Part shown: in pieces, positions 1 through 64,000 of the stretch
How the letters are laid out: each line of letters opens with the position of its first letter
Position numbering within the stretch: the first letter of the stretch is position 1
Source: Bacillota bacterium
Lineage (GTDB): Bacteria; Bacillota; UBA5301
Assembly (NCBI GenBank): GCA_017656135.1
Contig: JACDOJ010000001.1
Coordinates: forward strand, 124,001 to 188,000
Direction of reading: 5' to 3'
DNA length: 64,000 nucleotides
Notes under the pieces: model-generated
The model's input: only the letters and a program-made list of their open reading frames with translations
Told to the model about the DNA's origin: nothing
Database searches by the model: none
Made by a program: the position numbers and the translations under genes

Positions 1-143
1 AGTTTGGAACCAAAATGGGCATCGATGCCACCAGGAAGTGGGAGAGTGAGGGGTTCACCCGCGATTGGCCGGAAGAGGTTACCATGGATCCTGAAATCAA
101 GGCGCTGGTTGACAAGAGATGGAAGGAGTACGGTATAGAGTGA
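1..143 (+). CDS. UbiD-family decarboxylase, C-terminal fragment (cut by window start)
   Basis: Open frame from nt 3 reads FGTKMGIDATRKWESEGFTRDWPEEVTMDPEIKALVDKRWKEYGIE*, resembling UbiD C-termini; followed by ubiA and ubiX homologs. Confidence 0.75.
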   Translation, partial: FGTKMGIDATRKWESEGFTRDWPEEVTMDPEIKALVDKRWKEYGIE

Positions 144-988
144 GGAAAGTCAAGCTATTCTTAAAGATGATTGACTTTCACGAGAGCATCTTTGCCCTGC
201 CCTTTGCCTATATCAGCGCCTTGTTGGCTACCGGCGGCCAGATGACTTGGAGTCAAGCCGCCTGGCTTCTGGTGGCTATGGTCAGCGGCCGAAGCCTGGC
301 GATGGCCTTTAACCGGATGATTGATGTGGAGTTCGATGCCCGCAATCCCCGGACGGCGGATCACATCATGCCTAAAGGGCTGCTCTCCAAGAAGGAAGTC
401 ACCGGGGCGATCATCCTGTGCGCAATAATCTTTGTCATTGCTGCCGCCCAGTTCAACCTGTTAACTCTGATGCTTTCGCCGGTAGCCATCTTCATCATGA
501 CTTTTTACTCCTTTACCAAGCGCTTTACCTGGGCAACCCATCTTATTCTCGGAGTCGCCCTAGGGCAGGTGCCGATAGCAGCTTGGCTGGCGCTTACCGG
601 TGGGGTAGAGATGCCGGCGTGGTTGTTAGGGGCGGCTGTGGCTTGCTGGGTTGCTGGGTTTGACATCATCTTCGCCTTGCAAGACATGGAGGCCGACGCC
701 AAAGAGGGCCTCTACTCCATTCCGGTTCGCTTTGGTCTAGAGAAGTCACTCTGGTGGTCCAGAGGCCTACATCTTTTAGCTTTGGTCTTTTTTGCCCTGA
801 CCGGTTACGCTGTAGGGGCAGACTTCTTCTATTGGATCGGCTTTGCTCTGGTGGCTATTCTGCTGGCGGTGGAGCAGGGTGCCATGGCAACTTTGGACTT
901 GAGCCGGCTCAACTTTGCCTATTTCAAGGTCAACGGCTTTATTTCCATAGCTTTTTTCGTTTTCACCTGGTTGTCCTTGGTTTTTTGA
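140..988 (+). CDS. UbiA-family prenyltransferase (menaquinone biosynthesis type)
   Basis: ORF with NRMIDVEFDARNPRT and DIIFALQDMEADAKEGLYSIPVRFG motifs; GTGA overlap with the upstream stop suggests start at 140. Confidence 0.9.
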   Translation: MRKVKLFLKMIDFHESIFALPFAYISALLATGGQMTWSQAAWLLVAMVSGRSLAMAFNRMIDVEFDARNPRTADHIMPKGLLSKKEVTGAIILCAIIFVIAAAQFNLLTLMLSPVAIFIMTFYSFTKRFTWATHLILGVALGQVPIAAWLALTGGVEMPAWLLGAAVACWVAGFDIIFALQDMEADAKEGLYSIPVRFGLEKSLWWSRGLHLLALVFFALTGYAVGADFFYWIGFALVAILLAVEQGAMATLDLSRLNFAYFKVNGFISIAFFVFTWLSLVF

Positions 989-989
989 G

Positions 990-1583
990 GTGGATTCAGT
1001 GTACACAGTTGGTATAACTGGGGCCAGTGGTATGCCATATGCCTATCGCCTTCTAAAATACTTGGCTGGGCGTCGGATTCCGGTGGAGTTGGTGATCTCC
1101 GATCCTGCCTGGGATGTCATCAGGCAGGAGCTGCCCGCTGAGGCTCAGGAGATCGAAGATAGAGAGAAATGGGTGAGAAGGCACTTTGGCTCCACCACTC
1201 GGCTCTGGGCCAACACTAACTGGTCTTCTCCCATTGCCAGCGGTTCGGCGCCATCAGCGGGCATGGTCATTATCCCCTGTTCTATGGGGACTCTAGGGCG
1301 GATCGCAGCCGGCATCTCCAGTTCCCTCCTGGAGAGAGGCGCTGATGTCTGTCTCAAAGAGGGGCGCCGCCTGGTTTTGGTTACTAGAGAAACACCTCTT
1401 AACCTCATCCACCTGGAAAACATGGCCAGGCTAGTAAAGGCAGGAGCCACGGTCCTGCCGGCTGCCCCGGCCTTTTACCATAATCCACAGAGCATTTCGG
1501 ATTTGGTGGATTTCATCGTCGGCCGGGTCTTATACCAGCTGGGAATTGAAAATGACCTGGTTAAGTCCTGGGGAAGTAAGTAA
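990..1583 (+). CDS. ubiX: UbiX-family flavin prenyltransferase
   Basis: VGITGASGMPYAYRLL, IIPCSMGTLGRIAAG and LVTRETPLNLIHLENM motifs. Confidence 0.92.
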   Translation: MDSVYTVGITGASGMPYAYRLLKYLAGRRIPVELVISDPAWDVIRQELPAEAQEIEDREKWVRRHFGSTTRLWANTNWSSPIASGSAPSAGMVIIPCSMGTLGRIAAGISSSLLERGADVCLKEGRRLVLVTRETPLNLIHLENMARLVKAGATVLPAAPAFYHNPQSISDLVDFIVGRVLYQLGIENDLVKSWGSK

Positions 1584-1608
1584 TTTTTGCTATAAGGGAG
1601 TGGTTAAC

Positions 1609-2574
1609 ATGAAGAAAAAGTTTACCAAGCTCGGTATCATCACAGCACTGGCGGTGATTCTTGTCTGGGGGACGGCGGCGGTTGCCAAGAATGAGACACC
1701 GTTCACTCTCAAAATCGGTTTTATCCCGGCCGAAGATGAGCTGCCGCTCTTCGTCGGCAAAGAGCGGGGCGATTTTGCCCATGCCGGAGTCGACCTACGC
1801 TTGGTCCCCTTCGCCAGCGCGGTGGAGCGAGACACCGCTTTTCGAGCTGGACAGTTAGATGGGATTGTCTGCGATCTGGTGGCTGTAGGCCTCTTTGGTA
1901 AAGGTGGGATGGATGTCAAGGTCGCCTCCATTACGTTAGGTGCCAAACCGGAAGAGGGACGGTTCGCTCTCTTGGCCGCACCGGGCTCCGGAATCACTTC
2001 GCCCAGCGAATTAAAGGGCGTTCCAGTAGGGGTTTCCAACAACTCCATCATCGAGTTCGTTAACTACCAGCTGCTTTCTGCAGCCGGTCTGAAACCTGAG
2101 GAGATCAAGACCATAGAGATCCCCAAGGTTCCGGTACGCTTGGAAATGCTGATTAATGGCCAGGTTAAGGCGGCAACCCTCCCGGATCCTATTGCTGCTC
2201 TGGCTGAGGCCAAAGGGGCCAAGGTTATTGCCAGCGACACAGAATTCGAGGTCAACCTATCACCCATTGTCTACGTCTTTACTGACAAGGCTTTGAAAGA
2301 AAAGAGTCTCGCCTTGAATATGTTTTACAAGACCTACACTGATATCGTTCAGGAGATTAACGAAGATCCTGAGAAGTTTAGGTCTTATCTCTTGGAGAAC
2401 TGCCGAATCCCCAAACTTATCGAAGACGAGTACCCAGTTCCTCAGTTCCCGCTGCCAACGATTCCTACGAAGGCCGAGTGGGACCTGGTCATGGACTGGA
2501 TGGTGGAGAAGGGCTTGTTGAAGGCGGCTCTTCCCTACGAGGACTATTTCACCTCTAAATATGTGGTGCAGTAA
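1609..2574 (+). CDS. ABC transporter substrate-binding protein (NitT/TauT/NMT1-like)
   Basis: Signal peptide from ATG 1609 with SD; FTLKIGFIPAEDELPLFVGKERGDF; followed by ATPase and permease genes. Confidence 0.8.
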   Translation: MKKKFTKLGIITALAVILVWGTAAVAKNETPFTLKIGFIPAEDELPLFVGKERGDFAHAGVDLRLVPFASAVERDTAFRAGQLDGIVCDLVAVGLFGKGGMDVKVASITLGAKPEEGRFALLAAPGSGITSPSELKGVPVGVSNNSIIEFVNYQLLSAAGLKPEEIKTIEIPKVPVRLEMLINGQVKAATLPDPIAALAEAKGAKVIASDTEFEVNLSPIVYVFTDKALKEKSLALNMFYKTYTDIVQEINEDPEKFRSYLLENCRIPKLIEDEYPVPQFPLPTIPTKAEWDLVMDWMVEKGLLKAALPYEDYFTSKYVVQ

Positions 2575-2589
2575 GTTGGAGGTCAAGTA

Positions 2590-3342
2590 TTGCTAGAAGT
2601 ACGAGAGCTTGGCTATAAATACAACCATAGCCAGCGGCCGGTTCAGGCCCTGGAAAGAGTGGACTTTACCGCCCAGCCAGGGGAGAGTTGGGCAGTTATC
2701 GGCCCATCCGGCTGCGGCAAGAGCACCCTTTTGTACCTTTTAGCCGGGTTGCTCAAACCGACTTACGGTGAGATCTCCTTTCACGGCCGGGAACCGGAGC
2801 AGTTTCGGCACGAAATCGCCTTAATTCTCCAAGGTTACGGTCTCTTTCCCTGGAAGACAGTTTTAGACAACATCACTCTGGGACTGCGCATCCGGCGTGT
2901 GCCCAGGGGTGAGGCGAGAGAACGTGCTCAGGCTATCATGGAGGAGCTGGGCATCGGAGACCTGGCTGAAGCCTATCCTAGAGAACTGAGCGGTGGTCAA
3001 AAGCAGCGGGTGGCCATCGCCAGGTCGCTGGTGCTTCAGCCCAAGCTGCTTTTGATGGATGAGCCATTTTCGGCTTTGGATGCTTTGACCAGAGAGAAGA
3101 TGCAGAACCTCCTGCTCAAAATCTGGCAGGAGAGAACCCTTATCACTATTCTGGTGACCCATAGTATCGAAGAAGCCGTGATTTTAGGGCGCAAGATTAT
3201 GCTGCTCTCCTCGCTCCCCGGCAGGCTCTTAGAGGTCGTGGATAATCCGGGGATGGGCAGCCCAGGCTACCGGTCTACCACCGAGTACCTGGATTTAGCC
3301 AACTACTTGCGGAAACGCTTGGAGGAGACCAATGCTCTTTAA
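2590..3342 (+). CDS. ABC transporter ATP-binding protein (NitT/TauT-like)
   Basis: Walker A GPSGCGKST, signature LSGGQKQR, Walker B LLLMDEPFSALD. Confidence 0.92.
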   Translation: MLEVRELGYKYNHSQRPVQALERVDFTAQPGESWAVIGPSGCGKSTLLYLLAGLLKPTYGEISFHGREPEQFRHEIALILQGYGLFPWKTVLDNITLGLRIRRVPRGEARERAQAIMEELGIGDLAEAYPRELSGGQKQRVAIARSLVLQPKLLLMDEPFSALDALTREKMQNLLLKIWQERTLITILVTHSIEEAVILGRKIMLLSSLPGRLLEVVDNPGMGSPGYRSTTEYLDLANYLRKRLEETNAL

Positions 3343-4102
3343 ACGGCGGAAAGGAAATAGCACCTGGCGGGGTAAGCTGTTGGCTGCCTTGGTCATCGCC
3401 GGCCTGTGGCAGGTCTTGGTTTGGTCCGTGGACGGGATCAATCTCCCCAGTTCTTGGCAGGTCATCCAGGCGATGACCGAACCCGGGGATGAACTGTGGC
3501 AGCACGGTTTGATCAGCGCCAGGCGGATCCTCATTAGCCTGTTCGTGGCTTTGGTGTTGGGAGTCCCGGCCGGGCTGTATCTTGGCCGCAACCCCCGGGT
3601 GGACCAGGTTGTGGCGCCTTTTATCTACCTGACCTACCCCATCCCGAAAATCGTTTTTCTGCCCTTGATTTTCGTGCTGATGGGACTGGGGGATGCTTCC
3701 CGGGTCCTGTTAATTACCCTGACCATTTTCTACCAGATCTTAGTTAGCGCCAGGGATGCCGCCCGTTCCCTACCCCTGGAGGCGGTTTACAGCATTCGAT
3801 CTTTGGGCGGAGGTCGCTGGGCTTTTTACCGTCATGTTCTCTTCCCGTATTCTTTGCCCAAGGTTTTTACGGCTTTACGGATAAGTATTGGTACAGCCAG
3901 TGCGGTTCTGTTTTTTGCCGAGTCCTTTGCAACCTCGTCGGGCTTGGGTTATTTAATTATGGATTCTTGGGGCCAGTTCGATTACGAGAAGATGATTGCA
4001 GCAATAGCCGGCATGAGCCTTTTGGGCTTGCTGCTTTACTCGGCTGTGGAGATGGTTGAATCTTGGGTCAGTGGGTGGTCCCGGACCACAGAAGATAGAT
4101 AA
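3332..4102 (+). CDS. ABC transporter permease (NitT/TauT-like)
   Basis: Multi-TM ORF overlapping the ATPase gene; BPD_transp-like central region. Confidence 0.88.
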   Translation: MLFKRRKGNSTWRGKLLAALVIAGLWQVLVWSVDGINLPSSWQVIQAMTEPGDELWQHGLISARRILISLFVALVLGVPAGLYLGRNPRVDQVVAPFIYLTYPIPKIVFLPLIFVLMGLGDASRVLLITLTIFYQILVSARDAARSLPLEAVYSIRSLGGGRWAFYRHVLFPYSLPKVFTALRISIGTASAVLFFAESFATSSGLGYLIMDSWGQFDYEKMIAAIAGMSLLGLLLYSAVEMVESWVSGWSRTTEDR

Positions 4103-4179
4103 TTAGGGAACTTAAGGCGTTTGAAACCACGTTTGTAAATATGGGATTAGCACGCATTTTGCTATTTGGAGGGAAATTG

Positions 4180-4590
4180 ATGGCAATTTCCAGAAAAGGG
4201 AAGGTCATTTTGGGACTAGGGGTAGTTTTAGCGGCTATCTTGTTCCTTTTGTACTTCGGCTTTTCCAATTCCACGGCGTACTACAAGACGGTGGCCGAAG
4301 TGCTGGCGGAGTCAGAGGACCTTACCAACCAGTTTCTGCGAGTCAGCGGGTATCTGGTGGATGAGATTCACTGGGATGCAGAGAATGTTGTCCTCAAGTT
4401 TTCTCTGGCAACGTCACCCGACGATACCAGCGGAAATTACCTTCCAGTTGTTTACCACGGAATTAAACCCAACAACTTTGAGCCAGGCAATGAAGCAATC
4501 ATTGAGGGTGTACTGGATGACAACGGCGTGTTTAAGGCAGACAAGTTGATGGTTAAGTGCCCGTCAAAATACGAAGAAAACGCTGAATAG
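4180..4590 (+). CDS. ccmE: Cytochrome c maturation protein CcmE, CxxxY variant
   Basis: N-terminal TM anchor, OB-fold-like region, terminal KCPSKY; start ATG 4180 preceded by GGAGGG; immediately upstream of ccmF. Confidence 0.85.
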   Translation: MAISRKGKVILGLGVVLAAILFLLYFGFSNSTAYYKTVAEVLAESEDLTNQFLRVSGYLVDEIHWDAENVVLKFSLATSPDDTSGNYLPVVYHGIKPNNFEPGNEAIIEGVLDDNGVFKADKLMVKCPSKYEENAE

Positions 4591-4613
4591 TAACGGATTT
4601 AGGAGGATTTCTC

Positions 4614-6587
4614 ATGTTAGCTGAATTAGGACACCTGGCGTTGGTCTCCGGTTTTCTGGTCTCGATCTACGCCTTAGTCACCTACATTGTCGGCATTGTA
4701 GGTAAAAATGAGCGCCTTATCAAGACCGCCAACGGTGCAGTAGCGGTGACGGCTCTCCTTTCCACCGTTGCCTCGGCGATTCTGGTCTACCTGTTGGTGG
4801 TGGGAGATTTTTCAGTAGAGTATGTGGTGTCACACACCAACCGGCTCCTGCCTCTCATTTACAAGATCTCAGCCTTCTGGGCCGGTCAGGAGGGTTCACT
4901 CCTCCTGTGGCTCTGGCTGCACACCCTCATCGCAGCCATGATCGCCTACTCGGAAAACAAAGAGACTGAACACCTGCGGCCGGCGGCCAGCGCGGTTATG
5001 TCCTTCATTGCCCTCTTTTTCTTCGGGATTACAGCCTTCTTGATGAACCCCTTTGCCCGTTTGGATACGGTATATCCTGATGGGGTCGGGCTAAACCCCC
5101 TCCTGCAAAACTCGGGAATGATCATTCACCCGGTCACCCTGTACATCGGTTATGTGGCTTTTGCGGCGCCCTTTGCTTTTGGGGTCGCCTCTTTGCTCCA
5201 GAAGAAGGTGGACCCGGACTGGACCAAATACGTCCGTACCTGGACCTTAGTGGCCTGGGGTTTCTTGAGTGTGGGAATCCTCTACGGTGCCCAGTGGGCT
5301 TACGTTGAGCTGGGCTGGGGCGGGTATTGGGCTTGGGACCCGGTTGAGAATGCTTCTCTCTTCCCCTGGTTGATCGGTACCGCTTTTATTCACTCGGCCC
5401 TTTTGCACCAGCGGCGTAAGGCTTTGAATGCCACCAGCCTGCTCCTAGTGATCCTCTCCTACGGTCTGAGTGTTTTTGGGACTTATCTTACTCGCAGCGG
5501 GGTGGTCCAATCGGTCCACGGCTTTCCGGGCATCCCTATTCTGAATACCCTCTTTCTCACCTTCCTTTTCGTTCTAGTAGTGGGGCCGTTGGTGCTCCTT
5601 TACATCCGACGGGATGAGGTGGCTGATGAGGGCCAGGTGTCCAAGCTTCTGAGCAAAGAGGGCAGCTTCGTCTTGACCAACTACATCCTGGGAGCAGCTA
5701 CCCTGGCTGTCTTGATCGGCAGCCTGTTCCCGGTGATCTCCCGCAACTTGATGGGCGCCGAGATCAGTTTGGACCAAGGTTACTACAACATGGTCAATGT
5801 CCCTTTAGGTATTGCCCTGGCTTTTCTTATGGGTGCCTGCGTCCGGATCCCGTGGAAACGCAATGAGGGTGAGCCCCTTTTTAGCTCTGATTTTTACTAC
5901 AGCCTCGGGGCTACCGTGGTCCTGGTTCTGGTCCTGTACTTCTTAGGTGTTAAGCATATCGGGTCGGCCCTGGCTATTGGCAGCGCCTTCTTTGTGATCT
6001 TAAACCTGCTTCTGGAGGTCAACTACACCGCGGCCATCCGGAGTGAGAACACTGGGGAGACCGGCTTTGGCAACTTCATCAAGGCGCTCACCGGAAACCG
6101 CAGGCGGCTGGGGGCCTTCATCGTCCACATGGCCATAGCTCTGACTATGATCGGTTTTGCCGGAGCACCTTTCGATGTGGAAACCTCCCGTTCGGTAAAG
6201 CTAGGGGAGTCTTGGACGGTAGGTGATTACCAGCTGACCTACAAATCGCTGAACGAGAAGTTCGTAAACGGGTACTCATCGGTTTATGCCACTTTGGAGG
6301 TAGCCAAAAACGGTGAGTTCATAGGGGTAATGACTCCGGAGATGCAGTTCCACAAGAACTACCTGGACCCCCAAGCCGAGGAAAAACAGATGAGCGAGGT
6401 TGCGGTCAGGGGTAACCTCAGTGAAGATTTGTACATCATCTTAGCAGGTTGGGAGCAAGGGGGCGAGATCGCCACGTTTAAGGTGATGGTGAACTATCTG
6501 GTCAACTGGATCTGGCTGGGCATGTACCTGTTGGTCGTGGGTACCGTCGTGGCCTTGTGGCCCCAGAAGAAGATGGTAGCTCAGTAG
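4614..6587 (+). CDS. ccmF: Heme lyase CcmF/NrfE-family protein
   Basis: WWD-type motif WGGYWAWDPVENASLFPWL; multi-TM 657 aa. Confidence 0.93.
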   Translation: MLAELGHLALVSGFLVSIYALVTYIVGIVGKNERLIKTANGAVAVTALLSTVASAILVYLLVVGDFSVEYVVSHTNRLLPLIYKISAFWAGQEGSLLLWLWLHTLIAAMIAYSENKETEHLRPAASAVMSFIALFFFGITAFLMNPFARLDTVYPDGVGLNPLLQNSGMIIHPVTLYIGYVAFAAPFAFGVASLLQKKVDPDWTKYVRTWTLVAWGFLSVGILYGAQWAYVELGWGGYWAWDPVENASLFPWLIGTAFIHSALLHQRRKALNATSLLLVILSYGLSVFGTYLTRSGVVQSVHGFPGIPILNTLFLTFLFVLVVGPLVLLYIRRDEVADEGQVSKLLSKEGSFVLTNYILGAATLAVLIGSLFPVISRNLMGAEISLDQGYYNMVNVPLGIALAFLMGACVRIPWKRNEGEPLFSSDFYYSLGATVVLVLVLYFLGVKHIGSALAIGSAFFVILNLLLEVNYTAAIRSENTGETGFGNFIKALTGNRRRLGAFIVHMAIALTMIGFAGAPFDVETSRSVKLGESWTVGDYQLTYKSLNEKFVNGYSSVYATLEVAKNGEFIGVMTPEMQFHKNYLDPQAEEKQMSEVAVRGNLSEDLYIILAGWEQGGEIATFKVMVNYLVNWIWLGMYLLVVGTVVALWPQKKMVAQ

Positions 6588-6600
6588 GGGGCTGAAGAAA

Positions 6601-7308
6601 ATTATCAGAGCTGAGAAGATACGAAAAAAAATCGGGAGCAAAGAGATCCTGCACGGTGTGGATCTCTCCTTGGAGGAAGGCCGGTTTCTGACCATTTTCG
6701 GGCCTAACGGCGCAGGAAAGACCACCTTGCTCAAGATTTTATCCCTACTCATGCCCGCCAGCAGCGGAAAACTGGTCCTAGCCGGCCAGGAGGTCAAAGA
6801 CGATACCACAGCTCTCAGGCAGAAAATTGGAGTCATCTCCCACCACTCCTACCTCTATGGAAACCTGACTGCCCGGGAGAACCTCCGTTTTTACGGGTGG
6901 CTCTACCGGGTTTCCAACTTGGAAGAACGGGTAGAAGAGGTCATCAGAGAGGTGGGTTTGGAGTTATTTTTCAATGATCCGGTCCGGGTCTTTTCCCGGG
7001 GCATGCAGCAGCGGCTCTCCATCGCCCGGGCTATTTTGCACAATCCCAGTATCTTGTTCCTGGATGAACCCTATACCGGTCTGGACCAGCAGGCCATCGA
7101 GATCCTGAACTCGGTGCTGGCTGGGTTGAAAAACCAGCACCGGACGGTGGTCATGATCACCCACAACTTTGAGGTGGGGCTTTCGGTGAGCGATGAGATT
7201 ATGATTTTGAATAAAGGAGAAGTGGCTTTCCGAGGCCGGCGGGAAGAGGTCGGCTCTCTCAAGGACTTTCAAGAGCTGTACCGAGAGAAAGTTGGTGGCC
7301 GCCGGTGA
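6601..7308 (+). CDS. ccmA: Heme exporter ATP-binding protein CcmA
   Basis: GPNGAGKTT, SRGMQQRLSIARA, ILFLDEPYTGLD; conserved N-terminus IRAEKIRKKIGSKEILHG lies upstream of the first GTG (6658), so a non-canonical ATT start at 6601 is proposed. Confidence 0.85.
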   Translation: MIRAEKIRKKIGSKEILHGVDLSLEEGRFLTIFGPNGAGKTTLLKILSLLMPASSGKLVLAGQEVKDDTTALRQKIGVISHHSYLYGNLTARENLRFYGWLYRVSNLEERVEEVIREVGLELFFNDPVRVFSRGMQQRLSIARAILHNPSILFLDEPYTGLDQQAIEILNSVLAGLKNQHRTVVMITHNFEVGLSVSDEIMILNKGEVAFRGRREEVGSLKDFQELYREKVGGRR

Positions 7309-7985
7309 AAGAGTTTTTGTCCGCAGTGGGAGCCATTGTCTGGAAGGACCTGAAAGCCGAGTTTCGCACCAAAGAGATGATCAGCTCCATGCTGATTTTC
7401 GCCTTCCTGGTCATCGTGATTTTCAGTTTTGCCTTTGACCCGACTGCACAGAGTGTGAAGAAGATTCTTCCGGGGGTGATCTGGGTGGCCTTTATCTTCG
7501 CAGGCACCCTGGGGCTGAACCGGTCTTTCCTCTCCGAGCAGATCAATGAGGCCATCCAGGGCTTGATGTTGGCTCCGGTGGATCGGGCCGCTATCTATTT
7601 CGGGAAGGTCCTAGGCAACATGATCTACACCAGCTTGGTGGAGGCAGTGGCCCTGCCGGTCTTCATTATCCTCTTTGACTTCTCATTCAGCGGCTCCTGG
7701 CTTTCCCTGATTCTGGTGGTGGTGGCCTCGACCTTCGGGTTTGTGGCAGTCGGCACTTTCTTGGCTGCCCTGGCCAGTAACACCCGGACCAGTGAGGTGC
7801 TTTTACCGATCATCCTTTTTCCAGTGATTGTGCCGGTGATCATCGGAGCCGTAGAGATGACCAAGGCCATTTTTGCCGGTTCTTCGCTGGGAGAGGTGGC
7901 TACCTGGCTGCGGGTGGTCCTGGTCTACGATGTGGTCTTTCTGGTGATACCATTTTTGCTGTTTGATTTTCTGTTAGAGGCGTAA
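7305..7985 (+). CDS. ccmB: Heme exporter permease CcmB
   Basis: Six-TM ORF overlapping ccmA; KDLKAEFRTKEMISSMLIF and PVIVPVIIGAVE motifs. Confidence 0.9.
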   Translation: MKEFLSAVGAIVWKDLKAEFRTKEMISSMLIFAFLVIVIFSFAFDPTAQSVKKILPGVIWVAFIFAGTLGLNRSFLSEQINEAIQGLMLAPVDRAAIYFGKVLGNMIYTSLVEAVALPVFIILFDFSFSGSWLSLILVVVASTFGFVAVGTFLAALASNTRTSEVLLPIILFPVIVPVIIGAVEMTKAIFAGSSLGEVATWLRVVLVYDVVFLVIPFLLFDFLLEA

Positions 7986-8000
7986 TGAGGTGGTTTCCCA

Positions 8001-8687
8001 ATGAGGAGGAGAAAGCAGGCCATCGGCCTAATCACACTGGTAGTAACCGTGCTAGCTGTTTACCTGGTCTTTATGTATGCTCCGGTACCCAGCAATGTCA
8101 GGGACCTGCCAGAGGTACAAAAGATTCTCTATTTCCACGTTTCAGCTGCTTGGATCGGCTTTTTGGCTTTTTTTGTGGTTTTTGTGGCCAGCATCTTATA
8201 CCTCAAGAGCCGAGACCGCAAGTGGGACGTCTTGGCGGCCAGCTCTGCAGAGATCGGTGTGGTCTTCACTACCATCGTCCTGTTGACCGGGCCGATTTGG
8301 GGCAAGGCCGCCTGGAATGCCTGGTGGACCTGGGATCCTCGGCTCACCACGACTTTGGTTCTCTGGTTCATCTACTTGGCCTACATAGTGATTAGAAATT
8401 CCGCTGAAGAGGATGAGAAACGGGCAAGGCTTGCGGCTATTTTTGGAATCATCGGGTTTGTGGATGTCCCTATTGTCTTCATGGCTATTCGCTGGTGGCG
8501 TACGATCCACCCGGTGGTTTTTGAGGCCGGACAGGTGGGCCTAACACCAAAGATGCTGACCACGCTGTTTGTCAGTTTGATCGCTTTTACCTTTCTCTAT
8601 CTATACTATCTCTTGCTCAGGTTGGACATCGCTAAGGCCAAGTTGGAGCTGGCGGGGATCAAGGAAAAACTGCGTGCCAAGTTTTAA
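8001..8687 (+). CDS. ccmC: Heme exporter protein CcmC
   Basis: WWD motif WNAWWTWDPRLTTTLVLW, YFHVSAAW. Confidence 0.92.
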   Translation: MRRRKQAIGLITLVVTVLAVYLVFMYAPVPSNVRDLPEVQKILYFHVSAAWIGFLAFFVVFVASILYLKSRDRKWDVLAASSAEIGVVFTTIVLLTGPIWGKAAWNAWWTWDPRLTTTLVLWFIYLAYIVIRNSAEEDEKRARLAAIFGIIGFVDVPIVFMAIRWWRTIHPVVFEAGQVGLTPKMLTTLFVSLIAFTFLYLYYLLLRLDIAKAKLELAGIKEKLRAKF

Positions 8688-8702
8688 AGGGGGGGTTAAC
8701 CG

Positions 8703-8834
8703 GTGAGTTACCTGTTTGCGGCTTACACCATCATCTGGGTTGTGATCTTTTTGTATACAGTCTACCTGTGGCGGAAGCAGAATGAGGTGGCCACTGAATT
8801 AGAGATTCTGAAGCGTGCCGTCGAAGATAAATAG
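8703..8834 (+). CDS. ccmD: CcmD-like small membrane protein (43 aa)
   Basis: Not in the ORF track; read directly: VSYLFAAYTIIWVVIFLYTVYLWRKQNEVATELEILKRAVEDK*, SD AAAGGGGGG upstream; single TM; follows ccmC. Confidence 0.8.
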   Translation: MSYLFAAYTIIWVVIFLYTVYLWRKQNEVATELEILKRAVEDK

Positions 8835-8848
8835 CTAGGGGGATTATA

Positions 8849-9526
8849 ATGAAAATTTCCATTCGCAATCTGATTATTGTTTCTGTCGTGGTAATCATGG
8901 TCGGGGTCATCGCAGCAGCGATTGTTCAGACCAACCGGCAGGCTGCCGCCCCTGGCACTAAGGTAACCCAAATTGATCCTAACGATCCGATATACGGACC
9001 CACAAGGCCCAATACCACTATGCCACCAGCCGGCGACGGGTCCACTATGGATATATCTGAGGCCGAGATACCGGTGGCGGTAGATGTCGAGTACGAAGAG
9101 GGGGTTGAGCCCCTCACCGCTCGTGACCTCCCTGCTGATATCGTCGGGGTGAAGCTCAGCCAGGTTATCGAGGGTCAGGCGGCGATAGAGGCTATTTCCA
9201 AGCTGCACGGCAAGGAGATCACGGTTTCAGATGGACTGGTAGCCAAGTACGGCCAAAAAGGGGAAGGAATCGAACTCTGGTTTTCCACCTCACCTACAGT
9301 GGATGAGGCCACCCAGTTGTTAAGGGCGATGATCGAAAAAATGGAGGATAACGAAATTTACTCCACGCCGGTGCCGATGCCCATCAGGAAACGGATCTTC
9401 TACCAGACCATCGGGCACGACCTGATGCACTTCTTCTGGCAGAGGGGACGGCAGTTGGTCTGGATCACCTTGGATCTGCCTCAGGAGCAGCTGATGCCGG
9501 CGATGAAAGAGGTCGTCGGACTCTAA
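8849..9526 (+). CDS. Conserved hypothetical membrane-anchored protein at end of ccm cluster
   Basis: N-terminal TM plus ~190 aa extracytoplasmic region; SD GGGGG before ATG. Confidence 0.7.
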   Translation: MKISIRNLIIVSVVVIMVGVIAAAIVQTNRQAAAPGTKVTQIDPNDPIYGPTRPNTTMPPAGDGSTMDISEAEIPVAVDVEYEEGVEPLTARDLPADIVGVKLSQVIEGQAAIEAISKLHGKEITVSDGLVAKYGQKGEGIELWFSTSPTVDEATQLLRAMIEKMEDNEIYSTPVPMPIRKRIFYQTIGHDLMHFFWQRGRQLVWITLDLPQEQLMPAMKEVVGL

Positions 9527-9667
9527 ACTAAGGCTGCCATTTAGGTTCAAGGGCGAAAGGACGGGTCAAGCAAAAAAGGCCTGTCCTTTTTTCTGTGTTG
9601 TGACTTCGCTCACACCGCCCTTCTCTCTTCTGTGGCATGATGTAAGTAACCGGAAAAAGCGGAGGTA

Positions 9668-10219
9668 ATGGCAATGAAGAAAAAGATACTGTCAGCCGCT
9701 TTGAGTGTGTTGTTAGGTCTGGGTTCAGCAGGAGTCGGCCTGGCATTGGACCCCGGAGAAGTCCGGCTCGTTGATTCCATTGTCCAGGAGTACGGTTTGA
9801 CTGAAGAGGAGATCTTGAGTTGGGTTGAGCTAGGCTACGGTTACGGCGAAATCACTATTGCTGCCAGTCTGGCTGATGCTGCAGGTTTGCCTCTCAGCGA
9901 GGTGTTCGCCAAAGCTGACAGCGGTCTTGGCTGGGGTGAGATCGCTGCTCTTCTGGGGATCGACCAAACACAGTTTGGGCAAAACGTCCGCCAGCTTTTT
10001 GCCCAGGGGGCCCAGAAGACCCGAAATACCGATCTGGACTGGGAAGCAGCCCTGGTTCGAGAGATGGTGCAAACCCGCCTGAGGGTAGAAGCCCAACTGC
10101 AACAGCCAGACTCGGCAGCAACTAATCAAAAGCAAAAAGAGATTGAGAAAACCATACAAACTGAAGCCCATCAGAAAGGACAGGCAGCAGCTGGAGGGTC
10201 CAAGGGGAAAGCCTCTTAA
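9668..10219 (+). CDS. Hypothetical secreted protein
   Basis: Signal peptide MAMKKKILSAALSVLLGLGSAGVGLA; SD GGAGG. Confidence 0.7.
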   Translation: MAMKKKILSAALSVLLGLGSAGVGLALDPGEVRLVDSIVQEYGLTEEEILSWVELGYGYGEITIAASLADAAGLPLSEVFAKADSGLGWGEIAALLGIDQTQFGQNVRQLFAQGAQKTRNTDLDWEAALVREMVQTRLRVEAQLQQPDSAATNQKQKEIEKTIQTEAHQKGQAAAGGSKGKAS

Positions 10220-10258
10220 ACCCGGGCCCGGGCTGAATACCATGTCCCCCAAGTCATG

Positions 10259-10286
10259 GCCCCCTTGTTGGGGGCTTATCCTTTTC
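10259..10286 (+). terminator. Rho-independent terminator candidate
   Basis: GCCCCC-TTGTT-GGGGGC followed by TTATCCTTTTCTCTTT. Confidence 0.5.
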
Positions 10287-10352
10287 TCTTTCCGGATAAG
10301 CGAATTCACCTGGCCCGCTATATTATATATACTATAGCGAGGTGGATCCAAG

Positions 10353-11045
10353 ATGAAGATGTGCTCAGTGGTGATTGCAGTCACCGACGGACTGGCGCGA
10401 AACCAGTTTTTTTTCTCCCGGCTCTTCAGAAACACCGATCACCCCTTCGAGTTAATTATCATCGACAACGGCACCACCGATGGAACCGGATCCTATCTTA
10501 ATGAACTGCCCAACCGCAAGTTGATTCGGTTTCCGGTGAATATGGGCCTGGGCAAAGCCTGGAACTCAGCCCTCCGGGTGGCCTCCGGAAGCATCTTGGC
10601 TTTTGTGGAGACTGGCTGTGTTCTGCCGGCTAAGTGGCTTTCCACTCTGGTAGGGATGGCGGGGGCTAATCGTCGTGCTAGAGTGGTCCGGACTTTGGAC
10701 CGGGAAACCGTTCTCCGACACCGAAGCCTCTTCGGCCGCTACGCCGACCTCATCAAAAACGTCCCGGGCACAGCCTTTTCCAGTGAAGCCGAGCTCAATT
10801 CGTATTACCCAGGTGGTTTCGATGAATATGCCACTCGTTTGGCCCGGCGGTTCAAAACCGTGAAACTCCCCTCCTCCACCTCCGATTGTTTGGTTGTGGC
10901 CAAAGAGGTCTTTCAAAGCGGGTTCCGGTTTCCTGAAGGTTATGCCCAGGCGGGGCAGGTGACCATCGATGGATTCACAGCCTCACTGCAAAAATCAGGG
11001 GCCGTTCTAAAGACTTTGATTTCTGGGGTGTATACCCACCGGTAG
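10353..11045 (+). CDS. Family 2 glycosyltransferase-like protein
   Basis: FELIIIDNGTTDGTGSYL ... NMGLGKAWNSALRVASGSILAFVETG. Confidence 0.8.
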   Translation: MKMCSVVIAVTDGLARNQFFFSRLFRNTDHPFELIIIDNGTTDGTGSYLNELPNRKLIRFPVNMGLGKAWNSALRVASGSILAFVETGCVLPAKWLSTLVGMAGANRRARVVRTLDRETVLRHRSLFGRYADLIKNVPGTAFSSEAELNSYYPGGFDEYATRLARRFKTVKLPSSTSDCLVVAKEVFQSGFRFPEGYAQAGQVTIDGFTASLQKSGAVLKTLISGVYTHR

Positions 11046-11113
11046 CTGGGCACCCCCTCTCTCCCTCCGACATAGACTGTTATCAGGACAAGTATTTTGG
11101 AGGGTAGCAGAGC

Positions 11114-12076
11114 ATGAAAAAAGCACTGATCACAGGAATTACCGGATTTGCAGGCAGTCACTTGGCCGACTATCTTTTAAAGCACACCGACTGTGAAGTC
11201 TACGGGACAGTCCGGTGGCGCAGCAAGAGGCAAAACATCCGGCACCTCCAGGATAAAGTCACACTTCTCGAATGCGAACTCAAAGACGCCACTAGTGTGG
11301 ATGAGCTGATAGAGAGGGTCCGGCCAGACTACATTTTCCACCTGGCCGCCCAGAGTTTTGTGCCCACTTCTTGGCACTCCCCTACTGACACCATCGTCAA
11401 TAATATAACCGGGCAGCTCAATCTGTTTGAAGCTGTCCGGGAGTACCAGCCGGAGGCGGTAATCCAGATCGCCTGCTCCAGTGAGGAGTACGGTCTGGTT
11501 TACCCCTCAGAGGTCCCGATCACAGAGGAGAGCCCTCTGCGTCCGATGAGCCCTTATGCGGTCAGCAAGATCGCCCAGGACTTCATGGCCTACCAGTACT
11601 ACCAGAGCTACGGCTTAAAGACCATCAGGACCAGGGCTTTTAACCACACCGGCCCCCGCCGGGGAGAAGTCTTCGTCTGTTCCAACTTTGCCAGGCAAAT
11701 AGCTGAAATCGAATTGGGCTTACGGGAACCGGTGGTTTACGTCGGCAACTTAGAGGCCAGGCGAGATTTCACCGACGTCCGGGACATGGTGAGAGGGTAT
11801 TGGCTGGCGGTGACCAAAGGTGAGCCAGGCGAACTCTACCAGCTTTGTTCGGGTCGGGCTTGGTCTATAAGGGAGGTCTTGGAGTTCTTGGTGGACTTTT
11901 CCGGAGTAAAGATAGAGGTGCAAGAGGACCCTGAGCGGATGCGCCCCTCTGACGTGCCTCTTCTTCTAGGAAGCTATGAGAAGTTTGAAAAGCAGACGGG
12001 CTGGTCGCCGGAAATCCCCTTTGAGCAGACTCTGGCCGACCTGCTTGTTTACTGGAGGCAGGAATTAGCCAAGTAG
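11114..12076 (+). CDS. NAD-dependent epimerase/dehydratase (GDP-mannose 4,6-dehydratase-like)
   Basis: GITGFAGSHLADYLL, FHLAAQSFVPTSWHSP, SPYAVSKIAQD (YxxxK). Confidence 0.9.
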   Translation: MKKALITGITGFAGSHLADYLLKHTDCEVYGTVRWRSKRQNIRHLQDKVTLLECELKDATSVDELIERVRPDYIFHLAAQSFVPTSWHSPTDTIVNNITGQLNLFEAVREYQPEAVIQIACSSEEYGLVYPSEVPITEESPLRPMSPYAVSKIAQDFMAYQYYQSYGLKTIRTRAFNHTGPRRGEVFVCSNFARQIAEIELGLREPVVYVGNLEARRDFTDVRDMVRGYWLAVTKGEPGELYQLCSGRAWSIREVLEFLVDFSGVKIEVQEDPERMRPSDVPLLLGSYEKFEKQTGWSPEIPFEQTLADLLVYWRQELAK

Positions 12077-12100
12077 AAAATATACAGGCCATAAGCACAT

Positions 12101-12150
12101 TAACCCCCTTTTGCATAGTATGGTACTGAAACGTGGACAAAAGGGGGTTA
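12101..12150 (+). promoter_or_regulatory. Perfect 13-bp inverted repeat whose 3' arm contains the SD of the next gene
   Basis: TAACCCCCTTTTG (12101-12113) / CAAAAGGGGGTTA (12138-12150); ATG at 12155. Confidence 0.7.
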
Positions 12151-12154
12151 TTTC

Positions 12155-14377
12155 ATGGTGACGAAAATGCCGGATCCAGGCATCCCGGCAGGTAATACAG
12201 GCAAATTCGGGAAGAGCAAAGTCCAGGTTACCAGCTCCAGAAGCAAGGTCATCAAGGCCCATGTGGCAGCCGATAAAGCGGAAATCGAGAAAAAAATCAA
12301 CAGCTTCAATGGTGTACAGACCCTATCCAAAGACCGGGAAGAGTTAAATGCCCAGGCGGTAACGACTTCCCAGAACAGCAGCGGGCAGGAGGCTGCTACC
12401 AGCCAAGTGGTTGTTCCCATGCAAGACGTGATGCTGGCCCCGGAGCCGCCAGTATTAGCAGGCCAAACTCAGTTGGAATTCACCGCCCGAAAGGTGCGGG
12501 AAATCCGCGGTGAAGTCCGCAATGTCGAAGCCACGGTCATCGAAAACAAAGTTATCATTCAGGGTACCGTTCACAAACAGATTTTCTACGTGGACTTGGA
12601 CGGCATTGTCAGGCATCAGGCCGAGGATATCCGGTTCAGCACTTTTGTGGATATTCCCGGTGCCATGCCTGGGATGAATGTCTTGGTCAATCCGGTAATT
12701 GAGGACATCATCTTCCGGCTCATCAATCCGCCCAGCCGGGTGCTTATGCAGAAAGTCGTTTTACAGATCTTCGTCAAGGTTACCGACACGGTCCAGCTCC
12801 AGCTGGCTGTTGGCGATGGGCCGCTCTTTAAGACCGAATCAGTCATCGGCGAAGGCAGTACCCAGGTCCTTTCGGAGACAGTGGTCAACCTAGAGAATCC
12901 AGCCCAGAAGGTCGCTGAAATCGTGGCCCGGGTGCAGGATGTTACCTCTGAAATCATCGATGACAAGGTGATCGTCCAAGGCATCATCCATAAGCAGATC
13001 TTCTACGTTGACTTAGACGGAGTCAGCCGGCACCAGGCCGAGGAGGTTCCCTTCAGCACCTTCCTTGATATCCCCGGTGCTGCTGACGGCCAAAACGTCC
13101 AGGTTCATCCCAATGTTGAGTTCGTCGGTTTCATCTTAGAAGATGAGACCACCCTACGTCAAAAGGTGGTCCTGGAGATCTTCGTCAAGGTCACCGAGAC
13201 CATCCAGATTCAGGTCCAGCCTGGCAACGGGCCGCTCCTGGCCATCGGTGAGGTGGTCGGTGAAGGCACTACTCAGCTACTCAGCGATACCGTGACCACC
13301 CTAATTCAACCGGCCATAAAGGTCCGGGAAGTGGTCGCTGAGATCAGGGATATCACCACCCATGTCCTGGCCGACAAGGTGGTCATCCAAGGCACATTGC
13401 ATAAACAGATCTTCTTTATCAATGAGGATAACATCGAAGTCCATCAGCCGGAAGATGTACCGTTCAGCACCTTCATCGATATTCCCGGGGCTCTTCCCGG
13501 CCTAAATGTTCAGGTTCATCCCTTCATTGAATTTGTGGGCTTCAACTTCACTGAACCGGACCAGCTGAATCAGAAGGTCGTCATGCAGTTCTTCGTGAAA
13601 GTCACCGAGCCGGTCCAGATCCAGGTGGCCTTGGGCAACGGGCCTCTGGTCAAGGTCGAAGAGGTCATCGGCGAGAACGCCAAGCAGATCCTGGTGGAGC
13701 GGCCGGTCAGGCCGGTGGTCATCCCCATAAGGATCAGAAGGTTGCTCCTCCAGGTCGTGGAGGCCGTCGGTGAAGTGGTTGAGCGCCAGATCATCGTGGA
13801 AAACGTGGTCGACCTGCCGGTACAGGCAATCAAAGTAGCCGGGGTGACTGCCACCATTGAGGATTTGACCGCCCAGGTAGTGCCCAACGGCATCATCATC
13901 CAGGGCAATGTGGTCAAACAGGTGCGTTTCGTGGACACCGACGGCATCGTGAGGGATATCACCGAGACCGTGCCCTTCAGCCTGCTCCTCACCGTTCCCG
14001 GCATTGATCCGGCGGCAGAGGTTGAGGTGGAGGTGGCCATTGAGAACATCACTCTGACCTTGAGTGAAGACGGACGGACACTCAATCAGCTCATCGTCGT
14101 GAATGCTGTGGCCTCCATCACCAACGTCGAAGGCATCCGCAGGGTCTCGGTGATCAGCGAGATTACCGGCCCCGGCATCACTTCCGAATCAGTGACCGTC
14201 AGGGCTCAGGTAGTTACCGACGACACCGTGGAAACCAGGGTAGTGAATGTGGTCACCGATGTCCAAGGCCCAGGCATTGTAGAGGTCATCCGCGAGACCT
14301 TGCTCCTGGACGTGGTCGATGACGGAAATCCCAACCCGGTACCGGTCAGTGTAGTCACTGATGTCCGGTTCGCTTAG
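12155..14377 (+). CDS. DUF3794 (SPOCS-like) multi-domain repeat protein, 740 aa
   Basis: Repeated module DKVIVQGxxHKQIFYVDxDxxxRHQAEDVPFSTFxDIPGAxPGxxVQVHP; SD AAGGGGG upstream. Confidence 0.8.
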   Translation: MVTKMPDPGIPAGNTGKFGKSKVQVTSSRSKVIKAHVAADKAEIEKKINSFNGVQTLSKDREELNAQAVTTSQNSSGQEAATSQVVVPMQDVMLAPEPPVLAGQTQLEFTARKVREIRGEVRNVEATVIENKVIIQGTVHKQIFYVDLDGIVRHQAEDIRFSTFVDIPGAMPGMNVLVNPVIEDIIFRLINPPSRVLMQKVVLQIFVKVTDTVQLQLAVGDGPLFKTESVIGEGSTQVLSETVVNLENPAQKVAEIVARVQDVTSEIIDDKVIVQGIIHKQIFYVDLDGVSRHQAEEVPFSTFLDIPGAADGQNVQVHPNVEFVGFILEDETTLRQKVVLEIFVKVTETIQIQVQPGNGPLLAIGEVVGEGTTQLLSDTVTTLIQPAIKVREVVAEIRDITTHVLADKVVIQGTLHKQIFFINEDNIEVHQPEDVPFSTFIDIPGALPGLNVQVHPFIEFVGFNFTEPDQLNQKVVMQFFVKVTEPVQIQVALGNGPLVKVEEVIGENAKQILVERPVRPVVIPIRIRRLLLQVVEAVGEVVERQIIVENVVDLPVQAIKVAGVTATIEDLTAQVVPNGIIIQGNVVKQVRFVDTDGIVRDITETVPFSLLLTVPGIDPAAEVEVEVAIENITLTLSEDGRTLNQLIVVNAVASITNVEGIRRVSVISEITGPGITSESVTVRAQVVTDDTVETRVVNVVTDVQGPGIVEVIRETLLLDVVDDGNPNPVPVSVVTDVRFA
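12551..13690 (+). repeat. Tandem coding repeats (417/411-bp period) inside the 740-aa gene
   Basis: Equivalent motif codons at 12551, 12968, 13379 (spacings 417, 411) and a diverged copy near 13892. Confidence 0.8.
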
Positions 14378-14398
14378 GAGTTGTCTTCTTGGCCAGAT

Positions 14399-14427
14399 GC
14401 GGGAGGGGAAGCCCCTTCCCCTCCTGC
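14399..14427. terminator. Strong GC-rich hairpin after the first DUF3794 gene
   Basis: GCGGGAGGGGAAG-CCC-CTTCCCCTCCTGC; no T-tract on + strand. Confidence 0.45.
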
Positions 14428-14436
14428 AAAAAGCCT

Positions 14437-14466
14437 TTAACACATAGTGCCGGTGGCACATATAAT
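14437..14466 (+). promoter_or_regulatory. Sigma-A-like promoter with dyad in the spacer
   Basis: TTAACA-N18-TATAAT with GTGCC-GGT-GGCAC (14447-14459) between the hexamers. Confidence 0.5.
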
Positions 14467-14651
14467 ACATTAGTCCAAACCCAGCTAGACGCGGGTACAG
14501 GTTCAGGGGGGTTAACCGCATCGGCGCTTACCAGGTTATATTAGGGGAAATTTGAAGCTTTGAGGTGGTGAGTTTCTAAACTTTCGAGTTTGGTTCTATC
14601 TGCAAGTACGGGGGAGAAGCCGTCTAGTAGGATCTTGAAGGAGGAGACAAT

Positions 14652-15947
14652 ATGAGTGTCGTGACAAATCCGTTAGTCAAGATGGACGTGGTGATAGGGG
14701 AAAACACCCGTCAAATCCTGTCGGAAACCACTTTGACTTTGCCTGTCCCGGCAATCAAAATCAGGGATATCGTGGCGCGAGTACAGGACATAACCACAGA
14801 GGTTATTGAGAACAAAATTATCGTCCAGGGAACTTTGCACAAACAGATTTTCTTTGTGGGAACTGACAACGTGGTCCGCCACATCGCTGAGGATGTGCCC
14901 TTCAGCACCTTCCTGGAGATTCCAGGTGCTCTGCCTGGCATGGATGTGCAGGTACACCCGACGATTGAAGCGGTCATTCCGATTCTGCTCAATCCCACCA
15001 CCCTGCTACAAAAGGTGGTCCTGGAGATCTTCGTCAAGGTCACTGAGAAGCGCCAGATCAACATTGCTCTCGGCGACGGCCCTCTAATCAGGGTAAATGA
15101 GGTTGTCGGCGAGGGAACGGTTCAGACACTGGAGGAAACCGTCGTTACCCTTAACTGCCCGGCAATAAAGATAGATGCCATCGACGCCACGGTTGAGGAT
15201 ATCACCTTCGAGCTCATCGAGGATAAGGTCATCGTCCAGGGCATTATTCACAAACAAATCTTTTACATCTGTGAAGATAATATCGAACACCATCAGGCCG
15301 AGGATGTACCCTTCAGCGTCTTTGTGGATATCCCGGGAGCCACTGAGGGTATGGATGTCCAGGTTCACCCGACCGTGGAGTTTGTGGCCTTTACCTTAGA
15401 GACCCCGACCACCCTTCGGCAGAAGGTAGTCTTGGAGCTCTTCGTCAAGGTGACCGAACGGGTCCAACTCCAGGTTGCTTTGGGAACCGGCCCTTTGGTT
15501 AAGACTGAGGCCGTTCGGGGCGAAAACACCGCCCAGTTCCTCAGCGAAACCACGGTAACCCTACCGGTGCCTGCAATTAAGGTGAGAGAGATTGATACTC
15601 GTCTAGAGAACATCACCACTGAGATTCTGGAAGATAAAGTGATCATTCAGGGCACCATTCACAAACAGATTTTCTTCATCGACACTGATAATGTAGAGCG
15701 CGAGTTCACCGAACTGGTTCCCTTCAGCACCTTCGTGGATGTGCCAGGGGCCGAGGACGGCTTCAATGTGGAAGTCGTACCCAGGATTGAGTTTGTGGGC
15801 TTCAACCTGCTGACCGAAACTGAACTGGAACAGAAAGTGGTCGTGGAGCTCTTCGTCAAGGTTACCGAGACCGTTCAGATCCTGGTGGAGGAGGTCATCG
15901 TCCCCCCCTACGTGCCACCGTATATCCCGCCGAATGATATAGACTAA
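14652..15947 (+). CDS. DUF3794 (SPOCS-like) three-repeat protein, 431 aa
   Basis: Three copies of the same module as the 740-aa protein; SD AAGGAGGAG upstream of ATG. Confidence 0.8.
   Translation: MSVVTNPLVKMDVVIGENTRQILSETTLTLPVPAIKIRDIVARVQDITTEVIENKIIVQGTLHKQIFFVGTDNVVRHIAEDVPFSTFLEIPGALPGMDVQVHPTIEAVIPILLNPTTLLQKVVLEIFVKVTEKRQINIALGDGPLIRVNEVVGEGTVQTLEETVVTLNCPAIKIDAIDATVEDITFELIEDKVIVQGIIHKQIFYICEDNIEHHQAEDVPFSVFVDIPGATEGMDVQVHPTVEFVAFTLETPTTLRQKVVLELFVKVTERVQLQVALGTGPLVKTEAVRGENTAQFLSETTVTLPVPAIKVREIDTRLENITTEILEDKVIIQGTIHKQIFFIDTDNVEREFTELVPFSTFVDVPGAEDGFNVEVVPRIEFVGFNLLTETELEQKVVVELFVKVTETVQILVEEVIVPPYVPPYIPPNDID
14817..15880 (+). repeat. Tandem 411-bp coding repeats inside the 431-aa gene
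   Basis: Equivalent motif codons at 14817, 15228, 15639: exactly 411 bp apart. Confidence 0.85.
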
Positions 15948-15973
15948 GGGAATTGACAGAACTAAATACTGTT

Positions 15974-16009
15974 AGGCTGTTGACAAAGTTTATGTCAGCA
16001 GCCTTTTTT
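15974..16009 (+). terminator. Rho-independent terminator
   Basis: AGGCTGTTGACA-AAGTTTA-TGTCAGCAGCCT followed by TTTTTT. Confidence 0.85.
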
Positions 16010-16140
16010 ATTTGCCCGGCATGTCTGCTAAGCCGATGGGTTGCAAGGGTGTTACAAAAACCAGATGGCAGCATGCGAAATAAATTGTGGCAATAAGGTA
16101 AATACTATATGTAAATAGGCGGGAAGGGGGCAAATGAGAG

Positions 16141-16881
16141 TTGAAGGAAGACAAAGATAAAAACACTGTTGAGAAAATTGCGGAGGTTATTGGCGTAAAT
16201 AAGCCAACATCCCGCCGCCGTTTTTTAATAGGATCTGCCATTGTGGCAGGGGCTGTTTATGGTTCCAGTGTTCTATATAGACAAATTAATATTGCAGAAG
16301 ACAATAACGGAAATAAAAGGGTCGTTATCTTAAAAAATGCCAAAGGAGTATTGGTTTCAGATCCGACTCGTTGTGTGGGCTGTCGCCGCTGTGAGCTAGC
16401 CTGTACCGAATTTAATGACGGGAGGTCCTCCCCGACCCTTTCCCGAATTAAGGTGGCTCGTAACTTAAACTACGGCCCTCAGGCTGTTCAGCTTGGCTTT
16501 CGGAGAGGCCACGGAAAATTTGGCGATTTCTTGGTTATTCAGGATATGTGTAAACAATGTCCGCACCCTGTTCCGTGTGCAACGGCCTGCCCTTATGACG
16601 CGATTGAGGCTAAACCCCCACTTAATGCGCGTGTAGTAAATACTGAAAAATGTGTAGGTTGTGAAATCTGTCAACGAGCTTGCCCGTGGGATATGATTAG
16701 TTTTGACGAGGAAGCTGATAAAGCAACCAAATGTACTTTATGCGACGGTAATCCACAATGTGTGGAGGCCTGCCCCACAGGCAGTCTGAGGTATGTTCCC
16801 TGGAGAGATCTGACCAAAGACTTCCATCCCCGGCAGGCCGGTATGCTGGCAGTTACCGAAGAGTGCGACATCTGCCACTGA
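16141..16881 (+). CDS. Tat-signal 4Fe-4S ferredoxin-type protein, probable AOR electron-transfer partner
   Basis: SRRRFLIGSAIVAGAVYG Tat-like signal; CVGCRRCELAC, CKQCPHPVPCATAC, CVGCEICQRAC, CTLCDGNPQCVEAC. Confidence 0.85.
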   Translation: MKEDKDKNTVEKIAEVIGVNKPTSRRRFLIGSAIVAGAVYGSSVLYRQINIAEDNNGNKRVVILKNAKGVLVSDPTRCVGCRRCELACTEFNDGRSSPTLSRIKVARNLNYGPQAVQLGFRRGHGKFGDFLVIQDMCKQCPHPVPCATACPYDAIEAKPPLNARVVNTEKCVGCEICQRACPWDMISFDEEADKATKCTLCDGNPQCVEACPTGSLRYVPWRDLTKDFHPRQAGMLAVTEECDICH

Positions 16882-16964
16882 TGACCGTGTTATCCTCACT
16901 AGTTGATACTGGTATCGGTATTAAGTAATTATGTCAGTAACTGTATATGCGGGGTGGTATAGAG

Positions 16965-19064
16965 ATGGCAAAAGTAGGTGGATGGAGAGGTAAGACCCTT
17001 AGGGTGAACTTGACTACAGGGGAAATCACCAGTGAGGATACACTTGAGAAGTATAAAGATTACCTAGGTGGTACAGGTATCGGGTATAAAGTCCTTTGGG
17101 ACGAGGTCCCGGTTGGAACCCGTGCTTTTGCTGCTGAGAATATGCTTGTCTTCGGTGTTGGCCCGTTGGCCGGCACCGGCGCCCCAAGCAACAGCCGCAC
17201 TGCGGTTACGACTATATGGCCGTTGACGGACCCAGACACATTTGTTGGTTCCGGCCATATGGGAGGTCATTTTGCAGCTGAACTGAAATTTGCCGGATGG
17301 GACTCGATTATTATTGAAGGAAAAGCGGAACATCCTGTGTGGTTATCCATCGAGGATGATAAAGTTAAGCTGAAAGATGCCCGCCACCTGTGGGGAAGCG
17401 GAATATACCGTACCACCGCCGAAATTAATGCTGAAATGGGGCCAACGGCCCAAATAGCCGCTATTGGTCCAGCAGGTGAAAACATGGTGCCGCTTTCAGT
17501 GGTGATTAATGGATATTGCCACTCTGCCGGCGGTGTTGGCGGCGTGATGGGCTCTAAGAACCTGAAAGCCGTCGCGGTAAAAGGCAGCGGTTCCGTTAAC
17601 ATTGCTGCTGACCAAAAAGATTGGAAAGAACTGATTCAGTATGCTTTAACCTTGATCGGATCCAATAACCAACACGTGGTACCCAGTACTCCACAGCCTT
17701 GGGCCGAGTACTATGACCCCGGCAGCCGCTGGACTGCCAGCAAGGGTGTATATTGGGGCGCGGCCAACCCGCCGGTGGAAACCGGCTTCTGCAACCCTCA
17801 TGACGTTCATAAAATAGGTTTGCGGTGCCATAAGGGCGTCAAGGACTTCGGCAAGGATTTTGGCGGCACGTACACCGTAAGGATGGGTGGGTGCTATGCC
17901 TGTCCAATCAGATGTTTTGCCCAGATTGATTACCCTCCGCTGGAGGGGAAATATGGATATAGCCGTTACATAGCCAATACCTGCATGGGTTGGTTCTCCC
18001 CGCGCCAGGTCTTCCATGAGTTCCCCGAAGGCCCGGAAGGTGAGCTTAAAGCCAGGGAAGCCATGGTCCTGGGGAGCCATCTCGTTAACGACCTGGGGAT
18101 CTGGGATAACTATGCCTTGATGCAGAAAGTGTTCAACTATGCCGCTACTCACGGCATGCTGGAGAAAATTCTGCCGGCGGATGAATATAAGAGTATCCCG
18201 TGGGAGTTGTGGGAGAAGGGTGATCCCGCCTTCTTGCTGGACTTCTACCGCCGAATCGCGTACAAGGAAGGTGTATTAGGCAAAGACTTGGGTGACAGCA
18301 CCCTGAAGACCATGAAGAAGTGGCAGATTCCCGAAGACTTCTACAAGAAGTTTAAGTGGAAGTACTGGAAGATGGGCCACCCTCTCCACCATTCCGTGGA
18401 GGACAGCGGCCAGATCGGTGCCCTGATCAACATGCAGTACAACCGGGATTCCCAGAATCACTCCCACACCAACTTCCAGAACAGTGGTCTTCCCATCGAG
18501 ATCCAGAAGAAGCTGGCCGCCAAGGTCTGGGGCTCGCCGGACGCTGTAGACGAGAAAGGCCACTGGACGCCGATGAACAGGTACAAGGCCAAAGCTGCCA
18601 AGTGGGCTTCGATCCGCAAGGAGTTGCACGACAGTCTGTCCCTGTGCAACTGGATGTATCCCTGGGTGGCTTCCCCGCTGAAAGAGCGGAACTACGAAGG
18701 AGACACCGCCTTGGAGGCTAAGTACTTCAGCTTGGCAACAGGTATTGAAGTTACCGAAGAAGAGTTGGACCTATATGCAGAGCGCATTTTCAACCTGCAC
18801 CGGGCTTTGACCATTATGGAGATGAATACCAGGGATATGCGGGACCAGCACGACACCGCTCCGGATTGGGTATTCGAGGAAGGTCCTGAACCCTTTACAC
18901 CGGGCAGCAATCGCTTCCCCAGAGAGGATATTGAGAAAGCTAAAGACTACTTCTATGAAGTTTGCGGTTGGAACAAAGAGGGCTTGCCGACCAGGGAAAC
19001 CCTGGAGCGGCTGGGCCTGAAAGATGTCGCTGACAGGCTGGAGAAGGCCGGTTTGTTAGGCTAA
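16965..19064 (+). CDS. Aldehyde ferredoxin oxidoreductase family protein (tungstopterin, YdhV-like)
   Basis: GKTLRVNLTTGEI, NSRTAVTTIWPLT, GGCYACPIRC, SLCNWMYPW; start ATG 16965. Confidence 0.9.
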   Translation: MAKVGGWRGKTLRVNLTTGEITSEDTLEKYKDYLGGTGIGYKVLWDEVPVGTRAFAAENMLVFGVGPLAGTGAPSNSRTAVTTIWPLTDPDTFVGSGHMGGHFAAELKFAGWDSIIIEGKAEHPVWLSIEDDKVKLKDARHLWGSGIYRTTAEINAEMGPTAQIAAIGPAGENMVPLSVVINGYCHSAGGVGGVMGSKNLKAVAVKGSGSVNIAADQKDWKELIQYALTLIGSNNQHVVPSTPQPWAEYYDPGSRWTASKGVYWGAANPPVETGFCNPHDVHKIGLRCHKGVKDFGKDFGGTYTVRMGGCYACPIRCFAQIDYPPLEGKYGYSRYIANTCMGWFSPRQVFHEFPEGPEGELKAREAMVLGSHLVNDLGIWDNYALMQKVFNYAATHGMLEKILPADEYKSIPWELWEKGDPAFLLDFYRRIAYKEGVLGKDLGDSTLKTMKKWQIPEDFYKKFKWKYWKMGHPLHHSVEDSGQIGALINMQYNRDSQNHSHTNFQNSGLPIEIQKKLAAKVWGSPDAVDEKGHWTPMNRYKAKAAKWASIRKELHDSLSLCNWMYPWVASPLKERNYEGDTALEAKYFSLATGIEVTEEELDLYAERIFNLHRALTIMEMNTRDMRDQHDTAPDWVFEEGPEPFTPGSNRFPREDIEKAKDYFYEVCGWNKEGLPTRETLERLGLKDVADRLEKAGLLG

Positions 19065-19286
19065 CCTCTTCCAGCTGACATAAAGCCGTTTTCCGGTGTT
19101 AAGGCCCCATTTGTCACAGATTAGCAAACCGCACTGGACGGAGGTATTTGAATCTCATCAAAGGAGTAGCCGTTGAACTTTTTTATCATATCAAAGTTAT
19201 AGGTCTGATTAACTTCTAGATATCAATTTTTCTCCCGCATATACATTTTCTGAGGAAATGTAGGATGAGGGGAGGGGTAGTCTCCG

Positions 19287-20921
19287 TTGCCGGTACAGAG
19301 AATAGTCCTGGATAGACTAATAGCGGAGCACTACTCCGAGGAGATTCTGAGCGTGAATTTCCACTTACCCTCGGACCGGTGCAATATTGTTCAGCTTGTG
19401 GCCGAGCCTGCCCGGGCCTGTGCGCATGTGGTAGACCGGGGTGTGGTGGTTCAGGTATACCAAGAGGTCAAGCTGGTCTTGACCTCCGGTAAAACCGGCT
19501 ACCTCTCCAGAGAAAGCACAGCCCAGGGCAGTTTCTTTTACCCTATGTACACCCCTGAGGGTAGGGAGGTGGAGATTCAGTGCGAAACCGGGGAGCTTGA
19601 AAGCTTCCCTGAGGCCGGCAAGCTGACTGTTCTGGTCCCCTGCCGGATCCGGCTCTGGTATACCCAGAAAGAGATCAAGAGCCTCACTCTTCCTCCTGCA
19701 GAAAGCAGAGACGAGGATCTGGTGGTAGCTGATCTCCTGTTGGCCCAGGGCACAGAGCACCGCCTTTTTCACCAGGTCTTATCCATAGCTGTGGCTGAGG
19801 GGATCACCCGGTACGACTTGGAGGTAAAACCCGGTGAGACCATAATTCTCCCCGGCCGGGCCGTGCTTGGTGGAGAAATCAGTGGGGGCCTCTACTACGC
19901 TGCCCCCAACGGAACAGAGCGCTTTCTTCCCGTTAAAAAGGAGTTCAGCATAGTCATTTCCGACTCCAGTATCCTGCCGGGAGCTTCTGTCGAATCCACT
20001 TACCACCTGGAACCGCAGAGGGCTGGCAGGGTCCTCAAAGTCTTTTTAACCCTGGACTGGCTCGTAATTCAAAAAGAAGCCATATCTTTACCAATAGAAG
20101 AGCTGACCGGCGAGGACTTGAGAGTGGATCGCCTTCTGGAGAAGCAGGAGTCGGTAGTCCAGTTTAAAACCGCCTTTGCTTTGGGCGAGGAGATCAGGAA
20201 GATTCGAGATTACCAGGTGATCTGGAAGGAGGTCGAAAGCCAGCAGCAGGGCGGGTATGTGCTGGTCAAAGGGGTTTTGGAGTTCCAGGCGGCCGGGGTG
20301 ACGCCCTTAGGCGAGGTCAAGGAGTTCTGCTTCACCTACCAGGTGGAGCAGGTCTTCCGCCTCAAAGCAAAGGACGAGAACCTCCGGCTTTATCCGGATG
20401 TGGAAACCCAGTATCTCCGGATGGAGCTACTCCCGAGAAACTATTTAGGCTTGTTGGGCCAGGTCAAAATGGGCCTCACGGTGGCCAAAAGAGAGACCTT
20501 GAAGGTTCCGGCGGTCTCTTTGGTTCCGGGATGCCAGGAGATTGCCGAGGTTAGTCAGGGGGTTTATAGTGCTGACCTGGCCCTGCCCAGAGGGTTTTCC
20601 AAGCTGGTAGAGGTCAAGGTCAGTCCTGTGATCACCTGGGCCGGGGTATCCGGGGGTTCTGCTCAGGTCCAAGGGGAGCTCCAGGTTAAGGCTCTGGTGG
20701 AGACTTCAAAAGGTCAGAGCGTGGTTTCTACTTCCGTCCCTTTTTGGCACTTTCCTGCTCTTGAAGGTGCGGCTCAGGTAGTTTCCACCCAAGGGCCTCA
20801 GGCGGAAGTGGTATCCCAAGAGTTGGTTAGAGAACCTGGATGGAAAGGGGTATTTGACCATTGGCACCTGCACCTTACAATCAGAGTCACCTTCAGCACC
20901 AGGACCCTCCGGCCCAAGTGA
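19287..20921 (+). CDS. DUF3794-domain protein, 544 aa
   Basis: DUF3794-like repeats (e.g. KLTVLVPCRIRLWYTQKEIKSLTLP); SD GGGGAGGGG before TTG. Confidence 0.65.
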   Translation: MPVQRIVLDRLIAEHYSEEILSVNFHLPSDRCNIVQLVAEPARACAHVVDRGVVVQVYQEVKLVLTSGKTGYLSRESTAQGSFFYPMYTPEGREVEIQCETGELESFPEAGKLTVLVPCRIRLWYTQKEIKSLTLPPAESRDEDLVVADLLLAQGTEHRLFHQVLSIAVAEGITRYDLEVKPGETIILPGRAVLGGEISGGLYYAAPNGTERFLPVKKEFSIVISDSSILPGASVESTYHLEPQRAGRVLKVFLTLDWLVIQKEAISLPIEELTGEDLRVDRLLEKQESVVQFKTAFALGEEIRKIRDYQVIWKEVESQQQGGYVLVKGVLEFQAAGVTPLGEVKEFCFTYQVEQVFRLKAKDENLRLYPDVETQYLRMELLPRNYLGLLGQVKMGLTVAKRETLKVPAVSLVPGCQEIAEVSQGVYSADLALPRGFSKLVEVKVSPVITWAGVSGGSAQVQGELQVKALVETSKGQSVVSTSVPFWHFPALEGAAQVVSTQGPQAEVVSQELVREPGWKGVFDHWHLHLTIRVTFSTRTLRPK

Positions 20922-21667
20922 GCGGCAGCGCTGGTGTGGACCTGGTTATCGTCAACTACAACTCCCGCCGCTACCTGGAGAAGTGTTTGGCCAGTATCTA
21001 CCGGTACACTCCCCGGCCTTTTAAGATCATCGTGGTGGATAACGGCAGCACCGACGGGAGCGTGGAGTACTTGGAAGGCCGGAGTGATCTGGAGTGCTTG
21101 CCAAACCAGGAGAATCTGGGTTATGCCGCCGCCTGCAACCAGGGGATACGCCAGGGGGTAAACCCCTATATCATCCTCCTTAACCCTGATATTGAGGTCA
21201 CCCGGGGGTGGCTGGAGCCCCTGTTGGGTTCGGCCCGACACCCGAAGGTGGCGGTGGTCGGTCCTAAATTGGTAAACTCCGAGGGCCTCTTGGTAGGAAC
21301 AGGGGTGAAAGATTGGAACGAGCTGACCAGACCCAGGTCTTGGATGCAGCCGGATTATCCTGGCCGTTTCATGAAGCCGGAGGAGTGCATCTCTGTAGGA
21401 GGCGCCTGCTATCTGATTAAGCGAGCCCTCTTGCCGGAATTGGGTTTCTTTGATGAGCGCTATTTCCTCTATTTTGAGGAGACAGATTACTCCATAAATG
21501 CTCTGCTGAAAGGGTTTAAGGTCATTTTCAACCCGAAAAGCGTGGTCATCCACCACGTCGGCGCCACAGGGGGCGGCGGTGGGCACCAGGCTCGGCTGAA
21601 CTACTTCCGGGAGAGTCGGGCGAAATTCGTGGCCAAATGGCGGGGCAAGATACCATGTTTGCCTTAA
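20918..21667 (+). CDS. Family 2 glycosyltransferase
   Basis: DLVIVNYNSRRYLEKCLASI, IIVVDNGSTDGSVEYL, ILLNPDIEV; GTGA overlap with upstream stop. Confidence 0.9.
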   Translation: MSGSAGVDLVIVNYNSRRYLEKCLASIYRYTPRPFKIIVVDNGSTDGSVEYLEGRSDLECLPNQENLGYAAACNQGIRQGVNPYIILLNPDIEVTRGWLEPLLGSARHPKVAVVGPKLVNSEGLLVGTGVKDWNELTRPRSWMQPDYPGRFMKPEECISVGGACYLIKRALLPELGFFDERYFLYFEETDYSINALLKGFKVIFNPKSVVIHHVGATGGGGGHQARLNYFRESRAKFVAKWRGKIPCLP

Positions 21668-22677
21668 GGGTGCTGTTTTTAAGCCGGTCCAATTTGACTA
21701 CGGTGCCGGCCGGCGATACCATCCAGGTCCTCAACACTAAAAGGGCCTTAGAGAAGCTGGGGGTCCAGGTGGAACTGAAGAAGCATCCACCTGAGGGCCA
21801 CTTTCGCGGGGACCTGGTGCATCTCTTCAACACCATCCCCATTCAAGATGTCTACGCCGCTTACCACTGGGCCAAAAGACATGGTCTGCCTGTAATCTTA
21901 TCCACCATCTACTGGGATGCTGCCGGCTGGATCAGTGAGGCGGGTCTTGGGGAAGAGGGTTTAAAGCGGCAAGAGTGGTGGCAGCGGACTCAGCCCCTGC
22001 GCCGGGAGGTAATCGGCGGTGCCCACCTGCTTCTTCCCAACGCCGAAGGTGAACTGGCCAAGATTCGGTCGGACTTTGGCTTTGCAGAGCTTCCGTATAG
22101 AGTGGTGCCCAACGCCGCTGACCCTATTTACCTCACCGGCCGGGCTCAGGCTTTTCGCAGGCGGTTTAAGCTCTTCGGGGACTTTGTGTTTTGCGCGGCC
22201 CGCATTGATGCCCGTAAGAACCAGTTGGCTTTGATAGACGCCTTAGCGGACACTGCTTTCCAGGTGGTCTTTGCCGGGCCAGGAGGTGATTCCGCCTATT
22301 TTTGCAGTTTTCAAAAGCGGCTGGGGGAAAAGATTCGCTATCTAGGCAGCCTCAGCCCGCGGGTTTTGGCCGATGTCTATGCTGCCGCCAGAGTGCACGC
22401 TTTGGTCAGCTGGTACGACACTCCAGGCTTAGCCAGTTTAGAGGCGGGGCTGGCCGGCTGCCGTCTGGTCAGCACAAATAGGGGTACGGCCCGGGAATAT
22501 TTAGGTGATGCTGCTTTTTACTGTGATCCAGGTGATCCGGAGGATATCAGACAGACTGTGCTTAGAGCCTGGCGGGCCCCGGTGCCCGTGGGGCTCAAAC
22601 AGCGGATACTGGCCGAGTACAACTGGGATCGGGTGGGCCGGCTGACCCTCGCCGCCTACCAAGAGGTTCTAGGGTGA
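21655..22677 (+). CDS. Glycosyltransferase family 4-like
   Basis: GDTIQVLNTKRALEKLG, VVPNAADPIYL, ARIDARKNQLALIDAL, SLEAGLAGCRLVSTNRGTAREYLGD. Confidence 0.88.
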   Translation: MFALRVLFLSRSNLTTVPAGDTIQVLNTKRALEKLGVQVELKKHPPEGHFRGDLVHLFNTIPIQDVYAAYHWAKRHGLPVILSTIYWDAAGWISEAGLGEEGLKRQEWWQRTQPLRREVIGGAHLLLPNAEGELAKIRSDFGFAELPYRVVPNAADPIYLTGRAQAFRRRFKLFGDFVFCAARIDARKNQLALIDALADTAFQVVFAGPGGDSAYFCSFQKRLGEKIRYLGSLSPRVLADVYAAARVHALVSWYDTPGLASLEAGLAGCRLVSTNRGTAREYLGDAAFYCDPGDPEDIRQTVLRAWRAPVPVGLKQRILAEYNWDRVGRLTLAAYQEVLG

Positions 22678-22685
22678 AATCAAGA

Positions 22686-22709
22686 GAGGCAGGCCGCCTG
22701 GCCTGCCTC
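22686..22709. terminator. Perfect 10-bp hairpin after glycosyltransferase gene
   Basis: GAGGCAGGCC-GCCT-GGCCTGCCTC. Confidence 0.5.
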
Positions 22710-22939
22710 GATTGGGAGGAGCATTAGGATTACAAATATAAGTGCGTTTTCGTTAGTCCTGGTTTGCCCTTAAAACGTGCGCTCTTTAGGGTACCTGTCG
22801 GGGGATGGTGGCGACACGAATACAGGCTTTTTTGGGGGTTGGGACTACAGTTTATGTCTTTGAATTTGGCCCCCCTTCATCTTTCCTAGTAATAGTCTAT
22901 GATTGTCCGAGGCAAAGGTGTCAGCAAATTTAAAAATAA

Positions 22940-23359
22940 TTACACCTTTAGGCGGGACCAGGCCAGTTTCTTTTCCTCTAGGTCGTAAACCTCAAAGATA
23001 ATCTCGGGTTTATAGAAGAACCGTTTGGTGATGACATAGAGGCCCAGGTAGTCCGGTTTCTTCTCCGCGGCGACAAAGACGGTGTTTCCCCGGTACATCA
23101 TCTCCAGAATGGTGAAATTTAGGCTTACCAGCCCGGCCTCGTCGGGCCCTAAGGGTGTGAGTTTATCCCGGATTCCATTGGGAAGCCCGTCAGGGACGCT
23201 GCCCCACCTAGAGTTCCCGTCTCGGATTATCAGGCTGAAATTGCCGTAATTCAGCTTATCCCATGCGGCTTCTTCCGCCAACACTTTTGGATTCAAAGGG
23301 ATGTACTCCACTGTTGGAAATCGATGAATAGTGGGCAGGCGGTAGCGCATGGCCCTCAC
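22940..23359 (-). CDS. Hypothetical protein
   Basis: Intact 139-aa ORF in a segment with no competing + strand ORF; SD AAGGAGGTGAGGG upstream on minus strand. Confidence 0.65.
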   Translation of the reverse strand: MRAMRYRLPTIHRFPTVEYIPLNPKVLAEEAAWDKLNYGNFSLIIRDGNSRWGSVPDGLPNGIRDKLTPLGPDEAGLVSLNFTILEMMYRGNTVFVAAEKKPDYLGLYVITKRFFYKPEIIFEVYDLEEKKLAWSRLKV

Positions 23360-23487
23360 CTCCTTACTCTCGACGCTTCATCATATGGGCTCAAGTCCCA
23401 AGGTGTTCCACCGGGCCAGACTTGAAATTTAGAGGCCGGGGAGATAGTATTGAAGAGTAGTTACAAACTGTACAAGGGGGAAGACCT

Positions 23488-23850
23488 GTGTCCCAGGTTC
23501 GAGCGAAAGCAGAGGAGTTGGCCAAGGCTATCAAGGAGAGTCCGGAGTTCGCCCGACTCAAGGCGGCCCAGGCCAGGCTGGCTGAGAACACAGCAGCCCA
23601 GATCATGTACTCTGACTTTCAGAAGCTCCAACTGGAAGTGGAGAAAATGCGCCTTTCCGGGGAGGAAGTCCCAGAGGCGAAGCTAGAAGAAGTCCGTAAG
23701 AAGTATGAGCTTTTGATGTTTAACGAGGATATCAAGGAAATCATCATGGCCGAAGCTGAGCTGAGCCAATTGATGGTGGAGATTCAACAGATCCTGGCCG
23801 AGAGTCTTGGTCTCTTGCGTCCGGCTGGAGACGATCAGACTGTAAACTAG
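23488..23850 (+). CDS. YlbF/YmcA family regulator-like protein
   Basis: ELAKAIKESPEFARLKAAQARL and coiled-coil pattern typical of YlbF/YmcA. Confidence 0.8.
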   Translation: MSQVRAKAEELAKAIKESPEFARLKAAQARLAENTAAQIMYSDFQKLQLEVEKMRLSGEEVPEAKLEEVRKKYELLMFNEDIKEIIMAEAELSQLMVEIQQILAESLGLLRPAGDDQTVN

Positions 23851-23869
23851 ACTGAGCGGGGGCTGAAAA

Positions 23870-24166
23870 TTGGCAAGTTTTTTCATCGCCATGGCAATCG
23901 TCATCGCCACCGTCGGTGTCGGACTAAAGATGTTTATTTGGGGCAAAGCTCGGTGTCCTCAGTGCGGCAGCCGGCTGAAGACAGTTAAAACGGTCTTGAA
24001 GGAACCCACGGAGACGGACAGCGGCTCTGAGCGGGTTATCTACAATTGCCCCCACTGTCCGTATTGCCGGACAACCCAGGCTGTCTTACCGGCCTTAGTT
24101 GCCGGGAAAGCAGCGGGTCGAAGGGGGATCTGGTTCGGCTGGGTAAATCGGTTTAGGAGGGTTTGA
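23870..24166 (+). CDS. Small TM protein with zinc-ribbon cysteines
   Basis: N-terminal TM; CPQCG ... CPHCPYC. Confidence 0.6.
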   Translation: MASFFIAMAIVIATVGVGLKMFIWGKARCPQCGSRLKTVKTVLKEPTETDSGSERVIYNCPHCPYCRTTQAVLPALVAGKAAGRRGIWFGWVNRFRRV

Positions 24167-24167
24167 G

Positions 24168-25010
24168 ATCCGGGAAATACACGTCGATAAAATAGTTGCG
24201 GTAGTCCGGGAGCTCTGTATCGAAGCCAACTACACCTTGGCTCCGGGGATGGAGGAAGCTCTGGCCCGGGCCAGGGAGGCGGAAGAGTCTCCCGTCGGCC
24301 GCGGAATCATCGAAGAGCTACAGGCCAATGTGGCCTTGGCTAAGGAGGAAGCCATTCCGGTCTGCCAGGATACCGGCATGGCAATAGTTTACGTCGAACT
24401 GGGCCAGGATGTCCATATCACCGGGGGAAACCTGTACCTCGCCATCGATGAGGGGGTTCGGCAAGGCTATGAACAGGGATACTTGCGTAAGTCCATCGTG
24501 GCTGACCCCTTGAGGCGGGAGAACACTGGAGATAACACCCCGGCTTTCATCCGGGTTCAGGTGGTGCCCGGAGATAAGCTGCGCATCCATCTCCTACCCA
24601 AAGGCGGTGGCAGTGAGAACGTCAGCCGCCTGGCCATGCTCAAGCCGGCCCAAGGTGTGGCCGGGGTGAAAAAATTCGTCCTGGAAACCCTGGATTTGGC
24701 AGGAGGGAACGCCTGTCCGCCTTATTTGGTCGGCGTTGGGATAGGCGGGACCTTTGATGAGTGTGCCTTCCTGGCTAAACGGGCCTTGATGCGGGAGGTG
24801 GGTAGGCCTAACCCTCAAGAACACTTGGCCCGGTTGGAAGAGGAACTCCTTGAGGCCATCAATGACCTGGGCATCGGACCTCAGGGTTTCGGGGGCCGCC
24901 AGACGGCCCTGGCCGTCCACGTGGAGTCTCTTCCGACCCACATCGCCTGTCTGCCGGTGGCAGTGAACTTGAGCTGTCACGCCCTGCGCCACCGGAGCAG
25001 GGAGGTCTAG
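24168..25010 (+). CDS. Class I fumarate hydratase, alpha subunit (proposed ATC start)
   Basis: CQDTGMAIVYVELGQDV, GGGSENVSRLAML; N-terminal IREIHVDKIVAVVRELCIEANYTL begins at ATC 24168, 7 nt after AGGAGG. Confidence 0.9.
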   Translation: MREIHVDKIVAVVRELCIEANYTLAPGMEEALARAREAEESPVGRGIIEELQANVALAKEEAIPVCQDTGMAIVYVELGQDVHITGGNLYLAIDEGVRQGYEQGYLRKSIVADPLRRENTGDNTPAFIRVQVVPGDKLRIHLLPKGGGSENVSRLAMLKPAQGVAGVKKFVLETLDLAGGNACPPYLVGVGIGGTFDECAFLAKRALMREVGRPNPQEHLARLEEELLEAINDLGIGPQGFGGRQTALAVHVESLPTHIACLPVAVNLSCHALRHRSREV

Positions 25011-25012
25011 AG

Positions 25013-25561
25013 ATGCTGAAGATCACAACTCCCTTAACAGATGAAACCGTCTGCAAGCTACGCACCGGAGATCGGGTCTTGCTCTCTGGCACGGTGTATA
25101 CCGCTCGGGATGCGGCTCACGCTCGGTTTATGGAGGCTTTCGAGAGAGGGGAGGATCTGCCCTTCCCCCTGGAAGGAGCGGTCATTTACTATGTTGGTCC
25201 GGCTCCGGCCAAACCCGGCCGGGTCATCGGGTCGGCCGGTCCGACCACCAGCGGCCGGATGGATGTCTATACTCCCGCTTTGTTAGAGCGGGGATTGAAG
25301 GGAATGATCGGTAAAGGTTCCCGTTCCCGCCAAGTTCGAGAGGCTATAACCGCTGCCAAAGCCGTGTATTTTGCCGCCACCGGAGGAGCTGCGGCCTTGC
25401 TGGCCAAGTGCATAATGGAGACGGAAATTATTGCCTATCCAGAGCTGGGGCCCGAGGCGGTGCGGCGGCTGGAGGTTCGCGACTTGCCTTTGACGGTGGT
25501 CAACGATATCTACGGCGGTGACCTCTACGAGGAGGGCCGAAAGAGGTACGCCCGGCTATAA
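25013..25561 (+). CDS. Class I fumarate hydratase, beta subunit
   Basis: TARDAAHARFMEAFERGEDLPFPLEGAVIYYVGP, GPTTSGRMDVYTP. Confidence 0.93.
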   Translation: MLKITTPLTDETVCKLRTGDRVLLSGTVYTARDAAHARFMEAFERGEDLPFPLEGAVIYYVGPAPAKPGRVIGSAGPTTSGRMDVYTPALLERGLKGMIGKGSRSRQVREAITAAKAVYFAATGGAAALLAKCIMETEIIAYPELGPEAVRRLEVRDLPLTVVNDIYGGDLYEEGRKRYARL

Positions 25562-25569
25562 CCTAACAG

Positions 25570-26448
25570 CTAGAACTTGAGAATGATATCCAGAGTGGTC
25601 TCCTTTGAGGCCGGCTCTCCTTGAGGAGCAGGCCAAGGGGCTGTTATTTTCGTGGTTAGGCTGGTGTAGCCGGAGGTCAGCGTCAAAGTGCTCCCTCCAG
25701 TTCCCACCAGCTTTGCTGAGCTGAAGAGCTCCGAATTCAGCCACAAGGACCAGTTGGTGTTGGCGGCAATTAGAAAGACAAGATTATCACTTTCGAGGTA
25801 CGCTCGGCCTGGTTCTCCCAGGCTTTTTTTGCGCACCTTAAGCTCGAGGGGGCTATTTAGGCAGGCGGCCCAGCGGGGCACTTCCAAAGCCAGGGTCACC
25901 GTAATCGTTCCCGCCAGTTCCCCGTCGGTATAGAACCTCACTAGAACTTCTGCCTGATACTGGCCGGGTGGGGTGAGCAACGGCACCATAGCCGTAAACT
26001 GGATTCCGGGAGCGGGACCTTCGTCCTCCCGGCCCTCCCAAATCCAAGAGCCCTGCACCCAGTCGAGCCTGGCCCCAGGGAGCTGGTTTCCGTTTGGGCC
26101 AATCAGCCCCGATTGGAGCTCAGCGCTGACCTGTACATCCCCCAGATTCAAATTTTTAAGGCGGAGCATCACCGGGTAGGTTGTGTACTTGACCACTGCA
26201 GCCGGCAGGGAGTAGAGATTGGTTTTGGCGGTCTCGATGAATCGGTCTCTCGGGCCGCCTTCCAGTTGAATGATGATGGGCCGAGAGGCCTGCACAGGCA
26301 GGGAGAGCGCCAGGACCAGGCTGAGCCAGAGAAAGGGGAACCTCTTAGGAACATAGGTACCCGGTTCCCGGTGCTGGGGCTGCTTATTGGAGGTCAGCCC
26401 TTTTTTGATAAGACCCAGCAAACGTCTGTAGAGTGGCATCATCTGCAC
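25570..26448 (-). CDS. Hypothetical secreted/surface protein
   Basis: Hydrophobic signal-like segment FPFLWLSLVLALSLPVQA, beta-rich remainder; SD GGAGG upstream on minus strand. Confidence 0.7.
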   Translation of the reverse strand: MQMMPLYRRLLGLIKKGLTSNKQPQHREPGTYVPKRFPFLWLSLVLALSLPVQASRPIIIQLEGGPRDRFIETAKTNLYSLPAAVVKYTTYPVMLRLKNLNLGDVQVSAELQSGLIGPNGNQLPGARLDWVQGSWIWEGREDEGPAPGIQFTAMVPLLTPPGQYQAEVLVRFYTDGELAGTITVTLALEVPRWAACLNSPLELKVRKKSLGEPGRAYLESDNLVFLIAANTNWSLWLNSELFSSAKLVGTGGSTLTLTSGYTSLTTKITAPWPAPQGEPASKETTLDIILKF

Positions 26449-26484
26449 CTCCCCCGGAATAGTTAGTATTAGGATATGCAGGGC

Positions 26485-26543
26485 TTGTCCCAGTTATACA
26501 TAGGGAAAACCGGGTTTTATGTGGAAAACCCTTCTTGGGACAA
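26485..26543 (+). promoter_or_regulatory. Nested inverted repeats in the divergent intergenic region upstream of btuF
   Basis: TTGTCCCA (26485-26492)/TGGGACAA (26536-26543) enclosing GGGTTTT-ATGTGG-AAAACCC (26512-26531). Confidence 0.5.
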
Positions 26544-26568
26544 ATAGTTACAGGGAGGCACATTTAGT

Positions 26569-27405
26569 TTGAGCGGATATCGATTGTTCCCCCAGACCCT
26601 GGTGGATGGGGCCAAACGCATTGTTGAGATTCCCAAACGTCCCACCAGAATCATCTCTCTCTCCCCTGGCATCACTGAACTGCTTTTTTCAGTGGGTGCA
26701 GGTAAACAGGTAGTGGCGGTCACGACTTGGTGCAATTACCCGGAGGCCGTCAAGTCGCTGCCGAAAGTCGGCGACATGAACGTGAATCTGGAGTTGGTGG
26801 TGTCTCTGAATCCGGACCTGATTGTGGCCGACGGTTCCTTGCAGCCGGCCACCGCCGAGCGTCTGGATAAATTGGGCCTGCCGGTGTTTGTCATTAATCC
26901 TAAGGATATCGCCGGGATCTTAGATTCTCTGGAGCTCTTGGGTCGGGTTACCGGGAACATCGACACCAGCCAGGACCTGGTCACTGAATTGACCCAGCTA
27001 CTTAGCAAGACCCGGCGCCGGGTGGAATCCGGGCCTCTTGCAGAAAAGCCGGTTTCCGTGTTGGTGCTCTTTGGGACAGACCAGCTTTACAGCGCCGGAA
27101 GGGGGACTTTTTTGGACCAAGCCATCACTAGGGCCGGCGGCTACAATATAGCCAGAGAGGCCGAAGGTTCCTGGCCGCTTTTAAGTGAGGAGTTTGTGCT
27201 GGCTGCAGATCCGGAAGTGGTGCTCTTAACCTACGGTAGTCCTCAGGATTTGGCAAGCCGTCCAAACTGGCAAGGGGTGGCGGCGGTCCAGAACAGGCAG
27301 ATCCACTCCATCGATCCGGACCGGTTCAGCCGGCCCACTGCCAGACTCATCCGGGGGATACCTGAGCTCTATGAGCTTTTCTTGGCGGTGAGGGGGCAGA
27401 AATAG
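26569..27405 (+). CDS. ABC transporter substrate-binding protein (BtuF/FecB-like)
   Basis: RIISLSPGITELLFSVGAGKQVVAVTTWCNYPEAVKSLPKVGDMN. Confidence 0.9.
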   Translation: MSGYRLFPQTLVDGAKRIVEIPKRPTRIISLSPGITELLFSVGAGKQVVAVTTWCNYPEAVKSLPKVGDMNVNLELVVSLNPDLIVADGSLQPATAERLDKLGLPVFVINPKDIAGILDSLELLGRVTGNIDTSQDLVTELTQLLSKTRRRVESGPLAEKPVSVLVLFGTDQLYSAGRGTFLDQAITRAGGYNIAREAEGSWPLLSEEFVLAADPEVVLLTYGSPQDLASRPNWQGVAAVQNRQIHSIDPDRFSRPTARLIRGIPELYELFLAVRGQK

Positions 27406-28437
27406 TTGGGAGCAGAGAAAAAGAACCTGTATATCACAGTGGTTCTCCTGCTCCTGCCGGTGGTCATCATCATCGCAGTGGCCACAGGTCCCGTCAGGCT
27501 GCCCTGGCCCCAGACGGCCGCCATCATCTGGACCGCCCTCACCGGTGGTGATCTCTCTCGCTTTGGCGCGAACAGTCTCATCGTCTTCAACTTGCGCTTG
27601 CCGAGGGTGTTACTCTCGGCAGCAGTAGGGGCCGCTCTCTCAGTCTCCGGTGCAGCTTTTCAGGCTCTTTTCCGTAACCCTCTGGCCGACCCCTATGTAG
27701 TTGGGGTCAGTGCCGGGGCTGCCTTAGGTGCCACGGTGGCTATCGGTTTTGGATTGGCTTTTGCCGGTTCTCAGGTTTTGGCCACTAGCATTCTGGCTTT
27801 CGTCGGGGCACTGGGGGTGAGTTACCTGGTCTACCGGATCTCCCGGGGGGCCGGAGCTCTTTCCAGCTTAGTACTGCTTTTGGCTGGGATGGCGGTGAGT
27901 GCCTTTCTCTCGGCGCTGATCTCCCTGATCATGGTCTTGGAGAGCCGCAACCTCTCAGAGACGGTTTTCTGGTTGATGGGGGGCTTCACCGGCCGGGGCT
28001 GGCGGGAGTTGTTCTTGGCTTTACCCCTGATTTTTGCCGGCACAGCCGGGCTCTGGTTTCTCCATAAGGAACTGAACCTGCTGCTTTTACCGGAGGACGA
28101 GGCTAGGAGCCTGGGGTTGAATGTGGCCCGGATGAAGGCTGTGGTTTTGGGGTTAGGCAGCCTTTTGGCGGCTGCGGCTGTGGCCGTCAGCGGTTTGATT
28201 GGTTTCGTGGGTCTGATCGTGCCTCACTTAGTCCGGCTTATTACCGGTCCGGACCACCGCTACCTTCTGGTTGGCTCCTTTTTGACCGGAGCGGTTCTTT
28301 TGGTTCCTGCTGATCTGATTGCCAGGACCTGGCTCGCTCCTCTGGAGCTTCCGGTAGGCGCGATCACCTCTCTCTTCGGGGGGCCTTTCTTTTTGTATCT
28401 GCTCCTGAAAGCCAAAAAAGAAGGCAGAGGTTTTTGA
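27406..28437 (+). CDS. FecCD/BtuC-family ABC permease
   Basis: RLPRVLLSAAVGAALSVSGAAFQALFRNPLADPYVVGVSAGAALGA. Confidence 0.93.
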   Translation: MGAEKKNLYITVVLLLLPVVIIIAVATGPVRLPWPQTAAIIWTALTGGDLSRFGANSLIVFNLRLPRVLLSAAVGAALSVSGAAFQALFRNPLADPYVVGVSAGAALGATVAIGFGLAFAGSQVLATSILAFVGALGVSYLVYRISRGAGALSSLVLLLAGMAVSAFLSALISLIMVLESRNLSETVFWLMGGFTGRGWRELFLALPLIFAGTAGLWFLHKELNLLLLPEDEARSLGLNVARMKAVVLGLGSLLAAAAVAVSGLIGFVGLIVPHLVRLITGPDHRYLLVGSFLTGAVLLVPADLIARTWLAPLELPVGAITSLFGGPFFLYLLLKAKKEGRGF

Positions 28438-29702
28438 TGGAGATTTGCTGCAAGGACTTGAGCATAAAATATGCTTCGGCTCCGATTCTGGCCGGAGTGA
28501 CTTTTGAAATAAAAGCTGGGGATTTTGTGGGAATCATCGGACCCAATGGCTCTGGGAAAACCACCCTGCTTAAGGCCATTGCCGGCATCCTAGCCCCGAC
28601 TCAAGGTGCTGTGGAGGTGGACGGCAGGCCTTTAAAGGAGTATTCTCCTCAGGAACTGGCTGCACTTTTTGGGGTCGTGCCCCAGAAAAGCGGCACCGAA
28701 TTCGCCTTCACGGTGCGGGAAATGGTCTCCATGGGTCTCTACAGCCAGGCCAAAGAGGCCAGAGGAAGACGCTCCCAAAGGCTGTCTCAGCGGGTCCAGT
28801 GGGCGCTGGCTGAGATGGACCTGGTGGAGCTGGCAGAGCGTCCGGTGACTGTTTTGAGCGGCGGGGAATGGCAACGGGTGTTGATCGCCAGGGCTCTGGC
28901 CCAGAATCCTCAGGCCCTGCTTTTAGATGAGGTCACCACCCACCTGGATATCCGGTATAAGACTGAGATCCTGGAGAAGGTCAAAAGCCTCAACCGGAGC
29001 AGGGGTTTGACGGTAGTTGCTATCCTTCACGAGCTGGAGCTGGCTGCCGAGTATGCCTCTAAGCTCTTAGTTTTGAAGGACGGTCGGATTCACAGTGTGG
29101 GCCCGCCGGAAGAGGTGCTTTCTTCTCAGGTGATGAAAGAGGTATTTGGAGTTGATCTACAGGTGGTCAGAGGGGCCCGGGGAGAAATCATCCTCCAGTC
29201 TGTCCGTAGGCAGAGTAAGGGCAAGGCTGTGGCAGGCGCCGGTGGGAAAGGCCTGATTCATGTGGTTGCTGGAGGAGGAAGCGGGGTGGCCATCTTAGAG
29301 TACCTAGCTGAAAAGGGTTTCGCCCTTTCCATGGGAGCCGTAAACCGGGAGGATGCCGATTGGGTGAAGGCTAAAGAGCTTGGTATCAAGCTCTGTGAGG
29401 AAATTCCTTTTGCCCCGCTCTCGCCGGAAGTGCGGGCCAGAAATCTTCGGCTGATGGAAAAGGCTGACCTGATTGTTGTCACTGATGTGCCCTTCGGCCC
29501 TGGAAACGTAGGGAACTTGGAGGATGTCTTGGCCCTTGTGGAGATGGGCAAGGAAGCCTATCTTCTGGCTGAGCCGCCCATAGCTGAGCGGGATTTCACC
29601 GGTGGGGAGGCGACCAGGCTCTGGCAGCGCCTGGCGGAAGCCGGGGCCCGTCTCGTGCCCTCCCAGGCTCAGCTCTTGGCGGAAGTCACCGGAAAGGAGT
29701 AA
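28437..29702 (+). CDS. BtuD/FecE-family ATPase with ~150-aa C-terminal fused domain
   Basis: GPNGSGKTT, LSGGEWQRVLIARALAQ, LLLDEVTTHLD; extra domain KGLIHVVAGGGSGVAILEYLAEKGF...ADLIVVTDVPFGPGN. Confidence 0.9.
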   Translation: MEICCKDLSIKYASAPILAGVTFEIKAGDFVGIIGPNGSGKTTLLKAIAGILAPTQGAVEVDGRPLKEYSPQELAALFGVVPQKSGTEFAFTVREMVSMGLYSQAKEARGRRSQRLSQRVQWALAEMDLVELAERPVTVLSGGEWQRVLIARALAQNPQALLLDEVTTHLDIRYKTEILEKVKSLNRSRGLTVVAILHELELAAEYASKLLVLKDGRIHSVGPPEEVLSSQVMKEVFGVDLQVVRGARGEIILQSVRRQSKGKAVAGAGGKGLIHVVAGGGSGVAILEYLAEKGFALSMGAVNREDADWVKAKELGIKLCEEIPFAPLSPEVRARNLRLMEKADLIVVTDVPFGPGNVGNLEDVLALVEMGKEAYLLAEPPIAERDFTGGEATRLWQRLAEAGARLVPSQAQLLAEVTGKE

Positions 29703-29706
29703 CGGT

Positions 29707-30507
29707 TTGGAGTTTTCTGCAATAGCCAGCGGTAGTTCAGGGAATTGTATATATGTAAAGAGCAAAAGCACAGCCATACTGATTGATGCCGGGATCACCG
29801 GGAAACGCATAGTCCAGAACCTTTCGGAACTGGGCTCTTGTGCTGAAGACCTGCAGGCGGTGCTCGTTACCCACGAGCACCGGGATCACATCTCGGGAGT
29901 GGGAGTGATGGCCCGCAAGTTCGGCCTAGCCGTATACGCCAACGGCTCTACCTGGGCGGGGATGAATCCTTATATCGGGCCGATTCCTGAGAGGCAGAAA
30001 AAGATCTTTGAGAGTGGAAGCGTTTTTTGCGTCGGGGATTTGGAAGTGACGACTTTCCGCACCTCCCACGACAGCCGGGAGTCGGTAGGTTTCATTATCG
30101 ATGATGGAAAAACCCAGTTGGCTATAGCCACCGACACCGGAGTGCTTTCCCCGGAGATCCTGGGCAAGCTGAAAACCGCCGAGTACCTGCTGATCGAGTC
30201 TAACCATGATCTTACCATGCTGAAGGAAGGGAGGTACCCCTGGCATCTAAAGAAGAGGATCATGAGCGAAAAGGGGCACCTTTCCAATAAAGCGGCTGCC
30301 GCTTGTGTGGAGTTTTTGGTGAAACACGGCCGGGTGAGCCAGGGGCAAGTCCTATTGGGGCATTTAAGTCAGGAGAACAACCTGCCTGATCTGGCCCTCA
30401 AGGAAACCACCTCCCGGCTCTTAAAAGCAGGGATCAAACCAGGCAGCGATGTTCGGGTGGGCTTGGCTTTGCGGGACCGCAGAACTGCTTTGTATAAAGC
30501 GGGTTAG
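29707..30507 (+). CDS. MBL-fold metallo-hydrolase (WalJ/YycJ-like)
   Basis: FSAIASGSSGNCIYV, VTHEHRDHISGVGVM, ESNHDLTML, GHLSQENN; TTG start in frame at 29707. Confidence 0.9.
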   Translation: MEFSAIASGSSGNCIYVKSKSTAILIDAGITGKRIVQNLSELGSCAEDLQAVLVTHEHRDHISGVGVMARKFGLAVYANGSTWAGMNPYIGPIPERQKKIFESGSVFCVGDLEVTTFRTSHDSRESVGFIIDDGKTQLAIATDTGVLSPEILGKLKTAEYLLIESNHDLTMLKEGRYPWHLKKRIMSEKGHLSNKAAAACVEFLVKHGRVSQGQVLLGHLSQENNLPDLALKETTSRLLKAGIKPGSDVRVGLALRDRRTALYKAG

Positions 30508-30553
30508 GGCAGATGAAAAAGGTGGGGGAGAGATATCCTGGGAGGGAAAACTC

Positions 30554-31666
30554 TTGTCCACTCATTCTTCTTTTCAAAACCTCAGGTTTTGGGTGTATGT
30601 GGTCATTTCCTTGGTCCTGTTGGCTATTGGCGCGGTTTTCTTCCGTTTCTTCACCCAAGGAGGTAATGTCTCTCCACCGAACCTGAACTTCAACACCGTT
30701 CAAGTGGGTTTAGAGGAGCGGGGTAGGGAAGGCGTTTTTGATGCCACTAAGGTTGTGGAGAAAGTCGGTCCAGCGGTGGCTCAGATTAACACCAGAACTG
30801 AGCTGGTTCTCTACGACTATTTTCGCCGTCCCTACCTGAGTGAAAGTGAAGGGTTGGGTTCAGGAGTCGTCATCGAGGAGAACGGGTACATCTTAACTAA
30901 TAACCACGTGGTAGCGGGCGCCACTACCATCGAAGTAACCCTTCCTGGCAGGGAACCGGTGGAGGCCCGCTTGGTGGGTGCTGATCCCCAGACCGATTTG
31001 GCGGTGATCAAGATCTCCGACTCAGACCTGCCAGTGGCTGAGCTTGGTGACTCCACTAAACTCAAAGTGGGTGAGTCAGTGGTGGCCATCGGCAACCCCT
31101 TTGGTTTTGACAACACGGTGACAACCGGGGTCATCAGCGCTTTGGGCCGCAGTTTGGCTGTGGGTCAAAACGTCTGGTTGGAGGGGCTGATTCAGACCGA
31201 CGCCTCCATCAATCCAGGGAACAGCGGAGGGCCTCTGCTCAACGCCGAGGGCCAGGTCATAGGTATCAACACCGCCATCATCGAGCAGGCTCAGGGGATC
31301 GGGTTCTCCATCCCCATTCACATGGCGGTGGAGGTCGTCCGGGATCTGGTCAAGTACGGTAAGGTCCTGCGTTTAGGGGTTTATGCCGAAACTCTCACCA
31401 GGGAAACGGCGAGCCGCATTGAAAGGGCTGTTGGCCTGGAGATTCCGGTTACCACCGGGGTAATTGTCCTCGGGGTCAAAGAGGGGAGTCCAGCGGCTAG
31501 GGCCGGCCTCAGAGCCGGGGATGTGATTTTCGAGTTCAACGGAAAAAAGGTAGAGAGCAGAGACCAACTCTTGAAGATCACCTCAGAGCTGGATTATCGG
31601 GATCCGATTCAAATCACTGCCTTCCGGGGACGGCGGAGGCTGAGGTTAACCACTAGGTTGGAATAG
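30554..31666 (+). CDS. HtrA/DegP-like trypsin-like serine protease with PDZ domain
   Basis: TNNHVVAGA, DLAVIKI, GNSGGPLLN, PDZ-like AGLRAGDVIFEFNGKKV; TTG start after GGGAGG. Confidence 0.93.
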   Translation: MSTHSSFQNLRFWVYVVISLVLLAIGAVFFRFFTQGGNVSPPNLNFNTVQVGLEERGREGVFDATKVVEKVGPAVAQINTRTELVLYDYFRRPYLSESEGLGSGVVIEENGYILTNNHVVAGATTIEVTLPGREPVEARLVGADPQTDLAVIKISDSDLPVAELGDSTKLKVGESVVAIGNPFGFDNTVTTGVISALGRSLAVGQNVWLEGLIQTDASINPGNSGGPLLNAEGQVIGINTAIIEQAQGIGFSIPIHMAVEVVRDLVKYGKVLRLGVYAETLTRETASRIERAVGLEIPVTTGVIVLGVKEGSPAARAGLRAGDVIFEFNGKKVESRDQLLKITSELDYRDPIQITAFRGRRRLRLTTRLE

Positions 31667-31688
31667 CACAAAATGGGGATTTTGGGGA

Positions 31689-32168
31689 ATGCTGCAGTTT
31701 ACTGTGATTGCCGTGGGCAAACTGAAAGAAAAGTACCTGATCCAGGCTTGTCAGGAGTACCTGAAGCGCCTGCGCCCGGCAGTCAAGGTCAGGGTCGTCG
31801 AACTCAAAGATGAGCCCTTACCTGCTATTGGTTCGCCTGATGAGGCCGGGGCTAAAGAGATAGAGGGGAAGCGCATCCTAGCTGCTCTGCCTCAGGGAGC
31901 GGTGAAAATCGCCCTGGACCCCATGGGGCGGGAGCTCTCCTCTCCGGAATTTGCCCACCTCCTAAATCAATACGCTCTCGCCGGGAGAAGCAGTTTCGCC
32001 TTCATCATTGGTGGTGGGGCGGGACTGGCTGAAACCGTGAGGAGAGCCAGTGATGAAGTCCTCTCTTTCTCCAGGCTAACTTTTCCACACCAACTTTTCC
32101 GAGTCATTCTTTTGGAACAGCTCTACCGGGCAGTGAAGATCATTCGCAATGAGCCGTATCACCGGTAA
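31689..32168 (+). CDS. rlmH: 23S rRNA (pseudouridine1915-N3)-methyltransferase RlmH
   Basis: Full-length 159 aa; FIIGGGAGLAETV, LSFSRLTFPHQLFRVILLEQLYRA, NEPYHR C-terminus. Confidence 0.95.
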   Translation: MLQFTVIAVGKLKEKYLIQACQEYLKRLRPAVKVRVVELKDEPLPAIGSPDEAGAKEIEGKRILAALPQGAVKIALDPMGRELSSPEFAHLLNQYALAGRSSFAFIIGGGAGLAETVRRASDEVLSFSRLTFPHQLFRVILLEQLYRAVKIIRNEPYHR

Positions 32169-32181
32169 ATTATTGAGGGTC

Positions 32182-32326
32182 TTAGGCCCAGTCCCCATCT
32201 ACCTCTTTTAAGGCAAACCGGAAATCCAGATTCATCTTTAAGTGCATGAGCAGAGTTTTAAAGCCCTTAGGTACTTCAGCGCCCAGTGGTAATCAGGGTT
32301 TCAACTTTCTTCTGACTTAACTTCAT
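32182..32326 (-). pseudogene. Small frameshifted ORF with good SD (about 47 aa if repaired)
   Basis: Minus strand AGGAGGAATAAAC-ATG: MKLSQKKVETLITTGR*, shifted frame LPLGAEVPKGFKTLLMHLKMNLDFRFALKEVDGDWA*. Confidence 0.4.
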
Positions 32327-33218
32327 GTTTATTCCTCCTAAGACCATTCAAAGTCGCTTGTCCCATAAAGACAATTAGACCAGTGATAGTCAGAGTCCCT
32401 CCCACTATTTCCAGGGGAGTCGGTGCTTCCTGGAAAAAGAACCAAGCCCAGAGGGTTGCACCTACCGGTTCTCCGAGGACGGCAGTGGCCACCACCGAGG
32501 GGGATACGTAGCCTAAAGCCCAGTTGAAAGAGGTATGGCCGCCGATGTGACAGATGAGTCCCAGTCCCAGGAAGGCCCACCAGTCCAGCGCCGAGTAGGG
32601 GCCAAAGGAGTAGCCTTTGAAGAGGCTGATCAGTCCTAAAGCCAGGGTACAGGTGAGGTAGGACCAGAAGGTGTAAGTGTTGAGGTCCAGGCTGCTTCTG
32701 GCCAGGTGCCCGATGAAAAAGTAGGTGGCGGCAAAGGCTGCAGCCAAGACGGCGAGGCCGTTGCCTAGCAGAGTGCTCCCATAAGTGCCACCGCTTGTGC
32801 CGATGAGGATGGTTCCCAAAAAGGTTAAAAGCACTCCTATGCGAGCTCTGGCAGAGAGCCTCTCAGCCAGCAAAAACCGGGCGGCGATGATCACAAAAAA
32901 GGGTTGGGTGGCTACCAGCACAGTGGAACTGGCCACCGAAGTGAGTTTCAAAGACTGAAACCAAGACCAAAAATGTAAGGCCAAAAGGGTACCGGAAAGA
33001 AGAGTGTACCGGGCTTCTCGCCAAGTTGGCCAAGCAAATCCCCCTTTGGGCAAAAGCAAGAGGGAGGTGGCCAAGGTGGCGATGAGGAGCCGCCAAAAGG
33101 CGATGACTGCTGCCGGGGCGGTGCTGAGGCGCACAAAAATGGCGGCGAAAGAGACTGAGGTCACCCCAATGATTACTAAGACTATCGGATTTATCGGGGG
33201 CTTTTTGGCAGTTGACAT
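32301..33218 (-). CDS. EamA/DMT-family transporter
   Basis: Ten-TM pattern; FAAIFVRLSTAPAAVIAFWRLL, GEPVGATLWAWFFFQEAPTPLEIVGGTLTITGL. Confidence 0.88.
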   Translation of the reverse strand: MSTAKKPPINPIVLVIIGVTSVSFAAIFVRLSTAPAAVIAFWRLLIATLATSLLLLPKGGFAWPTWREARYTLLSGTLLALHFWSWFQSLKLTSVASSTVLVATQPFFVIIAARFLLAERLSARARIGVLLTFLGTILIGTSGGTYGSTLLGNGLAVLAAAFAATYFFIGHLARSSLDLNTYTFWSYLTCTLALGLISLFKGYSFGPYSALDWWAFLGLGLICHIGGHTSFNWALGYVSPSVVATAVLGEPVGATLWAWFFFQEAPTPLEIVGGTLTITGLIVFMGQATLNGLRRNKHEVKSEES

Positions 33219-33435
33219 GCTAGAAGAGTACGACTTTGGGAGGCGGATTCCTCTCGTCAAGCATAAGATATGAACCCCTTTCTTGAGCCGCAAGTGGCGG
33301 CGCCGGTTCTTGGTGCTCACTGTGACCTGGGTGAGTGGAGTGGCCTTATTAATCAAGTAGTGGCAGGAGAGGCGGCATACTTGTGGAATTAAACAATAAT
33401 TCCCAAGATTCCAGGGAAGCAAGGAGGGGGAATAA

Positions 33436-34551
33436 ATGAAAATAGGTATTCCCAAGGAGATCAAAAACAACGAAAACAGAGTTGCAATTACTCCAGCCGG
33501 GGTCAAAGATTTTGTTCGGCATGGACATGCAGTTTATATAGAAAAGAATGCCGGAGTTGGAAGTGGCATCTCTGATGAAGAATACGTCCAGGCCGGGGCC
33601 ACCATTCTCCCGTCGGCAACTGAGGTTTACGGGGAGGCGGAGATGATCATCAAAGTCAAGGAGCCGGTGCCTCCGGAGTATGATTTGCTCCGGCCGGGCC
33701 AGATCCTCTTCACCTATCTGCACCTTGCGGCAAGTCAAGAGTTAACCCGGGCTCTTATGGAGAAAGAAATCATTGGCATTGCCTATGAAACGGTTCAGAT
33801 GGCAGATGGCAGCCTGCCACTCCTGGCGCCCATGAGTGAAGTGGCCGGTTCCATGGCTTCTCAGGTCGGTGCCTATTACCTGGCCCGCACTCAGGGGGGC
33901 CGGGGCGTCTTGATGGGTGGGGTACCTGGGGTGGAGCCTGCCCATGTTGTGATCATCGGCGGAGGCAATGTAGGGACTCGGGCGGCCATGATGGCAGCAG
34001 GCCTCGGAGCCAAAGTGACTATTCTGGAGATCTCCGCCCGGCGGATGCGTTACCTGTACGAGATCATGCCCAAGAACGTGACCGTTTTACAGTCAAACCA
34101 CTACAACATCGAACAAGCCCTTACTGATTGTGATCTCTTGATCGGAGCAGTCTTGATTCCTGGGGCTAAGGCCCCCAAACTGGTTACCCGGGAGATGCTC
34201 TCCCTGCTTAAGGAAAGAGCGGTTCTGGTGGATGTCGCGGTGGACCAGGGCGGGTGTTTTGAGACTACCGTTCCCACCACCCACGAAGACCCGGTCTACT
34301 ATGTGGACAACATCCTGCACTACGCTGTGGCCAATATGCCTGGAGCCTACCCCCGGACTTCCACCTTTGCCCTGACTAATGCCACTATGCCCTATGCCCT
34401 GCAGATTGCTGATAAAGGGCTGATGGCTTTGGCCGAAGACCCGGCCCTTCTCAAAGGCCTCAACCTGTGGCGGGGTGAAGTCACCTACCGGGCGGTAGCC
34501 GAGGCCTTCGATCTGGAGTGGGTTGACCCCAAAACTGTCCTGAAAAATTAA
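33436..34551 (+). CDS. ald: Alanine dehydrogenase
   Basis: [50 protein letters not shown]. Confidence 0.96.
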
Positions 34552-34573
34552 GGTTTAAAACAGATCGGCGAGA

Positions 34574-34606
34574 TGGACCCGTTCATAGAGAGTGGGTCCA
34601 CTTTTT
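34574..34606 (+). terminator. Rho-independent terminator after ald
   Basis: TGGACCC ... GGGTCCA followed by CTTTTT. Confidence 0.7.
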
Positions 34607-34748
34607 ATGCAAATTATGGTAGGAAGAGAGTGGCCGGTAGCGAACAGAATAGACAGCTTGGTTCTTGTGGGGGAATAGGGCAGCAGTGTTAATGGGTAGT
34701 GCAGAACGTAAGTTAGACTTAGATTGTGATTACGGGTTTTAGAAAGTA

Positions 34749-34841
34749 ATGAAGCCCTTTGATATTCAAGACATTCTGACCCTAGTGGAAAAAGCTCTGA
34801 GTCGCTCAGAGGATAGTCTGAAACTGCCTGTGGCAGATTAG
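34749..34841 (+). pseudogene. Possible remnant of a response-regulator receiver domain C-terminus (30 aa)
   Basis: MKPFDIQDILTLVEKALSRSEDSLKLPVAD*: KPFxxxxLxxxVEKAL pattern of receiver domain final helix; in-frame stop just upstream. Confidence 0.4.
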
Positions 34842-34926
34842 CAAAGGGGCAAAAAATCTTATTTATTTTCAGCACTGATTCTGTTATACTATCTCTGTTT
34901 CTATTCCACGATAGGAGGTAATTCCA

Positions 34927-35385
34927 GTGCTGCCTACACCAAAGAAATTCACTGTGGTTGCCGGCGCTGCAGAAGGTGCTACTAGGTTGAACGCTTTTGA
35001 CAACGCCTTGTTGGCTTCAGGCATCGGTAATTTGAACCTGCTCAGGGTGAGCAGTATTCTCCCCCCGGGTTGCGAAGAGGTAGAGCATTTGGATATTCCA
35101 CCGGGGTCTCTCACTCCCACTGCTTACGGCAGCATTATCAGTGAGACTCCCGGCAAAAAGATCGCTGCTGCTGTAGCTATTGGTTTCAGCGAGAATGATT
35201 TTGGAGTCATCATGGAATACTCTGGAGAGTGTTCCAAGGAAGAGGCGGAAGCAGAGGTTGCCCGCATGGTCGAAGAGGCTTTCAAAGTCCGCGGCCGCAA
35301 GCTGGTGCGGGTTCTGGCCAAGGGTTCGGAGATTGTTGTGGACAAGTGTGCCTGTGCCTTTGCTGCCGTAGCTCTTTGGTATTAG
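34927..35385 (+). CDS. pdaD: Pyruvoyl-dependent arginine decarboxylase
   Basis: ALLASGIGNLNLLRVSSILPPGCEE with Ser-Ser self-cleavage region; followed by speE and speB. Confidence 0.92.
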   Translation: MLPTPKKFTVVAGAAEGATRLNAFDNALLASGIGNLNLLRVSSILPPGCEEVEHLDIPPGSLTPTAYGSIISETPGKKIAAAVAIGFSENDFGVIMEYSGECSKEEAEAEVARMVEEAFKVRGRKLVRVLAKGSEIVVDKCACAFAAVALWY

Positions 35386-35419
35386 TATAATTTCAACAAG
35401 GATACAAGGAGGTTCGCTG

Positions 35420-36244
35420 TTGGAAACCTGGCTTACTGAAAACCAGACCAAAAACATGCGGTTGTCCCTGCGGATCAAAGAGATTCTCCACCACGAACAG
35501 ACCGAGTTTCAGGAACTGGTGGTGGTCGATACCCTGGAATACGGCCGGATGCTGGTCTTGGATGGGGCCATTCAGACCACCGAACGGGATGAGTTTACCT
35601 ACCATGAAATGATCGCCCATGTCCCGGCTTTCGCTCACCCGGCTCCTAAACGGGTCTGTGTGATCGGCGGCGGAGACGGAGGAACCGTCCGGGAGCTCCT
35701 AAAACACCCATCCATCGAAGAAATCGACCATGTGGAGATCGATGGCAAGGTGATTGAAGCCAGCCGTAAGTATCTCCCGACTCTGAGCTCGGGTCTGGAT
35801 GATCCCCGGGTCAACTCCTTGGTTACTGATGGAATCAAGCACGTTGAATCAGTGGAAAACCGCTATGATATCATTATCGTTGACTCCTCGGATCCGGTGG
35901 GGCCAGGGGTACAGCTTTTTGAGGTTCCTTTCTACACCAATTGCTATCGGGCTCTGGCCGAGGGCGGGCTCTTAGTGGCCCAGACTGAGTCTCCCTTCTC
36001 AGAGGCTGATCTTCTGGTCAAGGCCTACCGGAACATTGCTCAGGTCTTCCCGCAAACCAAGGTCTACTTGGCGAACGTACCCACTTACCCGTCTGGTCTT
36101 TGGAGTTTTACCTGCGGTTCTAAAGGGCCCGACCCCGCTAAAGCACCGGAGAAGGTAGAGTTTGCCACCAAGTACTACACACCTGAGATTCACCGGGCGG
36201 CCTTCACCCTGCCACCTTTTGTGCAGGAGCTCTTGGAGGGATAG
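35420..36244 (+). CDS. speE: Spermidine synthase
   Basis: DGAIQTTERDEFTYHEMIAHVP, VIGGGDGGTVRELLKH. Confidence 0.95.
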   Translation: METWLTENQTKNMRLSLRIKEILHHEQTEFQELVVVDTLEYGRMLVLDGAIQTTERDEFTYHEMIAHVPAFAHPAPKRVCVIGGGDGGTVRELLKHPSIEEIDHVEIDGKVIEASRKYLPTLSSGLDDPRVNSLVTDGIKHVESVENRYDIIIVDSSDPVGPGVQLFEVPFYTNCYRALAEGGLLVAQTESPFSEADLLVKAYRNIAQVFPQTKVYLANVPTYPSGLWSFTCGSKGPDPAKAPEKVEFATKYYTPEIHRAAFTLPPFVQELLEG

Positions 36245-36246
36245 AT

Positions 36247-37122
36247 ATGACTGGCAAGTTCCTGGAGTTCGCCCGGGAACATATGGAAAAAGGGGCTCCT
36301 TTTTTAGGAGCCTCTAAAGATTATACGGCCTCAAAAAAGGTCATCATCGGGGCTCCTATGGACTGGACGGTCAGCTTCCGGCCGGGTTCCCGCTTTGGGC
36401 CCGCCTCCATCCGGGATGTCTCCCCGGGGCTGGAAGAATACAGCGTCTACCAGGATAAGTCTCTGGCTGATGTTGCTTTCTACGATGCCGGGGACTTGGC
36501 CCTGCCCTTTGGAAACCCTGGGGCCTCACTGGATTTGATCAAAGAGGCCGTATCTTTGCTCCACGCAGACGGCAAAGTACCTTTGTTGCTCGGGGGAGAG
36601 CACTTGGTCTCCTGGCCGGCTATTGCCGCTGCCCACAGCGTGTACCCGGATCTTGTGGTAATCCACCTGGATGCCCATGCCGATCTCCGCAGCGATTATC
36701 TGGGGGAATCCCTCTCCCACGCTTCGGTAATCAGGAGGGTCTGTGAGCTGGTGCCGGAGGTGGAGGTCTACCAGTTCGGTATTAGATCCGGAGAGGGGGC
36801 CGAATTTATCTACGCCCGGGAGCGGACAAGGCTTTTCCCCTTCAAAGTGCTGGAGCCTTTAAGAAAAGTCTTGCCTGAACTTAAGGGCCGGCCGGTCTAC
36901 CTCACTTTGGATATTGATGTGGCCGACCCGGCTTTTGCACCGGGGACAGGAACCCCTGAGCCCGGTGGGGTTACCAGTTCCGAACTCATCGAGGCCATCA
37001 CGCTCTTTAGCGAGTGCCGACTTATTGGGGCTGACATTGTCGAAGTGGCCCCGGATTATGACTTGAGCAGGCGGACTCCGTTTTTAGCAGCCAAGCTGCT
37101 TCGGGAGATTTTGTTGTTTTAA
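36247..37122 (+). CDS. speB: Agmatinase
   Basis: GGEHLVSWP, HLDAHADLR, TLDIDVADPAFAPGTGTPEPGG. Confidence 0.95.
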   Translation: MTGKFLEFAREHMEKGAPFLGASKDYTASKKVIIGAPMDWTVSFRPGSRFGPASIRDVSPGLEEYSVYQDKSLADVAFYDAGDLALPFGNPGASLDLIKEAVSLLHADGKVPLLLGGEHLVSWPAIAAAHSVYPDLVVIHLDAHADLRSDYLGESLSHASVIRRVCELVPEVEVYQFGIRSGEGAEFIYARERTRLFPFKVLEPLRKVLPELKGRPVYLTLDIDVADPAFAPGTGTPEPGGVTSSELIEAITLFSECRLIGADIVEVAPDYDLSRRTPFLAAKLLREILLF

Positions 37123-37218
37123 CCTGCCGGATTTTCCCACTGAGCTATGAGAAGGATTAAAGGGCGAGCAGTGGAAATCTGTTTCTGGAATGTCAGAATT
37201 ACAGGGAGGAACAAAAAG

Positions 37219-37866
37219 ATGCCAGTGAAAGTAAAGCCTGCTTTATTCATAATCGTAGCGGGTCTGTTGCTACTACCCATCGCTGCAGTGGCCGCGCCCA
37301 GTCTCAGCGGCCCCACAGGGTTGATCACTATTCCCAGCGCAGATGTGATTCAATCCGATCAGTTCAACATCGGCGGTTTCATGGTGGAAGACGAACTTTC
37401 CTTTGTCATCAACGGTGCACCTATTCCCGGTCTGGAAGTGGGAGTCGGAGTCCACGGCCGTGGAGACTCTTTGGGCTATTTGAACGCCAAGTACCAGTTG
37501 GTTCCGGAGACCAGAGAATATCCTGGGGTGGCTGTGGGTGCCGTGGGTATCAATGATGTCACCAGACGCTCGGTCTACGTGGTAGCCAGCAAAAACCTAC
37601 CTGAGTTTGGGGTGCGGGGGCATATCGGCATCCAAACTCCCGGTGATCCTCTCTTTGCCGGGGTGAGCAAGGTACTGAATACGGTTTCTGTTCAGCGGCC
37701 CGGTGAAAAGAGCTTGGCCCTACAAACCACGCTCTTGGCTGAGCTTAGGGGAAGTGACCCCAGTGTGGGCCTCAGGCTGCGTCTCAGTCCGCACTTTGTC
37801 TTGCATGCATCCTATGTGGATTTGAGCACCGGAGTAATTGGACTCTCCTATAACGGCTGGTTCTAG
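37219..37866 (+). CDS. YjbH-like beta-barrel-type exported protein
   Basis: Signal peptide then PSLSGPTGLITIPSADVIQSDQFNIGGF; alternating beta pattern; C-terminal GLSYNGWF. Confidence 0.65.
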   Translation: MPVKVKPALFIIVAGLLLLPIAAVAAPSLSGPTGLITIPSADVIQSDQFNIGGFMVEDELSFVINGAPIPGLEVGVGVHGRGDSLGYLNAKYQLVPETREYPGVAVGAVGINDVTRRSVYVVASKNLPEFGVRGHIGIQTPGDPLFAGVSKVLNTVSVQRPGEKSLALQTTLLAELRGSDPSVGLRLRLSPHFVLHASYVDLSTGVIGLSYNGWF

Positions 37867-37890
37867 CTTCAAGCCAGAGACTGTCCATCA

Positions 37891-37925
37891 AAAGTGCTCT
37901 GCACCACGCGGGGCGCTTTTTGTTT
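37891..37925 (+). terminator. Rho-independent terminator candidate
   Basis: AAAAGTGCTC ... GGGCGCTTTT followed by TGTTTT. Confidence 0.6.
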
Positions 37926-38013
37926 TAAGCTGCCAGTCCTTGGAGAAAATGAGAGGAAGAAGTTAGTCAATGTAGAACTAAACAAAAGTTTGCCAGAAAA
38001 GAGGTGTGCTGTC

Positions 38014-38421
38014 ATGGATATTCGGGCCTACCAGCAGTGGGTGAAAGAATTTGACCAGGAGCGCGGATGGGATCTTTGCCCAGGTACAGACACTATGGTC
38101 CACGTTCTTGAGGAGCTGGGAGAAGTGGCCCGCTGTCTTTTGGCCCTGCATGGGTACCGCAGCACCGATTCAGCCCACCGTGAAGAGTTCAAGAAAGAGC
38201 TCGGGGAGGAGCTGGCTGATGCAGTGACTTTTCTGGTCAAACTGGCTTACACCTATGATATTGACCTGGCCAGCTACCTTGAAGCCAATCAGGCCAAGTG
38301 CGAGGCCAGGTTTGGGGCGGGAACCGGTTCCTACCAGACGGAACGGTACCTGAAGGGCTTGGCTGAATCCAGCCAGGCCATGCTTTCAGAATACCACGCG
38401 AGGTTTGGGAAAAAGGAGTAG
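38014..38421 (+). CDS. MazG-like nucleotide pyrophosphohydrolase-related protein
   Basis: VLEELGEVARCLLAL, ELGEELADAVTFLVKLAYTYDIDL. Confidence 0.78.
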   Translation: MDIRAYQQWVKEFDQERGWDLCPGTDTMVHVLEELGEVARCLLALHGYRSTDSAHREEFKKELGEELADAVTFLVKLAYTYDIDLASYLEANQAKCEARFGAGTGSYQTERYLKGLAESSQAMLSEYHARFGKKE

Positions 38422-38425
38422 GTTC

Positions 38426-40144
38426 ATGTACGTAATCGACCATGTCAAAGAGGAACTTACCACAGCGCTCGCTCAGGCGGTGGCCAAGGCCGTTCAGGAA
38501 GGTAGCCTTCCGGAGGAGATGCGGGAGGCCCAAATCCAGTTGGAGGTTCCCAGAGAAGAGGCCCATGGTGACTGGGCCACTAACCTGGCCATGACCTCGG
38601 CCAGGATTGCCAGGTGCGCTCCGCGCAAAATCGCGGAAACCATCGTCCAAAACCTGGATACTGAAGGCACATTCATTGATCAGGTGGAGATCGCCGGTCC
38701 CGGTTTTATCAATTTTCGCCTGCGCCCGGACTGGCTGTTGGAAGTAGTCAAAGAGATCGAGGCCAAAGGAGAGGCCTACGGCCGCAGGGATATCGGCGCC
38801 GGCCGAAAGGTGCAGGTGGAGTTCGTCAGCGCCAACCCCACCGGCCCCCTGCATGTGGGCCATGGCCGGGGTGCCGTGGTTGGCAGTGTCCTAAGCAACC
38901 TCCTGGAGGCGGCTGGGTTTCTAGTCACACGGGAGTACTATATCAACGACGCCGGCAACCAGATCGTTAACTTTGGCCTCTCTCTGGAGGCTCGCTACTT
39001 TCAGGCTTTAGGCCAGGATGTGCCTGTGCCGGAACAGGGCTACCACGGGGAAGATTTAAAAGAATTGATGGCCGAGGTTGCTGCTGAGAAAGGCGACTTC
39101 TATTTAAAGATGGACCCTGAGGAGCGGCGGAAGGCCCTGACTGAGCTGGCCCTGGAGCGTAAACTGGCTGATATAAAGCGGGATTTGGCCGATTTTGGGG
39201 TCACCTTTGATCACTGGTTCAGTGAATCCAAGCTGCATGCCGAAGGGGCTATCAAGGCTACGGTTCAAAAGCTTAAAGAAGAGGGGAGCATTTACGAGTC
39301 AGAAGGCGCCCTCTGGCTGAAATCTACCGACTACGGTGATGATAAGGACCGGGTGGTGATCAGGGAGAACGGCGTCCCCACTTATTTAGCTGCTGACCTC
39401 GCCTACCACAAGAACAAGTTTGAGCGAGGCTTTGATACTGTCATCAACGTCTGGGGCGCCGACCACCACGGGTACATTCCCCGGATGAAAGCCGGAGTGG
39501 CGGCTTTGGGTTATGATCCTGACCGGTTGGAGATCCTCATTGTCCAGCTAGTTAACCTGTTGAGAGACGGGGAGCCGGTGGTGATGTCCAAGCGCACCGG
39601 GAAGCTGGTGACCCTGGCGGAGGTCATTGAGGAGGTGGGCAAGGATGCTGCCCGCTACTTCTTCATCATGCGCAGCGCCGACAGCCACCTGGACTTTGAC
39701 CTATCTCTGGCGGCAGCCCATACCGAGGAAAACCCGGTTTTTTACATCCAATACGCCCACGCCCGGATATCGTCGATCCTGCGCCAGGCCCAGGAGTTGG
39801 GACAGATCCCAAGGCTCTTGGAGAGGAAACCCCTTTCAGATGTAGTGGACCTGGCTCAAGTGAACCTGAGCCTGTTGGCGAGCGAAGTAGAGCGGGCTCT
39901 CCTCAAAAAACTGGCCTTCTGGCCCGAGGAAGTGGCTGTGGCCGCCCTCAACCGGGAGCCCCACCGGATTGCTCGCTACGCTCACGATTTGGCAGGGAGC
40001 TTTCACTCTTTCTACAATGCCTGCCGGGTCATCACCGATGATCCGGAGCTTACCTTAGCCAGACTGTTTTTGGTGGATGCCACCGGAATTGTTCTCCGGT
40101 CGGCCCTGGGTATTCTAGGAGTCAGCGCACCGGATCGGATGTAA
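38426..40144 (+). CDS. argS: Arginyl-tRNA synthetase
   Basis: VEFVSANPTGPLHVGHGRGAVVGSVLSNLLEAAGF, MSKRTGKLVTL, C-terminal ALGILGVSAPDRM. Confidence 0.97.
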   Translation: MYVIDHVKEELTTALAQAVAKAVQEGSLPEEMREAQIQLEVPREEAHGDWATNLAMTSARIARCAPRKIAETIVQNLDTEGTFIDQVEIAGPGFINFRLRPDWLLEVVKEIEAKGEAYGRRDIGAGRKVQVEFVSANPTGPLHVGHGRGAVVGSVLSNLLEAAGFLVTREYYINDAGNQIVNFGLSLEARYFQALGQDVPVPEQGYHGEDLKELMAEVAAEKGDFYLKMDPEERRKALTELALERKLADIKRDLADFGVTFDHWFSESKLHAEGAIKATVQKLKEEGSIYESEGALWLKSTDYGDDKDRVVIRENGVPTYLAADLAYHKNKFERGFDTVINVWGADHHGYIPRMKAGVAALGYDPDRLEILIVQLVNLLRDGEPVVMSKRTGKLVTLAEVIEEVGKDAARYFFIMRSADSHLDFDLSLAAAHTEENPVFYIQYAHARISSILRQAQELGQIPRLLERKPLSDVVDLAQVNLSLLASEVERALLKKLAFWPEEVAVAALNREPHRIARYAHDLAGSFHSFYNACRVITDDPELTLARLFLVDATGIVLRSALGILGVSAPDRM

Positions 40145-40160
40145 AAGGAGGGCATATGAA

Positions 40161-42451
<2,291 letters not shown>

Positions 42452-42520
42452 TTTTCTGTAGGAAGTATATCCCTGCTAAATCCTGCCGAGACTGTGAATG
42501 GATAACAGGAAAAGGCGGGT

Positions 42521-43075
42521 GTGGGGATGTACTTCAGAAGACAGCTACTTATTATCGGAATTCTTATCTTAGGGTCTACGGTTTCGGCCCCTTCAGCAGT
42601 TGCTTGGGATTGGTTGGAGCTGCCTGCGGGCCTTTCCGGAGGCGCGGATCTGGTCGGAGAGGTCTTGGAGGTACGCTCGGGTAGCTTAGTCCTTGAACCT
42701 TCCGGTGGGCCGGCCACCACCATTAGGCTGGCCCCGGAGTGTGAGATAACCCTCAATGGAATGCCGGTGGCCGCCGCTGCCCTGCGGCCGGTGGCCCCGG
42801 GAAGCCGGGTAGAAGTTCGGGTTTGTCTCCAAGGGGAGCGGGCGGTTTCGGTGGCCGGTTTCTACTGCTGTCTGGAGGCAGAGGTGCTGGCCATTAAGGG
42901 GCAGCAAGCTTTCTGTAAACCGCTCAACTCCAGTACGGGCGATAAGTGGCTGGAGCTTCCAGGGTTTCCTAAAAGACCCCAGGTGGGTGAGGTCTACCTC
43001 CTTATTCTGGACAGCGCCGGAAAGGTAAAACGCAGCCAGAGGCTGGGGCCCTTGGAGGAGAACAGTTACCGCTAG
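42521..43075 (+). CDS. Hypothetical exported protein
   Basis: Signal peptide LLIIGILILGSTVSAPSAVA; intact ORF between conserved genes. Confidence 0.65.
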   Translation: MGMYFRRQLLIIGILILGSTVSAPSAVAWDWLELPAGLSGGADLVGEVLEVRSGSLVLEPSGGPATTIRLAPECEITLNGMPVAAAALRPVAPGSRVEVRVCLQGERAVSVAGFYCCLEAEVLAIKGQQAFCKPLNSSTGDKWLELPGFPKRPQVGEVYLLILDSAGKVKRSQRLGPLEENSYR

Positions 43076-43123
43076 CGAATATGAATAACGAGAGTCGCTA
43101 ATGGATGAGGTGTTACACACGAG

Positions 43124-43777
43124 ATGGTAATCGATACAGAACGCGCGCTGGCCATGCGGTGTCCTGCCTGCGGCAAACTTAACCATCAGGTTTTTTCTCT
43201 GTTTGCTTTTTCAGGCAACCGGGCTGTGAAACTGCAGTGTACTTGTGGTTTCACCCTGCTCATTCTCAGCACCCGTGATCATAAGCGTTACACCATCCAG
43301 TCCTTCTGTGTGGTCTGCGAAGCGCCTCATCTGACCAACGTCCAAGCCAAGGAGCTCTGGTGCCAGGAGTCCACGGAACTGGTCTGTCCAGAAACCAATG
43401 TGGAGCTGGGCATACTGGGCAGCCGGGCCCTGGTCAGGGAAGCGGTTCGCAAGGAGCAGACTCCCTTGGAAGACGTCCTTTCTTCTGCTGAGCACGATGA
43501 TTTCTTTGAAAATAAGGAAATAATGACTGAGGTGCTCTATTTCCTTCAGGAACTGGCGAGTCAAAGCCGGCTGTACTGCCAGTGCGGGAACGCTAACATC
43601 GACATAGATATCTACCCGGAACGAGTTGAACTGCACTGCCCGGAGTGTGACGGCTCCCTGACCGTTTACGGGCGAAGCGTTGACGATTTGCAACTCCTGG
43701 AGACAGTCAGTGAAATTGTACTAGCCAAAGAGAACTTCCAGTCCAAGGACGGAGAGAAATTCAAGACCCACAAATAG
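43124..43777 (+). CDS. Conserved hypothetical Cys-rich (zinc-ribbon-like) protein
   Basis: CPACG, CVVC, CQCG, CPEC motifs. Confidence 0.7.
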   Translation: MVIDTERALAMRCPACGKLNHQVFSLFAFSGNRAVKLQCTCGFTLLILSTRDHKRYTIQSFCVVCEAPHLTNVQAKELWCQESTELVCPETNVELGILGSRALVREAVRKEQTPLEDVLSSAEHDDFFENKEIMTEVLYFLQELASQSRLYCQCGNANIDIDIYPERVELHCPECDGSLTVYGRSVDDLQLLETVSEIVLAKENFQSKDGEKFKTHK

Positions 43778-43794
43778 TCAAAGGATGAACCCCC

Positions 43795-44649
43795 ATGTTA
43801 ACACCTCTGAAAGATCTTGTGCAAGCGGCACAGGCCGGACATTACGCAGTCGGTGCCTTCAACTTCAGCAACCTGGAAATCCTCAAGTCAATCACCGAGA
43901 CGGCTCAGAGACTCTCTTCCCCAGTCATCATTCAAACCAGTCAGAGCGCGATAAAATATGCGGGCCTTGGTTTCATCGTGGCTATGGCCAGGGCGGCCGC
44001 TGAGGAGACAGACGTTCCGATTGCCCTGCACTTAGATCACGGCACCGATTTGGATCTAATTAAGGAGTGCATAGCCAGAGGCTACTCCTCGGTGATGATC
44101 GATGGTTCACATCTTCCTTTGGAAGAGAATATTAGAATAACTAGAGAAGTAGTGGCGTTGGCTCATCCGTCTGGGGTTTCGGTGGAAGCGGAATTAGGTA
44201 GGTTAGTAGGGGTCGAAGATGAAATATCAGTAGATGAGAGAGAGGCTTCATTCACAGATCCGGATGAGGCTCGCCGTTTCGTGGAGGCCACTGGCGTAGA
44301 CGCCCTGGCGGTGGCTATCGGTACTGCCCATGGCCAGTATAAAGGCGAACCGAAACTGGACTTCGACCGCCTGAAACAGATTGCCGGAGCGGTAGAAACT
44401 CCGCTGGTGTTGCACGGGGCTTCAGGGGTTCCGGCAGAAAGCGTGAGCAAAGCTATTAAACTAGGGATTTGTAAGGTGAATATCGATACCGACCTGCGCC
44501 TGGCTTTCCACGGCGCCGTCAAGAGTTTTCTGGAGAGCAGCGACTCCTATGATCCGCGCAAGCTCCTTGCTCCGGCCATGGAGGCTATGAGCGAGGTTGT
44601 GGCGACCAAAATCAATCTCTTCGGCTCAGCTGGCAAAGCTGTCAGGTAA
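43795..44649 (+). CDS. fba: Class II fructose-1,6-bisphosphate aldolase
   Basis: [57 protein letters not shown]. Confidence 0.93.
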
Positions 44650-44696
44650 TATACATTTGCAGCATCGTGCTTGACTCCAAAAATGAGGTGAAAAAA

Positions 44697-46160
44697 TTGA
44701 ATAAGTCTGACTTGGAGAAACGGACAGTGGTCGAATTGCGCCGCATCGCCCAAAAGATTGGACTTAAGAACTACCAACGCCTGCGGAAAGCGGAATTAGT
44801 CAACCGGGTTATGGAAAGACTGCTGGAGTTGGCCAAAGCCAAACAGGCAGAGCTTGAGTCCAAGGGCGCTCAGGAGACACCAGGGGACGGCGGGGAGGCC
44901 GCAGCACCTGAGGGCGTTGAAGAAGACAGGGAAGAGTCTCCACCCCCTCCTGAGGAGGACGAAAAGGAACAGGCGGAGACGGGCAAGGGAAAACAAAAAT
45001 TCCGGGATCAGGACTTACCGAGAGGCGAAGGGATTCTGGAGATCCTCCCAGATGGATACGGGTTCTTAAGAACCTCCGGCTATCTTCCAGGCCCTCAAGA
45101 CATCTATGTCTCCCCTTCCCAAATCCGTCGTTTCTCCCTTCGTGACGGCGACAAAGTTTCCGGATTGATCCGAACTCCCAAAGACAGTGAGCGGTATGCG
45201 GCCTTACTCAGGGTGGAAAAAGTGAATGATACCACCTTGGAAGAGCTGGCTAAGCGCAAGCACTTCGATGATTTAACACCGATCTACCCGAACGAACGAA
45301 TTCGGTTAGAGACCGGGCAGCGGGATATCGCAACCCGTCTCATCGACTTCATCGCTCCCATCGGCAAAGGGCAGCGGGGGCTCATCGTCTCTCCGCCGAA
45401 GGCCGGAAAGACTACCCTGCTCAAGAAGATTGCCAACAGCATCACCACTAATCATCCGGAAATCCTGCTCTTTGTGCTGTTAATCGACGAGCGGCCGGAG
45501 GAAGTCACTGATATGCAGCGTTCCGTCAAGGGAGAAGTGGTCAGTTCCACCTTTGACAACCTGCCGGAGAACCACGTCAAGGTGGCCGATTTCGTGCTGG
45601 AACGGGCAAAGCGGCTGGTGGAAATGGGTCGGGACGTGGTCATTCTCTTGGACAGCATTACCCGCCTGGCTCGTGCTCACAATCTGGTGATTCCACCCAG
45701 CGGGCGGACGCTCTCCGGTGGCGTTGACCCCACTGCGCTGCACCGGCCGAAACGCTTTTTCGGTGCCGCTCGGAACTTTGAAGAAGGCGGCAGCCTTACC
45801 ATTATAGCCACAGCTTTGGTCGAGACCGGCAGTCGCATGGATGACGTGATTTATGAGGAGTTCAAGGGCACCGGCAACATGGAAGTGCACCTAGACCGGA
45901 AACTATCTGAGCGGCGCATTTTCCCAGCAGTGGACATCTACCGCAGCGGCACCCGAAAGGAAGAGCTGCTCCTGGACCCTTCAGAGATGGAGATGGTTTT
46001 CGTGCTGCGTAAAGCCTTGGCCTCCCTGGGCGTGGCCGAAACCACCGAGCTGCTTCTGGACCGCCTCAAGCACTCTAGGAGCAACAAGGACCTGGTCAAC
46101 CTTATAATTAAATCGTCATTTGCAGATAATGTTAGAGCGCAGTCTAATAATTGGGAATAA
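44697..46160 (+). CDS. rho: Transcription termination factor Rho
   Basis: [57 protein letters not shown]. Confidence 0.97.
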
Positions 46161-46256
46161 TGGAAAGTCGCTTTTGAAGGATTTAGTCAAGCCTTCCTTG
46201 AAGATATAAAATTGAACTACCTTTTTTCTGAAGATTGGCGGTTGTGGAGGAGACCA

Positions 46257-47264
46257 ATGGGGTCTTTTTGGCGTTATTTCGGACATCCTTTAGTTGTACT
46301 GGCAGTGGCTCTGGCCGCTGCTACCGGTCTTTTAGGCTACTCCGGTACAGGCCCGATTGAGCAGACTACCTCTGACGAGTACCCGATTAGCCTGGCCATG
46401 CGGGGCGAGCTGGAACCGGCCGAATCTGCTACTCCTGTCCGAAATAATGCGGTAAATGAGGAAATCGCCAACCAGTTTAAGGAATTGGTTACCGCCGGCT
46501 TGCCGAAGGCGGAATCTGAGCCGACAGCAGAACCGGAGAAGAAACCGCAGCTACCAACTATTACTGTGCACCGGGTTGCTCCCGGAGAAAATCTGTACTC
46601 CATTGCCGCCAAATACGGAATCGACGTCAACACCATTTTGGGAGCCAATGACTTGGAAGATATCAATACCATCCGGGTGGGCCAGGAGCTGAGGATCCTC
46701 AGTCAGAAAGGGGTTATGCACAGGATCAGTCGCGGCGAAAACCTCTGGGAGATCGCCCGCAAGTACAAGGTATCCATTGATGATATCATTGCGGCCAACG
46801 GCATCGAGGATCCGAGACGTCTTGCAGTAGGAGAGGAGCTTTTCGTCCCTGGAGGTACGCCGGTTAAAGACATAAACTATTATCGGGCCAAGCAAGGGCC
46901 GCAGTTTATCTGGCCGGTGAAGGGTAGGATCAGCTCCAAATACGGTATGCGGTGGGGCCGGATGCACTACGGCATCGACATCGCCGTAATTACCGGGACC
47001 AGAGTCAAGGCTGCGGAATCAGGTTGGGTCAAGTTTGCCGGTTATTCCAGCGGCTACGGCTACCTGGTCATCCTTGGGCATAAAGATGGCTATGAGACCA
47101 GATACGCCCATAACTCCAAGCTATTGGTGAAGACCGGACAGCGGGTGCAGCAGGGACAGGTGATAGCCTTGTCAGGAAACACCGGCCGGTCCACCGGGCC
47201 GCATCTTCACTTTGAGATTCGGAAAAATGGCCGGCCGTTGAATCCGCTGACCAAGCTCGATTAG
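46257..47264 (+). CDS. Double-LysM, M23-family peptidoglycan peptidase
   Basis: TVHRVAPGENLYSIAAKYGI, HRISRGENLWEIARKYKV, HYGIDIAVITGTRVKAA, STGPHLHFEIRKNG. Confidence 0.93.
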   Translation: MGSFWRYFGHPLVVLAVALAAATGLLGYSGTGPIEQTTSDEYPISLAMRGELEPAESATPVRNNAVNEEIANQFKELVTAGLPKAESEPTAEPEKKPQLPTITVHRVAPGENLYSIAAKYGIDVNTILGANDLEDINTIRVGQELRILSQKGVMHRISRGENLWEIARKYKVSIDDIIAANGIEDPRRLAVGEELFVPGGTPVKDINYYRAKQGPQFIWPVKGRISSKYGMRWGRMHYGIDIAVITGTRVKAAESGWVKFAGYSSGYGYLVILGHKDGYETRYAHNSKLLVKTGQRVQQGQVIALSGNTGRSTGPHLHFEIRKNGRPLNPLTKLD

Positions 47265-47318
47265 CACTCTTCATAACATTCATTTGGATTTAAAGGCAAA
47301 ACCAACCGAACCAAGAGG

Positions 47319-47870
47319 ATGTTCATCGTGAGCAATACCAGTGGTGTTAAGGCAGATTGTAGTTGTTTAGAAAATACCACCAAGGCGGTATATGAGGACG
47401 TAAGATCCACGTTCAGAGCGAGGAACACCAAGCGCAATAAAGTTGATGAGCGTTGCCCCTTCTGCGGCCAAGAGGGGCAAAGAGTACCTAATACTGCTGT
47501 GACTAATCTGCTCAAGTCCGAATTCCTCTCCAAAGTAGAAACGGGAGAATATTAGCTTTGCACTAATTGCGCTTGTCAGGCGGTTTATTACCAGCCGCAT
47601 ACAGGGCAAGTTTTTGAGCAAGAGGCTTTGAGAGTTAAGGTGTGGCTTAAAGACCCAGGTGATAATGTACCCCTTTGCTATTGTCATGGGGTCACCCGGA
47701 GCCAAATTAAGACTGCTTGGCAAAAGGGGGCTAAAACTTTCGCTGAGCTGGTTAAGGTAACGGGAGTAGCGAAGGGAGGCTGCCGTTGCCAATATGAAAA
47801 CCCTGCCGGGCGATGCTGCAGCGAGGCTATTAAACAGTATTTGGGCGAGTTAGCGAAATCTATTAACTAA
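47319..47870 (+). pseudogene. CopZ-like (BFD/[2Fe-2S]-type) copper-chaperone-family gene with one in-frame TAG at 47553-47555
   Basis: ORFs 47319-47555 and 47628-47870 share a frame; CPFCGQEGQRVPNTAVTNLL...GEY*LCTNCACQAVYY...VPLCYCHGVTRSQI...GGCRCQYENPAGRCC. Confidence 0.75.
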
Positions 47871-47981
47871 TTCCCCCCCTCTTAAAAAGTCCAGGTGTCC
47901 ACTTGTGGTATGAATCGGGACAACGGTTGCCAGCAATATGATATTATGCTATACTATCGTTTGTGAGTGAGGTGAAAAGCT

Positions 47982-48191
47982 GTGAAAGAAGGAATCCATC
48001 CCAAGATGCATAAGGTGACTGTTCACTGTGCCTGTGGGGCCAGTTTTGAGACCGCCTCTACAAAAAGTGATAACTTAAGGGTAGAGGTGTGTTCCCAGTG
48101 CCATCCTTTGTATACCGGTACTCGGGCCCAGATCGTTGAACGCGGCGGTCGGATAGAGAGATTCAGAAAGAAATACGGTTACGAAGGATAA
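47982..48191 (+). CDS. rpmE: 50S ribosomal protein L31
   Basis: [46 protein letters not shown]-like C-terminus. Confidence 0.95.
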
Positions 48192-48289
48192 GTTGCCTTA
48201 TAGAAAAGTTTTTTCGGTGGGAGTTGACTTGCGGAAAGTGGGTTGGCTCCTTATTTTTTGTACTGGATGTGGTATATATTTCTTCACTT

Positions 48290-49261
48290 GTGATTGGCGG
48301 CGTTGTCATTGAAAATCCAGTAATCTTGGCTCCCATGGCCGGTGTCACCGACCGGGTCTTTCGGCAAATTATCTATGAATTGCACCCGGGATTGGCCTAC
48401 ACCGAGATGATCAGCGCCATGGCCCTTGTTTACGCCAATAAAAGGACCTTTAATATGTTGAATTTGGAACCTTATCGGCCCTTGTCTGTCCAGATCTTTG
48501 GTTCAGACCCCGAGGTCATGGCCAAGGCCGCCCGGATTGTTGAGAAAGCCCAGCCGACCTTCATCGACATCAATATGGGCTGTCCGACTCCGAAGATCGT
48601 CAAGAACGGGGAAGGGTCAGCGCTCATGAAAACCCCGGACCTGGCGGCCAAGATTGTCGAGGCTGTGGCCCAGGCAGCGACGGTGCCGGTTACGGTGAAA
48701 ATCAGGGCAGGCTGGGATGAGGACAGCATCAACGCCCCGAAATTTGCCCAAAAAATGGTGGAGGCCGGCGCTCAGGCAGTGACGGTGCACGGGCGGACTA
48801 GGTCCCAGTTTTACAGCGGTGAGGCGGACTGGGATATCATCGGGGAAGTGGCCCAGGCGGTGGATGTCCCGGTGATCGGCAACGGTGATATTTCAACCCC
48901 TCTTCTTGCAGAGAAGCGCCTGGCGGAGTCAGGGTGTGCCGGGGTCATGATCGGCCGGGGTGCCTTGGGGAACCCCTGGTTGGTTGCTCGGTGCCGGCAG
49001 TATGTGACCGACCGGTCCTGTGATCCTGAACCCACTTATGAAGAGCGGATCAAAATGGCCTGCCGCCACTTAGATAGGGCGGTGGCGTACTTGGGAGAGG
49101 CCGTTGCCGTCCCGCAGATGCGAAAACACATTGCCTGGTATCTGAAGGGTATGCCTAAGGTATCGGAGGTGAAGAGCAGAGTTCAGACCCTGCAGTCCCC
49201 TACGGAGGTCAAAAGAGAACTCGAGCTCTATCTGGAGGAACTTCGTTCTCTTACCGGCTAG
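48290..49261 (+). CDS. tRNA-dihydrouridine synthase (DusB-like)
   Basis: VIENPVILAPMAGVTDRVFRQI, DINMGCPTPKIVKNGEGSALM, VHGRTRSQFYSGEADW; start codon uncertain. Confidence 0.92.
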   Translation: MIGGVVIENPVILAPMAGVTDRVFRQIIYELHPGLAYTEMISAMALVYANKRTFNMLNLEPYRPLSVQIFGSDPEVMAKAARIVEKAQPTFIDINMGCPTPKIVKNGEGSALMKTPDLAAKIVEAVAQAATVPVTVKIRAGWDEDSINAPKFAQKMVEAGAQAVTVHGRTRSQFYSGEADWDIIGEVAQAVDVPVIGNGDISTPLLAEKRLAESGCAGVMIGRGALGNPWLVARCRQYVTDRSCDPEPTYEERIKMACRHLDRAVAYLGEAVAVPQMRKHIAWYLKGMPKVSEVKSRVQTLQSPTEVKRELELYLEELRSLTG

Positions 49262-49336
49262 GTTCGTTTTTGACCAACAATCTATCAAAGCTTTCCAAAT
49301 GCTTTCTTTTTTAGAGGAAGCCTATTTTTTTGTCAG

Positions 49337-49365
49337 TTGAATAAAAAATGGCCGCTCGGTATAAT
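49337..49365 (+). promoter_or_regulatory. Sigma-A-type promoter
   Basis: TTGAAT (49337-49342)-N17-TATAAT (49360-49365). Confidence 0.7.
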
Positions 49366-49378
49366 ATGGTAGAGACAG

Positions 49379-49396
49379 GTGCACAGTTTTGTGCAC
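49379..49396. promoter_or_regulatory. Palindromic operator candidate
   Basis: GTGCACA-GTTT-TGTGCAC, 14 nt downstream of the -10 box and just upstream of an HTH gene. Confidence 0.65.
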
Positions 49397-49412
49397 AATG
49401 GAGGAACCAGCG

Positions 49413-49943
49413 GTGGATTTCGTCCGGATCGGCAGCAAAGTCATCAGCCGCCATAAGCTTAATTTGGCCATCGACAAGATTCTCGACCTCAGAGTGCAAG
49501 GCTATTCCCAGTCCGAAGTGGCCAAAATCACCGGCATCGACCGCAGTTTCATCTCCCGGTTGGAGACCTTGGGTGAGGTCAAAAAGGGCCAGCGTCTGGC
49601 TGTGGTGGGTTTTCCGGTGGGCAACAAACAGGAGCTGGAAGAGCTCTTGGCCCAAGAGGGAGTTGAGTATACGCTGCTGCTCACGGAGGAGGAACGCTGG
49701 GCCTTTTTTTCCGGGAAGGATGGTGCTGAGGTCTTCAACGAGCTGATGTGCATCCTCTCTCAACTGAGACAGTACGATGTGGTCATTTTCTTTGGCTCAG
49801 ACATGCGGAACAAGATTGTGGAATCCATCCTAGGCAGCCGGGCAGTGACTGTTCCCATTGGTGAATCCCCAATTAAAAGGGATGTTTATCTGGACCCGGC
49901 AGAAGTACGGAGCCTAGTGAGGAAGGTGCGAAAGGAGAATTAG
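49413..49943 (+). CDS. HTH transcriptional regulator-like protein
   Basis: KILDLRVQGYSQSEVAKITGIDRSFISRLETLG helix-turn-helix; GGAGG 8 nt before GTG 49413. Confidence 0.75.
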   Translation: MDFVRIGSKVISRHKLNLAIDKILDLRVQGYSQSEVAKITGIDRSFISRLETLGEVKKGQRLAVVGFPVGNKQELEELLAQEGVEYTLLLTEEERWAFFSGKDGAEVFNELMCILSQLRQYDVVIFFGSDMRNKIVESILGSRAVTVPIGESPIKRDVYLDPAEVRSLVRKVRKEN

Positions 49944-49944
49944 A

Positions 49945-50850
49945 GTGAAGCGAGTGGTCAGCGTCAGCATTGGGTCTTCAGAGCGTAATCACAGAGTGGA
50001 AGTGGATATCCTCGGTGAGCCTTTTGTCATCGAACGAATCGGAACTGACGGTGACATGGAAAAGGCGGTGGAGCTGATCCGGGAGTTAGACGGCAAAGTC
50101 GATGCCTTTGGCATGGGGGGGATAGACCTTTTCATCTGGGCTGGGTCCAAACGCTACACTTTCCGGGATGGGAAGAAGATCTTTCGGGCCGCGACTAAAA
50201 CGCCAATTGTTGACGGCACCGGCCTCAAGAACTCCTTGGAGCGGAAGGTGGTGAACTGGATCCAAGATAAAGGGATCATCGATTTCAAAGGGTGCAAGGT
50301 CCTCTTGACCTCTGGCATGGATCGCTTTGGCATGGCCGAGGCTCTGGTGGAACATAAGGCAGACTTGGTCCTGGGGGATCTTATGTTCGCCCTGGGTGTT
50401 CCCATTCCCCTTCACTCCCTTAAGACTTTACACCGCTTAGCAGCGATTTTGGCCCCGATCATCGTTCAGCTGCCTTTTGAGTTGCTCTACCCGACCGGGC
50501 AGAAACAGGTTAAGGAAAGTAAACCCCGCTTTGAAGAGTGGTACCAGTGGGCTGATGTTATTGCCGGCGATTTCTTGTTCATCAAGCGATACATGCCGAA
50601 GGATTTGAGCGGCAAGACTATACTGACCAACACCGTGACCGCCAAGGATGTCGAAGATCTGAAGAGGAGGGGAGTTAAAAGGCTTATCACCACTACTCCT
50701 GAGCTCTCCGGCCGGTCTTTCGGAACCAATGTAATAGAGGGTGTTTTGGTCACTCTGGCCGATAAACCCTATAACGAACTCACTCAGGAAGACTATCTGG
50801 AGCTTTTGGAGAGAATTGGATTTGAACCCAGATTGGAAGAGTTAGCATAA
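49945..50850 (+). CDS. Conserved protein of uncertain function (recalled to be often annotated 'quinate 5-dehydrogenase')
   Basis: SIGSSERNHRVEVDILGEPFVIERIGTDGDMEKA, DAFGMGGIDLFIWAGSKRYTFRDGKKI; sits between HTH and COG5322-like genes. Confidence 0.6.
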   Translation: MKRVVSVSIGSSERNHRVEVDILGEPFVIERIGTDGDMEKAVELIRELDGKVDAFGMGGIDLFIWAGSKRYTFRDGKKIFRAATKTPIVDGTGLKNSLERKVVNWIQDKGIIDFKGCKVLLTSGMDRFGMAEALVEHKADLVLGDLMFALGVPIPLHSLKTLHRLAAILAPIIVQLPFELLYPTGQKQVKESKPRFEEWYQWADVIAGDFLFIKRYMPKDLSGKTILTNTVTAKDVEDLKRRGVKRLITTTPELSGRSFGTNVIEGVLVTLADKPYNELTQEDYLELLERIGFEPRLEELA

Positions 50851-50878
50851 AGAGCGGAAGGAGCCGTGAAGTAGACCC

Positions 50879-52009
50879 TTGAACAGATTCGCTTTTATCA
50901 TTCATCCTTTGGATACTGAAGACATTTACCGAAAGTTTCCCTTGGCCAAACGATTGCCTCAGGCTTGGATAGAGCATGGACTTTCCCGCCTGCCGGCCTT
51001 AAAGATTTCAGAGATAACTGGGGTCCGGTCTAAGACCGGTGCCGAAACCAGGGGCTGGTTTGTGGCCTGTCCGGTGACCAGCAGGCTGATGATGAAGCTG
51101 CCTGAGGATTATGTCCTCCAGAAGATCACTGCCAGTGCTAGGCTGGCGGAGAAGCTGGGGGCCCAGATTGTGGGGTTGGGGGCTCTGACTTCGGTAGTGG
51201 GAGATGCCGGTGTAACCGTAGCCAAGAATGTGAACATCCCTGTGACCACAGGGAACAGCTACACGGTAGCTACTGCCCTGCAGGGTATCAAGAAGGCTGC
51301 CACCTTACTAGAAAAGGATCTGTCCCAGTCGGTGGTGGCTGTGGTCGGAGCCACCGGCTCCATCGGCAAGGCCTGTTCTCGGCTTTTGGCCCGGCAAGTT
51401 CGGGAGTTGGTTCTGGTCGGCCGCAGGGAGGAGGCTTTGAACCGCCTCGCTGACCAGATCAGAACGGCGGGGAGCGTGGCCGAAGTGAAGGTGTCCACGA
51501 ACTCCAGAGGCGCCTTGGCCAAAGCCGACGTGGTGGTGACGGTGACCAGCGCGGTGGATACCATCATCGAACCCCAGGACTTGAAGTCCGGGGCCATCGT
51601 CTGTGATGTGGCCAGACCCAGGGATGTCTCCAAGAAAGTTGCCGAGCTTCGCAAGGATGTGCTGGTTTTTGAGGGAGGAGTTGTGCGGGTTCCAGGGAAT
51701 GTGGACTTTGGTTTCAATTTCGGTTTCCCGCCGGGAACTTCTTACGCCTGTATGGCTGAGACCATGATCTTGGCCCTCGAGGGCCGGCTGGAGTCTTACA
51801 CCTTGGGCCGGGATTTAACGGTGGAACAGGTCACGGAGATCGCCGAGCTGGCGGAGAAACATGGATTTACCCTGGATGGTCTCCGCAGTTTTGAACGGGC
51901 GTTGGCCGATGAAGAGATTGAGGCCATAAAGAAGCGAATAAAGAGTAAGCACGGTGTGGTGATTCCCCTGGATATTTCTACCACTCAGGACGAGGCCAGC
52001 TTAGCTTGA
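50879..52009 (+). CDS. COG5322-type dehydrogenase (acyl-ACP-reductase-like / predicted amino acid dehydrogenase)
   Basis: FAFIIHPLDTEDIYRKFP, GLGALTSVVGDAG, TTGNSYTVATAL, VAVVGATGSIGKACSRLLARQVRELVLVGR, YACMAETMILALEG. Confidence 0.75.
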   Translation: MNRFAFIIHPLDTEDIYRKFPLAKRLPQAWIEHGLSRLPALKISEITGVRSKTGAETRGWFVACPVTSRLMMKLPEDYVLQKITASARLAEKLGAQIVGLGALTSVVGDAGVTVAKNVNIPVTTGNSYTVATALQGIKKAATLLEKDLSQSVVAVVGATGSIGKACSRLLARQVRELVLVGRREEALNRLADQIRTAGSVAEVKVSTNSRGALAKADVVVTVTSAVDTIIEPQDLKSGAIVCDVARPRDVSKKVAELRKDVLVFEGGVVRVPGNVDFGFNFGFPPGTSYACMAETMILALEGRLESYTLGRDLTVEQVTEIAELAEKHGFTLDGLRSFERALADEEIEAIKKRIKSKHGVVIPLDISTTQDEASLA

Positions 52010-52039
52010 CAAATCAAATTCCCTACATTATAATTATCT

Positions 52040-52122
52040 AAAATTTTACAGGATAGGCACTGGCCAACGGCCGGTGCTTATTACTGGTTCCCCGGCTTCT
52101 AGCTCGGGGCCTGTAAAATTTT
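52040..52122 (+). ncRNA. Candidate structured RNA: closed three-way junction upstream of greA
   Basis: 13-bp outer stem AAAATTTTACAGG/CCTGTAAAATTTT enclosing a 13-bp hairpin (52053-52081) and a second hairpin (52090-52109). Confidence 0.5.
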
Positions 52123-52202
52123 TGCTCGAATACTCATAATATGCTGCACATACATTAAACCTGATTTCGACAGGGTAAGCAGAGTTAGAGGGGAAGGGTA
52201 AA

Positions 52203-52676
52203 ATGGCAGATAAGTACCTGTTAACCCGAGAGGGTTTGAAACAGAAAGAAGCTGAGCTGGAGTACCTCAAAACCGTGAAGCGTCGTGAGATAGCAGCTCG
52301 GATTAAGCAGGCACTGGAGTTTGGCGACATCAGTGAGAACTCAGAGTACGATGATGCCAAAAATGAACAGGCCTTCGTCGAGGGCCGGATTGCCACTTTG
52401 GAGAAGATCCTCCGGAACGCTCAGATCATCGATGACGACGAGTACGATGAAGAGACCGTCAAGATCGGCCACAAAGTGACCATCAAGGATATGGAAACCG
52501 GTGATGAAGAGGAGTACCAGTTGGTCAGCTCCGCCGAGAGTGATCCGGCAAAAAACAAAATCTCCAATGAGTCTCCGGTGGGCAAGGCTATCCTGGGCCA
52601 GAAGATCGGCTCCATTGTCGATGTTCAGGTTCCCGCAGGGGTAATCCAGTATAAAATCATTTCGGTTTCGCGCTAA
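52203..52676 (+). CDS. greA: Transcription elongation factor GreA
   Basis: YLLTREGLKQKEAELEYLKTVKRREIAARIKQALEFGDISENSEYDDAKNEQAFVEGRI. Confidence 0.97.
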   Translation: MADKYLLTREGLKQKEAELEYLKTVKRREIAARIKQALEFGDISENSEYDDAKNEQAFVEGRIATLEKILRNAQIIDDDEYDEETVKIGHKVTIKDMETGDEEEYQLVSSAESDPAKNKISNESPVGKAILGQKIGSIVDVQVPAGVIQYKIISVSR

Positions 52677-54983
<2,307 letters not shown>

Positions 54984-54987
<4 letters not shown>

Positions 54988-55304
54988 GAACTGAGGTCCT
55001 GACTGCTATTATAGGTATGATGCTGGTTACCTACATTCCCCGGGCCCTCCCCTTGATCGCTTTGAAAGATAAGGAGCTGCCTAAGTTTATCGTTTCCTGG
55101 CTGCAGTTTATACCTGTGGCAATCTTGGCTTCGCTTTTGGTTCCTTCCCTTTTCCAAATTGACGGCCAGTGGGTTTTCTCCTGGCACAATCCGTTTTTTC
55201 TGGCTGCTCTGCCGACACTATTGGTCGCCATCAAAACCCGCAGTCTCATGTTGACTACCTTCAGCGGGATGGCAGCAGCTGCGCTACTCAATAACCTTAC
55301 TTAA
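54984..55304 (+). CDS. azlD: AzlD-family protein
   Basis: Small four-TM ORF, TYIPRALPLIALKDKELPKFIVSWLQFIPVAILASLL. Confidence 0.9.
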
Positions 55305-55325
55305 AGCCTGATTACATTATTTGCT

Positions 55326-55371
55326 AATCCCCTGGACAGACTAGTGCACGTAGTCTGGAGGGGATTTTTTT
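55326..55371 (+). terminator. Terminator-like hairpin containing the SD of the hydrogenase small-subunit gene
   Basis: AATCCCCT(GGAC)AGACTA-GTGCACG-TAGTCT(GG)AGGGGATT then T-tract ending in the TTG start codon. Confidence 0.65.
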
Positions 55372-56671
55372 GCTCACCCGGAGAGAATTTATCAAGGCAC
55401 TGATGACCATGGCTGCGGGAATGAGCATTCCTGCTTTCTGCAGCGAACTTCTGGCGGAAGCAGCCGGCAAACAGGGGAGGAAGCCAGTGGTAATCTATTT
55501 GGAGGCCAATACCTGTGCCGGGGACATAATGTCCCTGTTAAATGCCAAAGATCCCAGCCTAGACCGGTTCATTCAGGAAACGATTGATTTGCAATACCAG
55601 ACAACGCTGATGGCTGCGGAGGGGTCCCAGGCCGTCCAGTACATGTATAAATCTGCGGAGGAAAACTGGGGAGAATACGTATTAATCGTAGAGGGAGCGG
55701 TGTCCACCCGGGAAAACGGGAAGTACGGCATCATCGGTGAGCTAGCCGACGGCCCCCTTACCGGTCTCCAGGCAGTGCGGGACCTTGCTCAAGGGGCCAA
55801 GTATATTGTCCCCTTTGGGGTCTGTGCCTGTTACGGAGGCCAGTATGCCACACCTCCTAACCCCTGCGGCGCCAAGGGTGTTTCCGAGGTTATCGGCAGC
55901 AAGGACAGGAAGAAAGTGGTCAATGTTTCAGCCTGTCCGGGCCATCCTGAATGGCTGGTGGGTACCTTGACCCATCTGTTTGTCTACGGGATGCCCGACC
56001 TTGATCCGCACCGCCGGCCGAAGGTCTTTAACGGGAGGACCGTTCATGATCTGTGCCCGAGGCGGTCTTTCTTTGAGAAGGGAATATTCGCTTCAAAACC
56101 GGGTGAAAGGGGTTGTTTATACAAAATCGGGTGTAAAGGGCCGGTTGCCGGGTGTGATGTTCCCCTGCGGCACTGGAACACCTTTTACCATTGGCAGTGG
56201 GTGATCGGTTGTAATGTGCCCTGCATTGGCTGTACCGAACCTGGCTATCCTACTAAGATGATGCCTTTTTACCGTCACCTCCCTGATATAAGGGTTTTCG
56301 GCAGTTATACTGCCAGCACAGCGGTGGCTAAAGCCGTGGGGGCAGGGACTGGTTTGGCTATCGCTGGCCATTTGGGAGCATCTCTGCTCTCAGGGAGGGT
56401 CAGGGAAAATTACCGAAAGTTAAAGGAGCCGTTACCCCCACTGCCCCCTGAACCGACACCCTCGGCGGATTTCACCGGTAAACAGGGTCCCCTTCAATAT
56501 GAGTTCGGTGATTACCTCGGCGAACCGGATTTGCCCAGCGGAATTGACCGGGTCCCATCCGGACCTAAACACCCAAAACCCCTTTTCGGGAAAAAACTGA
56601 TCCAGAAAGAAGGACCTGATACAAAAGCCTCTCTTCTGGCCCGGCAGATTTCGAAGAAGTGGAAGGACTGA
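55370..56671 (+). CDS. [NiFe] hydrogenase small subunit, Tat signal, CxGD motif
   Basis: LTRREFIKALMTMAAGMSIPAF Tat-like signal; LEANTCAGDIMSLLN, GVCACYGGQYATPPNPCGA, SACPGHPEWLVGTL, HDLCPRRSFFEKG, CLYKIGCKGP, CIGCTEPGYP. Confidence 0.92.
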   Translation: MLTRREFIKALMTMAAGMSIPAFCSELLAEAAGKQGRKPVVIYLEANTCAGDIMSLLNAKDPSLDRFIQETIDLQYQTTLMAAEGSQAVQYMYKSAEENWGEYVLIVEGAVSTRENGKYGIIGELADGPLTGLQAVRDLAQGAKYIVPFGVCACYGGQYATPPNPCGAKGVSEVIGSKDRKKVVNVSACPGHPEWLVGTLTHLFVYGMPDLDPHRRPKVFNGRTVHDLCPRRSFFEKGIFASKPGERGCLYKIGCKGPVAGCDVPLRHWNTFYHWQWVIGCNVPCIGCTEPGYPTKMMPFYRHLPDIRVFGSYTASTAVAKAVGAGTGLAIAGHLGASLLSGRVRENYRKLKEPLPPLPPEPTPSADFTGKQGPLQYEFGDYLGEPDLPSGIDRVPSGPKHPKPLFGKKLIQKEGPDTKASLLARQISKKWKD

Positions 56672-56674
56672 ACC

Positions 56675-58087
56675 ATGGCCCAAAAGATAATTAGCCCTTT
56701 GACAAGAGAAAATGTACCCATAGCCATCCAGGTAACGGTAGATAAAGGTGTTATCACCGATGCTAAAATGATGGCCCGCAACATGCGGGGCTTCGAATAT
56801 ATGCTGAAGGGGCTGGCCCCTTCTGATGCTCCTTACTTTACCGAGCGCATCTGCGGTATTTGTTCCACCGCTCACGCTGTTGCCTCCTGCCTGGCTTTGG
56901 AGAACGCCACCTCCCATGACCTAACCAAGAACGGGGTCCTGATCAGAAATATCCTTTTTGTCGGCGATATCCTCCAGAATCACCTGCGCCATTTCTACCT
57001 TTTGGCGGTACCGGATTACGTAGACCTCCCGGAGAAACCGCCTTGGACACCCCGGAACAGATTTCCGAACTCTCTGCCCAAACCGGTCAACGAGCGCATC
57101 GTCAAAAACTATTTCCGGGCCTTTGAGGTTTCCCGGGATGCCCACACGTTGACCGCAATTATGGGCGGTAGGGCCCCCCACCAGTGGTCCATGCAGCCCG
57201 GGGGAGCCACCATCCAGCCTACAGCCGAAAGAATAATGCGGGCCAAGGCTGTAGTCGAACGTATCAAGGCCTTTGTCACCCAAGATTACCGGGAAGATGT
57301 GGAGGCACTGGCAGAGGCCTATCCGGAGTATTTTGAGTACGGGACCCGTCCTCGCAACTACATCGCTTACGGAACACTTCCTAACCCGGATAAACCCCAT
57401 GAATTCCTGCAGCCGCCTCAGGTGGTTCTGGAGGGGAAGGTGGAAGCACTGGAGGTTAAGAACATCACTGAAGATATCCGGTTTTCCTGGTACCGTGGGA
57501 AGAATCAGGTTTCACAGGGCCCATTTTATGCGAAACCGCCGGAGCCGGACCGGTCGAAACAGGAGGCGTACAGCTGGATTAAGGCTGTGCGGTATAAAGG
57601 CAGAGCCTGCGAAGGCGGGCCCATTGTCCGCGCCTACTTGGCCGGAGGTTACCGCCGTACCAATGCCACCTGGGATAGACACCTGGCCAGACAGTGGGAG
57701 GCAGCTAATTACGTGGAAATGGTGTTGAAGTGGATTTCCCAGCTGAAAGAAGATGAACCGGCATACAATCACTGGGAGACCCCAGATTCCGCCAGGGGGG
57801 AAGGGCTGATTGAATCCATGCGCGGACCCCTGGGACACTGGGTAGAGATTGAGGGCGGACGGATCAAAAACTACACTGTTATCACTCCTTCGGTTTGGAA
57901 CATGGGACCTAGGGCCGGACCCACTGATTTAGGCACAGTCGAGGAAGCCTTAATAGGCACGCCCATAAAAGATATCGAGAATCCAGTGGAAATAGGCCGG
58001 GTGATTAGGGCCTTTGACCCTTGTTCTGCCTGTGCGGTGCACGTGATTACCCCTACCCGGAAGCTTGAACCCATCAGGGTCGTGTGA
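56675..58087 (+). CDS. [NiFe] hydrogenase large subunit
   Basis: RICGICSTAHAVASCLALENA (L1) and DPCSACAVH (L2) plus C-terminal extension VITPTRKLEPIRVV. Confidence 0.95.
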   Translation: MAQKIISPLTRENVPIAIQVTVDKGVITDAKMMARNMRGFEYMLKGLAPSDAPYFTERICGICSTAHAVASCLALENATSHDLTKNGVLIRNILFVGDILQNHLRHFYLLAVPDYVDLPEKPPWTPRNRFPNSLPKPVNERIVKNYFRAFEVSRDAHTLTAIMGGRAPHQWSMQPGGATIQPTAERIMRAKAVVERIKAFVTQDYREDVEALAEAYPEYFEYGTRPRNYIAYGTLPNPDKPHEFLQPPQVVLEGKVEALEVKNITEDIRFSWYRGKNQVSQGPFYAKPPEPDRSKQEAYSWIKAVRYKGRACEGGPIVRAYLAGGYRRTNATWDRHLARQWEAANYVEMVLKWISQLKEDEPAYNHWETPDSARGEGLIESMRGPLGHWVEIEGGRIKNYTVITPSVWNMGPRAGPTDLGTVEEALIGTPIKDIENPVEIGRVIRAFDPCSACAVHVITPTRKLEPIRVV

Positions 58088-58701
58088 GGGTTGTTCCGAT
58101 GTTTAGCGAAGATAAATATACCGGCTTCCCTCCAGAGGTGCGGATAACACACAATATCCACATGGTCTCCTTTATTCTCATTGCCCTGACGGGTTTTTAC
58201 ATTCACTATCCCATTAATATTCTGGGATTCACAGGGGTTAAGTGGGTCGGTTTTGCCCATACGGTCTCCGCTATCTTCCTGTATGCTTCCTTCGTGTTCC
58301 GGCTGTATTACGCTTTTGCCACCGGGAATTATGTCAACTTTAAGTTCCTACGGGAGGATAGCGCCAAGACTTGGGAGTGGCTGAAGTACTACTTATTTTT
58401 AAGTAAAGAAAAACCTGTCAAGCGGAAATACAACCCCCTGCAGAAACTTACGTATTACATTTTTATCGTGCTCCTTATCTTTCAGGCCTTCACCGGTTTG
58501 GCCCTGCTGGAGACCGCGGCCTTCGGCTGGGTCATGGCACTGTTCGGCGGGAGACAAATGGTCCGGACCATTCAATTTTTTCTGGCGGTAGCTCTCTCCA
58601 GTATCGTCGCCGTCCATCTTTACCTGGTATTTACCGCTGCGGATCAGCGCCAACGGCAGACTATGTTTGCCTTGGGCCGGATCAGGGAACGAGAGCAGTA
58701 G
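58084..58701 (+). CDS. Hydrogenase-associated b-type cytochrome
   Basis: Four-TM ORF with membrane His residues (HNIHMVSF, AHTVSAIFLYASFVFRLYY, VAVHLYLVF); overlaps large subunit gene. Confidence 0.82.
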   Translation: MRVVPMFSEDKYTGFPPEVRITHNIHMVSFILIALTGFYIHYPINILGFTGVKWVGFAHTVSAIFLYASFVFRLYYAFATGNYVNFKFLREDSAKTWEWLKYYLFLSKEKPVKRKYNPLQKLTYYIFIVLLIFQAFTGLALLETAAFGWVMALFGGRQMVRTIQFFLAVALSSIVAVHLYLVFTAADQRQRQTMFALGRIREREQ

Positions 58702-58774
58702 TGTGGGAACTAATGCGTTTCCTCTTGGACCAGTTTATGGTATAATACGGTGGTAGTCTGGAGGGAGTCAGAAG

Positions 58775-59857
58775 ATGAAAATCGGAATCATCGGCCTGCC
58801 GACCGTAGGCAAGACCACACTCTTCAATCTCATGACCGGTAAATCCGCTGAAACAGGCACTTTCTACGGGGAAGACCGTGAGGTCAACCAGGGCAAGGCC
58901 CCTGTCCCTGATAAGCGCATCGACAAACTTAGCGAACTGTACCAGCCTAAAAGGACTACCTACGCACAGGTGGAGTTTTTAGATATTCCCGGTTTGAACC
59001 CGAACGCCGGTAAAGAGGCCAACCGTAAGTTCCTTAGGCATGTCCAGGATGCTGACGCCCTGGTTCACGTGGTCCGTGCCTTCTCTGATCCCAGCATCCC
59101 GGCGATAAATCAGGACATCGATCCGGTGCGGGATCTGGAGCAGATCCACACCGAGCTTCTCTTGGCCGACCTGACTCTGGTGGAAACCCGCCTGGAGCGG
59201 ATCAAAAACAATAAGAAGCCCCGGCCGGAAGAGACCATTGAGAAGGCGGTCTTAGAAAAATACCGAGCGGCTCTGGAAAAAGAGCTTCCTCTGGCTACAG
59301 TGGAGCTAAGCGACGAGGAAAGAGAGGCCGTCTACTCCCTCGCCTTCTTGACCGACAAACCTACAGTCATTGTGGTCAACGGCGGTGATGACGCTCCGGC
59401 TACTGGTGAGTTTCCCCAAAAAGACCGGCTCATGGAGTACGCCAAGGCCCACGGCTCTCCGGTGGTTGTGGTGTCCGCTAAAATCGAGGCGGAGATCAAC
59501 GCCATGGATCCGGAGGACCGGGAGGTCTTCATGGAAGAGATGGGTATTGCCGAATCCGGCCTGGTCAAAGTAACTCAGGCGGCTTTTAAGAGTTTAGGAC
59601 TTATTTCCTTCTTCACTGTAGGGAAAGATGAGGTCAGAGCCTGGCCCATCAAAAAAGGTCTTAACGCCCGCAAAGGCGCCGGCAAGATTCACTCTGACAT
59701 CGAACGGGGTTTCATCCGGGCCGAGGTGGTCAGCTACTCTGATTTTATCCAGGCAGGGAGCTGGGAGGAGGCGCAAAAACAGGGTCGGATCCGTTTGGAA
59801 CCAGCGGAGTACCTCCTCCAAGACGGAGATATTGTCAATTTCCGGTTCAATGTGTAA
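58775..59857 (+). CDS. ychF: Ribosome-binding ATPase YchF/OLA1-like
   Basis: [22 protein letters not shown]-terminal TGS-like domain [31 protein letters not shown]. Confidence 0.95.
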
Positions 59858-59940
59858 CTTTGGGCTCCAGCGGCAGGATTTTGCGGTGTCAAGTTGAACA
59901 CCTATTAAACACTTTTTTTGGAAATGGAGGAGAGCTTTCA

Positions 59941-60828
59941 ATGACAGAAGAGAAAGCTACTTGGAGAAATAAAGTGGGCTTGGCACAGATGCTCAAAGGT
60001 GGGGTCATCATGGATGTCACCACAGCTGAGCAGGCTAAAATCGCAGAGGAGGCCGGAGCCGTGGCGGTCATGGCCTTGGAGCGGGTTCCCGCCGACATCA
60101 GGGCTGCCGGTGGCGTGGCCAGGATGGCTGATCCCAAGGTGATTGAGGAGATCATGAACGCCGTCAGCATTCCGGTGATGGCCAAGGCCCGGATCGGCCA
60201 CTTTGTAGAAGCGCAGATCCTGGAGAGCCTGGGCGTTGACTATATCGATGAGAGTGAGGTTCTTACCCCCGCTGATGAGGACTTCCACATCGATAAACAT
60301 AGGTTCAAGGTTCCTTTCGTCTGTGGCGCTCGGAACCTCGGTGAGGCGCTGCGGCGCATCGGTGAAGGCGCTGCCATGATCAGGACCAAAGGGGAGGCCG
60401 GCACCGGCGACGTGGTGGAAGCCGTTCGCCACATGCGCCGGGTCAATGCGGATATCCGCCGGGTCCTGGATGCACCTGAAGAGGAGCTTATGACCATCGC
60501 CAAAGAGATGGGCGCACCTTATGAGCTGATCAAAGCGGTGCGGGAAGCGGGGAGACTGCCGGTAGTGAACTTTGCCGCCGGCGGAATCGCCACTCCCGCC
60601 GATGCCGCGTTGATGATGCAGCTGGGGGCCGACGGTGTTTTTGTGGGATCAGGCATCTTCAAGTCCTCAAATCCTGCTGAACGAGCCAAAGCCATAGTCG
60701 AGGCCACTACCCACTACGATGATCCTGAGATCCTGGCCAAGGTTTCCAGAGGAATCGGTGAAGCTATGCGGGGTATTTACGCCGGTTCTCTGAAGGAAGA
60801 AGAACGGATCCAGAGCCGGGGTTGGTAG
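59941..60828 (+). CDS. pdxS: Pyridoxal 5'-phosphate synthase subunit PdxS
   Basis: [53 protein letters not shown]. Confidence 0.98.
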
Positions 60829-60845
60829 AGGAGAGCAAGTCAAGA

Positions 60846-61418
60846 ATGCGAATCGGAGTATTAGCTTTACAAGGAGCTGTTTCAGAACACCTTGCTGTAC
60901 TGGAGAAACTAGGCGTTGACGCGGTCAGGGTTAAGAAACCGGAGCATTTGGAGGGCCTTTCTGGTTTGATTATCCCCGGTGGGGAAAGCACCACTTTAGG
61001 GAAGCTGATGACCAAATATGAGCTTTTCTCCCCGGTGCGGGAAAGGGTTCAACAGGGCAAACTGGCCCTCTTTGGTACCTGTGCCGGTATGATCATGGCA
61101 GCCAGGGAAATTGTCGGCTATGACCAACCTCGTTTGGGGGTTATAGACATCACCGTCAGGCGGAATGCCTACGGGCGACAGGTGGATAGCTTTGAAACCG
61201 ATCTTGAGATCCCGGTTCTCGGGCCGGAGCCCTTCCGGGCGGTTTTCATCCGGGCCCCCTACATCGAAAAGGTTGGAACTGGGGTCGAGGTTTTGGCCAG
61301 CCACGACGGTCACCCGGTCATGGCCCAGTCCGGGAATGTCTTAGTGGCGTCTTTCCACCCGGAGCTTACTGAAGATTACCGGCTTCACCGGTACTTTGTT
61401 CAGCAGGTAGTGAAATAA
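60846..61418 (+). CDS. pdxT: Pyridoxal 5'-phosphate synthase glutaminase subunit PdxT
   Basis: MRIGVLALQGAVSEH, IPGGESTTLGKLM, FGTCAGMIMAA, SFHPELTED. Confidence 0.97.
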   Translation: MRIGVLALQGAVSEHLAVLEKLGVDAVRVKKPEHLEGLSGLIIPGGESTTLGKLMTKYELFSPVRERVQQGKLALFGTCAGMIMAAREIVGYDQPRLGVIDITVRRNAYGRQVDSFETDLEIPVLGPEPFRAVFIRAPYIEKVGTGVEVLASHDGHPVMAQSGNVLVASFHPELTEDYRLHRYFVQQVVK

Positions 61419-61424
61419 CAGCCG

Positions 61425-61456
61425 ACTCTCGCCCCGTGTCCCGGGGCGATTTGTGT
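61425..61456 (+). terminator. Terminator-like hairpin between pdxT and glyA
   Basis: TCGCCCC-GTGTCCC-GGGGCGA followed by TTTGTGTTT. Confidence 0.5.
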
Positions 61457-61490
61457 TTAGTGGAGAAATAAGTGGAGGAGGTCCAGGAGA

Positions 61491-62750
61491 GTGGAAACCA
61501 AGGAGTTTAATGATTTTTTGGATGAAGTGGTCCGGGGGGTAGACCCGGAGATAGCAGATGCAATTAGGCTAGAGGAGGATCGCCAGGCTGAAAAGCTTGA
61601 GCTAATTGCCTCTGAAAACTTCACCAGTAGGGCTGTCCGGGCGGCTCAGGCCTCGGTGCTCACCAACAAGTACGCCGAGGGCTACCCGGGCAAGCGCTAC
61701 TATGGCGGCTGCGAGTACGTGGATATCGTTGAGAACCTAGCCCGAGACCGGGTCAAGGAGCTTTTCGGCGCCGAACACGCCAATGTGCAGCCTCATTCCG
61801 GTTCCCAGGCCAACATGGGCGTTTACACCGCTGTGCTCAAACCCGGGGATACAATCATGGGCATGGACCTTTCCCACGGCGGGCACCTGACCCACGGAAG
61901 CCCGGTGAACTTTTCAGGCCTCAGTTACCGGGTGGTTTCCTATGGGGTGGATAAGGAGACAGAGCGGATTGACTTCGACCAGGTTAGGGAGTTGGCCTTG
62001 AAGTACCGGCCGAAACTGATTGTGGCCGGAGCCAGCGCCTATCCCAGAGTCATTGACTTTGCCCGGTTCCGGGAGATCGCCGATGAGGTCGGGGCTTACT
62101 TGATGGTGGATATGGCCCACATCGCCGGCTTGGTGGCGGCGGGCCTTCACCCTAACCCGGTCCCCCATGCTCAGTTTGTGACCTCAACGACCCACAAGAC
62201 CCTGCGGGGGCCCAGAGGAGGAATTATCCTGACCACCAAAGAGTTCGCCAAAGCCATAGACAAGGCCATCTTTCCTGGGATTCAGGGGGGGCCGTTGATG
62301 CACGTGATTGCAGCCAAGGCGGTTGCATTTCGCGAGGCGTTAAGCAAGGATTTTCGGGAATATCAGCAGAAGATAGTAAAAAATGCCAAAGCTTTGGCGG
62401 AGGCTTTGTTGGCCCGGGGCTTCCGTCTGGTTTCCGGTGGAACTGATAACCACCTGATCCTCATCGACCTTACTTCCAGGGATATCACCGGAAAAGAGGC
62501 CGAAGAGGTGCTGGATTCCATAGGGATCACCGTCAATAAGAATACGATTCCCTTTGAGACCAGGAGCCCCTTTGTGACTAGCGGCATCAGGGTCGGGACT
62601 CCGGCGGTCACCACTCGGGGTTTAGGGCCGGAGGAGATGAGCCGGATTGCCGATATCATGGATAAAGTGCTAGTCAAAGAACCTGGCGAAGAGCTGCTTA
62701 CCTGGGCTAAAGAAGAAGTGGATGATTTGTGCAGGTTGTTTCGGTACTGA
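61491..62750 (+). CDS. glyA: Serine hydroxymethyltransferase
   Basis: [59 protein letters not shown]. Confidence 0.98.
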
Positions 62751-62781
62751 GCAAACTAATATCTAGATAGGAGGTATCGTC

Positions 62782-63363
62782 ATGGCTGAATATCTGGAGA
62801 TCCGCTGGCACGGTCGGGGCGGTCAGGGTGCCAAAACCGCGGCTCTGCTTTTAGGCGAATCTGCAGCTGCTGCCGGCAAGTACATTCAGGCTTTCCCTGA
62901 GTACGGGCCGGAGCGCATGGGCGCCCCTGTGGTCGCTTTCAACCGGATAAGTGATGAACCCATTACTGTCCACTGCCACGTGAAAGAGCCAAAGTACGTT
63001 GTGGTCTTAGACCCCACCTTTGTGGGCTCGGTAGACTTTACTGACGGGGTGCCCGAAGACGGAGCGATTATCATCAATACGGACAGGAGCCCCGAGGAGA
63101 TGCGAAAAAGGCTGGGGCTTGAAGAAAGCAGCATCAAAGTCTACACCGTCAATGCCACGAGAATTGCCCAGGAAACCATCGGCCGGGCCATTCCTAACAC
63201 CCCGATGATGGGAGCTTTGGTAGGGGCCACCGGCCTTTTGGAGATCGAGGCTTTGTTGGAAGACACCCGGCGGAAGTTGGAGAAGAAGTTCCGGAACAAG
63301 CCGGAAGTGATTGACGGAAACATCCAGGCTATCCAGCGGGCTTACGAGGAGGTGCAGGGTTAA
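62782..63363 (+). CDS. porC: 2-oxoacid (pyruvate) ferredoxin oxidoreductase gamma subunit
   Basis: YLEIRWHGRGGQGAKTAALLLGESAAAAGKYIQAFPEYGPERMGAPVVAFNRI. Confidence 0.92.
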   Translation: MAEYLEIRWHGRGGQGAKTAALLLGESAAAAGKYIQAFPEYGPERMGAPVVAFNRISDEPITVHCHVKEPKYVVVLDPTFVGSVDFTDGVPEDGAIIINTDRSPEEMRKRLGLEESSIKVYTVNATRIAQETIGRAIPNTPMMGALVGATGLLEIEALLEDTRRKLEKKFRNKPEVIDGNIQAIQRAYEEVQG

Positions 63364-63728
63364 TGAATAAGGAAGCCAAGGCAACTGCGGCCAAAGCAGC
63401 TCACGCTAAAGCACTCCCGGGTTGGAAAGACCTGCCCAGGGCCGGGATAATCCTGGAACCCGGCAACGCTCTTCAGTTTCAGACCGGGGACTGGCGGGTA
63501 GTCCGGCCGGTGTGGATTGAGACCAACTGCATTCAGTGCATGCTCTGCTGGACCTACTGCCCAGACAACGCCGTCCGGGTGGAAAACGGAAAGGTTACCG
63601 GCTTTGACCTGGCCCACTGCAAGGGCTGCGGCATCTGTGCCAATGAGTGCCCTGGGAAGATCGATCGGGAAACCAAGGAGAGACACAAAGCCATCGAAAT
63701 GGTTCCAGAAAGCAAATTCCGGGATTAA
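63363..63728 (+). CDS. porD: 2-oxoacid ferredoxin oxidoreductase delta subunit (2[4Fe-4S])
   Basis: [28 protein letters not shown]. Confidence 0.92.
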
Positions 63729-63751
63729 GAGCAGGAAAGGAGGAACTAGGT

Positions 63752-64000
63752 GTGAAAAAAACCGTTGCCTACACCGGTAATGAGGCAGTAGCCCATGGGA
63801 TGAAACAGCTCAACCCCGATGTTGTAGCTGCCTATCCCATTACTCCGCAGACTGAAATCGTACAGATCTTCTCTACCTTTGTCGCGGATGGGCTTGTCGA
63901 TACTGAGTTTATCACCGTAGAAAGTGAACACAGCGCTATGAGCGCCACCATTGGTGCGGCCGCTGCCGGGGCCAGAGCGATGACGGCCACCTCCAGTGCC
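63752..64000 (+). CDS. porA: 2-oxoacid ferredoxin oxidoreductase alpha subunit, N-terminal part (runs off window)
   Basis: Read directly: [83 protein letters not shown]. Confidence 0.92.

Follow-up and report, generated by a model that had tools for sequence, protein, structure and literature searches.

A probable respiratory [NiFe] hydrogenase from a Bacillota lineage that mostly lacks a proximal-cluster cysteine and the proton-gate glutamate

An aspartate at one of the cysteine positions of the proximal iron-sulfur cluster raises the question of what kind of [NiFe] hydrogenase carries it and what it does there. Such a site was pointed out in a first-pass annotation of a 64,000 nucleotide stretch of a Bacillota genome (GCA_017656135.1, contig JACDOJ010000001.1, positions 124,001 to 188,000; hereafter the window). 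We analyzed the operon, its relatives and the other hydrogenases of the same genome. The best explanation is a periplasmic, membrane-anchored enzyme that oxidizes H2 and is composed of HydSL and cytochrome b; it would belong to a divergent lineage of Bacillota [NiFe] hydrogenases close to HydDB group 1a. We assign this reading a probability of about 0.6.

The three genes hydS, hydL and hydC (Table 1) form an intact operon and all of them were matched by Pfam and NCBIfam. A Tat-exported, cytochrome-b-linked enzyme had been annotated, and this is borne out by the TRREF motif and the recognition of hydC; Tat export of the small subunit together with a b-type cytochrome is the architecture of group 1. 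The large subunit has a peptide extending past DPCxxCxxH, as expected for maturation by a HycI protease. We found no dedicated protease or hyp genes adjoining the operon; a single HycI gene lies elsewhere, and the genome also encodes one HypD and a TatC. Among the window ORFs no kinase or sensor gene lies within the operon. Purifying selection acts on the genes, with pN at about 0.2 and a saturated pS at about 0.8. The gene order lysS-azlCD-hydSLC, followed by ychF and pdxS, is common to the related genome G002. In G002 three copper-handling genes separate hydC from ychF; following the operon (L046:2694-5673) we noticed genes for a repressor resembling CsoR, a P-ATPase of the copper type and a heavy-metal-associated protein.

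Table 1. Positions of the hydrogenase genes, ligand sites and 5' hairpin in the window.
Feature	Position	Strand	Remarks
Hairpin 5' of hydS	55326..55366	+	Shine-Dalgarno sequence of hydS within the 3' arm; subsequent T-run reaches the TTG start codon
hydS, [NiFe] hydrogenase small subunit	55370..56671	+	433 aa, TTG start, Tat motif TRREF, C-terminal helix 316-341
CAGD, proximal positions 1 (Cys49) and 2 (Asp52 replacing Cys)	55514..55525	+	Assigned by alignment
CAC, proximal ligand 3 (Cys152) and extra Cys154	55823..55831	+	Cys154 has a counterpart in HucS GDCACFGG
Cys189, proximal ligand 4	55934..55936	+	
Distal ligands His226, Cys229, Cys249, Cys255	56045..56134	+	All present
Proposed medial ligands Cys262 (usually at 264), additional Cys281, Cys285, Cys288	56153..56233	+	
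hydL, [NiFe] hydrogenase large subunit	56675..58087	+	C-terminal extension past His456
L0 motif RENVP replacing RIEGH	56705..56719	+	Asn13 where the proton-gate Glu is usual
Cys60 and Cys63, Ni/Fe ligands	56852..56863	+	Intact
Asn102	56978..56980	+	At the position of HyaB Asp118
Met382-Arg383	57818..57823	+	Canopy Arg retained, adjacent Pro replaced by Met
Asp448, Cys450, Cys453, His456, with the second Ni/Fe pair and the site of maturation cleavage	58016..58042	+	Intact
hydC, b-type cytochrome (Ni_hydr_CYTB)	58084..58701	+	Five His

The hairpin in front of hydS has an MFE of -20.7 kcal/mol (z -2.4). A hairpin of the same structure with different loops is present in G002 (z -4.7) and G001, whereas the genome holds no close second copy and no Rfam family was found at 50-64 kb of the window. 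RNAalifold reported no compensatory pair because the G001 loop was misregistered by MAFFT; by eye, one C-G pair of the hairpin is A-T in G001. The element could be an attenuator, a translational switch or a terminator for the upstream azlCD genes.

At the proximal cluster our alignment agrees with the annotated replacement of CxxC by CAGD: Asp52 (codon GAC, 55523-55525) aligns with the second proximal cysteine, and the remaining ligands Cys49 (TGT, 55514-55516), Cys152 and Cys189 are intact. We rejected Cys154 as a substitute ligand; it lies two residues past ligand 3 and is shared by HucS, whose cluster is still [3Fe-4S]. The site is bracketed by two solved structures, AH with CDGD and Huc with CSGN. 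All three Huc clusters are [3Fe-4S] (PMC10017518), and engineered proximal variants C81D and C81N were active (PMC4070099). The family to which the window belongs has three genera, which carry CAGD, CTGD and CTGN, thus D or N in every genus, and the close sister G001 has Asn. The 3Cys-1Asp site that had been proposed therefore stands as far as the position of the aspartate is concerned, which is that of AH. Ligation of a [4Fe-4S] cluster by this aspartate is not safe to assume from sequence, because Asp and Asn alternate even within one family and the Asn form in Huc is [3Fe-4S]. Since the two residues are swapped between sisters and the first cysteine is missing in some relatives, a [3Fe-4S] or labile cluster is no less likely than a [4Fe-4S] cluster bound by Asp.

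We then looked at the second proximal position in 96 relative loci, which were fetched by similarity in searches seeded on the lineage and are therefore not a random sample. We found 46 CxxN, 29 CxxD, 11 SxxN, 4 CxxE, 1 CxxH and 5 CxxC, so that 91 of the 96 loci have a residue other than cysteine (Asn, Asp, Glu or His); CxG[D/N] accounts for 75. Judged from these sequences, most members of a large lineage of Bacillota have CxG[D/N]. The pairing of a 1h-like motif with a respiratory architecture, which had seemed unusual, is thus the ordinary state of a clade. The annotation had allowed for the motif being standard in a known subgroup. The first half of this largely holds, but no subgroup description matching the lineage was found in the open-access literature. 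Among the hosts are Clostridium, Bacillaceae, Paenibacillus, Desulfosporosinus, Sporomusa and Heliobacterium; numerous Bacillota MAGs carry it as well, besides one record labelled Calditrichales. The lineage appears widespread and overlooked, with mostly anaerobic Bacillota as hosts and many strict anaerobes among the relatives.

Not all relatives share the export signal. In Heliobacterium, Desulfoscipio and others (L105, L107, L110, L114, L119, L121, L122, L124, L127) the motif reads DSGDNN, the first proximal cysteine is gone and no Tat motif is present. A Tat motif is also missing from Clostridium and Bacillaceae loci such as L071, L078, L082 and L084, some of which continue with HycI protease and cytochrome b5 genes; in L084, from C. 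magnum, the protease and cytochrome b5 genes follow hydSL. The lineage therefore includes probable cytoplasmic enzymes.

The medial cluster also deviates from the usual pattern. Position 264, the usual first medial ligand, is Val in the window, and a cysteine is found two residues before it at 262. An extra cysteine at 278 or 281 accompanies the shifted C262 in 12 of 12 alignment rows, at least two of which are refetched duplicates of the same locus, and is found in 15 of 113 unshifted rows. This constant pairing suggests a medial cluster held by four cysteines (262/281/285/288), possibly a [4Fe-4S] cluster resembling that of [NiFeSe] enzymes. The additional cysteine of VIGCNVPCIGC, which the annotation had remarked on, is real and corresponds to Cys281; it most plausibly serves as a ligand of the medial cluster. 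Searches with the small subunit recovered both [NiFeSe] and standard [NiFe] small subunits; the confidence of its structural model, made without cofactors, drops near the cluster region.

The main interest of the enzyme lies in a feature of the large subunit that was absent from the first-pass annotation. Both CxxC pairs that bind Ni and Fe are present (RICGIC, DPCSAC), while the glutamate of the L0 motif, which gates proton transfer and corresponds to Glu28 in HyaB of E. coli, is missing. In an alignment with 73 relatives its column contains Ser in 44, Asn in 12, His in 12 and other residues in a few; all 13 reference sequences have Glu and all three group 1h sequences have Val. The Asp118 column is Asn in 72 of the 73 relatives and the proline preceding the canopy Arg is replaced by Met or Thr in most of them, whereas the Ni/Fe ligands, the canopy Arg and Asp448 are kept in nearly all. 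The changes of Asp118 to Asn and of Pro to Met also alter the second sphere of HydL. The predicted fold is well defined (pLDDT 90, pTM 0.90), with [NiFeSe] large subunits as best matches (TM about 0.9).

The Glu-to-Cys proton relay is regarded as a nearly universal feature of [NiFe] hydrogenases, with the glutamate long considered essential for proton release from the active site; laboratory variants deprived of the relay are mostly inactive or severely impaired. AH, an H2-oxidizing hydrogenase, also lacks the glutamate (RIVGS in 5AA5), and its loss is therefore compatible with a hydrogenase. In D. fructosovorans no activity is left after an exchange of Glu to Gln (Dementin 2004, cited in PMC3325256), and the loss could therefore mean a slow or repurposed enzyme. 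For T. roseopersicina a milder effect of changing this residue is described and an alternative Arg/Asp/His route proposed (PMC3325256). We found no report of glutamate loss in the window clade in the open-access literature.

Loss of the proximal cysteine and loss of the glutamate go together. Among the paired loci both residues were lost in 88 and kept in 4; in three the cysteine was lost and Glu kept, and in a single locus (L062) Glu was lost and the cysteine kept. The latter (L062:5693-8106, G017:C14) combines a normal small subunit with CNGC and a large subunit that is degenerate, with RCSGMD and without DPCxxC, and which by its sequence is a [NiFe]-hydrogenase-like protein stripped of metal ligands. 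In a sample of 399 genomes of the phylum, 29 of the 30 best large subunits lacked both residues and had MRG or FRG, with the window itself and already-seen loci counted among the 30; the remaining one has CTGC and keeps RIEGH and APRG.

The genome of the window itself encodes three group 1 small subunits: that of the window (CAGD), a paralogue on contig C1 (CSGN) and one on contig C13 (CSGC). The C13 enzyme has RIEGH and APRG and is accompanied by a protease and HypD. The C1 paralogue (L041:7177-9707, G000:C1) lies at a distance of about 66 kb from the operon in the window and keeps the glutamate; in its cleavage site Gln replaces the His (DPCNACAVQ), likewise in L055. In the small-subunit tree all CxG[D/N] sequences, this paralogue among them, fall into one group with a support of 100/99; in the large-subunit tree the sequences without Glu do so with 95/84. 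Since the paralogue has lost the cysteine and kept the glutamate, the cysteine was likely lost first and the glutamate later. This order falls short of proof because the large-subunit tree places the paralogue group loosely (AU test for joining it to the clade, p 0.27). When group 1h was forced into the clade, the small subunit rejected the grouping (AU test, p=0.017) and the large subunit did not (p=0.24), which would favor convergence for the paired losses in the clade and in group 1h.

Comparison with known systems places the lineage nearest to periplasmic [NiFe]/[NiFeSe] enzymes of HydDB group 1a, which give the best sequence and fold matches and share the Tat and cytochrome b architecture. 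The 1a-type sequences L059, L061 and L190 keep the proximal CxxC, RIEGH with its glutamate and mostly APRG or AARG, and none of these three features is left in the window clade: the window reads CAGD at the proximal site and RENVP at L0. Several 1a-type relatives (G040, G138, G300, G330, G364 and others) contain a single in-frame TGA and are probably selenocysteine [NiFeSe] enzymes. In acetogenic Clostridium, [NiFe] hydrogenases without Tat signals, some of them adjoining a cytochrome b5 gene, are assigned to HydDB 1a (PMC9431212); a word search of that article returned no mention of "proximal" or "glutamate". As L084 resembles these enzymes in its gene set and in having no Tat motif, HydDB probably files the window lineage under 1a too.

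Group 1h (C. necator AH, 5AA5) shares with the window CxGD (CDGD in AH), the missing glutamate, the missing proline before the canopy Arg (AVRG where APRG is usual) and a shifted medial cysteine. It differs in having no Tat motif and no cytochrome b gene, and its neighbors NifU, DUF5947 and DUF6084 are absent among the window ORFs. The AH and window small subunits are 27% identical in the fold alignment. Group 2a Huc (7UTD/7UUR) has likewise lost the second proximal cysteine and has a cysteine two residues past ligand 3 (CSGN and GDCACFGG in HucS, CAGD and GVCACYGG in the window), but the sampled group 2 relatives keep the glutamate (RVEGD), form a separate clade and have no cytochrome b gene nearby. 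A plasmid hydrogenase of Sulfobacillus acidophilus combines a CDGN small subunit with a cytochrome b gene as in the window type; it differs by keeping RIEGH and APRG and groups with Hyd-2/Hyd-1. The extra cysteines of the O2-tolerant 6-Cys group 1d (CTCC and GTCASWGC in Hyd-1/MBH) are not found here, where the sites read CAGD and GVCACYGG, and groups 1l and 1m have gene sets unlike that of the window (PMC9561532). Judged from trees that covered group 1h, group 2 and Hyd-1/Hyd-2 sequences and from the open-access literature, the lineage apparently represents a large undescribed group of [NiFe] hydrogenases without the proton-gate glutamate.

How would such an enzyme work? H2 would be split at the intact Ni(Cys)4Fe site. 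Electrons would pass from a proximal cluster that is not capped by cysteine (Asp52) to a medial cluster, probably with four cysteines, to a standard distal cluster, and from there via cytochrome b to the quinone pool. As the glutamate is missing, the proton needs a different way out from Ni, which may consist of water and the small polar residue replacing Glu, or of a canopy Arg/Asp/His path. The intact Ni/Fe ligands, canopy Arg and cleavage site together with Tat export and cytochrome b argue for a working, H2-oxidizing respiratory enzyme. Alternatively, the matured [NiFe] protein might not turn over H2 but act in sensing it, scavenge it slowly or use another substrate. The clade-wide loss of the glutamate and of Asp118 speaks for this, as does the presence in the genome of two further group 1 enzymes that keep Glu. 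We consider it unlikely, as group 1h has lost the same glutamate and the window type comes with an export signal and a cytochrome b partner and has no sensor or kinase in its operon. Several normally invariant residues are altered together, as might happen in a decaying gene or through sequencing error, but the frames are intact, selection is purifying and identical changes occur in independent genomes, so that this explanation is ruled out for practical purposes.

The remaining alternatives concern the proximal cluster. It may be [3Fe-4S] as in Huc; loss of the cysteine would then remove one Fe, raise the relay potential and favor H2 oxidation; this is compatible with the respiratory reading preferred here. 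The HucS pattern and the free exchange of Asp and Asn speak for it, as does an SxxN subclade with Ser in place of the first cysteine too. Against it stand the aspartate of the window, a reported ligand in group 1h, and the distant position of group 2a in the trees, and we regard it as a tentative but serious candidate. A 1h-like 3Cys-1Asp [4Fe-4S] cluster conferring O2 tolerance appears improbable: the likeness to AH in CxGD, glutamate, canopy and medial cysteine is countered by the rejected common small-subunit origin, by Asn in the sister G001 and by the ratio of 46 CxxN to 29 CxxD in the clade. AH-type neighbors are missing, and neither COX1 (haem-copper oxidase) nor cytochrome bd was found in the 99%-complete genome. 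The O2 tolerance that had been read from the aspartate thus has no support, the more so as many relatives are strict anaerobes.

A proximal-cluster aspartate should therefore not be taken as a sign of O2 tolerance, and HydDB "group 1a" probably hides functionally distinct enzymes. We see a little less than an even chance that the lineage is a large natural group of active group 1 enzymes without the Glu gate, in which the proximal cysteine was lost first and in which the same pair of residues disappeared apparently independently of group 1h. If true, relay potential and proton exit route would be evolutionarily coupled, and the glutamate would be inessential to H2 oxidation by [NiFe] enzymes. 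Living genomes show a graded series, from CxxC with Glu through CxGN with Glu, as in the paralogue of this genome, to CxGD/N without Glu, which makes the mechanistic question testable by comparison of natural enzymes.
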